This document shows positions 1 through 64,000 of a stretch of 64,000 nucleotides of DNA, one piece after another. Source of the DNA: Nitzschia sp. DOCU1 (lineage: Eukaryota; Bacillariophyta; Bacillariophyceae; Bacillariales; Bacillariaceae); the NCBI GenBank assembly GCA_951394045.1, contig OX595989.1, positions 434,001 through 498,000 on the forward strand, in the 5' to 3' direction. A model generated the notes under the pieces. It saw only the letters and a program-made list of their open reading frames with translations. It was not told the origin of the DNA and did no database searches. Positions within the stretch are counted from its first letter, which is position 1. Each line of letters starts with the position of its first letter. The position numbers were made by a program, and so were the translations under genes.

Positions 1-2
1 AG

Positions 3-1673
3 GGTGGCAAACAGTATGATACCTTTATTCTTCGCGGCCCTTACAACTTTGCCGCTAGTACAGAAGACGATGATGTATGGTATCAGCTCTTGGCGTTGAG
101 CGCCACCGTGGCGTCGGCAATTGTCGAAGTCTTTACAGAAGAAGCCAAGCGAAAGAATAAGGGACAATGGAAGCAGCTTCAAATATGGGATTGTCATGTG
201 AATGACGCTCTGATGCAAGTGCTACAGGCAGCCAGACGGTGGGGCCTTTTCTCGTCATGGAAATTTCGAAATTGTAGCCCATTGGCTACGCATCCCATAC
301 TCAGTTCTATTGCTCTGGGCAATCCCTCCATGACGCATTTATGTCTAGATCGAGTCATTTTGGATCTCCCAGTGGCCAGATTTCTCCAGTCAATCTTGGA
401 TACAAGATCTTCTAATATCACCACTACCGACAATGCTACATCAAGGACTCGTTTACTGCATTTGGAGCTTCGTGAGACCGTCACAATACAGAGCGATGAG
501 GTCATTCCTATGTTTGCTCAAGGTCTAAAAGAGAATGATTCCTTGGTGGAGCTCACACTTATTGCCCTAAGCAAGCATCAGGCCATGTCGACCACGTTGG
601 TGGACTCTCTCTTGGGTCATTGTGCCCTACAGACGCTCAATTTCTCCCGGAATTGCTTTTCGGAATCTACAATCATGGCGCTGGGTCGAATCCTGCACAA
701 CCCTTCTTGTCGCATTTCATCATTCCATCTTGATAACTGCGAACTATTGACCCCAAGTGGCTACCTTGGGCCGCTCCGAGCAGAAGTAGTGGCCAAGGCC
801 TTGGGGCAAGGAAGATGCGAATCGCTAAAGAAACTTTCCCTACAAGAAAATTGTGTATCGAGTCGAGATTTGCAAACGTTATTGCGAACTGTCTATTTCA
901 ATTGTCCGAATCTTCTGGAGCTGAATCTTTTTCACAATCGCATTGAACGAATCCTGTGGAGCCAGACCGAACTTGCCGATGCGGAGGAAGAACTGTTGGC
1001 TGAACAGACAACAATGGTGGTAGAGAGCGAGCTATCGTCAGATAGTCCAGAAACACTAACGAACTCTTCGACGACGACAACAACAATACCAACCACAATT
1101 CCCAAGAATCGTCCTCCTTTACAAGCGCTGTGGCTGACACGGAATCCAGTACTGCACAACCGATTCCGGGCCCGGACTTGTTCGGAGAACGCGAATTTGG
1201 AACGCTTGCTAGTCGACTTTCCAGCACTTGGTGAAATTGTTCACCAAGGCCAAACGAACGCGCGCTATATGCAGTTTTCAGAGCGAATTCATGCGTTGTT
1301 GCCTTTTCAGTACACTACCCGCGGACATTTAGAAGAGGGCAAGCTTCCACTGTCCTTGTGGACCCGTGTCTTTGATCGAGTACCTCGCGGCATTGCGGCT
1401 ACTCAAATGCTATGGAACGGCGGTAAAGACGACCCGGGGAGCGATCGTCTATACTCGTGGTCCTGTCAAGCGTCGGTGTTATTTCAATTGCTTCGGCATC
1501 ATCCTTCGCTCATTACACGCGATACTTGCCAATTGTACTCGGGCGAAGACACAAAGCAAGGAACTGAATCAGAGTCGACATTACCATTTTGTAGGGACTT
1601 GGCAGCGCTGTTGGCCTTCAAGGCAAGAGCACAGCGAGAGGCTGCGCAGACAAAGCGAAGAAAGTTGCGATGA
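3..1673 (+). CDS. Leucine-rich-repeat protein, 5' end outside window
   Basis: The frame is open from base 3 with no in-frame ATG near the edge, so the gene begins upstream of the window and only its C-terminal 556 or so residues are seen. The middle holds repeated LRR-type stretches of the RNI/NLR kind, such as LQTLNFSRNCF, LKKLSLQENCV and LLELNLFHNRI, followed by an acidic, Ser/Thr-rich insert and a helical tail ending in basic KRRKLR. LRR arrays of this kind are protein-binding scaffolds. No catalytic domain is visible. Diatoms carry many such solo LRR proteins of unknown function. The LRR call is secure; partner and location are not. Confidence 0.75.
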   Translation, partial: GGKQYDTFILRGPYNFAASTEDDDVWYQLLALSATVASAIVEVFTEEAKRKNKGQWKQLQIWDCHVNDALMQVLQAARRWGLFSSWKFRNCSPLATHPILSSIALGNPSMTHLCLDRVILDLPVARFLQSILDTRSSNITTTDNATSRTRLLHLELRETVTIQSDEVIPMFAQGLKENDSLVELTLIALSKHQAMSTTLVDSLLGHCALQTLNFSRNCFSESTIMALGRILHNPSCRISSFHLDNCELLTPSGYLGPLRAEVVAKALGQGRCESLKKLSLQENCVSSRDLQTLLRTVYFNCPNLLELNLFHNRIERILWSQTELADAEEELLAEQTTMVVESELSSDSPETLTNSSTTTTTIPTTIPKNRPPLQALWLTRNPVLHNRFRARTCSENANLERLLVDFPALGEIVHQGQTNARYMQFSERIHALLPFQYTTRGHLEEGKLPLSLWTRVFDRVPRGIAATQMLWNGGKDDPGSDRLYSWSCQASVLFQLLRHHPSLITRDTCQLYSGEDTKQGTESESTLPFCRDLAALLAFKARAQREAAQTKRRKLR

Positions 1674-2537
1674 AACCTTGTTGGAATACGCATTGTTGAT
1701 TGAAGAAGCGTCTTCTTCATTTGATTTGGAAGGCAACAACCATGCCCCCGCGCTTCCTACGCATTCGCGGTGAATCTCTGAGGAGCTCGGATGGCGTCTT
1801 CGGGCAACCGACGCTACGTCAAGCACCGAGTCCGCTACAGGTCGATTTAGGGGCTGAGCTCGGAAGTGTCAGAGCCCTGGTCGAACATGGTTCGCCTTGC
1901 CTTTGCCAACGTTGAGAGCTGTGGGATCAAGGTGCGAGGACGAGGACGCGATATTTTGGTCGAACTGGCTAGTTTATTTGGATGTACAGGCCTCGTTTAT
2001 GATCGGCACTCCAACTACACCCAGAGGTGTGTATTGGCACTCCTCCAAGAACATCGAGGAGATTTCTATTCGTTGGTTTGGCAGATTTAGGCAGTATCTT
2101 CTGGCGGCTTTTGGATCGCAGGAGGATAGTCGCTAACTAGAGGCCATTGTCGGCGAAATAAACTAGGGCTTTTTCTACCCAAGCGACCACAACATATCCG
2201 AACCGATGGAAACACGTAATCACAGCCACGTAAAATACGAGAAAACAATAAAGGCTCAATAGTCTTGTGAATTACATTGAAGTGCGCTGGCAACTTCGGA
2301 GCACTTTCGCAGTCGTCGTAGAAATAGAGGACAGCTCCATCTAGTATGAAGCGGCATGGAAAATGATGTACCCAACAGGTTTCTAGAATGCGTGCAAATA
2401 AACTTGAAATCGATCTAGAAAATTATTTGTCCGTGTAGCTTTCCTCACCCCGGGGGGAGCACTTCCGCCCAAAATGATGTAGTTGGCTGTCACTCTATTG
2501 TGTGGCAGTTAGTGTACATGCGAGCTTGTTAAACCCA
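1674..2537. other. Intergenic, possible decayed coding fragment
   Basis: There is no convincing gene here. A plus-strand stretch at about 1897-2136 reads like part of a real protein (a Trp/Tyr-rich segment around IFWSNWLVYLDVQ, then GTPTTPRGVYWHSS), but it has no start or matching neighbour and overlaps a second partial frame. It is probably a gene remnant; I do not recognise the family. Confidence 0.25.
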
Positions 2538-3464
2538 TTACAGATTTCGCGGATTCCATTCAAAGCCCAACTTCTCCAACTCTTGGAATCGTTCTTCTGT
2601 CATGGTTGACGGTTTTCCAAGGCGGAAGAGCTTGAGTTGGCGACGTTGGCATTTTACCCAAACCGCCAGAGGTTTATCAGTTTCATAATTGGTGGGTACG
2701 AGAGTGTTTCCATACTTGGCATGGAAAGCTTTAAGACTTTCCAAGCGCTCGTCCCAGGCGGCCTTGTGAGAGTCCCAGACGAAGCCCATGTCATCCAATT
2801 CCTGCTTGCGAGCATCAGTCAGTGTGGAGTGACGTCCCTCTGCCTTCAGCTTTTGTTGATATCTTTGGCGTTTAACCCATTGAGCAAGTTGCTGGTTGGG
2901 AGGGTAAGAGTGGGGCACAAGGCATGTTCCAAACTCGGCCTTGAAGTTGATCAAGTCGTCAAAGCGATCCATCCACTGATCGGCTTGGTAGCGGCGGAAG
3001 CGAGCTCCAGTGTTGTTCTTGGGGGGCATGCTAGACACTTGTTCGGTGGTCTGTTCTGCAGAATCAGCCGCAAAAGAGATGACGCAAGCGGGGCTGGATA
3101 GCCGTTGCTTCTTGGCGCAGTGTTGTTCATCCTCTTCTTCGCAGCGACGCTTCATGCTGTGAATAAAGCTATCGAGAATGTCATCGCATCCATTTCGGTT
3201 GGGGGTCTTGATAAAGTCAAGCTTGCCACCAAGGGGAAGGGGTTCCAAATCAACCTCATCAAAGAGAGCACTTGCACTTAGCATGATATCCTCGGCGCAT
3301 TCGATGATTCCCATAACTCGCGACAAAGACTCGTAGCTGAGGCTTGCTTGTTTTCTGTGGCCTTGCTTGCTGAATGTAAAGTCGTCTTCGGGGATGCTAG
3401 GAAGAGAGTCCCAGAAAGAAGAGAATACAGCGATTTCAGAGGAGTTACAGTAGGTGGTCGTCAT
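2538..3464 (-). CDS. Helicase-associated (HA) domain protein
   Basis: The 308-residue protein has an acidic, Ser-rich N-terminal half with a basic patch (MKRRCEEEDEQHCAKKQR). Two consecutive helicase-associated domains follow, at about residues 163-230 and 235-305. Each starts with W-x-x-(R/E)-(F/L), contains G-x-x-L-V-P and L-A-x-W-V-K-x-Q-R, and ends L-x-x-(M/L)-G-F-x-W, the classical HA pattern. HA domains were named from bacterial helicases, but stramenopiles have many free-standing arrays like this one with no helicase motor, thought to bind nucleic acid. No helicase motifs are present. The ATG at 3464 gives a plausible start (MTTTYCNSS). The nuclear role is inferred. Confidence 0.8.
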   Translation of the reverse strand: MTTTYCNSSEIAVFSSFWDSLPSIPEDDFTFSKQGHRKQASLSYESLSRVMGIIECAEDIMLSASALFDEVDLEPLPLGGKLDFIKTPNRNGCDDILDSFIHSMKRRCEEEDEQHCAKKQRLSSPACVISFAADSAEQTTEQVSSMPPKNNTGARFRRYQADQWMDRFDDLINFKAEFGTCLVPHSYPPNQQLAQWVKRQRYQQKLKAEGRHSTLTDARKQELDDMGFVWDSHKAAWDERLESLKAFHAKYGNTLVPTNYETDKPLAVWVKCQRRQLKLFRLGKPSTMTEERFQELEKLGFEWNPRNL

Positions 3465-5819
3465 GGCTGGGTTTCAAAAGCAGGCAGACGAGATGATGCT
3501 GATCACAATTCGAGATTTGTGAGCACATTCTTTTGATTTTAGCTTCCACGCTAATCGCCGCCGGGAAATCTTCAACAACACGGAGTATGACATCAATACC
3601 GAGTCCCATACAGACAGTGTGGAGAACGCTACAGAGTGTACCACATTTTTGTCCGATTCAAGGGGATAGGGTTCATGGACCGGAAATGGGAGATTGGTGT
3701 TCTATGTATCGGAGCATGATCGGAAGTGCGAACACTCTCGGCTTGTATCCCGTTTTCCCTCGTCATATGGGATACTTAACGACACGTGTCCCAAACCTTT
3801 CTATAGCCAGTCCACACAACTCGCTTACTTAACGATCCGCTTTCTGACATTTCGCCGGGGAAGCTGAGGACGGAAATTTTTCTAGTCAAAGCGCTCTGAT
3901 CGGTAGTTAAAGCGCTCCGGCGATAGCGAAGAACATGGGATTTGGGCCGCAAGCGATGAGAATATTTAAAGGAAGAAGAATTTCAGTCTGACTTCGGTTG
4001 ATTAGGTTTTATCGACGGTTCCGAAAGAACGTGGTCGGGACCGCCGAAGCGGAAAATAGAACTACCAGTTGAATGGGTCTAAGTGCCGGAGCGTCTGGCC
4101 ATCGATGACTTGTATGATCAGGAATTCTCGTGTTTATGACTACCGGTAGGATTTCTCAATTTCTGAGTCTTAACTAGGTAATAGGAGGACAGAGTTGTTA
4201 CCGCTTTTGAGAGTCTTCATCTCTTATAGTAGTCCTGACAATTGACACCCCAGGGACGGACGCTTCTATACTAATTACACCTAAAGAAACTAGAAGTGTA
4301 TTGACTACATTTCAGTTGTCGTCTCCATTTTATCACATTCAACCCGTTCGAGAAAAGACCTGGAAGCAGAATTCGACCTTCCGACCGGAACTTGAAGCAT
4401 AATAATCCGACCCTTCGGCCCATTTTTCTGTGGTAATGGAATGAATCAGTATTAACAATAAGGTCGATAGTAGAAAAGGAGCGATTGCTACTTCCAACGA
4501 ACGTCAACAACATATTAACACCGTATCAACTACCGGTACTGGTAGACTTTGTGCTGCTGCTCTTGCGGAAGGTGGCAGCAGCAAGTCACATGTCACTCCA
4601 TCCAGATGAACGGACTACTCTCGTCGATATCATTGCGGGCCAGAAGTCAATGTACACCGCCACAACGTACAGCGGCCACCCCACGCTAAAACTGAACTGA
4701 TTCATGGAGATGTCATATTCAACATGTGCATGAGCAACGAAATGAGTTGTTATCCTTAAAGCAAATGCCTCGGGGATTCCGGCTATACCCCAATTTGGTC
4801 TCCTCACCCTGAAAGTTGCCAGGACCATCAGTCAAGAGTTGTATCAACAAGCAAATGCTAATAACGGCGGTATTCCAATACCAGGAAGCATTCCGACTGA
4901 GTTAGGATCCAGTCGATGCGGATCAAACCGATCAACCTATCCTCCTACACAGCGCATGACAGCTAAGCAACTTCTCCGTTGAATGAACGTACAAGATGTT
5001 GGTATGGATATCCATGCTATTCTTGCTTGTTTCTCTTGCTCTCATGGTCGACGGTCGCATCAGTCGGGACGTGTCGTGGGGTAAAATATCCCTCTTCTGG
5101 GGCCGATTTGCTGCCAAGTATGACACGCCCGCGGTGCTTCACAGGACCCTTTCGCGAATCTATGAACCCAACAACCATCCGACACGGTTTGTATTGAGGC
5201 AAGAAGTGGTTGCTTCCGCGATGGTGAAGAGACAGAGAATAAAGTGACGTTATGCACGCCGTGATCACTTCTGGTTTCCCCGCAAAAGGACATTCTCGAA
5301 TTGCTTCGAAAGCCTAGTGATGTCGTGTGGCTAACACTACCAAAGCACTGCTAGGAACAATGGGGTTGCTGAAGAACAACAAAGTTTGACGACTTATCTA
5401 CGTGACTCACAACAATGGAGCCGCATTTCTCATCTGCCACGCCGATGCCCTTCCTTTGGGTTCATACTTCAAGAACCATGTGCCGTTCATAGGGATTTGC
5501 TGCCCCAAGGATTTCTCAAGCCCTGAGTCGGCCTCGGTATTGCATATCCCTGAGTCCAACATGAGAACTGTGCACAACTATTCACACGTAGCTAAAACGA
5601 TTGCTAGGATATCAAAAGACGAGAGGGTACATCGTTCTAGTAGAGTCTATCCTTCGGAAGTCAGCAGCTCGACGATGTCGTCGTTAAAAGGCCAGGCACG
5701 TCACAGAGTCGTTGCGGATCTGTCTTCGTAGCGATACTTCAATTCCACTATGATCCGTGGCTGTTTTTGTACAGAGTGACCGGGGCGGCAAAGTCGACTG
5801 ACATGAATTACAAAAGTTT
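3465..5819. other. 2.3-kb stretch without a supportable gene
   Basis: Only short broken frames occur on both strands. Plus-strand pieces at 4996-5247 and 5402-5731 look weakly protein-like (for example AAFLICHADALPLGSY) but change frame and hold stops, as in an old pseudogene. No family was recognised, and no repeat or RNA gene was seen. Confidence 0.35.
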
Positions 5820-7457
5820 CTATAGATTATAGTCTGCAAACGTCTGCGCAAATACAATGCATTGATCGGCAAACTCTTCTTCTGCGTCCTCCTTGGACTG
5901 GTTCGTGTTGCTAGCCCCAGAAGTTGAGCAATACAGGAGATCATACGCCACTTCCACCATGGAAAGTTCATTTCTGGCCGAACAGCTAATTATATCTGTC
6001 AGCAATGATCTCTTTTGTTTTGGTGAGATGCGGCCTTCGTTAGCCAGCTTTCGTAGTGCTGCTATGCATCCCTGCCTTCGATCTTCTTGTGATGGAGATG
6101 GTGGTTTAGGCTTGGGCGAGATCTTGATGAGAGGCTTTTTAGAATCCTTCTTGGCCCAATCCTTGATTTGATCCAACGTTTCCATATCATCATCCTCGTC
6201 ATCTTCGTCGTCATCATCCTCGTCGTCTTCATCTTCGTTATTGCTAATGCGATTGAAACGAATGATCGCTCCACTTTCCATTCCGTCGCTGCCAATTCCT
6301 TTTCGATCATTATTTCCCTCTTCATCGTCGTCGTCGCCATCTCCCAAAAGACCACCAAAATTACCACTTAGGATATCCGACAAGGAACCCATAATAACAC
6401 GCTTTACGGGCTTGCTTTCGGATTTGGCTTCGTCTCCCAGCAGAGGCCCAAAATTGGGCACGCCCAAAATATTGTCAATTTCGGACGGACTGTCGTCGGA
6501 CGACGATCGACCTCTACTACTCTGCTTGCCACCACCCTTTTGCTTCTTCAAAGCTTGCTTGGCGGCTTCACTATCTGCGTGCCATGAACTGTGGTGATAC
6601 GTCATGTACCATCTACCACCAACTTTTCGAAAAATATTCGTCGCCTGCAGTTTGTTGACCAACTCGGTTTGACGCTTCTGGCCTCGAATAAAACGTCGGG
6701 CAAATACATGTTCTTCACAAGTCACAATAGCCGTGTTTGCCTTGACAGTCAACCTGATCTCTTGGGGTTCCATCCAATTGCGCTGGAAGCTTCCTCTAGA
6801 CGACTGAAACATTTGATCCCACGAGTTTTGAATGGCTTGAATTCCCACCAAGGGCTTGTGTGATGGATGGATACAGATGCAGGATCGATCTGCTAACCAT
6901 ACTTGACGCATATCATCCAAATCTTTTCGACTGAATGCTTGATAGAATCTCGAGTTGACTTGCAGAACGAGCCCGCAATCATCAATGTGCATCTGCGAAA
7001 TATCCCGGGATTGTTGGGCGGCCTTGGCAAAGTTTGTCTGCTTGACTGACTTGTATAGTTCGTGTTCCATTTGACTAACCTGCTCTTCTAGAGCATACTC
7101 TGGGGATCCTTCTGTTATCAAAGGAGGGCTAACGCTGACAACTTTCTTTAGTTCTGCCTCCACGTCAAATGGCGGATCGGGAGAATTCAAGATTCGATCA
7201 ATCTCTGCTTGCGCTTTGGCCAAACGAACTTTCTTTTCAGCTAGCTCTGTGATATTCTTGGGAACATTGCGCAACAGAGGATCATCGTTAAAGTCATCAT
7301 CCGCCGCCATGAATGTTGAGATTCTTCCAAGATGCCTTGTTTCTCCCGTTCTACTACTATGCTGCAGAAGGGCCAACGGTCCAATCCATGCCTGAAGGGA
7401 AGATATTGAGAAACCCCCAACGCAAATAACGCATAAGGCAAAATTTCGAATGGTCAT
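5820..7457 (-). CDS. Plastid-predicted SnoaL-like domain protein
   Basis: The frame is open from 7511, but the ATG at 7457 puts a clean signal peptide at the N-terminus (MTIRNFALCVICVGGFSISS). It is followed by LQA|W, a signal-peptidase site with an aromatic residue at +1, as in the diatom plastid ASAFAP motif. A coiled-coil-like region is followed at about residues 155-305 by a SnoaL/DUF4440-type fold: NSRFYQAFSRKDLDDM, then W near HPSHKPLVGIQAI, ending in W-Y-M-T-Y-H-H-S. Next come a disordered, strongly acidic Asp/Glu tract and a helical C-terminal domain of unknown type. SnoaL-like folds include enzymes and non-enzymatic ligand binders, so the reaction cannot be given. Confidence 0.7.
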   Translation of the reverse strand: MTIRNFALCVICVGGFSISSLQAWIGPLALLQHSSRTGETRHLGRISTFMAADDDFNDDPLLRNVPKNITELAEKKVRLAKAQAEIDRILNSPDPPFDVEAELKKVVSVSPPLITEGSPEYALEEQVSQMEHELYKSVKQTNFAKAAQQSRDISQMHIDDCGLVLQVNSRFYQAFSRKDLDDMRQVWLADRSCICIHPSHKPLVGIQAIQNSWDQMFQSSRGSFQRNWMEPQEIRLTVKANTAIVTCEEHVFARRFIRGQKRQTELVNKLQATNIFRKVGGRWYMTYHHSSWHADSEAAKQALKKQKGGGKQSSRGRSSSDDSPSEIDNILGVPNFGPLLGDEAKSESKPVKRVIMGSLSDILSGNFGGLLGDGDDDDEEGNNDRKGIGSDGMESGAIIRFNRISNNEDEDDEDDDDEDDEDDDMETLDQIKDWAKKDSKKPLIKISPKPKPPSPSQEDRRQGCIAALRKLANEGRISPKQKRSLLTDIISCSARNELSMVEVAYDLLYCSTSGASNTNQSKEDAEEEFADQCIVFAQTFADYNL

Positions 7458-7986
7458 GGTGTAGTAGTAATGGCAGAAGGTTGATAACGAAAGAATAAAT
7501 GGAGCTTCCAAGATTTATTCTTTGCCTTGGCTGTTCGATAGATGATGATGTGCTATCGTACGTGAATCGAACGAGAAAGACGCAATGGGAAAATCGCGAT
7601 TTCATGATGCCCTCGCTGTCTTCGCTTGATGGTGGACTGCGCAACAGGTTCTGGGCCAAAATGCATAAAATTTGATTGGTGGAACCGATGACAAACGTCA
7701 TTCATTTTTGTATTTTGAAGGGGGCGACGGCAAGACTGACGGAGAAGGCAAATGCCTCTCTTGCGAGGTGCTTCCACGACGGCTATTGCTATTATCATGG
7801 CTTCTACTGTTACATAATAGTATACCGATGTCTGAATTGCCCCTCTACTAGTAGAGAAAGCCTACACTGCAAGACGCTGATGCCACCGACCACCCAGCGT
7901 GCATCATTGGATGAGAAGACTAACTGTGGTATACTGATATGCCTTGGCGGCCTGAGCAAAGCAGACGGCATGGCAAACTTTTGACC
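7458..7986. promoter_or_regulatory. Divergent intergenic region
   Basis: The stretch lies between the minus-strand SnoaL-like gene and the small plus-strand gene interrupted at 8187. It presumably holds both promoters. No clear TATA box, CRE or other motif was identified. Confidence 0.3.
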
Positions 7987-8187
7987 ATGGCTGTACCTGT
8001 GAGCTCACTACCCGAACTTGTTCGAAGAGAGTTACAGAAATTTGGAACTGAAATGGCAGAGAAACAGGAGATTGATGCTGCCGCTCATTTTCACATTTTC
8101 ATCGAGCCGGGATTCCTCTACTCGATGCTCAAATCGACAGACCGTCAACAAAGCAACCTCAAGGACCCACTTTCAACCAGATCCAGG
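7987..8187 (+). pseudogene. Small helical protein gene, split by DNA transposon (5' part)
   Basis: An ATG in good context (gaccATGGct) opens 67 codons (MAVPVSSLPELVRREL, then an amphipathic helix with MAEKQEIDAAAHF). The frame runs straight into the left end of the 9.1-kb inverted-repeat element at 8188. If the element and one copy of the 5-bp target duplication CCAGG are removed, the same frame continues for 15 more codons (IDDLISIQKILRQAI) to a TAG at 17313-17315. The frame continuity and helical character suggest a real gene of about 82 residues, or a first exon, disrupted by the insertion. No family was recognised. Confidence 0.5.
8183..8187. repeat. Target-site duplication CCAGG (left copy)
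   Basis: CCAGG abuts the outer end of the left inverted repeat and recurs at 17263-17267 beyond the right one. Collapsing the two copies restores an open reading frame across the junction. Confidence 0.7.
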
Positions 8188-8550
8188 GACACCAACGAAA
8201 ATACCGCATGTTGCCAGTTTTGGCGATACGGAGCGACAGACAGATCTCAACGTGGTAGGGCCAAGGGGAAAGGGGGGGTGCAGGCGCGCAAGACGAATTT
8301 TCGAGTACCGCAACGGATACAGGAACAGTTTTGGTTGGTCAGATTGAATGTGTAACGACATCATTTACTTATAGGAAATAATCAATTTAATATATGCCTT
8401 TTGAATTCAGCGAGCACGTCGGTCATTCAACGAATCGCCAGATCACCCCTTAAAGATGAAAGCCTCCCTGGCGACATGGCGGGGGGAATTGGCGGGAGTC
8501 GGGGGGAATTGGCGGGAAATTCCCGCCAATTCCCCCCGATTCCCCCCGAC
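8188..8550 (+). repeat. Left terminal inverted repeat
   Basis: The reverse complement of 16900-17262 matches nearly base for base through the whole stretch, with scattered substitutions (for example in the AT-rich block near 8380 and the G-run near 8275). The outer two thirds are AT-rich and unstructured. The inner end is a G/C-rich palindromic block with E2F-type sites. Confidence 0.85.
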
Positions 8551-8560
8551 TCCCGCCAAA
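8488..8560. promoter_or_regulatory. Cluster of E2F-type sites in the inner TIR, upstream of the element gene
   Basis: ATTGGCGG occurs at 8488-8495 and 8508-8515, ATTCCCGC starts at 8519, and TCCCGCCAAA lies at 8551-8560. All fit the plant/animal E2F-DP consensus WTTSSCSS. Two sites form a head-to-head palindrome with 18-bp arms (8501-8518 and 8520-8537) around one base. The cluster is about 110 bp upstream of the element's ATG at 8670, and the right repeat carries the same block. Regulation by E2F is inferred from sequence alone. Confidence 0.5.
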
Positions 8561-8669
8561 GAGTCATGCCGCGCCTGCCAGGCAGCGTCGCGAGCGTGGC
8601 GAGACGGACGGTTTGCTTGGGTTTTGGTGCATTGCGATCAACAAAAGTTTCTCATCCATCACAAAAACC

Positions 8670-8923
8670 ATGGCGAGCAGCAGCAACAACAAAAGGAGAA
8701 AGAAGGAGGTCAATACCCGTAACTTCGGGGCCTCAGTACCCATGGCAATCGATGCCACCACTGCCAACCCCGCGAAAAAGCGCAAAGAACGTGCTGCTCC
8801 AAACGCCGCCGAGGCTCCGCGGCAACCCACACCGGCTCAGCGCAGAAGAGAGGAAGAGCGGCAGGCCAAAGCGACAATTCGCAGGGAAATGAAGGAAAGA
8901 AAAGAGGCGGAGCGGGAAGCCGA
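8670..8923 (+). pseudogene. Element-encoded protein of unknown family, 5' part
   Basis: An ATG in good context (aaaaccATGGcg) opens a basic, helical N-terminus with nuclear-localisation-like runs (NNKRRKKE, PAKKRKER) and a Lys/Arg/Glu coiled coil (RRREEERQAK, then MKERKEAERE). The frame is cut at 8923 by the Ty3/gypsy element, whose target duplication CCGA is 8920-8923 and 14654-14657. In the empty site the frame continues directly into EAKKKKEQ and then meets a single in-frame TAG at 14680-14682 before the globular domain. It is the only clear gene native to the inverted-repeat element. Confidence 0.6.
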
Positions 8924-9456
8924 TGCACTACGTCGTTTGTAGGATCGAAATAGTTGTGAAAAAATTATGGCTAAGTTAAAAACTAGATGTATTTCTCATG
9001 CAAGTTGTCTCGTAGGCTCTCGTAGCTCTAGTAGAGTCGAGACCTTTGACATGCATCGACAACAATCCGAACAGGAGGTTGATGCATCTTGTAGTAGATT
9101 AGCTACGACGTTGTACTAGGGTTCTTTGGACGTCGTCAGCTACTCTGGAATAAAGTATAGTCACCGCAATGTCATCGAGGTGCCAGATCTTAGGTGGCAT
9201 TGACACTAGGATCTCATCGGCATTCGACCAGCAGGAGTCATGCGCGATGCCTGTGTCGTGCAACGTCACGTCGTCGGTGACGTCAATAGGTTATGGGCCT
9301 GTCCGAGGATGTCCGAGACCGGCCTAGCGTCCGCGTCCGCGCGCAACGCTTTCGTCATGCTACGTCATCACACATGATGTCGCACATGACTAAGTAGACT
9401 AATAATTTTGGACTACAATCATTCGAAGGAGTCGACGTGCAAAGCAGTGTACTGCA
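8924..9456 (-). repeat. 3' LTR
   Basis: The 533 bp start and end with TG/CA and match 14121-14653. The repeat contains a palindromic CRE, TGACGTCA, at 9278-9285, plus ACGTCA at 9263-9268 and 9362-9367. These may be promoter elements in the 5' copy. Confidence 0.93.
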
Positions 9457-9483
9457 CCCGCCCCCATGACGGAGGGACAGGAC

Positions 9484-12400
9484 TTAACTATGATACGGAT
9501 GTATGTTACGAATGTTCCAAGTCTGAGTAACGGCACCCTTCTGGATACGTACTGTACCGTTGTCATTCACGGCGACGATTGGATACGGACCATCGTAGGG
9601 GTTAGCACCGAACTTACGTTGTTGGTCCTGCTTGATCATGATCTGTTGGCCTGCGCGATACTCATACGGCAATCGCGTTTTGTTTTCTGCCGCATTGTTC
9701 TTCGCAATGCGTTGCATCTTGCGCTCACGGATGAGCTTCCAATTAGCTTCGAAGCGGGTGTTGAGAATAGCATCTCTACCGAATACTAGTTGCATCGGCG
9801 TAGCCTGTAGCGTAGTGTGGTATGTCGCGCGAACGGCGAACATCACGGCTGCCAGGATTCCATCGAGTCCGACTGTATCGTCTGAGTGCTGCAGTTCAAA
9901 CGTACGAATCATGTTCCCGATAGTTTGGTGTACTCGTTCGAGTATTGCGTTCGCCTGCGGATTCCTCGCAGTGATTGGGCGCGCAAGCACGCCGTAGTCT
10001 TCCTTGACCATTCGCCGGAATTCGCCCATGAACTCCGTACCGCGGTCATAAATAACCTGTTGCGGCCACGGGTATCTCGTGAACCACGTCTTTTCGGCTA
10101 ATTCGGCGATACTAAAAGCCTCTTTATTGGGTACGCGAACCATCTCAAACCAGCCAGTTGCCGGATCAATCATGGTAAGGCACCAAAGCTCGAGTTGTTT
10201 CTGTTTACCCTTATTTCGTTTACCCTGGTTAATCGAGTAGGGGCCTATGAGATCGACACATAGGATTTCCCAAGGTTCGCTCTCGGGTTCCTTAATTGGT
10301 AGGTGCCCGTACTTAAGGGTCTTGCGTTTTGTTAATTGGCACAACCTGCATTTTTTGCAGATATCGACGACATCGGCTCGCAGTCCTTTCCAGTAGAAGT
10401 GCTGCCGAATCGTGTGCTCTGTTCGGGTCTCGCCCGGATGACACAGTGTCTCGTGGTACCACTCAACGCATCGGCGTTGGAGTGACTGCGGAATAACTAT
10501 CTTACCATCTCTAACTACTAGAGGACGTTTCTTACCGCCCCCACGAAAAACCTTTACACTATATCTACTGTCCAACGCTGCCTTTTGGAGCAGCGCGGTA
10601 TCTTTTCGCTGATGTCGCATAATGTACTTGTAGGTAAGGGGGAAGACGCTTTCAGGTAGTTCGTCGCCCCCAAAGTACTCTGCGAAATTGGCCTCGGTAA
10701 AGGGCTTTTCGTCCTTACCAAGTCGACTAAGAGCGTCCGCTACTACATTCGTCTCACCTCGAACGTAGACGAGTTCGGGACCATACTCTTCGAGGATGAG
10801 TCGCCAGCGCATAACGCGTTCGGTATTGAAGTTTTTATAGGTTAGATTCTTGTGGTCGGTGTAGACGCGAATCTGTTGACCTAGGAGAATCGTACGGAAC
10901 TCCTTGAGTGTCTCTACAATAGCTAGTAGTTCCCGCTCGGTAGTAGTATACCGTGTCTGCGCGGGATTGAGTTTGCGACTATAGAACGCGATAGGCTTAC
11001 CGTTCTGCGAGATGACCGCGCCAAGCTGCGTGTCGCTCGCGTCAGTATGTATATCAAACGGTAGATGAAAGTTCGGGTAAGTTAGGAGAACCTCCTTACT
11101 TATTATTTTCTTCATCGTGTCAAATGCCTCTTGGTGCGCGCCGGTCCACTCCCACTTAGCTGTTTTCGACGTAAGTGATGCGAGCGGGGCGAGGATGTGC
11201 GAACGGCGCACCCACATGTCGCGATAATAATTCACGATACCGATGAAAGCGCGTAGTTCCTTTTTATTGCGCGGTGCGAGCATGGCTTGGATTGCTTGCA
11301 CTTTGGTTGCTACTGGTTGGATGCCGTCGCGGGTAATCCAGTAGCCAAGGTATTCGAGCTCCGCTTTCGCGAAGAAGGACTTCTTGATGTTCACCTTGAG
11401 TCCCGTGTCTTTCAGACGTTGTAGTACCACGTCGAGTTTCTCTAGGTGGTCTAGGTAACTACCCTTAGTAAGTACTAGAAGATCGTCTATGTACGTACGT
11501 ATGTACTCTAGGTCTGCGAACAGCGACGACATCTTTTCCTGGAAGATATCGGGGCTATTGCTGAGTCCCATAGGTAGTCGCTGCATCTCATATTTTCCCC
11601 ATGGGAAGACGAGAGTGCAAAGTTTCTTTGCGTTCGGACTAAGTTCCACATGGTAGTAGCCCATGTTTAGGTCTAAACTAGTAGCGTACTGAAAACCTTC
11701 TAGTTTTAACAGTAGCTCTTGTATCTTTGGTAGCGGGAATGGCTTCCGCTTGATTCGCTTGTTGAGCTCGCGAAAGTCGTTTATGAATCGTACCGTCTTG
11801 TCCTTCTTTGGTATGATGAACGACGGTGCCGCCCATTCAGAGCGGTTAACTTTCTTTAGTACGCCGACTGCGCAGAGGCGATCGACCTCGTCGCGTAGCG
11901 TCTGTTCATATGCCTTCGGCACTGGATATGGCCTCGCATGATATGGCGTGACATTAGGCTTTAGCTCGATATCATAGGGCTCGCCTTTCCAAGTGCCGAG
12001 CGTGCCGTCAAAGAGCGTCTCATGTTTCTGAAGAAGCGTCTTGAGGGCGGATTTATCTTCTTCCGACAGATGGTCCATCTCGGAGATTTTCTGCGGAATG
12101 TCCGCTGGGGCATATTTAGCGTCTAAGATTTGTTTAATAGACTTGGCACCACCATCTGCGTCGGCCTGCCAGGCGTCTTCGTCGGGCGTCTCGCCATATA
12201 TCTTCATTGCTATAGCAGCTGAGTCCCATTCGACTTCCCTTGTCTTGAAGTCGAACTTGACACCTAGTTCTCGCAGAAGATCTCTGCCAATGATCATGTC
12301 GTAGTTGCCAAGGTCGGATGTCACCTGGAAGACCCATTCAATCACCCTATTGGCATGAAATTCCGGAAGTTTAAACTGGATTTTTACTTCGCGGTGTGTC

Positions 12401-12855
12401 TCGACGACACCTCCAGCTGTCGTGAAGGTGGTTCTCGATGGTGTCGTCCTGACACGTAGTTTCTTGACATGTTTCTCGGAGATCAGTCCTCGTGATGCTC
12501 CGGTGTCTAGTAGCGTCGTCAACGCTGCCGCCTTGGCCTTGCCTAGGCGCGTGTTAATTTGCGCGAAACAGTACGGAATTTCGTCTGGCGCGGTTTTCTG
12601 GCGTTTTGGTGAGCTCCGGTTGTACAGTCGTGTTATCGCGTGCGATTCCGCCGCGATACGGTAATTAATGCATTGGTCCAATGAGGCGAAGACCTCGCCC
12701 GGCTCGGACGGTATATAGACGGATGGGCGCGCATGTCGTGCCCCATCGCGTTGCTCGTGGAAAACGAAAACTTCGTCACATCCGCAATTTTTGCGTTTCC
12801 CACCTGCTCTTTCAGAGACTTTGTAATAGGATAACTCGTCCTTATGATTATGCAT
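9484..12855 (-). CDS. pol: Pol polyprotein (PR-RT-RH-IN), Ty3/gypsy
   Basis: The 1123-residue ORF holds, in order: a Cys-rich N-terminal stretch; an aspartic protease with LLDTGAS at about residue 116; reverse transcriptase with the YIDDLLV active site; RNase H starting IHTDASDTQLGAV; an integrase HHCC zinc finger (H...H...CKKCRLC); and an integrase core with DLIGPY, DRGTEF and a downstream Glu in QANAILERVH. No stop or frameshift was found. It converts the element RNA to DNA and integrates it. It is separated from gag by a short gap, so it is expressed either by reinitiation or by frameshifting or readthrough. All catalytic residues checked are present. Confidence 0.93.
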   Translation of the reverse strand: MHNHKDELSYYKVSERAGGKRKNCGCDEVFVFHEQRDGARHARPSVYIPSEPGEVFASLDQCINYRIAAESHAITRLYNRSSPKRQKTAPDEIPYCFAQINTRLGKAKAAALTTLLDTGASRGLISEKHVKKLRVRTTPSRTTFTTAGGVVETHREVKIQFKLPEFHANRVIEWVFQVTSDLGNYDMIIGRDLLRELGVKFDFKTREVEWDSAAIAMKIYGETPDEDAWQADADGGAKSIKQILDAKYAPADIPQKISEMDHLSEEDKSALKTLLQKHETLFDGTLGTWKGEPYDIELKPNVTPYHARPYPVPKAYEQTLRDEVDRLCAVGVLKKVNRSEWAAPSFIIPKKDKTVRFINDFRELNKRIKRKPFPLPKIQELLLKLEGFQYATSLDLNMGYYHVELSPNAKKLCTLVFPWGKYEMQRLPMGLSNSPDIFQEKMSSLFADLEYIRTYIDDLLVLTKGSYLDHLEKLDVVLQRLKDTGLKVNIKKSFFAKAELEYLGYWITRDGIQPVATKVQAIQAMLAPRNKKELRAFIGIVNYYRDMWVRRSHILAPLASLTSKTAKWEWTGAHQEAFDTMKKIISKEVLLTYPNFHLPFDIHTDASDTQLGAVISQNGKPIAFYSRKLNPAQTRYTTTERELLAIVETLKEFRTILLGQQIRVYTDHKNLTYKNFNTERVMRWRLILEEYGPELVYVRGETNVVADALSRLGKDEKPFTEANFAEYFGGDELPESVFPLTYKYIMRHQRKDTALLQKAALDSRYSVKVFRGGGKKRPLVVRDGKIVIPQSLQRRCVEWYHETLCHPGETRTEHTIRQHFYWKGLRADVVDICKKCRLCQLTKRKTLKYGHLPIKEPESEPWEILCVDLIGPYSINQGKRNKGKQKQLELWCLTMIDPATGWFEMVRVPNKEAFSIAELAEKTWFTRYPWPQQVIYDRGTEFMGEFRRMVKEDYGVLARPITARNPQANAILERVHQTIGNMIRTFELQHSDDTVGLDGILAAVMFAVRATYHTTLQATPMQLVFGRDAILNTRFEANWKLIRERKMQRIAKNNAAENKTRLPYEYRAGQQIMIKQDQQRKFGANPYDGPYPIVAVNDNGTVRIQKGAVTQTWNIRNIHPYHS

Positions 12856-12891
12856 TAAACTAGATTTTTCGTGTACAACTCGCTCACACCT

Positions 12892-14067
12892 TCAGTTTTC
12901 ATCGTCGCTAGCGACAAGGTTAGCCAAGAGTTCGTCCACATTGAAGTTTTCCTCGTCGGGTGGATCAATCGCCTTGCGCTTGCGTTCGTCCTTGACCGCG
13001 TCCTTGACCATGTTCTGGATCATGGCATGCAGTTCTTCTTTCTTGTTGGCGCCGCCATCGTCACGTACCCAAGTACGGTTGCCGTAACGAGGCTTCTTTT
13101 CGCCGTTCTTGATGAAATTTCCGTGGGCGGCAGCCATCTTCTGGGCCTGCGCCACCACCATCTTGCAGTCCCCAGTGTTGTGGGACCAGTTGGGGCCATG
13201 GTAGGCACATTTAAAGGGAGGAGTCTTGTCATTGGCGCCGCGCTTAGCAGCGGGCTTCGAGTGATCCATTCTCGGGTCTCGCTTCCCCTTCGGAGGATGG
13301 GCGCCATCTGGCTTTGGCTTACGGACGTGATTAGCTTCATGTAACTTTTCAGTGAATTCGAGGCGCTCACAGAACTGGGTGAACTCATCCAAAGTGTGAT
13401 CAATCGGCTCAAAACCTTGTAGGATCATCTGCTGACGCCAACTAGCGGGGATAGCAAACTCTGCATGCTCGATAATCTCGTCCTTGGGTAGCTTGTTCCT
13501 GTCGCCACGCGTAGTATCAAACAACGCCAAATAATGGTTGAGCTGCTGGAAGCGACTGATATACTCCTTCATGGTCATCTCGGGAGGCTTGCGACACAAA
13601 CGGCGCATGTAGCGTTTCTGAGTTTGAAGTGCACGAGCCGGGAGAACGTAATTGGTTACTCCTTGTAGGGTCGCCTTGAGATTTGCAATCGTTTCGTTTC
13701 CAGCGGCTGCTGCCGACTCTTCGAACCTGGCGAGAGCCTTTCCGATGAGGATACGGCGATAGAACTCGTACCTCTGCGGACCAGTGGTCAAGTTCTGCCC
13801 CTTGATCACTTTTTCCGCCTTGTCTTGCAAGCGAAACCAGGTCTCGGCCGACTCGTCGCCATTGAAAGGCAGAATCGAGAGTTCAAACTGAGTCGAGTTT
13901 GGATCGTCGGGAATGTTGCGGCACTTGAAGGTCACAAGCTTCTCTTTGTTCACAATCACTTCCGGTTCACGTTGGATAGGGATTGGAGCGCGTTGAAAAC
14001 CCCTTTTCATCATGTCGTTCCGAGGGATAGCGGCGACGGCCGCGACGGTTGCGTTAGAAAGCTTCAT
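12892..14067 (-). CDS. gag: Gag capsid/nucleocapsid protein, Ty3/gypsy
   Basis: The 391-residue ORF lies immediately downstream of the 5' LTR and leader. The central part has the helical gag pattern of retrotransposons (aromatic F-x-x-W-F-R-L-Q, then MTMKEYISRFQQLNHYL). A single Cys/His knuckle near residue 280 reads CAYHGPNWSHNTGDC, followed by a Lys/Arg-rich region and an acidic tail. It forms the particle that packages element RNA. The stop at 12892 lies 36 bp before the pol ATG, so the two are separate ORFs. The reading frame is intact. Confidence 0.88.
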   Translation of the reverse strand: MKLSNATVAAVAAIPRNDMMKRGFQRAPIPIQREPEVIVNKEKLVTFKCRNIPDDPNSTQFELSILPFNGDESAETWFRLQDKAEKVIKGQNLTTGPQRYEFYRRILIGKALARFEESAAAAGNETIANLKATLQGVTNYVLPARALQTQKRYMRRLCRKPPEMTMKEYISRFQQLNHYLALFDTTRGDRNKLPKDEIIEHAEFAIPASWRQQMILQGFEPIDHTLDEFTQFCERLEFTEKLHEANHVRKPKPDGAHPPKGKRDPRMDHSKPAAKRGANDKTPPFKCAYHGPNWSHNTGDCKMVVAQAQKMAAAHGNFIKNGEKKPRYGNRTWVRDDGGANKKEELHAMIQNMVKDAVKDERKRKAIDPPDEENFNVDELLANLVASDDEN

Positions 14068-14120
14068 CTTGATGGTAAGTTAGTCTTGATCACGACGATT
14101 GTCGTGGAGTGTTAACACTA

Positions 14121-14653
14121 TGCACTACGTCGTTTGTAGGATCGAAATAGTTGTGAAAAAATTATGGCTAAGTTAAAAACTAGATGTATTTCTCATGCAA
14201 GTTGTCTCGTAGGCTCTCGTAGCTCTAGTAGAGTCGAGACCTTTGACATGCATCGACAACAATCCGAACAGGAGGTTGATGCATCTTGTAGTAGATTAGC
14301 TACGACGTTGTACTAGGGTTCTTTGGACGTCGTCAGCTACTCTGGAATAAAGTATAGTCACCGCAATGTCATCGAGGTGCCAGATCTTAGGTGGCATTGA
14401 CACTAGGATCTCATCGGCATTCGACCAGCAGGAGTCATGCGCGATGCCTGTGTCGTGCAACGTCACGTCGTCGGTGACGTCAATAGGTTATGGGCCTGTC
14501 CGAGGATGTCCGAGACCGGCCTAGCGTCCGCGTCCGCGCGCAACGCTTTCGTCATGCTACGTCATCACACATGATGTCGCACATGACTAAGTAGACTAAT
14601 AATTTTGGACTACAATCATTCGAAGGAGTCGACGTGCAAAGCAGTGTACTGCA
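14121..14653 (-). repeat. 5' LTR
   Basis: The 533-bp copy looks identical to 8924-9456. By orientation of gag-pol it is the upstream LTR and so carries the active promoter; its CRE palindrome lies at 14475-14482. Confidence 0.93.
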
Positions 14654-14657
14654 CCGA

Positions 14658-15186
14658 GGCAAAGAAGAAGAAGGAACAGTAGGAACGGAAATTGCGATGG
14701 GAGGATAGTGCGGCGAAAAGAGTTTTGCTAAACGACCTAGCAAGTGGACTTCTGTCGATGAACCGAGAAGAGGTTCCACCAATGGCTGCGTGGGAGGTTT
14801 ATAAGGTTCACGAAGCGTTCGAACTTGTCACCTACGAACAGTTCCGGACGAATCTAAACAACTACCGCAACGCAATGCCGCAAAAGCTGGCGAGGGTGAG
14901 TCACGAGCTTGAAGCCCTGCGTAGGGATCGAGTTTTGCACCCACGTCAAACAAGGAATGCTCGTGGTGAGCTCGTCTTTGACTTACACGAGGCAAAACGG
15001 CAGTTGCGGATCGATGTGAAGGCTGGGCTTCACAAAAGATTTACCCCGGCGGGGCTTCAATCGAAACGGAGTGTCTACCAGCACTTCGACCCCATAAAGT
15101 TCAAGGAACGCATTTATCAGGAAGAGCGCAGGGTGCGTTTTGTCAACTACATGAATGACAAACGCAAGAATGAAGTCAAATGGTAG
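14658..15186 (+). pseudogene. Element-encoded protein of unknown family, 3' part
   Basis: This continues the gene begun at 8670. After the TAG at 14680-14682 the frame is open to 15186 (TAG). The globular part has a conserved-looking pattern: W-E-D-S-A-A-K near the start, L-x-x-D-L-A-S-G, a segment rich in F/Y (YEQFRTNLNNYRNA), a block R-Q-T-R-N-A-R-G-E-L-V-F-D, and F-K-E-R-I-Y-Q-E-x-R-R-x-x-F near the end. From general knowledge, similar patterns recur in diatom hypothetical proteins. No catalytic motif is identifiable. It might bind DNA given the basic N-terminus; no function is assigned. Confidence 0.6.
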
Positions 15187-15694
15187 GTAGTAGCAGTAGT
15201 ATCTAATAGACAACTAGATGTTGACACATACAGCGCACTTTCCACATGACAATCGCTAACGTTACGAGACTATTTGCTACGAACCTAGAAAATTGGTAGC
15301 ACCGTTCTATGGTATCGAACTATATATCCTCCCAATTTCAGCACTGTAGTCAATCTATAGCCAAATCTATCATTGTTCATGCGTAACAATGCGTGCTTTT
15401 TTCACGCGACAATCATCAACACTACATGATTACTAAGTAGGCAAGATTGGGTGCTCCGACCGTATAAACTTGGCAGCGCCAAGCAGTATTGAACTACATA
15501 TCCTCTAAATCGCAACGCCGTAAAGGTCTAGAAGGTAGCTAATCGTAGAGGCCTTGTCGCCCGTGTTGTTCATCGCGTGAACTCGACTTCGGTCAAAGCT
15601 GTCGAATCGAATCCACGACCCATACCATGGGAAATGAGTCAATGCGCGCAACATGCCATCGTCGAACGTCAAAATCAATCGCTGCAAAGAAGTG
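15187..15694. other. Non-coding part of the TIR element with degenerate repeats
   Basis: There is no gene. Two related AT-rich blocks occur (about 15236-15360 and 15400-15520), both containing a GACAATC start, a line of short matches and a TATATCCTC/CATATCCTC end. The stretch ends at the target duplication of the TRIM-like element. Confidence 0.4.
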
Positions 15695-16236
15695 TGCCCT
15701 ATGCGCAAAAGGGGTTGTAACCTTAGTACTTTTCTAGTACTTAAGGTATATGGCATGCTCCCCCAAGATCAGCGACATTACGCTTGTTGCGTGTCTTTTA
15801 CCGCCTTTTTGTGCTCTTGTGGCATGGCAGTGCTGATCGCGCACCTTCGCGGGGCTTCGTGCATTTCGCGCCGAAGTGATTTTTTTCCCTGCGCAGTGGT
15901 GTCACGCGTTGCTTGGGTTTCCTCGTCACTCCCCCATATTTTTGGGTGGGTTGGGTGGGCTGCCCCCTTTTTCAGATTTTTCTTCCCCCGCTTTCTTTTT
16001 GCTTTTGTGGGATGGTTCTCTATCCCCCCTTTTCGTGAGGGCTCCATTTTTTTGCTTTTTTGCTATGGATTCGAACCTCAGACCTCGTCTTTCTGCGAGT
16101 CTGTTTGTACCCCTCCTCTACTGAATTTTTCTACTTTTGTGTAGAATCCTACGTAGAGCGGCAGTGAATTCACTATGCCCTATGCGCAAAAGGGGTTGTA
16201 ACCTTAGTACTTTTCTAGTACTTAAGGTATATGGCA
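15695..16236. mobile_element. TRIM-like element with 61-bp terminal direct repeats
   Basis: Identical 61-bp direct repeats, TG...CA, lie at 15695-15755 and 16176-16236. The 542-bp unit is flanked by a 5-bp duplication AAGTG (15690-15694 and 16237-16241). No ORF is supportable. This fits a terminal-repeat retrotransposon in miniature. The interior holds a T-rich tract and, on the minus strand near 16068-16078, a perfect tRNA B-box core GGTTCGAATCC. An almost intact homologous site without the insertion lies downstream at about 16340-16430, which confirms the boundaries. Confidence 0.7.
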
Positions 16237-16339
16237 AAGTGCTGCTGTTCATTCGTTGCTAAATGGTAGACAGGCTAGCCGAGTCCAAAGTTGCCCCACT
16301 CACTCTCATTCGTATAGACCGCGCGCCAAGGAAGGAATA

Positions 16340-16430
16340 GCATGGGAAATGAGTCGATGCACGCAACATATTATTATTGAACATCGAAATCGATCGCTGC
16401 GAAGAAGCGCTGCTGTGCATTCGTTGGTTG
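16340..16430 (+). repeat. Second copy of the TRIM target sequence (uninterrupted)
   Basis: It starts CATGGGAAATGAGTC and ends CTGCTG-x-x-CATTCGTTG. It aligns with 15627-15694 joined to 16237-16257, interrupted there by the 542-bp element. On the minus strand both copies read as related peptide segments (MLRALTHFPWYGS versus MLRASTHFPCYSF), so the ancestral duplication may have been coding. Confidence 0.6.
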
Positions 16431-16481
16431 TGGTCGGGACTAGTACTCTTGGGGCGAGTAGTATGACTCGGCGATGGACGG

Positions 16482-16767
16482 CTATCGAAAGGGTGAAGCA
16501 GACACCGTAGGTGCAGAAATTTGCTGGTGCTGCTGCTGCTGCTGACGTTGGACGAGTTCGGTGTGACCAACATGAGATTCGGTTGAAATGGGCGGCACAA
16601 GGTTGTTCTTGATCGTAGTTGCTGGCCGCAGTACTTTCGCCACCAAAGAGATCAACAAAGTCAACGTGGTTGGATCCCCACGAATAGATGGTTGTTGTTA
16701 TTGTCCAAGGAGGACAAAGCAGCGATGATAGTAAGAGGTGTAAGGGACTTGTGCTGACAACAGTCAT
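16482..16767 (-). other. Possible decayed coding remnant in the TIR element
   Basis: One minus-strand frame reads SNHVDFVDLFGGESTAASN and another, shortly downstream, reads VPPISTESHVGHTELVQ followed by a short Gln run. Read together they look like one low-complexity coding region broken by a frameshift near 16610. No family was recognised. Confidence 0.25.
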
Positions 16768-16899
16768 CCTTTGCGGTCATCAACACATCGTGTCCCTGGC
16801 ATGCCAGTCCATCAAGTCGTTTATGCGTCTGTCGCACCAAGCTCGCCGTGCTCGCAGAGATCGCCCGCCCGCCACCCGCATACCCTCTGCCCTGGGGGA

Positions 16900-17262
16900 G
16901 TCGGGGGGAGTCGGGGGGAATTGGCGGGAATTTCCCGCCAATTCCCCCCGACTCCCGCCAATTCCCCCCGCCATGTCGCCAGGGAGGCTTTCATCTTTAA
17001 GGGGTGATCTGGCGATTCGTTGAATGACCGACGTGCTCGCTGAATTCAAAAGGCATATATTAAATTAATTATTTCCTATAAGTAAATGATGTCGTTACAC
17101 ATTCAATCTGACCAACCAAAACTGTTCCTGTATCCGTTGCGGTACTCGAAAATACGTCTTGCGCGCCTGCATGCCCCCTTTCCCCTTGGCCCTACCGCGG
17201 TGAGATCTGTCTGTCGCTCCGTATCGCCAAAATTAGCAACATGCGGTATTTTCGTTGGTGTC
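16900..17262 (-). repeat. Right terminal inverted repeat
   Basis: Reverse complement of 8188-8550, ending ...GGTGTC at 17262 and followed by the CCAGG duplication. It carries the same palindromic block with E2F-type sites at about 16911-16955. Confidence 0.85.
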
Positions 17263-17267
17263 CCAGG

Positions 17268-17315
17268 ATTGACGACCTCATAAGTATCCAAAAGATTCTG
17301 CGACAGGCCATTTAG
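17268..17315 (+). pseudogene. Small helical protein gene, 3' part after the transposon
   Basis: Fifteen codons continue the frame of 7987-8187 in the reconstructed empty site, ending TAG at 17313-17315. See the 5' part for the argument. Confidence 0.4.
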
Positions 17316-17537
17316 TCGTGCTTCACCCTGTGATGCGTAAGATGAACACGTTGCCAAAGTCAAACGACAGGCCTATAATGCCAAAGAAGGCTCTTCCAGA
17401 GGCCTCAAGAGAAACCATCTATGAACCGATGTGTGTTGTGTTGAATGATAGATGCACGACGGGAACGTGAACAATGTGAACGGCAGTCTCGTTGTTAGCA
17501 TCGCCCAACCTTTACTGAGGTTCATCCCAAATTGCAG

Positions 17538-18882
17538 GCTGTCAAAGACTCAATCTTTGAGATAAACAGCACGTCCTCCATGTGCATTTCTACTGGTACG
17601 CTTCCCAGTGACGATGCCAATACAGCAGATATTCTTCCGGTCCCTTCCGCCGTGACGAAAACAGGAACCATTGGTATTTCGGGTCGCATGTGCCGTAGCC
17701 TTCGGCGTCTCATGACGTCCTGGATTTTGTTCACCCAAGATACGGATTCAGGACGAATCCAGGTGGTGCCACAAGACTTTTCAATGGACGAACTGTTATC
17801 CTCAGTGGGCCCAGAAATGAAAGAGGTTGGACAAGTGCTGCATGAGCTCGAGTTAGGAGGGTCCGAACTTGTCTCCATCAATGGAACACCGTGCCAAGGG
17901 GTCCCATTAGATCAAGTGCAAGAATGGCTGATATACATTGAAGGAGATTTTACTATGGTTTTTTCCAAAGCCGATGGCGAAGAATGGACGAAACGAGTTG
18001 TTATTCTCAAGCCTCTGGAGGCGCGTGATCAAGTATTGGAAGGAGCAGGAATTTCGAATTTCTGGGCTTACCTAACTTGCACATTGGAGCCGATTGAACC
18101 CGAGACCCAAAACAAAGAGACTCCCGCGAAGAATGGTGATGATGTAGGTTCCACATCTTCCTCAGAAAGTTCCGAGAAGTTTACGGTGGGAAAGGAGCTG
18201 TGCTTGGGGCCCATTCCTCCCACTCACCCTCAGTGGATGCAGCAAACACCACTAGACGAGGGCGATCGGATATTGGATGTGAATAACAAGACTTTTATTC
18301 GTCAACTCGATCCCGAAGACGCACAATTGACCATTTCTACTCTATTTCATTGTTCCCCGGCCTACTTATCGCTGCTGGTTCGAACACCGCCCAGCAAACG
18401 AGGACCGAAGGGCGCAGCATGGAGGAACCATTTACGCAAAGGAGTCGTGGCAGTGAGCGGTGGTGCGTTGCTTGGAGCTGGTAAGTATTTTCTTTTGAAT
18501 GGAGTCTCGTGCCGGTCATGCTGACGACTGACTCACTATTATACTGCGTTCGTCTCCATCGCCCACAGGAGCCGTTTTGATGGTTACACCGCTCCACCCT
18601 CTAGGTCATGCCATGGCGATTGGGGGGATAGGAGTTCTAGGAACGGAATTCAAGCAACCACGGGAAGCTGCGAAGCGGGCGACCACGGGAATATCAAACT
18701 TGGCCAGCAACGTTCGACAATCCTGGCGTCAATCCCGCGAGAAAAGGTTGGCCTCCAGAGCTTCCACGACTGGGGCTTCGTCCTTTGGATCCGATGAAGG
18801 AGACTCATCATCCCTCACATTCGCCAGTGCACCTGCTGTGCTAGGAGAAGAACTTCACGAACGCGTCGAGGCACAATGCTAA
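17538..18882 (+). CDS. Tandem-PDZ membrane protein with PGPGW-like hairpin
   Basis: The coding frame is 17538-18480 joined to 18569-18882; the 88-bp intron has GTAAGT and CCCACAG ends and splices in phase 1. The 5' end is unclear: ATTGCAG just before 17538 looks like a splice acceptor, so an upstream exon is likely. Two PDZ-like repeats are visible (VGQVLHELELGGSELVSINGT, and later LDEGDRILDVNNKTFIRQLD). Beyond them a hydrophobic hairpin spans the intron (SGGALLGAGAVLMVTPLHPL, then GIGVLGTEF), resembling the PGPGW two-helix membrane family. The tail is basic, then Ser-rich. It is probably a membrane-anchored scaffold. Confidence 0.65.
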
Positions 18883-19125
18883 TGTTGTGTAGCAAGACGT
18901 GTTGTTGCGCTTACCGCTGTGTTAGCACATATCTCGAACACAATCCACCCTGCGGGAAATAGTAGTAGCTCAAGCAAACCATTGATTACTACAGCCAGTA
19001 CAGCCAGCAATGCTCTAGGTGACACGCATCGTCGTTCCGGCGAACGAAGAGATCGATCCTCTTTGATCGTGCGTCCCCGAACCGATCGCACTGGGAGGTT
19101 GCTGCTGGGTAGGTGCTGGTGGGGA

Positions 19126-19441
19126 ATCGAGTTCAAGCAGCGAAAGAGTATGCACTATCCAGTTATCATCAAAGTATGTAGCTCAACTTGCAAGCCATTG
19201 AACATGACTACAATCGACAAGCATCGTCGTCCTGATACGATATCTAGCATTAGTATTAGTGAGTCCTCGATGCTGCTTTAACGATGCGTAGCATCCCAGT
19301 TAGTAGATCGAGTTCCAGCAGCGAAAAGAGTACGCACTATCCAGTTAGTACAGTAGTAGTTCAACTAGCAAGCCGTTGAATATCTTACTACTGCAACCAA
19401 CAATCATCATCCTGATACGGTATTAGCATTAGTAGTACTAC
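19126..19441 (+). repeat. Two-copy direct repeat downstream of the PDZ gene
   Basis: About 135 bp starting ATCGAGTTC-x-AGCAGCGAAA occurs at 19126-19262 and again at 19307-19441, about 80% alike by eye. No coding potential was seen. The rest of 18883-19527 holds nothing recognisable. Confidence 0.6.
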
Positions 19442-19527
19442 AGTTCTGTTTGGTTTCCTTGTCATGGCTGGGTATAGTAGTCGTAGTAATAGCCGCCCCC
19501 ACTTCGGTTCACCATCCCTCCATCATT

Positions 19528-21147
19528 TTACAATGAACCGCTATCATCATCATTCAAATGATGAATACCTGCGGCTGCTCCCTTGAGTGAAAAGCTTCGT
19601 AGTTTCTGACCCCCCGCCTTGGTGGGTGAGGTGGGTGGTGACATTTGCAATGTTCCCGATGCCACGACAGATTGTTTTTGTTGTCGCAATAGACGCTTGC
19701 TATACTTGTTTTTGAATTTCTTCATGGCCCGCGCCGCCGCTTTCAAAAAGGGACATGAACGTTCTTCTGAAAAATAAATCGTGGGCATGTTACCCTTGTT
19801 GTGGTTTTGATGTTGATGATAATGCTGGGCGGCATGTGTCGTACGCACCAGACGTTCCACCTTGTACAACGTCAATAGTAAAAACATGCATTGAAAGATT
19901 CCTACAATGCCCATGGGTGTTCGAGATGTCCGTTCCGATAATTCTTCTTGTACCTGCAAATCTCGGGAAGGGTCCATCATGTAGAAAATGACCATGAGTC
20001 CAAAGGCTGCCATGGCCGAGCGTTGTAGGATGCGCATACGCTTGGCTTGACGATCTTTGCGTCTCAGGGCTCGTTTGGAGACGCCACTGCAAATACTAGA
20101 ACTGACTGAAAAACTAGCATCAAAGGATTTGCTCCAACTCGAGTACGAATCATCCAAGGATTCTTGAGTGGTGGAAAAGTCTTCCAAGATACTTTGATTT
20201 TCGGAAGAAATACTTGGAGATCGCACAATGAGAGAAATGGATTTGGATTTTTGCAATTGTCCGCCTGGAATGGCAGCGTTGGCAGCCGCCGCTTCAGCTG
20301 CCGCATGTTCCATAGCCATGTGCATGAGACGTTCGGCTTCTTGCTTGTCCATATGATGGTGGTGATCATCTTCTTCCAGCGACTCATCGTGCTTCTCCAA
20401 GACATGAACTTGTTCCGAAGACTTGACCTTGGACGATGTACGGCGACTGCGATGAGAACTTTTGCGCTTGCTGCGATGCTTTGGCGCTAGTGGATCGGCG
20501 CGTTTGAGCAATTTGACAATTTTCGGATTCGCCAAGATTTGCTTGGACAGTGAAGCGACATCGTGTCCCGTGTATCCCGTGGGAATTGCCACCAAGATTT
20601 CTCCCAGCGAAATATTGGCAGATTCCATGCCAGGCCGAGTGGAGGTCGCCAGTAGCTCCAAATCGAGCAATTCTTCTTGTGTTTTCGGGCGGCAGAGTCC
20701 CACATAAGTTTGTTTGCCCAGAGCGGGTTCGGTCGCATTCGAGGGAATCAATTGCAAAATATCTCCAATCGTGGTGTCCTTGGAAGGAGAATACAGCAAT
20801 TGAATCAGTTCAAAAATCTTGGATTGCGGTTGCAGGAGCAACAAGAAAATCTTGTAAGCGCTCGCGTCCAGATTCGACAGGGAAGGCTTTTTGGAGGTTG
20901 TGGGAGACAGCAAGCGCTTGTCCGAGTCGGTCTTTTGCAAGGCCAGAGAATGAGCCGCTCGTAATTTATCGGCACTGGATCTTGCGGAATTCGATCGATA
21001 CGAAGATCCAGGAGACGTCGGAGCTGCCATGATGTTGCGGGGAATGTCCTCTCGAGATTTCGTGGGAGTGACGACGCGAGGCGCGGGAGGGGAAGCATCA
21101 ATGCTCTTGCCAGTAAAGCGTTTGTGACTATAATCGCGGGCTGACAT
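19528..21147 (-). CDS. Hypothetical Ser-rich protein with two membrane segments
   Basis: The 539-residue protein starts at an ATG (MSARDYSHKRF). The N-terminus is disordered and Ser/Pro-rich. A folded region at about residues 90-215 contains LLLLQPQSKIFELIQLLYS and ISLGEILVAIPTGYTG. A basic stretch (KHRSKRKSSHRSRRTSSK) and an Ala-rich helix follow. Two hydrophobic segments near residues 375-425 (AAFGLMVIFYMM and IVGIFQCMFLLLTLYKV) would span a membrane, followed by a basic cytosolic-type tail. The family is not recognised; it may be a heterokont-specific membrane protein. Confidence 0.6.
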   Translation of the reverse strand: MSARDYSHKRFTGKSIDASPPAPRVVTPTKSREDIPRNIMAAPTSPGSSYRSNSARSSADKLRAAHSLALQKTDSDKRLLSPTTSKKPSLSNLDASAYKIFLLLLQPQSKIFELIQLLYSPSKDTTIGDILQLIPSNATEPALGKQTYVGLCRPKTQEELLDLELLATSTRPGMESANISLGEILVAIPTGYTGHDVASLSKQILANPKIVKLLKRADPLAPKHRSKRKSSHRSRRTSSKVKSSEQVHVLEKHDESLEEDDHHHHMDKQEAERLMHMAMEHAAAEAAAANAAIPGGQLQKSKSISLIVRSPSISSENQSILEDFSTTQESLDDSYSSWSKSFDASFSVSSSICSGVSKRALRRKDRQAKRMRILQRSAMAAFGLMVIFYMMDPSRDLQVQEELSERTSRTPMGIVGIFQCMFLLLTLYKVERLVRTTHAAQHYHQHQNHNKGNMPTIYFSEERSCPFLKAAARAMKKFKNKYSKRLLRQQKQSVVASGTLQMSPPTSPTKAGGQKLRSFSLKGAAAGIHHLNDDDSGSL

Positions 21148-21689
21148 GATGATGAAGTGATGATTGTAAAGGATAATAGCAAAGGAGTATGGTTATGGAG
21201 CGTTGTTTGTTGTGGTGCTTATGGTACTTCCATTTCGTTCCACACATGCACCACCAAAAGAAAAATGGGCGGGCACGCAGTCCGAACAACAACGCGAGGC
21301 AAACAACGCAACGACTTTTGTTCTTGAAAATCCAAAAGTGACGCGAGCCCTCAACAAAAAAGACCGACTTGGGCGGGCGGGCGCGATTTTCCTTAAATAA
21401 TGCCTGCCGTTGATCAATCACATTTCTACATTTACGTAGAATTACATAACAGTGACGGTATTTCCCTCCTGCTTCCACCGTCGTGCTTCCGTTTTGGGTC
21501 ACTCTTGGATGAGTCATGAAAGGCCGGGATCGGTGTCAATAATGCCAAGGGCGCGCGTCAATGATGGGATAGAATGCGAGAAAATGGATCTTTGCCGCCG
21601 CCGCCAAGAAGACAATCTTCTCCATTTGCTTTGCTTCCTTCAATGTTTCCATCATTAGCGATCATCACCAGGTATCACACAAACACACC

Positions 21690-22250
21690 ATGACTTCATC
21701 ATCCATCAAACCCAATAAACTCTTGTCCATTGTCAATCGCATTAATAATGCGGGTCTTCCCGATCGTCTTACACAAGCCGCATTGACTCTGGCGTTTAAT
21801 ACCCAAATCAAATATGCTGGCACTACGGGCATTCGAATTCATCAATGGCAAGGCTCTTCATCCGACGAAGATAATCAAGCCATTGTATCGCTCAAGAATC
21901 GAAAACATATTCAAAATCATATTGGTGGAATTCATGCGACAGCCATGGCGACTTTGGCGGAATCTACCACGGGCATGTTGTTTGGGCTCTATGTGCCGGA
22001 TACCCACTTGCCCTTGTTGAAAAGTATGAATATTCAATTTGTTGCACGAGCGTCGGGAGATTTACAGGCAGTAGCGACGTTATCCAAAGAACAACAAACA
22101 TTGATTCAAACAACCGATCGAGGGTCACTCGTAGTGCCTGTCAAAGTGACGGATCAAGACGGAAAGGAACCCATCCAGTGTGAAATGGAATGGGCGTGGA
22201 CGACCAAAAAGAAAAAGGCAACCGAAGAACCTATGCAATCAAAGTTGTAG
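21690..22250 (+). CDS. DUF4442 hotdog-fold protein (thioesterase-like)
   Basis: The 186-residue protein matches the DUF4442 branch of the hotdog superfamily: helix 1 with LLSIVNRINNAGLPD, then NHIGGIHATAMATLAESTTG, the usual hotdog N-x-x-G-x-x-H-x-x-A centre. A strand run (LLKSMNIQFVARASGDLQAVATL) and a final strand with CEMEWAW follow. Hotdog proteins of this size usually act on acyl-CoA or acyl carriers; the substrate is unknown. The length fits the family. No clear organelle pre-sequence, so cytosolic or mitochondrial. Confidence 0.7.
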   Translation: MTSSSIKPNKLLSIVNRINNAGLPDRLTQAALTLAFNTQIKYAGTTGIRIHQWQGSSSDEDNQAIVSLKNRKHIQNHIGGIHATAMATLAESTTGMLFGLYVPDTHLPLLKSMNIQFVARASGDLQAVATLSKEQQTLIQTTDRGSLVVPVKVTDQDGKEPIQCEMEWAWTTKKKKATEEPMQSKL

Positions 22251-23606
22251 GCATACAGTCGAGTCGAGTCGAGTCGATAAAAACAATGGTTGCTACTACT
22301 ACCAACATCATCGTGAGGTCATTCAGTTCCAGCCGTGGTGGTACCACTCTTTGTGGTGCTCTAATAGATATACTCGACGCATGTACCTGCTTACAACACA
22401 ACATCATCCAAGAAGCTTTCCTATTCATCGCAATGGCGGCGTGCAGAAAGGACCACTAGCGTCTTGCAGAGTGGAGCTATTATTGCCGCGAAACTTTATA
22501 GAAATTGTTGCAGTCACAGACTATGCTTCTCTCCGGTAGTAGGTAGTATATTCGTTGGCGCCAGCGTCACGACAACTTTAGATACTACTACTACTGCTGA
22601 ATATGGCACAAATATCTAAGAGTGGTCCTTGTAACAAGGATCATGGCCGTACTGCGTGCGTAGTGCTCGGAAAGAGACAGTAGTAGCATGCTTTTCTCCA
22701 ACGCAACACACATGCTAACTTGTGCAATGGACAGTGCCCGTGCGAGCAAGGTTGCCTTCTACTACTGCTACCACCACTACAATGGCTGGGGTACGAGACT
22801 GCTGCATCAAGGACGAACCATACTATAAGAACCAACTACGACCGCGACTCTCACTCTCTATTTACTACGACCGTTAATAGCCATTCGTAGTAGAGGCTAC
22901 TCTACCTACACTGAAACTAGACTGCCGAGTCAAGGACGAAATTAAAGAATCGGCTACGACCACGACTATCTCTGGTCGTGAAGCCGGGAAAAGTAGCCAC
23001 ATGGAGTGCTTGGATACTCTAACTAGTACTAGTCCTACTTAGTAGAAAAGGCCGGTTTCTTCGTCGTTGGCACGATCGCTAGAATGCAACTCCACCAACT
23101 CGGAACCCCATAGCAATCGTGGTGGGATGACAATTTCTGAACAACAAAGGATTGACAATGACGCGATGAACCCAGGCCCAGGTTTAATGTGTTAGATGCT
23201 AGTTGCCGAATTTGTGGCCATTTCAAACGACTGCAATGGTAATGGAGCGCATGGCAGTGGAGGTTCGTGGTTTCCGCGCAGTCGCGCCACGATTTGTCGT
23301 CTCCAACTACTACGTACAAAATGTACCACCTTCTACGCTGATCCAAATTTTGGTGATCCAACGCCCCTGGGATGAGATTCGTTTTGCAAAACGGGAGGGC
23401 CAATGCATCCGATGGAATGTTCCCACTCACATCGCTGTCGCGTTGGAGGACAGCTTTGAAACTTTCACAATTTCAAACAAAGGAAACAATCGGCACAAAA
23501 GCACAAAAACACAAAAGCAAAGCATCCAACAAGCAAAGTTTCATCCCAGCAAGCAAACACAACGACACTTACCTTCGGTCCATTCGTCATCATTTCCAGC
23601 ATTCGA
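22251..23606. other. 1.35-kb intergenic region
   Basis: No supportable gene. Two related blocks (about 22787-22850 and 22915-22975) share AGACTGC, TCAAGGACGAA and CTACGACC-x-CGACT, an old tandem duplication. The A-rich stretch just upstream of 23607 is probably the 5' leader of the secreted-protein gene. Confidence 0.4.
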
Positions 23607-24929
23607 ATGACGTATCAAAAGTTCCTTCTTGCGGTCACCGCCGCATCCATGACGACGTGGTTCATGGCTCCGGTTCTTGCCAACGATCTGGCTTCTGCGT
23701 TGTCGCAAGGCCCTCTTCATCACCGCGAGCTTCTCCAGCCCGTGCAAATGATGAAGAAGACGAACGGTTTTGAACAGGATGTTGCTGGCCGAGACCTGGC
23801 AAACGCCTGCGATGTGTGTGGAGCCGGTTCGTGTGGTCGAACGACCCCACTTGGAGACTTTTTCGAAGCCACTGTGGAAGCATCCAATCCGTCGTCGACC
23901 TGGATTGTCTCGTGCTTGTATCCCAATCGCGATGCACCCAACTGCTATTACTCGCCAGGTGGCGAGACCGTCATTCAGACCATTGCCCCCGGCAGTGACT
24001 TTAAGAGTACTGTTGCAGGATGCCAGGGAGAATGCTGCACCTGGCGGTATCCTCGCTACATGTGGGATGCTCTCCCCTATACTGACACGCGCTGCAACGG
24101 CAACTCGACGTGCATGGAAATGTCTCAAGTCTGCAACTTGCAGTCCAACACAAAGACCTTCTCATGTCCAGTCGGAACCGTGATGAGAATTGAAGGAGGC
24201 AGTGGAAGTACAACCTTGACGGTTGGAGCTGGGGCTCAGCTCGTGTCTGCCGTCGGCAGCTGCCGGCAGGTTTCCAACGGATTGGTTTGCCCTTCCTATG
24301 GCCTGCAATCCGGCTATCCTGTGTCTGCCATTGTTGCCGCAGACGATTGCAACTGTATCCTGTGTGACGAATTCAACCGCGTCTTGGAAGGAGACTGTGC
24401 TTCTTCTATTCTTTCTTCTATTCCCAGTGAAGGTGTGTGTGCCCCTACTACCTCTTCGAGCATTGCCTGTGCTGTGCCTGATGATGGCAACCGCGAAGGC
24501 GATGGTACCACGACAACTGGTGGGGGCACCACGGTAACACAGACGGGTACTGGTAGCACTGGTGGTGGTACTGTCGCCACTACCGGCGGCGAGAAGGGTC
24601 AAATTGTGGCCTATTATACACGCGCCGCTAACGCATTGGATTCTCTACAATCGGGTCTCTCGACCCTGTCGTTAGACGCCAAGAAGGATCTCGTGTCCAC
24701 CTTTGCCATCAACTGGGAAGATTTGAACATTGCTATCATGACAGCAACAGACTATAAGCCAGAGGACGCTTCTTATCTTTTGAGCTTGGTGGCCGGTGTG
24801 AAATCGCAGTTTGAACTCATCAGGTGCGGCGTCGTCAGTGCCTGTATCGATGGATCGGCACTGGTTCGACTGTTTGTGACCACCAAATCTTTGCTATCAC
24901 AGATCAAGGGCATCTTCGACGAGGAGTAA
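23607..24929 (+). CDS. Secreted cysteine-rich protein
   Basis: The 440-residue protein has an N-terminal signal peptide (KFLLAVTAASMTTWFMAPVLA|ND). The extracellular part holds about two dozen Cys in pairs and clusters (ACDVCGAGSCG, CQGECCTWRYP, CNCILCDEF), suggesting disulphide-rich modules at about residues 70-290. A Gly/Thr linker follows, then a helical C-terminal domain with two Cys near residues 405-410. There is no membrane anchor. It is likely a secreted or cell-wall protein of a diatom-type family; no enzyme motif was recognised. Confidence 0.65.
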   Translation: MTYQKFLLAVTAASMTTWFMAPVLANDLASALSQGPLHHRELLQPVQMMKKTNGFEQDVAGRDLANACDVCGAGSCGRTTPLGDFFEATVEASNPSSTWIVSCLYPNRDAPNCYYSPGGETVIQTIAPGSDFKSTVAGCQGECCTWRYPRYMWDALPYTDTRCNGNSTCMEMSQVCNLQSNTKTFSCPVGTVMRIEGGSGSTTLTVGAGAQLVSAVGSCRQVSNGLVCPSYGLQSGYPVSAIVAADDCNCILCDEFNRVLEGDCASSILSSIPSEGVCAPTTSSSIACAVPDDGNREGDGTTTTGGGTTVTQTGTGSTGGGTVATTGGEKGQIVAYYTRAANALDSLQSGLSTLSLDAKKDLVSTFAINWEDLNIAIMTATDYKPEDASYLLSLVAGVKSQFELIRCGVVSACIDGSALVRLFVTTKSLLSQIKGIFDEE

Positions 24930-25376
24930 GCTCACCATTGCTACCGATTGGGAAAGTCTTTGACGAGGAGAGCCCGACTTCGTCTTTTTAATAATCATCG
25001 ACGCTGATTGTACAATTTCATAAAGCCAACAATGCATGCACCAGCATGTTGTCATAGTTTCAAACATGATAAGAATCTTGACTTATTCAATCCAAGGGCG
25101 TTTATGTCTAGCTTATAGTAGTAGTGCTTTTAGATGGAATGATTCTTCAAACTGCTGGTATGCATTGCAATGGATCTCGACGTTGCTTTTCGAATGGTGC
25201 CTCACACACCGCTGCAGCATTATAGCCTCAATCGTATGATACTACTAGTCGCTTATGATCAACTGCCGGTACATACTAGTAGCAGTCTTTGAAAAGTCAA
25301 GTGCTATTCAGCACCGAATGGATGAATGCATGCTCCAACGATATATTTAGCACTTGATCATTACGAGCTAGCTAGG
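24930..25376. other. Convergent intergenic region
   Basis: The 3' ends of two convergent genes meet here. AT-rich, no ORF or repeat worth naming. Confidence 0.4.
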
Positions 25377-26681
25377 CTAGCTAGTAGTCGCCACTTGTTG
25401 TAAACCTTTGCCAGTGTGCATCACATGTACCATTGCGGGTTGCGTGGAAGCTCCAAGAAGAGGACGGCTTGTAGTAGTAGTAGTAGTACCCGCGTCGTCC
25501 TTTTCTTCCACCGCCACGACTTTTCCAATGTGTTTGGTCAATTGAATACAAACATGTTGTTGTTGTTGTTGTAGTGGCAACAATGCTAGTTGCACGTCCG
25601 AATAGTGCTTGGCAGCAAGAGTCTGCTGCTGCTGCTGGTAGTGGTGTTTGGTAGATGGTGGTGGTGCTGTTACCACTACAATGACAGAGACATGATACAA
25701 TCGTGCCATGCGTTTCAATCGTTGCCACGCTCGTTCCCAAACATGGTCCTCCTCATCATGATGATGAACTAGTAGTTGATGCAAGGCATCGACAATAATG
25801 ACTGTATTTGTATTGGTTGGTGATTGTTGTAATAATAATTCATCTTCCAATAGACTCAATACCATGACAAGATCTGAAGTCGTTGCAATGGATTGAAAGT
25901 AGAGATTGGAAGGCACGAGACATGGACGTTGTTGTCGTTTGCGTTTTTTGGATAATGGTGGTGGTTGTTGTTGTTGTTGTTGCTCTGGCGTTGTTGTTGT
26001 TTCTAGTATGGATTGACAACGTCGTGCCAAGTCTCGCAAGGATCCATGTCCCACTGTACTCGCCAAGTATCGTACAGTCGTAGTTGTAGAAGAAGATGCC
26101 GCTTGTAGAGCACATTGCAATGCTAGTTGCGTCTTGCCAACTCCACAAGGTCCCACCAACGACAAGACGTGACCTGGTGGAATGCCTTTACTGCCGACAT
26201 TCCATTCAGACGGAAAAGCCACGAGTTCATCAACACAAGGACAACCCGTCGTCAAATTGCCGCAAGTTGAAAGTTGTTGAAATTGTTGCCATGCCGAAAT
26301 GGTGACTCCGGGAATGTCAAGGAGACCCTTGCTATTACTGTCAGTTGCAGTTACATTCCATTCTTCGTATTGTCGTTTGCGTTGTTTGCCTGTACAAGTC
26401 GTTTGTAATATTCCTAAAGCGACTTGAGATTGCAACTGTTGAATCATGGATTGTTCGCCAGACGTAGAAGCAAAGAGCGCTTGCCCCAAAGCCTGCGGTT
26501 GACGCGTCAACAAGGCCAGCGGTGTTTCGACTGGAACAGCAGCTTCCTTCAAGCGCTTTTGAATTGTAGGATGAAGAGGAACTGAATGAAACGTCGGCAT
26601 GGTGGACAATGACAACCGAGAGATTGTATAAAGAACCGTGTCATTGTCATTGCTGCTACCGTCTCGCTTCCGATATCTCAT
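25377..26681 (-). CDS. RAD51/RecA-family recombinase paralogue
   Basis: The frame is open from an ATG at 26681 (434 residues), but the ATG at 26600 (MPTFHSVPLHP) is a likelier start because the first 27 residues look like leader. The signature region reads LTTGCPCVDELV, then GIPPGHVLSLVGPCGVGKTQ (Walker A, near residue 177 of the long form). A hydrophobic Walker B-like strand reads TVIIVDALHQL and is followed by VSVIVVVTAP. This is the core of eukaryotic RAD51 paralogues (RAD51B/C/D, XRCC2/3), which assist homologous recombination. Poly-Gln and poly-Thr insertions are unusual. The exact paralogue cannot be fixed by eye. Confidence 0.7.
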   Translation of the reverse strand: MRYRKRDGSSNDNDTVLYTISRLSLSTMPTFHSVPLHPTIQKRLKEAAVPVETPLALLTRQPQALGQALFASTSGEQSMIQQLQSQVALGILQTTCTGKQRKRQYEEWNVTATDSNSKGLLDIPGVTISAWQQFQQLSTCGNLTTGCPCVDELVAFPSEWNVGSKGIPPGHVLSLVGPCGVGKTQLALQCALQAASSSTTTTVRYLASTVGHGSLRDLARRCQSILETTTTPEQQQQQQPPPLSKKRKRQQRPCLVPSNLYFQSIATTSDLVMVLSLLEDELLLQQSPTNTNTVIIVDALHQLLVHHHDEEDHVWERAWQRLKRMARLYHVSVIVVVTAPPPSTKHHYQQQQQTLAAKHYSDVQLALLPLQQQQQHVCIQLTKHIGKVVAVEEKDDAGTTTTTTSRPLLGASTQPAMVHVMHTGKGLQQVATTS

Positions 26682-26758
26682 TGTCTAGAAGGCGAGTGAT
26701 GAGTCGAATGGATCGGCATGTTTCCACCGCGCACGCGAAGGATAGCGCACGAGCATCG

Positions 26759-26766
26759 TGACGTCA
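26759..26766. promoter_or_regulatory. CRE palindrome in a divergent promoter
   Basis: TGACGTCA lies in the 386-bp region between the RAD51-like gene (minus) and the TruA-like gene (plus). The motif binds bZIP factors; in diatoms TGACGT elements mediate CO2/cAMP responses. Function here is inferred. Confidence 0.35.
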
Positions 26767-27067
26767 CTCGTGTCTTCGGAGGGAAATTTCGCTCTCATTC
26801 AACGGACGGACTTTGGGCGCCACGTGGCGTCGTCTACTAGCAAAACGTTTTGGCCCATCACATCTCGTTGCTGGATGATGGCTCAATCGATCGACCATGT
26901 TGTGTGGTTGGAGCCTTCTTGTCCATGAAAGACTGCCTAAAACTACCGTGTATTAGTTTCAACAAGAAAACTGTGGTGAATATGTAATTGTGGCGGAATA
27001 ACAAAGAAGAAGAAGAAGAAGAAGAAGAAGAAGAACATCATCTCAAGAAGCACAAAAGAGACGACAA

Positions 27068-28249
27068 ATGTCGTCGTCGTCGTCGATCCGAGTACGACTG
27101 CTGCTTCCACTCGTCGTTCTACTAAACGTGCTCTCGTCATCATCGTCATTGTCATTATTCTTGACACCCAACAACTTCAACTTGGAACGCCATTGGCAGT
27201 CTTCTGTCACTACTTTTGGTGGGCTGGTATCCTCTGCTTTGCATGCTAGTACAAACAACGACGATCCTGAAGTTTTGGACGACGAGGAAGACGAAGAATC
27301 CATAGCATTGCCACAAGATCCCAGCAGTCAATTGAAGAGATATCGTTGTAGAGTTGCCTATGATGGAACGGCCTTTTTGGGATTTCAAATTCAGCCATCT
27401 GGCAAACGCACGGTTCAAGGTGTATTGGAAGACGTCTTGGAACGACGATTTCAACGCCACATTCGCGTCGTGGGGGCCAGTCGGACCGATACAGGAGTAC
27501 ATGCTAGGGGACAAGCGATTCATTTTGATTTGACTCGTCAAGAACATGAATCCATACTACAACAACAACAACAACATGCACGGGGTGGAGAAAGCAACAG
27601 TAACAAACAATCATCATTGCTAGAAACGTCCATGAATCGAATGTTGCCAATGGATGTTCGCATTTGGAATGTGGGACCTGCACCGCCTCCGACGAGTGAA
27701 ATCATCAATGGCACACCGAAAATATTGGTATGGAATGTGATGCGAAAATGCAGTGGCAAACTGTACTGTTATCGATTGTGTCTCGGGGACGCCATGGATC
27801 CTATCGAACGCCACACTCGTTGGCAACTCGACAGTGGTTGGATCAAGACTCTAGTAGTGACAAGACTCTCGGAAATCTTGCAGTCTTATCAAGGAACCCA
27901 TGATTTTGTATGTTTTGCAGGAGCCTTGGAAGCCAATGCTCGGAAAACAGGAAAAACCATGCTTAGCACCGTTCGAACCGTTCAAAGTTGTCAATTGATT
28001 TGTGAAGATTTGGAGCGTGGCTATTACAAAATCGATATCTATTTGGAAGGAGCACTCTACAAAATGGTACGAAACATGGTTGGTACGGCTGTCGATGTGG
28101 CTCGTGGTGCTTTGGACCGAGCGACGTTTGATCAGCTTTTACAGGAACCGGGGCAGCGTGAGCTATCAAGAGATGACAATCGCTGTAAGCCAGCTCCGCC
28201 ACAAGGATTGACATTGGAACGAGTCTTTTATCCGAATGACGACTTTTGA
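27068..28249 (+). CDS. tRNA pseudouridine synthase, TruA family, organelle-type leader
   Basis: The 393-residue protein has a hydrophobic N-terminal leader (RVRLLLPLVVLLNVLS, then SLSLFLTPN) consistent with a signal peptide and perhaps plastid targeting. The TruA core starts near residue 90 with YRCRVAYDGTAFLGFQ and has the catalytic Asp in ASRTDTGVHARG (D141). It ends with LYKMVRNMVGTAVDVARG, the conserved C-terminal motif. TruA enzymes make pseudouridine at tRNA positions 38-40. A (GAA)n run at 27006-27035 precedes the gene in the probable 5' leader. The fold is secure; the compartment is inferred. Confidence 0.88.
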   Translation: MSSSSSIRVRLLLPLVVLLNVLSSSSSLSLFLTPNNFNLERHWQSSVTTFGGLVSSALHASTNNDDPEVLDDEEDEESIALPQDPSSQLKRYRCRVAYDGTAFLGFQIQPSGKRTVQGVLEDVLERRFQRHIRVVGASRTDTGVHARGQAIHFDLTRQEHESILQQQQQHARGGESNSNKQSSLLETSMNRMLPMDVRIWNVGPAPPPTSEIINGTPKILVWNVMRKCSGKLYCYRLCLGDAMDPIERHTRWQLDSGWIKTLVVTRLSEILQSYQGTHDFVCFAGALEANARKTGKTMLSTVRTVQSCQLICEDLERGYYKIDIYLEGALYKMVRNMVGTAVDVARGALDRATFDQLLQEPGQRELSRDDNRCKPAPPQGLTLERVFYPNDDF

Positions 28250-28923
28250 ACAAATTGGCAATCAAATAAATACTTGAACGCATGCGGTGAGCTCGCCGTT
28301 ACCTCTTCGCGATTAAACGTAGAGTCGCACGAACTGTGTCGAATGACGTGGTTTCTTACCCCAAGTGCAGAGCCATTGCCGAGACAGCGGAACACCGCCT
28401 TGTCCAATGACCTTTTGAGCATTTCACAGGGGTGGTGGTCCCAAAGGGCCGCTTCTGTAGTACAATAACCAAAGTCAAGCACCGAACTTGTGTCGCTAGT
28501 TTGGTTGTAATCGTTCGAATCCACCTTAGCAATCATGGATGGATTTCTACTCATCAGGTTGAGTACCGCTCAACAACAACAATCGGACCCTACCTACGTT
28601 CAAAACAGCTAACACACTACCTCAAGTTTAAAGAATATTAGAAATGACAGATTGTGTGAACTGCTACTCATGGATATTGAGGGCGCAGGTCACTACGTTA
28701 GTCTAGTAGGCATGTAACGGAACCTGCCGTCCGTAGAAGAGCGCGATGGTGCTGGGTATTAGTAGGGCGGAATCAAATCTCGGCAAAATGTCCTCATCAT
28801 GTGCTGCTCGCTTGTGGGCGTCTTCCCATGCGTAATAGAGCACTTGAACCAGAGCTGTACAATTGTTAACAAATGCTTGCTTGCTGTTTCACAATATGCA
28901 TTTGTATCAGCGTCGACTGCTTC
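28250..28923. other. Convergent intergenic region
   Basis: 670 bp between the TruA gene and the convergent plastid-type membrane protein gene. Only antisense shadows of short frames; nothing recognisable. Confidence 0.4.
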
Positions 28924-29865
28924 TTATGGTTGCATTGTTGTTGTCGTCGTTGCCGCCAAACTTGTGGCGGCGACGGCTGCTTGCTCCGCCACACTTTGCA
29001 TCATTGGTGCTGCTGACTCGGGTGCGGCGGCTGCTTGCTCGGCCACACTTTGTATCACTGGTGCCGCTGACTGGGTGGCGACGGCATCTGCTTGTCCAGC
29101 CACATTTTGAAATACTGCATTGATCGACGTGATTGGATCGGGTACGACACTTTGCACCGCGTCGTTGACGCTCGCTCCCGCTTGCGGTAAATAGGGCGTC
29201 GAAGCTGCGACAGTTCCTTGTAGTAATGGCATCGCAGCCTCCCCGGATGCTTTGGCCACCCCTTTGGAAAATTCAAAAAGTGCCTGTGCGCCTTCTTGAA
29301 TGACCGGCAAGGCGGCTTGAAAACCAGCCACCAGAGCTTTGCCCACAATGGGCAATATCACCAACAGGACTTGAAACATCAAGTTCAAGATACTGGCAAA
29401 AACATCTCCACAAAAGACCAGGGCTGCCACCGCGTCTCTGGCCAAGTCTTTGATGTTTGATGATGATGCTTCTGCCAAGGCTTCTCCACTTCCCAACGCT
29501 AAAATGATGGCACAAGTCGCCAAAGTGGAAACCACAAGAACAATAAAAGGGAAGTTTTCCTTGACAGCTATCATTTTCGGAAGGCTAGGTCGTTTGCTGC
29601 TGCTGTTGCTCTTGGTGCTTCGGCTGCGACCTCCGGCGGGACGAGCATAGTAAAGATCCTTCGTCTCTCGGCGGTTACCATCGTCACTGCCGTTGCTGTT
29701 CAGTACATTTAATGACACCACATGATTCCGTCGATGATCCAGTATTGACTTTGACGGATGCAAATGAAACGGGGAATTCGGTGAAAAGGATCCCACGACT
29801 CCCACATGGAGTAGCAGGAGGGCTGTGATAACATAAAGACGAGCGGCTGGGACCATTCCTATCAT
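28924..29865 (-). CDS. Plastid-predicted membrane protein, Ala-rich C-terminus
   Basis: The 313-residue protein begins with a signal peptide ending VVGS|FSPNSPF, which matches the diatom plastid motif (cleavage followed by Phe), then a basic, Ser-rich transit-like stretch. One membrane segment lies at FPFIVLVVSTLATCAIILAL (about residues 105-124). A long hydrophobic/amphipathic region follows (VFASILNLMFQVLLVILPIV). The C-terminus has two related repeats, APVIQSVAEQAAAAPESA and APMMQSVAEQAAVAATS. The family is not recognised; targeting to the plastid is inferred from the leader. Confidence 0.65.
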   Translation of the reverse strand: MIGMVPAARLYVITALLLLHVGVVGSFSPNSPFHLHPSKSILDHRRNHVVSLNVLNSNGSDDGNRRETKDLYYARPAGGRSRSTKSNSSSKRPSLPKMIAVKENFPFIVLVVSTLATCAIILALGSGEALAEASSSNIKDLARDAVAALVFCGDVFASILNLMFQVLLVILPIVGKALVAGFQAALPVIQEGAQALFEFSKGVAKASGEAAMPLLQGTVAASTPYLPQAGASVNDAVQSVVPDPITSINAVFQNVAGQADAVATQSAAPVIQSVAEQAAAAPESAAPMMQSVAEQAAVAATSLAATTTTTMQP

Positions 29866-31262
29866 CCTAAAGTGTCGCTGATTGCTAGCGTTGACTTCGC
29901 TTCTACTCTACGATCCTTCCCTTGACACTCGTCGTCGCTCTTTCGGTAGAGACGAGTGCGTGGTCGTTTGGGATGCCTCAAATGCCCCCATTGCGTTCTC
30001 AAAATTTCGCCTTTTGCTGCTGTTTCGCTCCCGCGGCGCATTTTTTCGAGCCGACAGAGCTTGCGTGGCATTCGGGTAATACGGAATGACGTCAGAGTCC
30101 GCGTTGGACGTGCTCGCCCGAGCGTTGACGCGAGCCGGGCCAAAAGTGGATGCAGAGCATCGTTTCCCCCATCCTCTCCAAGGCCAACAAGAGCGAAAGA
30201 ACCTGCAGCATCATGGGGTCCAATCCAACAATTCTCGCGTTTCTCGTGGACTTGGAGCCACTCGACACTCGTCAAAATTGGCTACCTATCTTCTAGCTGC
30301 TAGTCTAGTAGCTACCCCGCAGTGGAAACTTTCTGGTGACGTGGACGGGGGGCAGCACACAAGCGGCATCGTCTTCTTCCTCTTCTACTACTACGACTAA
30401 AAGTAAAAGCTCGGACGTGGTGCATCATTACACCTCTAACCCAGCGAAATTTGCTTGATGACGATGCATCATCATCCATGAGTGAGTTTCGCAGTCTGTA
30501 TCCTCGACCGAGAAAGAAGGTAGATTAGAAATCGTGAAAAGCAGCATAGTTTTCGGTTCTTTCCTGGCGATCTTGGACAATGACTGCAAGTCATGATAAA
30601 CGCTGGCACCTATTACCTGTGCCAAGCAGCACCGTGCTTCCTCAAGAGATATGCCATGATTAACTTTATCTGAGCAATAGAAACGGGCTCTTTTCTTGCC
30701 GCCGTGGCAAGCAAGCAACTTGCTTCCTCAAAAGACATGCCATAATTGACTTCATGTGGAATCAGGACTATCGGAAAGGGCTCTTGTCTTGCAGCGGCGA
30801 CGGAAGTTGTAGAAGAATTTCACTCTAGTTTCGGCTACCATGGAACAAACCCTCATTCTCGAGGGAGGAAAGAAAGAGGCAGGGACGACTTTCCAATTTT
30901 TTCACAAGCGCGCAACTTCAAGCAAATCCAGCTAAAGAATGCGACTTTTGTCTCGCATTCTATTTAACCCTCAAGTCGGTCATGGGTCTCGGCACATATA
31001 CTAATCATTTCGCAGGCAATATTATAGACGGAGGTGGCAAACCATGAAAGTGCGTGTTGACAAAAACAGGTTCAAGATTTGGAAATGTCAAGCTCATCAA
31101 AACACCCCAAAAGACCCGAAAGGTTGATGTGGCAGGCAACTCTATCTCAGTTTTGTGGTTTCTGGTTCCCGTCGTCCATTGCCAGCATAAATGTCGCTTC
31201 CTCAATGCTCTCATTCTTTCAACTTGCAGCAATCGCCAATACTCTTTGCTTTCCCCATAAGA
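29866..31262. other. 1.4-kb intergenic with a short tandem repeat
   Basis: No gene is supportable. A roughly 88-bp unit starting GCAAGCA and containing GCTTCCTCAA-x-AGA-x-ATGCCAT and GGGCTCTT-x-TCTTGC occurs at about 30622-30708 and again at 30711-30798. The end of the region (from about 31025) is the upstream part of the tandemly duplicated gene unit. Confidence 0.45.
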
Positions 31263-31967
31263 ATGTGCAGCAGTAACTCTCCCATGACAATGGATTATCA
31301 ATCGACGAGGAGTGCTTCGGCACGATACGCCAAGAATTGTCATCATGATGCCAGCACTGCAACCCCGAACAACGTTTGTCTGTTGTCTCCGAGGAGCAAG
31401 AAGCGCTCCCTCAAGGCCTCCCCCCGCGTCAGTTTTGCGTCAAATTGCAATGTGCGTAATTACGGCGTCGATGTGGACGCTAGGGAAGTCTGGTTTGGTA
31501 AAAACGAGTTCCGTGCTTTTCAGAAAGACTGCACAACCACCATTGAGCTAGCAAGATCCCTTTCCGCTGCCAAGAAAGATAAATCGCCCACCGTTATGGC
31601 TGCGACATGCCTTCAAGACATTTTTTCTACCCGCGGCCTTGAGCACTGCATTTGCCCACGCAAGAGCGCACTTCGAATCAAAAGACGGCAGCAAGCGCTT
31701 GATGCCGTTCTTGACGAGCAGGATCGCCAGGACGTGATCAATTCATTTTGTGACGACGCCATTGCAGCCGCCTATCAAGCTATTTCGCGTGATTGTCAAA
31801 TTGAGGCTCATCAGATGGCTCTAAGCTATCATATCAGCAACAATACCAACAATTCACCACCGACGCTTCATTTCATCAACAAGAAGGACGACCGGGCGTT
31901 TCCCCAGCCCTGTCTCCCTTTGGATCATCAGCCCGAAATCCGAGACATTACCGCCAAAAGTGCATAA
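31263..31967 (+). CDS. Uncharacterised diatom-type protein, tandem copy 1
   Basis: The frame is open from 31191, but the ATG at 31263 (MCSSNS) is conserved in the second copy, so it is the better start; 234 residues. The N-terminus is basic and Ser-rich with ASPRVSFASNCNVRNYGVD. The conserved core runs VWFGKNEFRAFQKDC, STRGLEHCICPRKSALRIKRRQQ, FCDDAIAAAYQAISRDCQIEAHQMA. From general knowledge, a W-(Y/F)-x-x-x-(E/D)-(Y/F) segment followed by R-G-L-E-H recurs in many diatom proteins of unknown function. No catalytic motif is visible. A close copy lies 1.2 kb downstream. Confidence 0.65.
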   Translation: MCSSNSPMTMDYQSTRSASARYAKNCHHDASTATPNNVCLLSPRSKKRSLKASPRVSFASNCNVRNYGVDVDAREVWFGKNEFRAFQKDCTTTIELARSLSAAKKDKSPTVMAATCLQDIFSTRGLEHCICPRKSALRIKRRQQALDAVLDEQDRQDVINSFCDDAIAAAYQAISRDCQIEAHQMALSYHISNNTNNSPPTLHFINKKDDRAFPQPCLPLDHQPEIRDITAKSA

Positions 31968-32473
31968 TTTTGCAAGCTATAATGCACAATCGTACAGACT
32001 ACCTTTTCTATTGTATCGTAGACCTAAATCATTTTAGTAGTTATACGTAGATGTGGAAGGTAACACCACAGACAGTCGCACTCCATAGTAAGGCGACAAC
32101 TCCTTGTAGTCGTGCTCTCGAATCGTTTGGGCAAAATGTATTATCCCGAACATTCGAGTCATGGTTTCTGTTTTGTTAAGTAAAAATATCGAAGGCACTA
32201 TTGTAGAAGGACGTGGCAAAAGGGAAAACGCGTGTTTTGACATTAGAAGGTTCAAAATTGGAAACGTCAAGGACATCGAAACATAAGCCAGCATTGGAAA
32301 CGTCAAGCCAACCAGAACAATTGGGGTCACGAAAGATTGATGTGGCGGGCACCTCTTGGTCAGTTTTGTTGTTTCGCGTTCCTATCCATCGGCAACAAAC
32401 TTGGTTTCATGACACCTCTCATTTTAATTCCAACACCCATCAGTCAACAAGTCTCTCTGCCTTTCCCAGAAGA

Positions 32474-33172
32474 ATGTGCAGCAGTAACTCTCACATCGCA
32501 AGATGTGCTTCGGCACAACACGCCAACAAGAATTCCAATGCCAATTCTATCCTCAGCGTTTGCTGTTCATCGTCTCCAGGAAGCAAGAAGCGCCCGCAAA
32601 GTTCACTGTTGAAGTCACCCCGGGTCAGTTTTGCGGTGACTTGTACTGTGCGTGTTTACCCCGTCGATGTGGATGCTAGATAAGTTTGGTTTGGCAAACG
32701 CGATTTTCGCGCCTTTCAGAAAGACTGCACAACCACCATTGAGCTAGCAAGATCCTTTTCTGCCGCCAAGAAAGATCAATCGCCCACCGTGATGGCAACA
32801 ACATTCCTTCAAAACATTTTTTCTACCCGCGGCCTTGAACACTGCATATGCCCACGAAAGAACGCGCTTCGAAATAAAAGACGGCAGCAAGCTCTCGATG
32901 CCGTAATTGGTTCATTTTGTGACGACGCCATTGCGGCCGCCTACCAAGCTATTTCTCGTGATTGTCAAATTGAGGCTCATCAGAGGGCTCTAAGCTATCA
33001 TATCAGCAACAATACCAACAACTCAACGATGCTTCATCATTGCGTCAAGGACAACCGGGCGTTGTCCCATCCTGCTGGTCTCCCATTGGATCGCCAACTC
33101 GAAAGTCGAGACATTGCCGCCAAAACTGGTGCGTATGATTTGAATCAAACAAGACATAAGCGCGCCGATTAA
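32474..33172 (+). pseudogene. Tandem copy 2 of the uncharacterised gene, one nonsense codon
   Basis: It aligns with 31263-31967 over its full length in one frame. A GAA codon of copy 1 is TAA at 32681-32683 here, just before the conserved VWFGK core. Downstream the frame stays open to 33172, with core segments nearly unchanged (FRAFQKDCTTTIELARS, STRGLEHCICPRK) and one 27-bp in-frame deletion around 32907. The C-terminus diverges. Either recent pseudogenisation by a single base change or a short N-terminal product; the upstream flank is duplicated too (unit from about 32200). Confidence 0.7.
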
Positions 33173-33247
33173 CGTTTCATGTATAGACTTAAGAAATACT
33201 TGCATGAGCTATTACACCTAGTATGGTCGATAGAACTAGTAGCTAGC

Positions 33248-34347
33248 CTATATCACTTCAAAGTCGGACGATATCTCCTTGTACTTCTGTCGAATCGTTT
33301 GGGCAAACGGCGACTCGCTCTCCTTGTACCATTCTACCAAGGCAGGAGGAGCTCGAAGCATACCGGCAGTATTCAAGTGGTGGTAAACGTGCCCGAAAAC
33401 AATCCCCAAGAAATCCAATATGGGCGGTTCGCCTTCGAGTAGAAATGTCTGTCAAGGAAACGAGGGGGGCGAAGAATCAGAGCGTCATTCCCATTTTAGT
33501 GTCGACAAAAGAACATTTTTTCGTGGCAAGTGATACGTACCTGAGCAAGGAAGAACCATGGCAGTACTTCGGCGCGTGTCATGTACAACTCGAAAATCTT
33601 AACTTGACTGCCTTCATGATAGCGACTCCACATGTACACCAGAAATGTCGACAGGTTGTGTCCCAGAAATCTAGCATTGAGTTTGAGTATGGGGTATCCC
33701 GCCACCATACTCATCATGCCAAAAACAATCATGATCCAGAAATCGTACGGTTTCCGGTGATGCAAGCGCTCCAGTGTGCTCATATAAGTCCAGACAAACT
33801 GCAAGGTCAATCCATAGCCAATCCCAAACGGACCAAAGTTCAGAAAGGTGGTAAAGGGCCTCCATATCTGCCCACGCAGGACCTTTTTCCAGTCGAGTAA
33901 GAGAATCTCAGGAAATTGATTCTTGTTGAAGAAGAATCCCGCGAAAGTAACGATGAAGGATGCCGCCAAGTATCCCTTGGTCAAAGGTGGTGACTTCTGA
34001 TAGGCATCGACAAAACGGTCGACATATGTAGCCTCCAAAAAGTCGTCGTCGCCATCCTCGCCCGCTTCTAGCTCGTCAAAGGCGCCGTCCTCGTCATCCA
34101 AGTCGCTTTCCTCATCGTCTTCCGCGTCGGAATCAGATCCTCCTCTGGTTCGAACAGCAGCTGTCAGGAAAGAATGGTGCTTGTGAAAGATCTCATATCG
34201 AGAGTTAACTTTTATTGCGGAAAATGGTCCGAAGACGGGGTTTGTTCTTCGAGACATACTCGCCGCCCCGTCCGCGACGGCGAGACACATCAGCATCAGC
34301 AATGCCATCGAAGATAATTGAAGCGAACGACCATTGAACTTCCACAT
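33248..34347 (-). CDS. Derlin (Der1) with N-terminal leader; candidate plastid-import (SELMA) Derlin
   Basis: Exons 33541-34347 and 33248-33448 (complement) join in phase 0 across a 92-bp GT-AG intron, giving 335 residues. Start is the ATG at 34347 (MWKFNGR). The leader has a hydrophobic signal (LSSMALLMLMCLAVADGA), then a basic Ser/Arg stretch and a long acidic tract. The Derlin domain begins near residue 110 (FVDAYQKSPPLTKGYLAAS) and has the usual helices (WRPFTTFLNFGPFGIGYGL). Exon 2 carries LDFLGIVFGHVYHHL. Ordinary ER Derlins lack such a leader. Diatoms have symbiont-type Der1 proteins with bipartite leaders in the periplastidal membrane, which this resembles. Confidence 0.8.
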
Positions 34348-37300
34348 TGAAGATCCCAATCTTTCTCAAGGCTTCAAAACCCAATCTTTGTGGTCTTCTC
34401 TCTATGGCGATGTAGCAACGCCTTCCGGTTCCTGACGCCTGTGCAAAATGAATAATGGTGAGGTCCATGGTCCTACCGATCATCATGCTTTTTGGCATCA
34501 AAGGATTGACGTTTGCCACCTGGAAGCAGTTCGACAGTTTCTCACGAGCGAAGCCCAGACGCAAGTCCAACTAGTCGAAAGTTCGGGTGGCTCTAGATAG
34601 ATTCGATGAGTGGTCAAAGAGGTCATAAAGGTCATTTAATGATGGGCCCGCGCGCATTTAAATATATGTATATTATTGTATATTAGTGTCCTAATAAAAG
34701 ATAAAGGAAGGCATCCTTGCTTGGCGAAGCTTTGCCTCCGAGACGAGAACCGTCGGACTTTAGGCAACGTGGATTGACGCCCAGTAGCTAGCGCGCCCCT
34801 ACAGCAAGAACCCTGGACTGGATGCATGCAAGCAAAACGAACAATCGACGACAATGGCGAGATGGAGTAATCCAACAATCAGCATGTAGACCCAACAATC
34901 GAAGCAAGCGTGGAGTTTCAGGCAATCTGGCGAACTGTGTGATGATGAATGTGGATTACTTTCAGCGAACGTGGAAGCTCATCGTGGGAAACATATCGAA
35001 ACTGCTCGCAAACCACCGCAGAAACCGCTCGGATCTCGGCATTCCTTCCAACAAATCCATCACTTTCTCACTCAATCGAGGTCAATTTTCTGCGAAAGGA
35101 TCGATCTGTGTTGCTCCTTTCTTCATCATCTTCCACGGTGTTCGAGGACGATGGTGGAGATGACAGTTCTCCAGCAGCGCCACCGGCTGCTATTTGTCTC
35201 GCAGGCAGAAAGTCGGCAGTTCATCAAGTTTGGAGATGACGTCCTGGGGTCCCCATGGGTGGGATCCTAAAAGCTGCCGTCGGCAGCACGCCGGGATCGA
35301 TCCTCGCTCGTGTTCTGTCTTTTGTTTCTCTCTTTCTTTCAACAGATCTGTGGATTGCTCGGGTGGTGGCAGTCCAGGTCGTGTCGATCCTTCCTGGGGT
35401 CCCCGCGGGTGGGACCCTAAAAGCTATCATATCATCCTCCCACATTTTCGTGGCATGGGGCGATAGCACGCCGGGAGGGATCCTTCAATTGTCAACAGAG
35501 GCGCTTTGATTCGAGGTGAGTTCTTTGCTGTCGTGCTGGTGTTCTTTCGTTCTCACAAGATTTTCCTCTTTCTATTTTAGCTGTTGCAAGTATTACCGAC
35601 CACGGCTCCAAAAGCGTTCTCTTTTCATTCCCTTGTGTGAAAGGTACATCCCCGCCTGGCTTTTAAAAATATATGTAATTTGTGAGGTAGCAGCCGAAAG
35701 AAGAGGAGTGGGAAGGGGGGCAACCGGCATGGCTTGGGGCACTGGGGGCAAAGCCAGTGATACACCATTGACCCCGGAACCCCCCGTCCCACGTTGGATG
35801 CAGCAAGTTGGCGGATGAGTGGATGCTGTGGCATGTTCCAGTCCCGAACATGGTAACGCAGACATCCATGACCCCAATGATTGGACTCCATCAGAAAAAA
35901 TTGGCCTCCAAGGGAATGGAAGAGGACTGCTTAGGAATGTCATCGGATGAGGTTTTGTTTGTAATGGGCTACAATGGAAAGGGGAGAAGATTGATGAGGA
36001 CGAAGACGTTGGCGTGATGGCAGATGCTTCACTTTGCAATCAGAGCTACTTTGTGGGCCGGATCTGTTGTTGGAAAGTTGAGTCCTCTCTTTGTTTTGCA
36101 GGTCGGTTGTGGGTGTATGTTTGTGTGCATGTATTCGTGTCTTCATGGTAAGTGCGCATTGTCTGGTGCCCTTTGATCGTATTTCATATTTCTCTCCCAC
36201 AGTGCTACTTATACCCCTGTTCTTTCCTCCTTTGCAGGAGTCTGGCGTTGTTCTACAACGAAACCAACTTTTTCCAGAGCAACGATCCTGATCCCTTATC
36301 TCGACCCCGATTCCAATTCTCCCCGCACACAAACAGCCTGATCGACGCAACCGGTTTGTGGTTCCGGTTTTAAAACGTCCTCCACTCGCGTACGTGTCTC
36401 GTCGCGGAGAGTTTAAGTGTAACCTGTGCTGGTGCGTGGAGGATTGGAATCGGCTGTACGCCGTCGAGTGAAGTGGATTGTTGTCTCTACTAGGCGGATC
36501 TCCCTCCTCCCGTATGTGGGTAGAGGGAGCTCTCCTCCGGGCGGAGCAGCTGTGGCCTACCCTCCGAAATCGAACTGCTTTGACGTAGCGGTGGGGCTTA
36601 GTAACTTTTTGTGTGAGAACACAAAAACGAAGCTAAAAGTTCGATGAATTGTAGCCAACTCCTGGCGAGTGCTACCGGTACAATAGTTTATCTACTAATG
36701 CCGGGCAGGAGACGATTGGAATCGGCAGTACTACTACGCCGTCGAGTGAAGTGCATTGTTGTCTCGGGTGGATCTCCCTCCCGTATGCGGGTAGAGGGGG
36801 CTCTCCTCCGGGCAGAGCAGCTGTGGCCTACCCCATCCATATCGGACTGCTTTGACGTAGCGGTGGGGCTCAGTAATGTGTTGCGTGAAAACACAACAGG
36901 TGAAGCAAATTAGGTTCGATGATAAAGCATAGTTAATGATCGTTAAGTTAATTGCACCAGAAAAGTATTTCTCTGTAGTACGAGTAAGGTGTAACGAGAG
37001 AATTGCACCAAACGTAGAAACGATCCGAAAGAGTGCAAACCAAATGTAGCTATTGAAGTATCAACCTACTAGAACTATGAATAGATCGATCTAGTATTAA
37101 TATTCGTGAGTCAGTCGACCAGTTCCACTTGTGCGTTGTAACCGCAGTTGAAGATAACCATTTCTCCTTGTTGCTGCTATCGTTGTCGATGTCCTCGGGG
37201 AAGTGACATTTTCATTCTTTGCGCAGGTGAAGTCAAAAGTTCGACCAGTTAAGATATTGAGTTGCACCATTGCTAAACGTAGAATCGATTCGAAACAATG

Positions 37301-38287
37301 CGAGTCGCTTTTTGCATGAGAAGTATCAATCGACTCGACTCTGGGCAAGGTACGCTACTGGAGTATTTCATTGTGCTTTTTGTCTACCCCGTGGTGTCAA
37401 CCCACCATCCGTAATAAACAACGATTGCTCAACACGTAGCTCGGCTACTGGTGGACCTGTCATGGTCGTTGCCAACTTGGACTTTTGCATCCGTCATCAT
37501 GACCACCACCAATGGATTCAAAAACGTCCGGTTGTTGGTTCAAGTGCATCTTGCAAGACACGTTTGTTACATTTCTGATGCAAATGGATCGACTGGTCCT
37601 TGTTCCAAGGCTCCTTGATGATAGGCATCGACTTCCTGATCCAATTTCGCCTCAAACGCAAACTAAAACCCAATGCCGTCCATGCCAAAGGATTGGTTGG
37701 CGGAAGAGTCAAACGAGAACGTTCCAAACAAGAATAACGTGACGTCAAATCATCACACGACGCAATTTTCGCAACACACGCGCAACATTAACGACAGTAG
37801 AATATTGAGTCATTGGTCGTTGCGGTAGCTACTGCGGCTTTGTACCGACGTGGCGTGCAGAACAAAGGAAACAAGCCATTGCTCTCAAGTTATTTCGGAA
37901 CGCTTTCCGTGGAAGCGACTGCCAGCTAGTAGAATGCGTCTGACCTGTGCAGGGCTGACACTTTTGGCTTGCTGGTGATTCGACTTCCATCATCCAACCT
38001 TGTTCTGCGGCGCAATGTTCGACATTGACAACGGCGCTCCGCTCAGCCACTGCGACACCTTTCTGACTAGGCTGGGTTCGGATTGTAGTAGATAGACTCC
38101 CACAATGGTAATGGCGGCACCAAGTGAAGACGACGGACGCAATACCGGCAAGAGGACCCATGAATTGCCGCCTGAGATATCACTGACCGTGCGCCTAGCG
38201 CCAAGACGGACTATGACTCGTAGCCCCGTCAATTCAGATGCTAATTTCAATGTGCTGCCCTTTAAATAATTGCAAATGGGGAGCTTC
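34348..38287. other. 3.9-kb gene-poor region with repeats
   Basis: No gene is supportable. A GC-rich block starting CCTGGGGTCCCC and containing CTAAAAGCT and AGCACGCCGGGA-x-GGATCC occurs twice (about 35243-35320 and 35393-35486). Around 35760-36110 a plus-strand frame reads protein-like but holds several stops (decayed fragment). Two 210-bp units lie at 36438-36922 (listed separately). A further degenerate pair containing GCACCA...AACGTAGAA...GAAGTATCAA lies at about 36996-37066 and 37264-37328. Confidence 0.45.
36438..36922 (+). repeat. Tandem pair of 210-bp GC-rich units
   Basis: Units at about 36438-36649 and 36708-36922 share long exact blocks (GCCGTCGAGTGAAGTG, GGCTCTCCTCCGGGC or GAGCTCTCCTCCGGGC, CAGCTGTGGCCTACC, TTTGACGTAGCGGTGGGG) and end with AGGTTCGATGA or AAGTTCGATGA. 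Several blocks could pair internally, suggesting structure. No match to spliceosomal RNAs, tRNA or 5S RNA was apparent. Confidence 0.55.
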
Positions 38288-39112
38288 TTACATTTGTTTG
38301 CAGGATTGCCACGATTTCGCTGCACCATCATCCATTTGAGGCAATGACGGCACGGATAGAGGATCCGATCCGTTGCAATGTTCCTCCACGTACTCAAGAA
38401 AAGTCACTCGACACTTGGAAGACTGATAACGCGTACATTGAATGTCCCGTAAAAGTTCGGCCGATAACATTCCATGATACCCCGCCTTTTGAACCAAGCT
38501 AGCCACTGTTTGCGGGATGGTCCACCCTTGTTCCTTGGCTACTTCTGGAAGATACGTTGCCGAATAGGGTCGACCGCTCACAACGAATTTGATCATAATG
38601 CCGTGCACACCCACGCTCCAGTCATAGGCATCCACACAAGGCTCGTATTGAACGAGCAAACTGACTGAGACTCGCAACGACGAGATTTCATGAATCGTAA
38701 TGGGGCGGAAACGCCGATCTTTCAATGCCGATATCAAAGCATATTCTCCCACAGCATCCACGAGTAGACGGGGTCCCAGAGTTCCAATGCATCCCCGCAA
38801 CTGCCAGTTATTATGATTCTGTTTGTCCCACGTGACAAATATAGGGCATTCCACCGTGACATCTGGTAATTCCGAGACAAATCCGGGAATCATTTGCTTT
38901 CGCTTTCCATCTACGAGTTGCTGTCCATAACGCAAGGATTGGATCAGGACGTCAAAGCAATAATAGCACATGCTCCGCGTCGATTTCAGGGCCAATTCGG
39001 TTGGACTTTCGCCGTCGGAGGTCGAGGAGGATTCCGTCTTGGCCGTTCGGGGGCGTTTCTCTAAAGGACTGTAAGCAAAAAAGGCATCATGAGTTCGGTA
39101 TAATGCTGCCAT
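38288..39112 (-). CDS. AMMECR1-domain protein
   Basis: The 274-residue protein has a Ser-rich N-terminal tail and an AMMECR1 domain from about residue 45 to 250. It includes the family hallmark LRGCIGT (NNWQLRGCIGTLGPRLL), FRPITIHEISSLRVSVSLL, VGVHGIMIKF and YSATYLPEVAKEQGW. The domain is universally conserved, often called a putative nucleic-acid-related protein; the human form is linked to a growth syndrome, but the biochemical activity is unknown. The domain length and motif are intact. Confidence 0.88.
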   Translation of the reverse strand: MAALYRTHDAFFAYSPLEKRPRTAKTESSSTSDGESPTELALKSTRSMCYYCFDVLIQSLRYGQQLVDGKRKQMIPGFVSELPDVTVECPIFVTWDKQNHNNWQLRGCIGTLGPRLLVDAVGEYALISALKDRRFRPITIHEISSLRVSVSLLVQYEPCVDAYDWSVGVHGIMIKFVVSGRPYSATYLPEVAKEQGWTIPQTVASLVQKAGYHGMLSAELLRDIQCTRYQSSKCRVTFLEYVEEHCNGSDPLSVPSLPQMDDGAAKSWQSCKQM

Positions 39113-40195
39113 TATACTTTTTGCAAGGCGGGTCTCACCTCATCCTGATTCTGCTGGATCGCCACGATTAATTCTGTATGGTGAGGTGGATTTGTACTAC
39201 CCGCCCCTCTTGTCGATTGCAAACACTCAAGGGGCGTATTCAAAAGACTTTGTTGTGCCACTGCATGGACGGTGGGGCAGAAAGGAGGAATATAGTTGGG
39301 CGCCGCTCATCCACAGCTTCACCATGGTCGGTCTCCTGAAAAATCGCAGGATTTCAGAGATTGGCATCACGCCCAAGGAGAGGGCATACCGGTAGAAAAA
39401 GGCCCCAACGCTCGTCCGCGCCGGCGATCGGGATCGGCCAGCGCGCAGGGGGATCGTCCAATGCTCTCATGGCTCTGGAGTAGCTACCGGTAGCTAGCAC
39501 TCTATCGTAGTAAGAAGCAGAGATACTAGACCTGCGGAGAGGCAATGAGAACCCCCCTGGTCATTGATGATCTTGATCTTCATACTACTAATACGACTTG
39601 CTGAAGGAGCGCTTTCTCCTGGTAGTAGTAGCTACTACAAATCATACTAGTACCGGTACGATACTATTCTTCCTCGGCTCTCTTCTTCTTCGTCAACCAC
39701 CTCCACGCTTCCTGCTTCCGACTGGAATGGAATGGATCATCCGCGGTATGATAGGAAATGGCAAAGCCGGAGCCCTGGGAGTAGGTCCTGGCTTAGCTCC
39801 TGGCTTAGCTCCAAACCGCAGTCAGTTGCGGTGAATCGAGGAAATAGTTGCATGTTGGAGTATCATAGAGCAGGAGACTTGACGCGTCGCTATGGGTGTT
39901 TTTGGCCGACTTCGTGAAGAAACTTCAAGCAGTTTGGCGGGTTCTCCCTTCATCTGCATCACAGCTCAGAAACGTTGAAATTCGAGCTTCCAGAACTTTA
40001 TACCAAGTTTTGCGGATAGACAACACGTCATTTCAAAAGGTGTGACTTCGCGCAGAACCCCCAAACGTATTTCATTTGTTAAAGGCTTCAGAAGTGGCAC
40101 GTAGTAGGGCAATTCATTTTGCACAGTAATACGGGAAGTTGAAACCAATGCCGGAGGTTTGAGGGAGTCGTTGGAAACACGTAATCCATCCGTGG
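39113..40195. other. Intergenic region left of the Mutator-like element
   Basis: A minus-strand stretch at about 39966-40200 reads protein-like (NELPYYVPLLKPLTNEIRLG) and runs out of the element's left end, so it might be part of a gene broken by the insertion. No family is recognised and no right-hand partner was found beyond 45074. The remainder has no features. Confidence 0.3.
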
Positions 40196-40237
40196 GATTC
40201 TGACTAAACGCCACCGCAAACAGTGTACCCATAACCT
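40196..40237 (+). repeat. Left terminal inverted repeat of the Mutator-like element
   Basis: GATTCTGACTAAACGCCACC... to ...TACCCATAACCT; reverse complement of 45033-45074 except two substitutions in the AGTG/GGCG block. Similarity stops abruptly inside. Confidence 0.75.
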
Positions 40238-40885
40238 ATTAAGGGACAGATGACGGACAGACCCCCCGCCCCCCAAATTGACTTCTCGACCACCGTCATA
40301 GCTACAGAAGACCCTCGCTTACGCGCCTGACTTGTTCCCAACTTTTCAAATTCAAAATCGATGCTCGCCTGTCCAACATTTTCTAGATCACATCTTATCA
40401 TTGCATTACTCATCATCCTCATCATCATTCAGACGATGATACCCCTTGATGCACCCCTACAACAAGTACCGGTAGAACCATGGTGTAAGTGCCTACCATG
40501 GTACCAATTTCCCGCCTCTTCCCCAAAAATTTCATCCACTAATTGTGCCTATGTAAGTTTCCTTCAATTAGATCAATGACAACGTCTCAGACGTCTCAGA
40601 GGACGATTGAATCATGTATGGCTCCTTTTTACTCTTATTTCATCAAATTTCGGTGACAGCCCGCCTAAATTTCGAGTGTGCTTCCGTCTGTTGAGTGCAC
40701 ATGACCATCCAACCGTCTTACAGTGTCTGTTGAGTATCTCGAACGGCCATGTTGCATTCCATTGCGGTCTTGCGGCCCCAATCCTTACCAAAATTTGCCA
40801 AATGCATCTCCAAATTTCACTCCAAACCAACACAACAATTCACCATTTCTCAGTCCATCTTCCATTTGATTGTTGATTTGTCCTC

Positions 40886-41359
40886 ATGGAGTCCACCACT
40901 TTCGAATCAATCGCCATTCATGTGGCAACATCTCTTGTTTCTCGCTTCCTCGAGTATCTCTTTGGGCGACCGTTTATTGTTTTTGCAGCCAAACGACAAC
41001 TTGACGATCCTTTTGATGATGATGACCGTGACCCTGACAAGCCAAGGAGAAAGAAGGCTCGAATGACTCCGCCTACCTCAAATGGTGTCCAACACGTTGG
41101 GCCCGTGAGCGATGGTTGTCGTCTTGCCACTGCTTCTATTCCTGCTTCGAATAACAACGCCTACGCGATTCTTGCTTCCAATAACAACGCCGCCGCTTCT
41201 ATTCCATCCAACGCCGTTCCTGCTTCGAATAACAACGCCAACGCCGCAATTCCTGCTTCCAATAACAACGCCGCCGCGATTCCTGCTTCCAATAACAGCG
41301 CCGCGATTCCTGCTTCCAGCCGCTTCTATTCCGTCCAACGCCGTTCCTGCTTTCAATAA
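40886..41359 (+). CDS. Asn/Ala/Ser-rich low-complexity protein, frameshifted repeat tail
   Basis: The ATG at 40886 opens a hydrophobic/aromatic N-terminus (MESTTFESIAIHVATSLVSRF, then EYLFGRPFIVFAAKR), an acidic DPFDDDDRD and a basic KPRRKKARM stretch. Repeats of the type IPASNNNAAA follow. A deletion near 41318 shifts the frame, and the ORF ends at 41359 while the repeat sense continues in another frame to 42446. Either the gene is broken or repeat-length change alters the product. It lies inside the Mutator-like element and may be captured or element-own. Function unknown. Confidence 0.45.
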   Translation: MESTTFESIAIHVATSLVSRFLEYLFGRPFIVFAAKRQLDDPFDDDDRDPDKPRRKKARMTPPTSNGVQHVGPVSDGCRLATASIPASNNNAYAILASNNNAAASIPSNAVPASNNNANAAIPASNNNAAAIPASNNSAAIPASSRFYSVQRRSCFQ

Positions 41360-42430
41360 CAATGCCTCCGCGATTCCTGCTTCCAATAACAGCGCCGCCG
41401 CGATTCCTGCTTCCAATAACAACGCCGCCGCCTCTATTCCGTCCAACGCCTTTCCTGCTTCAAATAACAATGCCAGCGCGATTCCTGCTTCGAATTACGC
41501 CGCCATTCCTGCTTCCAACAACAACGCCGCCGCCTCTATTCCGTCCAACGCCTTTCCTGCTTCAAATAACAATGCCAGCGCGATTCCTGCTTCGAATTAC
41601 GCCGCCATTCCTGCTTCCAATAACGACGCCGCCGCCTCTATTCCGTCCAACGCCTTTCCTGCTTCAAATAACAATGCCAGCGCGATTCCTGCTTCGAATT
41701 ACGCCGCGATTCCTGCTTCCAATAACAACGCCGCCGCCTCTATTCCGTCCAACGCCTTTCCTGCTTCAATAACAATGCCAGCGCGATTCCTGCTTCGAAT
41801 TACGCCGCGATTCCTGCTTCCAACAACAACGCCGCCGCCTCTATTCCGTCCAACGCCTTTCCTGCTTCAAATAACAATGCCAGCGCGATTCCTGCTTCGA
41901 ATTACGCCGCGATTCCTGCTTCCAACAACAACGCCGCCGCCTCTATTCCGTCCAACGCCTTTCCTGCTTCAAATAACAATGCCAGCGCGATTCCTGCTTC
42001 GAATTACGCCGCGATTCCTGCTTCCAACAACAACGCCGCCGCCTCTATTCCGTCCAACGCCTTTCCTGCTTCAAATAACAATGCCAGCGCGATTCCTGCT
42101 TCGAATTACGCCGCGATTCCTGCTTCCAACAACAACGCCGCCGCCTCTATTCCGTCCAACGCCGTTCCTGCTTCGAATAACAACGCCGCCGCGATTCCTG
42201 CTTCCAATAACAGCGCCACGATTCCTGCTTCCAACAACAACGCCGCCGCCTCTATTCCGTCCAACGCCGTTCCTGCTTCGAATAACAACGCCGCCGCGAT
42301 TCCTGCTTCCAATAACAGCGCCACGATTCCTGCTTCCAACAACAACGCCGCCGCCTCCTCTATTCCGTCCTACGCCTTTCCTGCTTCGAATAACAACGCC
42401 GCCGCGATTCCTGCTTCCAATAACGTTTTC
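41140..42430 (+). repeat. Minisatellite with 102-bp higher-order unit
   Basis: Tandem array of GATTCCTGCTTC-x-AATAACAACGCC-type subunits. From about 41426 a 102-bp unit (34 codons) repeats with few changes. Because 102 is a multiple of three and the unit lacks stops in several frames, long spurious ORFs appear on both strands. One copy has a single-base deletion at about 41768 (CTTCAATAAC instead of CTTCAAATAAC), which shifts the repeat frame. Confidence 0.85.
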
Positions 42431-42446
42431 GTTTATCCATGATTGA

Positions 42447-42805
42447 TCTAATCTCACTGGTCATGGTCGTTTCAAGGACGCCGAACAGGGCTGAACCCTT
42501 TGTCAAGGCCATACTCTTGGAACTTGACAAGGGACGGGAAAGTCGCGGCAAGGGGTTAGGTGGGTGCCCCTGTTGTGTTCTCTGACCATGGTGGATCTCT
42601 TTGGCTGAAGACTTGTGATGCTCAGGTGCCAATGGAGGTTGGTGAATCCTTGGTGAAAAGCTGGCGAGTAGGAGGCAAGGAAATGACGATGCTAGAAATT
42701 TCCAAGGCCTGTTCTTTGTCTGGCATGGACCTTGCATATGACACATATACGTTCGAGGCAACAAAGAGGTACACATTCAAGGACTGGTGGAGATAAAGAA
42801 TGTTC
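42447..42805. other. Spacer between the minisatellite and the Mutator-like gene
   Basis: It lies between two convergent genes of the element. No independent gene is seen. Confidence 0.4.
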
Positions 42806-44871
42806 CTAACCTTTATTACATTGTTTCTTTGAGTATTTCTGCCGTTGGTAAAATGCATGATGAGTGTTGAAGTGTCTCTTTTTGTCATTGTGTTTCTCGA
42901 CAAGAATACCCACGGTTGGTCTTGCGCTTGCACTTGCCGCCGTCGTTGCCACCAACTCTCTCTGTTTATCTGCAATCATTGCGCGATAATCTTGAATTTT
43001 GGTACGTATTATCGTCTGCATGCAGTTCACAGCATCAGGATTTTGGAGTGCTTCTAACACTGAGGTAAGTTCCTCAAAAAATGGTTGCAAACGTTCTCGC
43101 ACTGTTCCAACCTCTGATATGCCTTCAGCAATGGGGTCAAGTGAGCGTTCAAATAGTCTGACACTCAGTTCGTTGAGTGAATTGTTGTCAACTGTCTCCC
43201 CTGTGTTTGTGTCGTCGTCGGCATCATCGTGGAAGACATTACCAATGGCACTGGAGTCATCATCATCTGCGCCTCCAAAATTGCGCCTCCAAAATTGCCG
43301 GGAATGAAGGATGTCTGCGACAATCCAAAATCCAAGTACTCTCTTTGGTTGCCAATATTTTGGATCAAAGCGGCAACTTCACTTTTTGTGTAGTTCTGGA
43401 TTCTATGAAGAGCACGTGTGGGCACATTGAACCCAATCTCGATTGGGATCTGGTCTGAGTTCGGGCACCGCAGTCTTGGTCCTTGATTGGGGTTTTCGGC
43501 ACATTGCTGTAAGAGTTTGGCAAGGTCGCCATTGCGTGGGTCTTGTGCGTATACACAGTAGGATGTCCACCACCGAATATCCACGTCGTGGTGGTGGAAT
43601 CCTTTCCAGTGCTGGTTCACATATTCATTGACTCTGTGAATATGGATGCAAGGAAGCCCTGTCCTCTCGAAGCAAAAACAGGAACATTTCATTGCTCCGT
43701 GGTTGTTGTTTTCTGCAGAGTACAGGTATGCACACTTCTGTCTTGAGAGATATCGCCCTCGTTTGGAAAAGATATAGTTTCGACCAACCCCTTCTCCTAC
43801 ACTGGCATGAGAAAGGTGCCGAAGCTCTTCAACATCACTGGCATCAAGCAATCGTGCCGGAAATGATAAGTACAATGGGTCAGTGGCTGGGTGATACATG
43901 TGATTGGCATTTCCCGCATTCCTTGCCAGAGAAATGTAGTAGCCATGATGATCCCATCGTACAGTGAATGCAAAGGGGCAGCTCTTGTTGCTCACTTTGG
44001 TGGTAGTGCGACGAGGAAGAGATCTGCCATTGGGGCGTTTGTTTCTGATGCTGTCATTGATCAAAGAAGAGTTCCTTAAGTCTGCCCTGGTTTCTTCCAT
44101 ACGCTGACGCCGCTCCTTTTGTACCTTTGTGTTCTCCCGGTTGATGCATGCATTGCAGCGAAACTGTTAGTAACCACCAGATCGGGATGATGCAGAACCT
44201 CCATTACAGAAGATTGGTGAGGCGCAGTCAATAGCAGCCTTTTCGAGAAGACGTTTTAGTTCGTTGAAGTGAGTATGAGTGTTGCTGCCAGCAAGTGGAG
44301 GAACAAAGGTTACTGGGCAAAAGTAGAGGTGCGAATAGTCTGTTCTCTGCCCCCCCAGGTACAAGCAAATGTCGTCTTCCTTTACTGGTGGAACTCGAAA
44401 TGTTGATAGTTGTGTGCAGACAGAGGATAGAACTGGTGCAATCGGAAAGATGATAGAACCTTTCCATTCCGTTCTCAGTGCATGAACACCATTGTCTACA
44501 TGCTGTAACATTTGTTGCAGGCATGTAGAGGAGTCGTGGCCTACTTCTTGTTCATTGGTGGCAATCGTGGGCATGCTGGGGGGAAGGGTCGAGATGCTGC
44601 TGTCTAGAGCTATAGCATGTTCTTGTTGTACGACAGCAGGGGGAGGAGGGGATACAATCATGTTTGCCGCAGTTTCTCTTTTGATCTCACACGGTGGACA
44701 GAGGACGAGATGTAGATCATCAGTTTCCTTGCCACAGGGGGCATGAACATTTTTACCACAGTCAGGACATTGGTGGGTGCTTGAGGCGATACCACCGAGA
44801 ATACAGTTGGGGTTAGCGCAGGGCCCGGTTGAAGTCGTCATTTTCAGAAAGAAAGATATTGAGTGTATCAT
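42806..44871 (-). pseudogene. Mutator/FAR1-like SWIM protein lacking the DDE core
   Basis: One gene in pieces. 44170-44871: Cys-rich N-terminal finger (CANPNC...CPDCGKNVHAPC...CPPC), with an in-frame TAA at 44167-44169. The same frame goes on to 43165 with FRCNACINRE, a FAR1-like region (SCPFAFTVRWDHHGYYISL), a segment like the one preceding the catalytic domain in MULE transposases, and a SWIM finger (CSCFCFERTGLPCIH). It then goes directly to the C-terminus, with no DDE core between. A 14-bp duplication at 43269-43296 shifts the frame; the coherent C-terminus (DDDTNTGETVDNN onward) continues in the other frame to 42806. Confidence 0.75.
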
Positions 44872-45032
44872 GTCATGGTCCCTTCTGGGCGTGTTGGTGT
44901 TGATGATTCTTCATTGGATCGAGTTTTGAAATTGAATTAGTGAGCCGGCCGGTCATGGGGGGGTAACGGGAAAAGATTCAAAAAGTGGGGGGAAATCCGA
45001 AAAAAAGGGAGAAAAATTGAGGGGGTAGCGTC

Positions 45033-45074
45033 AGGTTATGGGTACGCCGTTTGCGGTGGCGTTTAGTCAGAATC
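45033..45074 (-). repeat. Right terminal inverted repeat of the Mutator-like element
   Basis: Inverted counterpart of 40196-40237. The outer boundary after GAATC at 45074 is where left and right flanks stop matching. Confidence 0.75.
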
Positions 45075-45294
45075 GGGCGTTGGCGTAGACTGCAGAGCAC
45101 CAATAAGAGAACTCGCCGGGGCGCCACCTCCCGTACCATATGGCTGGGTCAAGGGTCATAAATATTTTCGTAGCGCATCGTAGGCGCAGTACAAAAAGGG
45201 GAAAGTCGGGCACGCGCGCACGCAGGAACTTCGCGATAAACTTCGTTTCACTAGATCATGGCGGAAACTTGTTGATTTGCAAGAAGTAAAACCA

Positions 45295-45377
45295 ATTTCT
45301 AGGCCATGGTGCTGATACCTTTTTTATAGTAAATTTCTTCAGCTATAAAAAAGGTATCAGCACCATGGCCTAGAAAT
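45295..45377. repeat. Perfect 35-bp inverted repeat with 13-nt loop
   Basis: Arms 45295-45329 (ATTTCTAGGCCATGG...) and 45343-45377 (...CCATGGCCTAGAAAT) are exact complements. Transcribed, they form a long uninterrupted hairpin. It could be a tiny foldback element, a small-RNA precursor-like hairpin or a terminator-type structure. No ORF is associated. Confidence 0.85.
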
Positions 45378-45558
45378 CATTATTTCTAAAGATAGTATTT
45401 TGTGGTGTATTCATGCAAGAGTTTGGCAGCTAGAGTCAAACGATTCGATTTTGGTAATTAGAGTCAAAATATCACCGTGGTACACTTTTGACGAAGGCTA
45501 CGAAAACAACAGTCATTGCTGAACAAGCCATACAATTAATTAAAGATACCAAATAGCG

Positions 45559-45668
45559 TGACGAGCCACAATGATAAGAGCCACAACTTCCCGATGCATT
45601 GCAAGATTTCGCTTGACGAGCCACAATAATAAGAGCCACAACTTCCCGATGTATTGCAAGATTTCGCT
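45559..45668 (+). repeat. 55-bp tandem duplication, two copies
   Basis: TGACGAGCCACAAT-x-ATAAGAGCC... at 45559-45613 and 45614-45668 differ at only two positions by eye. A recent duplication in the gene-free interval 45378-46123. Confidence 0.8.
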
Positions 45669-46123
45669 CTGAGGTGCGGAGGATTCGCTATCGACGAGAA
45701 CGGAAAGCCGCTGAAAACCATAACACATGATTGAGGATAAGCTTATAGCGCGCTTATTGATGACAACAACGAATACAAGCGAACTTTCCTGAGGAAACCT
45801 ATGATCTCACGGTGCTTTGATATTACAAGGAAGAATGCCAGGTAATTGTTTGTTCTTCTGAAGAAGCAACGCAGCAACAAGAAAACACAAAGAGAGTCGC
45901 CCATGACTGTTTGTCCAAGAACGTACATCGCTGTGATTGTAATTCCTTCTCAACGACCTAGAGTGGTGACGACGAGGAAGGAGCAACGTACTACTAGCAA
46001 GGGAATTTTGGTCCCAGAAGAGCAGTGGAAAGGAACGAGGAAACACACATCATTGCGTCCTGGCACCATCCGCAGGGGCGGAGTCCCCAGCTCGTGTGGA
46101 AGAAGAATCGCCAACTAATCATC

Positions 46124-48783
46124 ATGTCTGACGAATCGAAGAACAACAGCAGCGACTTGAAAGAAGAAACAAAAATGGGGGGATCATCCCCACCTGCTCA
46201 CCATCATCTGCTACACCACCTTCGAGAGGAAGAACAACAAGAAGCAATACTAGTACTCGCTCAGCATACCAGTTCTGCTAGTCCCTCCTCCTCAGCGTCG
46301 GCGCCGTTCAACCAGCAGCAGGAGGGGGGGATGCAAAACCAGAAGACGGCAACAGTAGCACTTGCTGAGACAACCCGGTCACTACAGAGCAAAAAACGAA
46401 GCATATCAAGCCTGACAACAACCACCACTATTACTACTACTAGTACCACGACGGCAGAAGAAGGAACAGCATCACTCGTCCTCAGCAGCAGGAGTCAAGA
46501 ACGGGGGCTGCTATACGAGCAAGATTCAACCGCCGGTAGGAGTAGCTCCTCAAATCCACGAGTATCGTTGCCAGCCGCAAGAAACACCAGCCAAACAGAT
46601 GATATCCTTGAGAGATTACAAGCTTTTTCAAGGAACAAGCTAACACGGGACGAACTGCAAGAAGCTCTTCTAGACATGCATGGTGCCATCGCATCTGCCG
46701 ACGACGACTCGCATTGCGACGAGGACGACGCCTCGTTTCTCCTCGAACTTTTGGTTCGCTTGGATTTGGAGCTAGTTTCAGTTCTTCGTTCTACTGCCCA
46801 GCAGCATGAAGGTGAGGATATTGGGTCATCTGATTGGTTGTCCACGGCTTCGTCCACTCCTCTCTCAAGGCAAGAAGAAACCTCGTCGTCTGGTCTCTTC
46901 GATAGATTTTTTCTATTGCCTTTTCTAAGAGCCGAGACCTACGATCCAATCAAAGCAGCAGCAAGAATTCGTCGATATGTGACTTGGAAGACTAAACTAT
47001 ACCATGAAGGAAACACAACTCTGGAGGCGCAAATATCGACGGGTGATGAAGTTTTCGCGGCCAAGAACTTTACTGAATTCGAGAGAAAGGTTCTCAAGAG
47101 TGGCTTCATCCAGCTTCTACCTTTGCGAGATCAAATTGGTCGAGCGGTTCTATGGATTTCGCTGTCATCGTTACATGCATTGTCAACAAGAAGGGTGGCC
47201 CCGGACGCTGTGTGTTCAGATGATGTTGCGACTTCTGCGTCGGGTCGCCGTGTATCGGCTGCGGACGCCACTCGACGAGGGGCTGCAGCATCCACCACCA
47301 GCAATTTCTCATCAATGATGGATCGTCCTGCCGCCGTTGACATGGTGGCAGAAGAAGAACGAGCGTCGCTGCTGGCGTTGGCAAAGGTAAGGCGGCAGAA
47401 AGAATAAGAAGCAGGCTAAAACTTCGACCCACGCAAAAGTGCATACTGATTTACAATCTGCTAGCCTGCATCTACAACTTTCCGTCCTTTGCCGTCACTT
47501 CGTTGCTACTACTGGACACCCCGTTCTAATCTCTGTTTTGTTCCTTTCGCGTTTGCCGCCAATTACGTAAAGTGCAAAGCTGTTTGGTACGTTGCGACCA
47601 AAGGCCTGAGGAACGACCAAGGTACTCAGCGAAAAGGGGCCGTATTGGTTGTGGTCGCGTCATCGTCGGTAACTCCTCCTGATGGCAGCACTCTTAGTAG
47701 GACCACTGGTACGGCGGATAATTCTTCCAGCATACCCCCCAAATGCACCGAAGAACAAGCGATTCAACTTGCGCGGCAACTCACACAACTGGTGCCTCTG
47801 AGGATTGCCGCAATCCACGTACTTTTCCGCCCCGACGATATTGCCTTTCGGCCGATTCTCAGTACGGCAGTCATGGCTATTGACGTAAGGATGCAGGCCA
47901 GAGTGAAATATCACCCTATAGGTACGTGTGCGATTGAATCCCGGCGTCCCCCCGTGTTGGAGCTGGATCTCCTTTACAACGTTCTCTTTTTTCTTTGACT
48001 TTTGACTGAATTGCTGATCCTCCTTTTCTGTCGTTGTATGTTTCGTTGGGGACTACTGAATCGATAGAAAGCTGGAAAGAAATTGGGCCGAGTCTTGCAG
48101 GATTTGGGATACCGGAGAAAATCATTCCCGTCCGAGACAACAAAGATGGCACATTCTCTACGACCACGGAATACCATGAACAGTGGGTTGAGAGTGCGTT
48201 TCTTGGGGAGTCAGTGACGACTGGAGTCGGATCTTCATCGAGCCTACACCACCACCAAGGGGGAGAAACTCAAACGACGCCGCCGCCGCCAAGCCAATCG
48301 CAACCAGTCGTGGCAACATCAGACGGCAATGCGTCGGTCACAACTAACACTAGCGGTGGGTGGTCTCTCGAGCAAGGCACAAGTACTAGTTCGAATGCGG
48401 CGACGGCAGCGTCCGCGCTGCTGTCTGAGACTGGCGAATTTGATGTTCTAATGGGAGCCAGGACCAGAGAAGTGGACAATAGCACTGGCAATCTTCAACT
48501 CCGACGTTTGATCGAAAGGAACCTTGACACCTACAACAACGCTCCCCGCGTCGTGAAGACAAAGATCACCGAAATGATAGTCATGAGAATCAAAGAAGCG
48601 GGAGGGTGTTTCCTTCAGTATAGCAGTCAAGGCCACCGTAAAGGGCGTTGGCTCGAGGTGGATAACGACGCCGCAAGAGAGAAGATTGCCAGATCGTTCC
48701 GGAATTTTCGCCGATTACCTTCAGCAGGAAGGACACATGCTACTACTGTTAGCAGCGGCGGGACAGCATCGAGCAATTCCTAG
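46124..48783 (+). CDS. CRAL-TRIO-like/DUF6824 fusion protein, paralogue A
   Basis: Exons 46124-47386, 47573-47921 and 48068-48783 keep one frame (775 residues). Introns are 186 and 146 bp; donors are GTAAGG and GTACGT. The N-terminal third is disordered. A CRAL-TRIO-like N-terminal helical part follows at about residues 240-385 (AARIRRYVTWKTKLY, FERKVLKSGFIQLLPLRDQIGRAVLW). Exon 2 encodes the lipid-binding-like continuation (AVWYVATKGLRND). Exon 3 has a linker GFGIPEKIIPVRDNKDG and a DUF6824 domain (FDVLMGARTREVDNSTGN... to ...AAREKIARSFRNFRR). Paralogues B and C share the same order and splice phases. Function unknown; lipid sensing plus DNA or protein binding is only a guess. Confidence 0.75.
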
Positions 48784-49314
48784 AAACAAAATTTGGGGTA
48801 GCATCGATTTTGTTAGAAGAGGCTTCGTCTGAGGAGGAATAGCTCAAAAGTATCTGCGGGCATGCTGCTGCTGATATGATTTCATCATTTGCGTTGTTAT
48901 TCAGGCACTAGAAAGTGTCGGAGCATAGACGGTAATTCTCACCGCTCAGCAGCAGCTCCTCTCTCTTTCATGAGAGGATAATGAAAACCCGACAAGATCC
49001 GTCATGGTCAAAAAACCCAAAATGGGGTGCATGGAAACTTCGAACTCCCATCCCTTCCCGCCAAAAAATCTATATGACTCATCGGACTTATTGAACGTTA
49101 TTTACGATGCATGTCTCACGATATTTTCGCGCCGGCCGATGCCAAAGGATGGCAGGCGAGCGCGGCAAAAGGAATGACGTCGCAGGCTTCGAAGATCAAC
49201 TTCGAAATCGGTCGAACCATTCGTTTGCTTCCTTTCCTTTCGGACGATCTCGTCGCTTTTCCTTCTGCTTCCAACAGATTCAACAGCACCAACCCGAAGC
49301 AGCACGTTGTGTTC
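48784..49314. other. Intergenic region upstream of the DsbA-type gene
   Basis: The reading frame of the downstream gene is open back to an ATG at 49111 (MSHDIFAPADAKG), so part of this may be coding if the longer start is used. Otherwise no features. Confidence 0.35.
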
Positions 49315-50073
49315 ATGTTATTCATAAAATCTACTTTGTTGCTTGTATCGGCAGCTCTCTCATTGAATAGCGGCAGCAACAATAGCAACACCGACATGAG
49401 TGCCACCAGCAACCTTGCCAAGGCCGTGACGGTCAAGATCGTCAGCGATGTGGTGTGACCCTTCTGTTACATTGGCTTGCGTCACTTGGAGATTGCGAGT
49501 CAAACTTCGGGCATCAAGGTGAACCTGGAGTGGTTGCCGTTTCTGCTCAATCCCAACATGGATGACGAGGGGGAAGACTTAAAGGCGCACCTTACCAAGA
49601 AGTATGGTCCAGCCGGAGTGAAGAACTTTGGAGATCCAAACTCTAACATGATGAAAATGGGGCGCAAGGTTGGCATCGAGTTTACCAGTGATCGCAAGGT
49701 GGTCAATACGAAACGTGCACATGCGTTGATGGAGCATCTCAAGGCACGGGGAGAAAATGACAATGCGAATAGTTTTATGGTTGATCTTTACAAGGCATAT
49801 TTCGAAAGGGGCGAGAACATCAACGACGAAAAACGTTTGGTGGAAATGGTCCAAAAATATGGAGTGGACGAAACAGAGGCGCAGTTTGCCATGGGCGGAC
49901 ATAACTTATTGGATATCACCAAGAAGGATCGACAAGTGAAGAGCATGTACGGCGTGAGCGGCGTCCCATTCTATATGATTCATCCCAACGACGGTGGGAC
50001 ACCAGTGGCGTTCTCGGGTGCTTATCCTCCTGAAATCATTGCCGAGCAGCTCGAAGAAGCCGCCGATGTCTAA
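49315..50073 (+). CDS. DsbA/FrnE-type thiol oxidoreductase, candidate selenoprotein
   Basis: Thioredoxin-fold DsbA/FrnE-type protein. The frame is single and open from 49111 to 50073 except one TGA at 49456-49458. It reads IVSDVV-(TGA)-PFCYIG, so the TGA occupies the first Cys of the catalytic C-P-x-C. The rest is well kept: GLRHLEIASQTSGIKVNLEW, the helical insert, and the cis-Pro loop GVSGVPFYMI. This is the pattern of a selenocysteine codon. Starts at 49111, 49315 (MLFIKSTLLLVSAAL, a possible signal peptide) or 49396 are possible; 49315 is chosen. About 252 residues with Sec near residue 48. No canonical SECIS was found by eye, so a nonsense mutation at this exact codon is the alternative. 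Confidence 0.7.
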
Positions 50074-50160
50074 ATGGTAGTCGAAAAGATCTCTCAAGGA
50101 GAGAAGGCAGCACGCGTAACAACAAGCCGATCGCGTTAGGCATTCATACTGCGAATGACT

Positions 50161-50210
50161 GGAATATAGGCACGTCGTCCAAAGGATAAGTGACGACATG
50201 CTGATATTCC
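50161..50210 (+). other. Stem-loop in the 3' UTR of the candidate selenoprotein gene
   Basis: GGAATAT (50161-50167) pairs with ATATTCC (50204-50210). Inside, CACGTCGTC (50171-50179) pairs with GACGACATG (50192-50200) with one mismatch. The loop contains CAAAGGATAAG. ATGA (50155-50158) and TTGA (50211-50214) flank the stem, reminiscent of a SECIS quartet, but the spacing from ATGA to the loop adenines is too long for the standard eukaryotic form. Confidence 0.35.
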
Positions 50211-50375
50211 TTGAACAGCAGTATCTGCCAAACGAAGAGTTCGTTGCTCGCTGATAGACAATCCTTAGTAGACTCTATTTTGAACTAATGTGTGTCCCTA
50301 TGTCACTGAGTCCTGCGGGTTTTGGTGCCTACTACGGCCGTTACACAGCAAGCCGACAATACTCGCATGGTTTTG

Positions 50376-51961
50376 TTACCTTAGCTTGCTGCCTCCTCCT
50401 TTCCGTCGATAATTTCTGAAGGCATGACTTATCTTTTCGCGCGCTACCTCGTCCGAGACTTCCTCCCAGCCATTGTCCACTCGCTTTAGGAATCGAGCTC
50501 TGCCTTCTCGCATGTGCTGAAGCAAACTGGCTGCTAGTATCGTCTTTTCGAATTTGGAAGAATCGTTGTATCGGGTTGTATACGATTCTACAAGATTGCG
50601 AAGTACCACGTTCCCGGGATTTTCGTCTCGATAGCTGACTCGAGGCCCCATCAACACGTCTTGTGGCGCCGGCAGCTGAATGATACCGCCGGGACCAACA
50701 GTGCTGCTCAGCGCCTCCGCCGACCCTACGGAGGAAGCAGAGGACGCCTGCTTGCTATCATTGTGGTTAACATCCATAATGGTCGACGCATCGGTGCCAC
50801 TTTGGGCGCGGGTATTGCTTTTCACACAATTAGGAAGCATTTCTATTTGAGGAAGACGAATGTCGCCGTTGGCATCAACAGGAAGAACTGACTTTGGAAT
50901 GCCAAAGGTCTCCAATGTGTACAGGCATTCCATCGGGGACCCTGGTTACAAGAAATAACACCCAAGTTAAGATGATGTGACATACTAAACCATCAGGCTG
51001 CACAAAGTTCAACACTCGTACCTAGGTGTACCCTGAACCGCACTCGTCGCTTGGCGCTCATCGCGTCCATTGCAGATCGAAACGCAAGGTTCAATCTAGG
51101 CCCAGTTGCGCAATAGTGTAGACCAACCAATCGAATCGGGACAGACTCACTGGTTTTTGCACCCTGTTTCCAAACCTCAAAGTCTACGTCGTGAATACTG
51201 AAGCGAGTTTGGAACATGTAGAGCACAATGATATAGCCAGTCCGCTGTGCGTCTTCATCATTTTCAAAGGTTTTCATATCAAGATACCACTGTGCTCTGC
51301 AAAAATTCAGCCACTTCCTGTATCGAACTTGATGGGGAACAAGAAAAACAATGGGCCGTCCAAAGCGATCCTTCTCCGGTAAAAATTGCAGACCTCCTGA
51401 TTTGACACAATCTCTATCATCCGCATCTAGGTCTTCCCACGTAATTTGCTTCGCAAGCTTTTCTGCTCCAAACAAGAGCTCCTTTTGCTCAAAATGCTTA
51501 ACAAATCGATCTGCTGCTCGCTGTGAATCAAACTCTACCGAACGTAGAAACATCAACCTAAGACGGCTGTCTTGGACGAATTCCGGCGCAATGGCATATG
51601 CCTTGTCGTAGGCCACATTGTGGGAAACCTTGCTGAGTGCCTCTTGCATTTCATATAGACCTTGTCGAATCATTTCGGGGGTCTCGGACTGATGTTGTGG
51701 AAGCGGGCCGCTGCAAATTTCCTGAAAGATTCGACGACGCTCGTCCGCGCTAAGGTTATCCAGTTCACTGTCCACTTGTTGTAGGATTTCGTCAAACTCG
51801 CTGCGGCCTACCAGCCTCTTGGTTCTATTTCCCCTGTTAAGAGCAGCAGAGGAGAAGTTTTGGTCCCCGCTGCCACAAAATGCACCGGGAAAACACGGCT
51901 GGCACGCCGCTGGTTGCTGCAAAGACCCCGGGGCCTTGCCAGTTGTTAAATCAGAGTCCAT
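50376..51961 (-). CDS. CRAL-TRIO-like/DUF6824 fusion protein, paralogue B
   Basis: Complement of 51022-51961 joined to 50376-50941 across an 80-bp intron (phase 1), 501 residues, start MDSDLTTGK. N-terminal helical region with FDEILQQVDSELDNLS, then a CRAL-TRIO-like part (LRSVEFDSQRAADRFVKHFE, SGGLQFLPEKDRFGRPIVFL, GYIIVLYMFQTRF). After the intron: ETFGIPKSVLPVDANGDI, then DUF6824 (PQDVLMGPRVSYRDENPGN, VEEV-like WEEVSDEVAREKISHAFRN). All parts are intact, making this the cleanest member of the cluster. The convergent 3' end lies about 300 bp from the DsbA-type gene. Function unknown. Confidence 0.8.
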
Positions 51962-52499
51962 GACGTTGATAGATTTCTAGGGTTTGTCTTGGTTTGTCGT
52001 TCAACAAGACAAAATAGGAGAGCAAGATCGGCCTCTGCCCCTCATGCAGTCAATAGGGAAACATGCAGTTGAATACAATCGCAACAAGAAATGGTACGAT
52101 CGAGACACGGGGTGTCTGACAAAAGAGGTGTGTCTTGTGGAGCGCTCTCTAGTAGAGACAAGAGAGAGAGACGGAGGACGAGAGAAAAAAATACGCGAGG
52201 TAGGATGAGTCGAGTCAGTCGAACAAAATACGCTTGCTTGATTGTACGTCCGACTCGAATCCTACGCACAGACAGTACGACCTGCCTGTCGTAGACTACT
52301 AGAGTAGCTGTTTTACAGGAGGAAGGAGTGCGTGCTACTATCCAGTTAGCATCTACCTTGGCGATGGAAAGGAACGATCTCGCAAAATCGCCGTAGCTAG
52401 TTAATGATGGAGCGCTTTTCCTCATTGTCAACAAGAAGGTAGAACTGCCATGATCATTACTATCCTGATGTCGGCTATGGAATGAATAAAGAACAGAGT

Positions 52500-54082
52500 T
52501 CAAAAGAACGAACCTGGCCTTGTGGGATTGTCAGCCCACAGGCAGGAAACATACTTCTTCGATCCGTCGTGCATTCCGTCGCGTTGTCGTGGTCCCTTGC
52601 TGGCTCTTAGGTTTCGGAATGTATGCGCGATTTTCTCGACAGCAACGTCATCACTTACAGTCTCCCATACGCCGTTCGAGGATTCTCTCAGGAACCGACA
52701 GCCGTTGCACGAAGCAAAGTATGGGATAATGTGATCTTTTCATACCGTGGACAGGCATTGTAGCGGTCAAAATGCTTGGCAACTAATTGCCGAAGCCTCG
52801 AGTTCCCAAGACTATAAGCTATGTCCGCTCCCCGACCCAACATCACGTCAATGGGTTTTGGAACGATTTTGCTGTTGTCTCCACGAGAAGCATTTTCATT
52901 CGCCTCCTCTTGACGGATCGTCGTCTCGATGAATTCGTTGATTCCGACAATCTGAACTTCTCCATTGTGGTCTACAGGGACGATTGCTTTCGGAATGCCT
53001 ACTGACATTAGCTCGTACAACACTTCTTGCGTCGTGCCTTTCGTGGAACAAATACGAAACTCTAGGGTGAGTAGGCATTTCGACCACCGAGACAACCTCT
53101 ACGCCAAATGCTGCTGACTTACCACAGTGGAACTTGATCCTTGCACGAAGACTCTTTTCGAGCAGCAAAGCACCAAACCTCAAGATATGAGCCCCAGCAC
53201 TTTCATTCAGGCACCAATGCACGGCGGAAAAGCGGATGGGTGCCGCCTTAACCACCTGAACGAACGTCGCCGTTCGCTTTCGTTGCTCTGGAACGTACTC
53301 GTAAGAGTGATCAATCATCCACCAGAGTCTGACGACGCCGTTCTTTTGGGTGATTTCATCCCTGGCCGCAAGCTCCAAGTGATACCAAATTATACATTGC
53401 TAGTAGAACAATAGCAACATGTACATCGAGGCAGGAGACAATTTGAGACAGAAAAAGAGGTGAGAAACAATGGGTTTTCGCCACGACCCTTGATCAATGA
53501 TTCAGCACCTACCCGATCCCTTGTAGGAACGTCCTCTTTCAATAGATCCTTCGTAGCAAATAGTATCAGCCGGCCTGATTGGTCTCGGTGCGGCAGGAAA
53601 CGTATCACGCCGCTTTGTAGAATTTTCAGAGACCCTGGAGGAAGATCCTTCAACCGTATTTCGCGGCCTAACTTTTCTTCTCCAAACAGCATAAGCTTCC
53701 AGGAAAAATATTGTAGCATCCGTTCGGCAGCTTTCTTGACTTCGAAGAGCTCGGCTCGAAGGATGCGAATGCGAAGGTCTCGACTTTTGGTAAATTCTGG
53801 CGCCGTAGCTCGAGCAAGACTGTAGGCATGCGATGAGACCGAGCTATCGATCATTAGCCTATTCAGCACGTCTTCTAGTTCCGCCAAATTGCGGTCCAGC
53901 TCATCTCCTGACGGCTCGTCGAATTCGATCTTCATCCCGTGAACCTCTAATAATGCCGTATGCCGTTCGTTGAAGGAAAGCTCACCGAATGTCGCGGCCA
54001 GTCTCTGCTCCAATTCCTCTGCCCTGGGGGCAACATCGTCATGAAGGGCCTTATTAGTTGACGGCCACATCCACATCGTGCC
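52500..54082 (-). pseudogene. CRAL-TRIO-like/DUF6824 fusion, paralogue C, frameshifted in DUF6824
   Basis: Exons (complement) 53513-54082, 53123-53399 and 52688-53061; introns 113 and 61 bp. Start MWMWPSTNK at 54082 is chosen because upstream sequence is A-rich and leader-like. CRAL-TRIO-like part: RIRILRAELFEVKKAAERM, SGVIRFLPHRDQSGRLILF, and in exon 2 RFSAVHWCLNESAGAH. Exon 3: SVGIPKAIVPVDHNGEV and DUF6824 (PIDVMLGRGADIAYSLGN). At about 52705 the frame breaks: the in-frame reading stops at 52688, while the conserved end of the domain (GCRFLRESSNG, VAVEKIAHTFRNLR) continues in the neighbouring frame to a stop at 52500. A one-base deletion explains it; a sequencing indel is possible. Confidence 0.7.
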
Positions 54083-54730
54083 TGGCAGAATCCCATACGG
54101 CGATTTTTTATCCTTTGTCGCTATGTTTGTTTGTTTTGTTGTGTTGATGGAATATGGAGAGAACGCTGTCCGCGGCGTTTGCTCGGAGGGGGCCGCAGCA
54201 GCGTACACCCCAGGTATTATTACACCTTCTTGGCCAAAAGCCCTTTCTACTGCTAATAGAGAGAGAGAGAAACTACCGGTAAACAAATCCGCTGTTAAAT
54301 ACGGCCTTAAATTATGTTGAACATGAGGAATGATTCATTCGATTCGATTCATTCTCGGAGTGGCTGCATGATGATGTGTCACCGAGTCGGCTGACGTGTA
54401 TCTATGATACCGGTAGACGCATAAGACACGCTCCCTGGTACAAAGGTAGTTATTATCGGTAAGTAGGTGAACACCTATGCGCTGCATACATGATGTGTGG
54501 ATGCAAATTCTTCGATCACCCGCCACTCTATCACTCTCTCGTAATCACATCTCTCCACCACCATTCATACCGCTGCGGTGACACTTTGGGCAAACTCGGT
54601 ATTCCACATGCCGGGATACAGGACACTGTGCCGAGCGTGTTTCATCCATTAGAATAGGAAAAGTCACCGCACCAACGTCTCCTGACCGAGCGGCCAATTT
54701 TTCCCAAGTGGGCCCCGTGTAAAGCCGATA
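54083..54730. promoter_or_regulatory. Divergent region between paralogue C and GnT-I
   Basis: 650 bp holding the 5' leader of paralogue C and the promoter of the glycosyltransferase gene. An A/G-repeat (GAGAGAGAG) lies near 54260. No definite motif. Confidence 0.35.
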
Positions 54731-56271
54731 ATGAAACGAGCCCGCACCGCCAAGGTGACGCGGCGTAATGACACACCGCAGAAGAGATCGATCTTGCTGC
54801 GAGCTCGACACTCTGCCGATGGGGGGTTGACCGCCCAAGTGATAATCATCTTTGGGTGCGTCTGGTTAGTGGGATTTTTAGGGGTTATTGCCTGGTATCT
54901 TGGGCGGCATCGATCAAGAGACGGCGAGGTGATGGGCGTCCATGCCCTCGTTGGCGGAAATCGAGCCGCTTTTCAACCATTTCCAAAAAAGAAGGTAACG
55001 GAGGAGCCCACGGATCCCCCCGGACCTCAAACGGGCGTAAAGCACGTTCCGAATCTACTGCCGCTTTCGGACGATCCTGATGCGTATCGGTCCCCATTGA
55101 TCATTTTTACATGTCAACGCCCAAAATATCTCTCCCAAACCTTGGATGATATTTTGGAGAATATCGGAGATCATTGTGCGTTCGGATGCCCAGTGGTAGT
55201 TTCCGAGGATGGTACGTTTGAACTTTTGCGATTCGATCCCTAACAGCCTTCAGATCACCTACATTTTGTGTCTTAACTGGACCTTCCGATACTCCTCCTA
55301 ACGTTTCAGGGGATCATAATCCGATCCTTGCCACAATCAAAGAATATTCTGCAAAGTTCAAGGCCAAAGGAATCCCATTGATTCATATGCAGCATGACCG
55401 AAAGAAACCACCCGACAAGAAACACGGGAACGTGCGAAAGAAGAAGGTATCACCAGTTAGTGCGTATCGAGCTTTGGCGCAACACTACGGATGGGCCATC
55501 ACACAAGTATTCGATGGACTCGATCCTTCCCTTCCAGCGGCCGAACGAATTATCATATTGGAAGAAGATATTCATACTGCTCCCGACTTTTTTAGTTTCA
55601 TGAAAGCAACGTCGCGTATACTGGACGAAGATTCGACGCTATTTGCGGTCTCAGCGTACAACGACAACGGACACAAAGTCAAAGATCCTCATCGGATATT
55701 ACGGAGCGACTTCTTTCCTGGTTTAGGTTGGATGATGACGCGGAAACTGTGGAAAGAAGAGCTAGAAGTGAAATGGCCCCTGGCATACTGGGATGACTGG
55801 TTGCGGGAACCCGCCCAACGCAAGAATCGTCACATTTTGAGACCCGAAGTTAGTCGAACCTTTCATTTTGGCGAGAAGGGTGGCACAAGTCGCAATCAAT
55901 TTGGATCAATACTGAGCCGAGTCAAGCTCAACAACGAAACTATCGATTGGACGCAACAGGATCTATCCTACCTTCATGAGAGCACCTTTGACGAGCATTA
56001 TGCCAAGCTGCTCTTTCAGGCATCCGTTGCCAAAACAATTGAAGGTGCCCTTGCGCAAGTCCAGACGAAGGATACGAGGAAAGTTTATCATAATTTGCAG
56101 GAGTTCAAGGCCTATGCTGCCAAGCTAGATATTATGGACGATGAAAAGGCGAATATACCGCGGACAGCGTACAAGGGAGTTGTCGAAATTCGGCCGAATG
56201 GCACGCACATGCTTTTCTTGACGCCACCGGCTGACAAATTGAAAAAGGCCTTTCCTGGCATGCTATCGTAA
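54731..56271 (+). CDS. N-acetylglucosaminyltransferase I-like (GT13)
   Basis: Exons 54731-55211 and 55310-56271 (98-bp intron, GTACGT/TTTCAG) give 480 residues. Type II membrane topology: basic KRARTAKVTRRN head, then a single span VIIIFGCVWLVGFLGVIAWYL. The GT13 catalytic region starts PLIIFTCQRPKYLSQTLDDI and has a metal-binding acidic motif (IILEEDIHTAPDFF, where animals have E-D-D). It continues with FFPGLGWMMTRKLW, WPLAYWDDWLR and RPEVSRTFHFGEKG, all family hallmarks. GnT-I adds GlcNAc to Man5GlcNAc2 in the Golgi and opens complex N-glycan synthesis; a functional diatom GnT-I is known. Confidence 0.9.
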
Positions 56272-56995
56272 ACGCATAGATATGGATTTCGATTCTGATG
56301 TTTGGTGACTATTACGGCCGATGCATGAAATCAAGAAAAGACGATCTGATTGTCCAACCAATGCCATCCAGACCTGGAGGTGAGAGTTGCCGGATGCGTC
56401 GTTTTGTTCCGTCCCAGACCGAATCTTTCATCTTCGTACAATGGAATTTGGATCGAAAGTTTTCATGCCGCAATTTCATGCAGTAGCGTGATGTCAAGGT
56501 TTTACTTCCCAACTTGGGGATTGCAACAAACTTGGCAATGCTAATTGTAGGTGATACTGATAGTGAAGGCAAAGGAAACGAAGACGATGCGATTGCCACT
56601 AGTAGGAAGAGACTAGCCCGCTCCACTTTGATCTCATCATTGTGTCAATGTTGATGCATCGGATGGGTGCAACGGAGTCGAGTACAAAGTCTGCCATCGT
56701 CGTCGAAAGACTGCACATTTTTAACTATGGTATCTTTTTTCTGTCGAGCACAGAGCAGATGGATCGAGGGGGAATAATTCCCCCAAAGACTGTACTGACT
56801 GTCAAAGGAAGCACCAAAAAGTGACGATCACTTCGACTACCTCGAACACGTCACTCCTTCTTTCTGTCACTTTTTCAACCTAAAATCTTTAGACCATGGC
56901 GGCAACACCGAACGATCGCGAAGCGGTCACCGCAATGAGAGAGCGACAGCTTTTCTTCCACTTCCAAAAGCTTTGACAAAAAAATCATATCGAGG
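56272..56995. other. Intergenic region
   Basis: 720 bp between two plus-strand genes; no gene, repeat or RNA recognised. The last 150 bp presumably hold the promoter of the methyltransferase gene. Confidence 0.4.
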
Positions 56996-58075
56996 ATGTG
57001 CGATCGGCAGACAACTCTGCGGATCTCATGGCTAGCTCTACTTCTGGCTCGCTCTTCACCAGTCCAAGGGTTCTCGGTATCTTCATTTTGTGATCCCTTA
57101 CTCCCCCTGCCACCGACTCAAAGTCTCATTGGGGCAACAAAATGCACTAGACGGCATATGCATCAACTAAGACTGGTAAAAAGTGGAGATACTATCTCGG
57201 GCACCACCACGCCATCAACATCATTCCGTCTATGCGCCCATCGTTCCATTTGTGTCTTTGACGAAACCGATTTTAGTGGAGCCGCTGGAGACCTGACTGC
57301 ATTTCAAGACTCGAATAGTTTCAATCGCCTTGACAATTCAGACGATGCCAAGTTCTACAAGGAACCCCGGTTTGTCCAACATATTGATGACGCCGCTAGT
57401 CGAGCATTGACCACGTATTATGAAAGCGAGTTTCAAGAAACGTTCGACCAAGGCAACAAACAGTCTTTGGATATTTTGGATTTGTGTTCGAGTTGGACAT
57501 CGCATTTTCCATCATCATCAGAAAAGAGCGACCAATTTGCATACGGGCGAGTAGTGGGATTGGGCATGAATCAAGAAGAATTGTCGGCGAATCCTCTCTT
57601 GACGGAAACGCTCGTGCATGACTTGAATCAAGAACCGCGTTTGACAACACAATTTGCGGACGAATCATTTGATATTATTACCATGGCAGTATCTGTTGAT
57701 TATCTGATTCAACCTTTGGTTGTTTTTCAAGAGATTAATCGAATCCTACGACCCGGTGGCAAGGCTTTGATTTCTTTTAGCAATCGATGCTTCCCTACCA
57801 AAGCTATCGCGTCGTGGCTACAAGGCGACGATTTGGATCGATTGACCTTAGTAGCATCCTACTTTTACTATTCCTCCAGTGGCTGGTCTCTATTGGAAGC
57901 TTTGGATTTGAAAGATGCTACGCAAGAACTCCCCAAGCGACCAACCGCGCAAGAAATCTTTGCCAATCCAGCCGTTGGCTTGGCGTGGATGAATTCTGCA
58001 GCGGCAGTACAAAAGAACAACGCGGGGGATCCCATGTTTGTTGTCAAGGGAGTCAAGAAGGCCATCGACTCGTAG
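56996..58075 (+). CDS. Plastid-predicted SAM-dependent methyltransferase
   Basis: The 359-residue protein has a signal peptide ending SPVQG|FSVSSF, a Phe after the cleavage site as required for diatom plastid import, then a Ser/Thr-rich transit-like region. A class-I methyltransferase fold occupies about residues 150-300: motif I-like LDILDLCSSWTSHFP (degenerate, without G-x-G), YGRVVGLGMNQEEL, FADESFDIITMAVSVDYL and INRILRPGGKALISFSNRCF, typical of the type-11 family. The substrate is unknown. The degenerate glycine loop is shared by a plant/algal branch of this family. Confidence 0.75.
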   Translation: MCDRQTTLRISWLALLLARSSPVQGFSVSSFCDPLLPLPPTQSLIGATKCTRRHMHQLRLVKSGDTISGTTTPSTSFRLCAHRSICVFDETDFSGAAGDLTAFQDSNSFNRLDNSDDAKFYKEPRFVQHIDDAASRALTTYYESEFQETFDQGNKQSLDILDLCSSWTSHFPSSSEKSDQFAYGRVVGLGMNQEELSANPLLTETLVHDLNQEPRLTTQFADESFDIITMAVSVDYLIQPLVVFQEINRILRPGGKALISFSNRCFPTKAIASWLQGDDLDRLTLVASYFYYSSSGWSLLEALDLKDATQELPKRPTAQEIFANPAVGLAWMNSAAAVQKNNAGDPMFVVKGVKKAIDS

Positions 58076-58776
58076 ATCCAATGCCATAGGATACTACTAG
58101 CTCATTGAAAGATGCTAAAGTCCTTTGAGGTCGCCCAAAGTCGGAAAAAGATCGAAATCAATCGACCTGTCCAATGACTCATGAGAAGAAGAAGAAAAGT
58201 CACGAAACAGATCATAGACCGGTTGTTCGTAGTGTTTCTAGTGAGTAGCACGTCGTCGCCCGCACGGAAAAATGCCGATGAGAGCACATTGTGTCGCTCG
58301 TTGCTCCTCCCGCCTAATAATTCTGACTGTAGCCTACTCTAGCTATAGTGCTTTAGCAGCATTTCATTCGGTGATGATAATACCTAGCTGGATTCCTTCC
58401 TTCCTTCCTTCCTTTGGAATCCCTACAGTAGTAGAGCGTAACCGAGTTCCACCATGGTGGTCAAAAGAGGCAGTCGAGTACCTAGGTAGTTCGCTCGTCT
58501 GGCAGTCATCCGTCGCACAAATCGCGCAATGGTATGCGCGCAGATGCACCCTGAAAGAATCGACCACTCGGACTGCAATCAGATTCCGCATAGCCGGCGG
58601 ATCGGAGCGCGACGATGGGCGAGGAGAGGCATTGGCGGCGCGGGGGTCATTGAGCTTATCGTAGGATCGGCACGCAGCCGCTACGGGAAAAAGCCATTGT
58701 TGATGCTAATTTGCAACGGGTGTGTGTGTTCTGCCATTGCTGACCAGTATTGATCGGATCTTGTCACCACAACACC
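58076..58776. other. Intergenic region upstream of the coatomer gene
   Basis: No gene. A short (CCTT)n run at about 58396-58412. The promoter of the coatomer gene is presumably in the last 200 bp. Confidence 0.4.
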
Positions 58777-61700
58777 ATGGTGAGTCTTTGTTACGTGTTG
58801 TCGGAATGTAGTAGAAGTAGTAGCAAAAGTAGAGAGAGAGCTTCAGTGCACCGATCGAGTGAATCAGGTGTCGTTGTCGTTGCTGACCGCTTTGTTTGTC
58901 TTGTCTTGCCTTTCTGTCATTCATTGTGATGAAATTAGCCTCTTCGTTTGGATATAAAGAAAAAACTCAGTGCATCTAGTGAGCGCGTGAAAAGCGTTGA
59001 CTTGCACTCGACCGAGCCATGGGTCCTCGCCGCTCTGTATTCGGGCAATGTCATGATTTGGGACTACGAAACCGGCGGCATGGTCAAGTCCTTTGAAGTC
59101 AGTGAATTGCCCGTCCGATGCGCCAAGTTCATTGTTCGCAAACAGTGGTTCCTAGCCGCCAGTGACGACATGCGAGTCCGCGTCTTTAACTACAACACTA
59201 TGGAAAAAGTGAAGGAGTTTGAAGCTCATGCCGATTACATTCGATCGCTCGAAGTCCACCCCTCGCTGCCCTACGTCTTGTCGAGCTCGGACGATATGAC
59301 CATCAAATTATGGGACTGGGATCGAGGCTTTGACTGCACTCAAATCTTTGAGGGACACGCCCACTACGTCATGCAAGTCAAATTCAACCCCAAGGACACC
59401 AACACCTTTGCGTCGGCGTCCTTGGATCGATCCATCAAAGTGTGGGGTTTGGGCTCCCACACTCCTCATTACACTCTAGAAGGACATGAACGCGGTGTCA
59501 ACTGTGTGGACTACTATCCATCGGGAGATAAGCCTTATATTCTCTCTGGAGCGGATGATCAAACGGTCAAGATTTGGGATTATCAAGTACGTACACAAGT
59601 TATGTCGATGGTGGCTCTCGGACACTACATCTCACCTTGTTCTTTTTCTTTGACAGACAAAATCGATTGTGCACAGCTTGGATGGACATACCAACAATGT
59701 GTGTGCTGTCATGTTCCACCCCAAGCTTCCCATTATTGCTTCGGCGAGTGAAGATGGAACGGTCCGCATTTGGCAATCGACCACGTACCGTGCCGAAACG
59801 ACCCTGAACTACGGCATGGAACGTGCTTGGGCGCTGGCGGCCTCACCTGGATCCAACAAACTTGCTATTGGATTCGATGAAGGGTGTGTCTGTATCGAAT
59901 TAGGATCCGACGATCCCGTTGCCTCGATGGATACCACTGGTAAAGTCGTTTGGGCCTTGAATAATGATGTCAAGACGGCCACTGTCAAGGGACTAGTCGG
60001 GGCGGGCGAAGATGCCCTGCCGGACGGAGAACGTCTTCCTGTCGTTCCTCGAGACTTGGGAGCTTGTGAAGTTTATCCGCAAATGCTCAAGCACAATTGC
60101 AATGGCCGATTCGTGGCCGTCTGCGGTGATGGGGAGTTTATCATTTATACCGCCCAAGCCTTGCGTAACAAAGCCTTTGGTCAAGCATTGGATTTTGTCT
60201 GGTCCGGAAGTGGAACAGGAGACTACGCTATTCGAGAATCTTCCAATTCCATCAAAATCTTCAAGAATTTCGTTGAATCACAATCCTTTGTCCCCGCCAC
60301 GGCCAGTGCCGATGGTCTCTTTGGGGGACACTTGGTTGGAGTCAAGGGTGCAGAAGGCGCCGTCTTGTTTTATGACTGGGACTCGGGTGAATTTGTTCAA
60401 AAGATTGAAGCTATGCCCAAGGATGTTTATTGGAGTGACAGTGGTAACATGGTTTTGATTGCCACGGAAGAGTCGGCCTATGTCCTGGCCTATCACGCCG
60501 AAAAGGTCACTCAAGCGATTGCTATGGGGCAGGTCAGCCCAGAGGATGGTGTAGAAGGATCCTTTGATTTGCTCTATGAAATTGGAGACACCATTACCTC
60601 TGGAAAGTGGGTCGGAGACTGCTTCATCTACGTTAACAGCGGTGGTCGCCTCAACTACAGTGTTGGTGGACAAATCGAAACACTTGTTCACTTGGAGACG
60701 TCGGCTGGTGGTCAGGCGCAGCACTCCGTGTTGGGATATCTTGCCAAGGAGGATCGTGTCTACTTGGTGGATAAGGCCCTGAACATTGTTTCCTACAAGA
60801 TTATGCTTGCTGTCCTTCAGTATCAAACGGCCGTCATGCGCGGAGACTTTGATGCGGCCAATGAACTATTGCCCAACATTCCAGAATCCGAGTATACCAA
60901 GGTTGCCCGATTTTTGGAATCGCAAGGATTCAAGGAAGAAGCATTTGCCGTCACTACTGATCCCGACCACAAGTTTGACTTGGCCCTAGAGCTGGGACAG
61001 ATCGAAGTGGGACACCAACTTCTTTTGGAAACTCCCGAGGAAGACAAGGATTCTACCGAAACAGAATCCAAGTGGAAGCGACTCTCCGATGCTGCTCTCA
61101 AGGAGACCAACTTGGAACTCTGCGAAGCCGCTGCCTTGGCCAGCCATGATTATTCGGATTTGCTAATGCTCTACTCTGCCGTTGGCAACTTGGCCGGTAT
61201 GGAACGTCTGGCAGAAGCGGCAATTAAGCATGGACGGACAAATGTTGGATTTGTGGCTTACCTGCTGACGGGCAATGTCGAAAAATGCGCCGAGATTTTG
61301 ATCAACACCAAACGCCTACCAGAGGCCGCGCTATTTGCCCGAACGTATCTTCCTTCCAAGATTGATGAGATTGTGGCATTGTGGAAGGAGGATCTCGCCA
61401 AGGTTAGCGAAACGGCGGCCTCGGCTTTAGCTTCGCCCTCTAGTAATCCAGAACTCTTCCCTGATATGGAAATTGGGCTGCAGGTCGAGCAAATGTTCCT
61501 GGCACAACGCGCGTCGGTCAAGGGAGTGGGTATGTCAGCCAGTGATTACCCAACTGCCAAGGACGACCTGGATCTCAACCTCATCCAATTGATCAAGTCA
61601 CGTCAAGGCGGCGGCGGCGCCGCCGCTGCCGCGATGGAAGTTAGCAGTGGCGGGGGAGGCGGAGAGACCAAGGAAGCGGATCCTGCCGATGACGATGATG

Positions 61701-61894
61701 CTTTTGCAGCAGCGGCGGTTGCCGAGGCAGATGCAGCAGCCGCCGCGGCAGCAGCCCAAGCTGCAGCAGAAGAAGAGGCACGGCGAATGGAAGAAGAACA
61801 AGCGGCGTTCGAAGCGGCGGCTGCGGCAGAAGCTGCTGCAGCCGCAGCAGCTCCTACGGAAGACTCCATGAAGGACTTTGGCGATGACTGGTAG
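58777..61894 (+). CDS. COPB2: Coatomer subunit beta' (COPI coat)
   Basis: Three exons: 58777-58779 (only ATG), 58939-59586 and 59657-61894; introns 159 bp (GTGAGT/ATTAG) and 70 bp (GTACGT/GACAG). 962 residues. The spliced start [11 protein letters not shown] matches the universal beta' N-terminus. WD40 repeats fill the first 300 residues ([58 protein letters not shown]), followed by the second propeller and the alpha-solenoid ([17 protein letters not shown]). The C-terminal tail is an unusually long Ala/Glu run ending DFGDDW. The protein coats retrograde Golgi vesicles and binds KKxx cargo. Confidence 0.95.
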
Positions 61895-62138
61895 ACGAGG
61901 CGCATCGTAAGGAAATTCTCTATCGGGTGCCGCAGTATCATCAGGATTGATTATTAACATATTTCTAGAACTCCAATCAATTAATTGTACTGTAATCGTA
62001 GTGATATAATGCAATCCTTTCAGTCAAGACCGTACTATTCATGTGCTCGAATGGGAACCAAACTGCCGGGTAGTGTCCCGTCGTCCATCAAACTCTAGAG
62101 ACAATAATGTACGTACGTTCAACCACATTCTATAACCA

Positions 62139-63722
62139 TTAAATTTCGTGTCCTTCCACCACTGGCGGAGGGGGCGGAGGAGGGACAGATGGAGGTTCTG
62201 GTCGATCGTCGCCATTGGACGGTTGCCCATTCTCAGTAGCCGGTGTCGCTTCTGCATGCTCATCCGTATCTTCATCGCCACCTACGTACGGCAGTAGCTG
62301 GTGCCAGGCTTCATTGATGCGATTGGTATACGAAATTTGAATCTTGGCATACTGACGAAAAGCTTCCTTGAGTTGATGTTCCAAACGCGTTTGGGATCTG
62401 GATGCTTCCTTCAAGAATCGTACGGTACACTCGGCTAACTTGGCCTTTTCGGCTTCGGCCATGCGTTGTAAGTCAGATCGTTCCAAGGAGAGTTTCCCAG
62501 TCACTTCCGGTGGTTTCAAACTATACGTGGCCTTGGCAATTTGCTCTTCTTTGGATGAAATTTGTTGCATTCTCGTCGTGTACGCAACTTGCCAATGTTT
62601 TCGTTGCCGCAAGGCAATTTTAAACGCCTTCACATCTAGGCCCAGCCGTAGCATGACATCTTCAAATTCAATTTGTTCTTGTCGATATTTGTGTTCCATG
62701 AGTTGACCATAATCATTGGTAAATTCCAACAACGCTGCCATCATATCACAGACATCATCGGACACTTTGGCATAATTTTGGTATCCCTGTTTCCATTCGG
62801 CAATCGGTTCTTTCATTTCCGCCACATGACTTGCCATTTGACTAGTAACCAGAGTCATGGCTTCCGCGGATCGTACCAAAGTCCTGACTTGGGCTTCTAC
62901 CATGCTAATATATTCTTGAATGTTTTCAATTTGTTGTTCATCGGGCGTTTGCACCAATTCCTTCTTACCCGCTCTGACTCTCAAGAGCGTCCCTGCCTTG
63001 GCAAACATGTTGGAAACCGTCTGAACGGTGGATGGACCTTCTTCATCGGGCAATACTATCGAAGTAGGATTGGCAGTTTCTACCTTTTTGCGTCCCGTCT
63101 CAAATTCCTTCCCAAACTTGTCTACCATGAACGGCGTCATGCTAGGCGCGCGTTGAAATTCTTCATGTGCCACAATTTCATTCATGAAAAACTGCAAGTG
63201 TCGCCGACGTCGTTCCACAAATTTAGGATCAAACTTGGTGCCTTTGAGCATGGCCATTTTGTGTGGAATCATGGGTACAATGCCTCCGGGAAATTCCGTT
63301 AGCAATCGATTGTATAGCCATTGAAAGTCACTGTACCGCCGTCTCACACTGGTTTTGTGTGTCGATACCAAGTACGTCGTAAACTGATCCCGGCGACCTT
63401 CATTTTCCGTCTGCGGATCGGATACTGTCACCTTGATTTCCACCATACTGCCGTTGTCAGTTAGGACGAAAGATCCAATGCCAGGACTAGTAGCTAGAGA
63501 ACGGAGAACGCACTTGATGCTGCAGTAGAGCGAGGGTGAGTGAGTCTGAGGGTCAAAGTCTTTGCAGTTAGTGGCCTCTAGAGGTACACCACTGCATCTA
63601 TCGCTCGTAGTGCGTTGGGAGATTTCGATCGGAAGGAAATTGCGTCGCACTGTGGTCATTCTCAAAATCCCGCCAAGATTCGGTTTGGTCTCCATCGCTA
63701 CACATAGATAGTTATAGTACAT
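62139..63722 (-). CDS. Sorting nexin (PX + BAR-like, SNX1/2/Vps5 type)
   Basis: The frame is open from 63722 (527 residues). The PX domain covers about residues 93-208: MVEIKVTVSDPQTEN, the phosphoinositide-binding RRYSDFQWLYNRL, PMIPHKM and RRRRHLQFFMNEI. Residues about 240-490 are long helices of the BAR/Vps5 type (VEAQVRTLVRSAEAMTLVTS). A Pro-rich acidic tail ends the protein. PX-BAR nexins bind PI3P on endosomes and shape retromer tubules. The true start is unclear: residues 1-92 do not look conserved, and the ATG at 63446 or an upstream exon spliced at a TAG or CAG near 63490-63520 are alternatives. Confidence 0.82.
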   Translation of the reverse strand: MYYNYLCVAMETKPNLGGILRMTTVRRNFLPIEISQRTTSDRCSGVPLEATNCKDFDPQTHSPSLYCSIKCVLRSLATSPGIGSFVLTDNGSMVEIKVTVSDPQTENEGRRDQFTTYLVSTHKTSVRRRYSDFQWLYNRLLTEFPGGIVPMIPHKMAMLKGTKFDPKFVERRRRHLQFFMNEIVAHEEFQRAPSMTPFMVDKFGKEFETGRKKVETANPTSIVLPDEEGPSTVQTVSNMFAKAGTLLRVRAGKKELVQTPDEQQIENIQEYISMVEAQVRTLVRSAEAMTLVTSQMASHVAEMKEPIAEWKQGYQNYAKVSDDVCDMMAALLEFTNDYGQLMEHKYRQEQIEFEDVMLRLGLDVKAFKIALRQRKHWQVAYTTRMQQISSKEEQIAKATYSLKPPEVTGKLSLERSDLQRMAEAEKAKLAECTVRFLKEASRSQTRLEHQLKEAFRQYAKIQISYTNRINEAWHQLLPYVGGDEDTDEHAEATPATENGQPSNGDDRPEPPSVPPPPPPPVVEGHEI

Positions 63723-64000
63723 ATCTACCTACCATACCATCTCCTACCATGACTCACATCCTTACATGCAGACAGACGCACCTAAAACAAACCGGCCGTA
63801 TAAAATCTACAAAACTGTAGATGAACATACCGATGAACATACCCATTCGACTTTTTTAGCTTACATAGTGAGAAGATCCCGGGTTTTCAAATGAGGGTGC
63901 GTAGAAGAGGTATCCCACTTTTTCGTTCCTTTATCTTGTCGCATACTGTGCATTATCATCTAAATCTATACATTGTTCGAATCATTATCATCAAAATCTA
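63723..64000. other. Right edge, promoter side of the sorting nexin gene
   Basis: 278 AT-rich bases with no ORF or motif I can support. Confidence 0.3.

Follow-up and report, generated by a model that had tools for sequence, protein, structure and literature searches.

The window, by which we mean the whole 64-kb stretch of DNA that was analysed, carries on its forward strand a reading frame from 49111 to 50073 that ends in TAA and contains a single internal stop, a TGA at 49456-49458 in the context IVSDVV-TGA-PFCYIG. The original prediction had described one undamaged frame with a lone TGA at the first Cys of a CxxC motif and had read this TGA as selenocysteine (Sec); we saw the same frame again, with no further stop and in alignment with its relatives. 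Starting from 49396 and with the TGA as Sec, the ORF gives 225 aa. The features at the locus are:

49315..50073, + strand: probable full CDS of 252 residues with Sec as residue 48 (N-terminal extension common to the relative P0001)
49396..50073, + strand: conserved FrnE/DsbA-family domain of 225 residues (Pfam, PDB, AlphaFold2 model, Foldseek)
49456..49458, + strand: TGA codon, putatively Sec, at the first position of U-P-F-C (alignment, second gene, relatives)
50071..50073, + strand: TAA stop codon (frame reading)
50146..50224, + strand: SECIS-like element, two helices around an internal loop with the core (fold z, descriptor)
50154..50159, + strand: 5' strand of the candidate SECIS core, AATGAC (invariant in nine aligned elements, themselves chosen by AATGAC)
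50212..50214, + strand: 3' strand of the candidate SECIS core, TGA (descriptor)

The FrnE gene is flanked on both sides by genes with Pfam matches to DUF6824 (48034-48783, forward; 50376-50933, reverse), and an ORF at 52688-53095 on the reverse strand looks similar to these two by eye.

The protein encoded by this frame matched Pfam DSBA (PF01323) at 92.1 bits (cut-off 25.6; E 4.8e-26), the match spanning residues 12-219, while an NCBIfam search of the protein returned no match. Among solved structures, Deinococcus radiodurans FrnE (5cnw, 5co3, 5cp1, 5xwh) was the best sequence match (5cp1/5cnw, E 1.8e-18), followed by Streptomyces SCO1869 (E 1.5e-13), and the TGA codon aligns to the first Cys of CPWC in these structures. 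An AlphaFold2 model made from a 30-row alignment had a mean pLDDT of 93.9, and its best Foldseek matches were again D. radiodurans FrnE and SCO1869. The D. radiodurans protein differs from the window gene in having Cys at the first active-site position, and the two are 27-28% identical in fold alignments of the four structures. Residues V190-P191 of the GVSGVP loop, whose proline is cis in the DsbA family, were invariant in the 30-sequence alignment. The DsbA/FrnE-type assignment and the GVSGVP loop of the original prediction are thus borne out by Pfam, the PDB match and the invariant Val-Pro pair.

We then asked which residue database relatives carry where the window gene has TGA. For the window gene (FrnE1), the best 120 of 243 relatives were listed, 99 of them at 45% identity or more. 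Among these 99 listed relatives, 18 have Trp at the Sec residue, 74 begin downstream of it (at query residues 26 to 88), three have Cys, one with a diverged N-terminus has Leu and three have other starts; across all 120 of the 243, the corresponding counts were 18 Trp, 76 downstream starts, 22 Cys, one Leu and three other starts. Trp in place of the catalytic Cys would most simply reflect a TGA translated under genetic code 4 by the gene caller of the source; contig ends or introns, for instance, may account for some of the downstream starts. Conservation extends past the TGA (P0005 is 91% identical over 171 residues and P0003 80%) and upstream of it through the first beta strand, in agreement with the claim that the sequence is conserved on both sides. 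Among the relatives listed for this gene and for its paralogue (FrnE2, below), those with a legible eukaryote name are diatoms, Nitzschia sp. Nitz4, N. inconspicua, Cylindrotheca, Seminavis and Cyclotella among them, so that the genome is probably that of a diatom close to Nitzschia. No relative was found in the viral contigs searched, and of 444 loci in prokaryote genomes 80 were kept, all with bacterial titles. Judging by their names, P0014 (Sec site skipped) and P0022 (Cys form) are adjacent models on Nitz4 scaffold436 and are possibly a tandem Sec/Cys pair.

The mechanical ORF runs from a TTG at 49477 to 50073 (198 aa), just as the original prediction had expected of a conventional annotation, and the JGI relative P0003 is an equal 198-aa model that begins at LRHLEI. 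If the gene truly began past the TGA, say at TTG 49477, the protein would lack the first Cys. Models of this kind make up 74 of the 99 close relatives listed, which speaks for such a start; conservation upstream of the TGA and the loss of both the active site and the first strand speak against it, and we give this possibility next to no weight. From the in-frame ATG at 49315, the N-terminus reads MLFIKSTLLLVSAALSLNSG, and P0001 (78% identical) opens MFFVKPLFAIATAALSLNKG. Since P0001 has the same N-terminal extension, the gene probably starts at ATG 49315 (252 aa) rather than at 49396, although several other Trp-type relatives begin near the equivalent of 49396, which counts against treating the start as settled. 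For the ORF originally placed at 49396..50073, therefore, the domain and the stop end stand, while the start more likely lies at 49315. The N-terminus from 49315, judged by eye without a predictor, is suggestive of a signal peptide.

A single stop is all that parts this frame from an ordinary gene, and a pseudogene or an allele in which a chance nonsense mutation struck the catalytic codon would look similar at first sight. However, the frame has no other stop and stays conserved past this one, as the comparisons with P0005 and P0003 show, and the genome holds a second FrnE gene with the same interruption. This gene, FrnE2 (L002:1495-2166, minus; G000:C9), is a distant paralogue, 33% identical to the window gene; its TGA falls on the equivalent codon (AUPWCYVG), and an AATGAC/TGA hairpin lies 56-92 nt past its stop. 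Among the 120 listed of its 438 relatives, there are 105 downstream starts, nine other starts, four Cys and two Trp. A genome search with PF01323 recovered the two FrnE genes and, as a weak match, a CPYS protein that lacks TGA, and no Cys-form FrnE was found in the genome by an exon-by-exon search. Together with the Trp and downstream-start relatives of FrnE1 and the SECIS-like hairpin described below, these observations leave a pseudogene very improbable. A sequencing error that hides a true TGC or TGT is less probable still, for the same apparent change would need to recur in another gene of this assembly and in relatives that come from several sources. On these sequence comparisons, the TGA at 49456 is more than chance, because FrnE2 has the same TGA and relatives are broken at this position or upstream of it.

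We also searched the assembly (52 Mb, 63 contigs) for the Sec machinery and for other selenoprotein families. Five of ten tRNA-Sec matches were above the Rfam cut-off, all five with a TCA anticodon. Four of these genes stand in tandem at G000:C5:639526-640069 (L003-L005 and L007; start spacing 164, 147 and 147) on the contig of the window, about 140 kb beyond it, and the fifth (L006) is on C6. The tRNA-Sec gene is usually assumed to be single-copy. Four tRNA-Sec are listed for the diatom F. cylindrus in PMC5330540. A SepSecS gene was present, and one of two SelD-like (SPS) matches has TGA at the redox position. TGA also occupies the redox site in three of four GPx matches, one of four Rdx matches (SelT), the one SelM/Sep15-like match and three of 15 MsrA matches. 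One MsrA gene, L117 (G000:C13:1159500-1163500, minus), has its TGA at G-U-F-W. Two other MsrA matches among the 15, G000:C1:5033272-5033778 and C2:314517-315023, have equal scores, and this pair is a recent duplicate or an assembly copy.

These genes also allowed us to weigh the reading in which TGA stands for Trp or some other residue, through a changed genetic code or general read-through. The database relatives with W at the residue fit such a code, as does a fourth TGA-bearing MsrA match (L116) with its TGA away from the redox site. However, the L116 TGA lies at the margin of an exon match and may belong to an intron. The 3321 matched codons of 21 loci include 54 TGG and eight TGA; each of the eight TGA belongs to a different gene and marks the redox site of a selenoprotein family. 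The first stop after the 21 family matches was TGA in six cases, TAG in eight and TAA in seven, where two of the six TGA stops come from one duplicate pair of loci and an intron may intervene before some; TGA is thus also an ordinary stop in this genome. Trp, moreover, is not known to be capable of the chemistry of the first CxxC Cys, which counts against a Trp reading of the TGA. We accordingly consider a changed code hardly credible.

The original prediction had pointed to the 3' flank as the place for a SECIS element, and a candidate was found there at 50146-50224, about 73 to 151 nt past the TAA stop. This hairpin folds at -31.2 kcal/mol (z -5.39), and none of 200 shuffles was as stable. 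Like eukaryotic SECIS elements, it lies in the 3' flank and has an ATGA/TGA core between two helices, with an internal loop of GAAUGACU/UUGAACA. Bacterial Sec decoding, in contrast, uses an in-gene element. The hairpin is non-canonical in its long helix II and distant A-rich loop: in canonical SECIS elements the A-rich apical motif is about one helical turn from the core, and here the apical loop has its AAA 22 nt after ATGA, farther out than the canonical spacing. The GPx gene L020 resembles it in having a long upper stem and an AA 25 nt after ATGA (counted by eye). Helix II of the FrnE-gene hairpin opens with a U-U mismatch, as do the Dictyostelium SECIS elements in which Lobanov et al. note a U-U mismatch just past the core (PMC2375036).

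We compared the flank of the window gene with those of the other TGA genes using a descriptor consisting of AATGAC, 24-70 nt and TGA, with at least seven pairs among the first 12 and up to two mismatches tolerated. Since the descriptor was derived from TGA genes of the same genome and shaped on six of them, counts among these favour it; it matched nine of 11 TGA-gene flanks (400 nt each) with scores of 8-12, the FrnE gene scoring 10. None of 57 control flanks matched, and AATGAC alone occurred in nine of the 57; these controls are the flanks of mechanical ORFs of at least 150 aa from both strands of the window and of 12 loci, many of which are not real genes, and the loci include one duplicate pair. 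In both strands of the 64-kb window (128 kb), the sole match was the one at the FrnE gene. The descriptor failed at the SelM/Sep15-like gene L104, where AATGAC is present, the helix is absent and the gene end is uncertain, and at MsrA L117, the sole gene tested after the descriptor was fixed, where AATGAC is absent from the 400-nt 3' flank. By eye, an AATGAA/TGAG hairpin can be made out about 60 nt past the L117 stop, an uncontrolled post hoc observation.

An earlier descriptor requiring five consecutive pairs passed five of six flanks, with GPx L020 failing, and gave three matches in the 128 kb of the window, of which that of the FrnE gene alone had at least six pairs; 0.3-1.2% of Markov-shuffled flanks matched it. 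The first scanner, set to a minimum of 44 nt between the cores, overlooked several elements and was replaced, and none of its listed candidates had an unpaired AA at the canonical place. When the other candidates were folded alone, z was -2.36 for FrnE2, -2.54 for SelT and -3.98 for SPS L114; -2.09, -4.82 and +2.15 for GPx L019, L020 and L021, the last being less stable than all 200 shuffles; and -1.41 and -1.56 for MsrA L111 and L115, the best L111 fold not being SECIS-shaped. A MAFFT alignment of nine SECIS candidates was good at the 5' core only, so no covariance model was made.

Rfam SECIS_1 gave no match in the gene flank (E up to 10) or in the whole genome, and an Rfam scan of the window at the gathering score also returned no match. 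Because the 14 controls, which were silent too, are all prokaryotic and the model likewise missed the TGA-bearing GPx, SelT and MsrA genes, we treat this silence as a limit of the model here. Sub-threshold Rfam matches in the gene flank were mir-1993 (over the hairpin), MIR444 and HDV-F-prausnitzii (E 1.1 to 6.4).

Taken together, the second TGA-bearing FrnE gene, the Sec machinery, the SECIS-like hairpin and the Trp-type relatives make it very likely that UGA 49456 is decoded as Sec and that the gene makes a Sec-containing FrnE-type (DsbA-family) thiol-disulfide oxidoreductase, in keeping with the original prediction. The relatives at the Sec codon bear this out in 18 Trp and 74 downstream starts among the 99 listed, and the three Cys relatives among these 99, like the descriptor misses at L104 and L117, weigh against it. 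Decoding would be carried out by the eukaryotic Sec machinery, directed by the downstream SECIS hairpin. Family, TGA position, conservation, Sec machinery genes and hairpin can be read from the sequence; actual decoding, catalysis and cellular location we infer. The protein would form a thioredoxin domain into which a helical domain is inserted, and U-P-F-C would sit at the start of the first helix and face the cis-Pro loop GVSGVP. Sec21 (numbering from 49396) would be the attacking residue and would form a selenenylsulfide with the resolving Cys24. The hydrophobic N-terminus may direct the protein into the secretory pathway, where disulfides would be made, broken or isomerised.

Ordinary annotation splits this gene in two and removes its active site. 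With 74 of the 99 listed relatives starting past the Sec codon, a few of which may be fragments for other reasons, the same error is suggested at scale. The gene adds to the evidence for selenoprotein-rich diatoms and, if the Sec reading is true, disulfide chemistry, perhaps secretory, would be tied to selenium supply in these organisms.

To place the two FrnE genes in context, we made a tree of 95 rows, comprising the two genes of this genome, 19 Trp-type and 26 Cys-type relatives and 48 others. The 48 are every fourth of 190 other relatives of at least 165 aa, five of 240 having been dropped as shorter; Trp-type relatives counted 20, and P0040, missed by the label pattern, is absent from the tree. 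One branch (100/99) separated the FrnE1 and FrnE2 families. The FrnE1 clade (41 rows, 100/99) adjoins 12 bacterial-looking Cys proteins, some named Ruegeria, and the FrnE2 clade (35 rows, 100/100) stands with seven other Cys proteins, with a weak closest joint (81/73). The starred branches require at least six changes of the Cys label. These data are consistent with two separate Cys-to-Sec conversions, in FrnE1 and FrnE2, as a possible history; it is not proven because the bacterial-looking Cys rows came from the FrnE1 search alone, which biases the bacterial sampling. A fuller scenario, which we offer tentatively and think rather doubtful, is that the two FrnE genes came from separate branches of the bacterial FrnE tree and each changed Cys to Sec at this codon, independently and within the diatom lineage, that all Cys forms were then lost in this organism, leaving its FrnE activity selenium-dependent, and that its SECIS elements accept an A-rich motif lying about two helical turns away from the core.

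DsbA/FrnE selenoproteins have already been published in algae, and the window gene would be a further one. PMC7539508 counts DSBA with the Sec proteins of widest distribution in algae and gives 20-44 selenoprotein genes for diatoms, and PMC6627142 reports Sec FrnE in Mamiellophyceae and M. viride. Bacterial DsbA selenoprotein families with a UxxC motif are described from the Global Ocean Sampling data (PMC2398784), and the window gene resembles the marine bacterial DsbA 1 selenoprotein given there in its pfam01323 domain and UxxC motif, a likeness of description rather than sequence. The algal DSBA selenoproteins (PMC7539508, PMC6627142) are likewise comparable by description, not sequence, as Sec-containing DsbA/FrnE oxidoreductases; relative to them, the genome studied here has two distinct TGA-bearing FrnE clades side by side.
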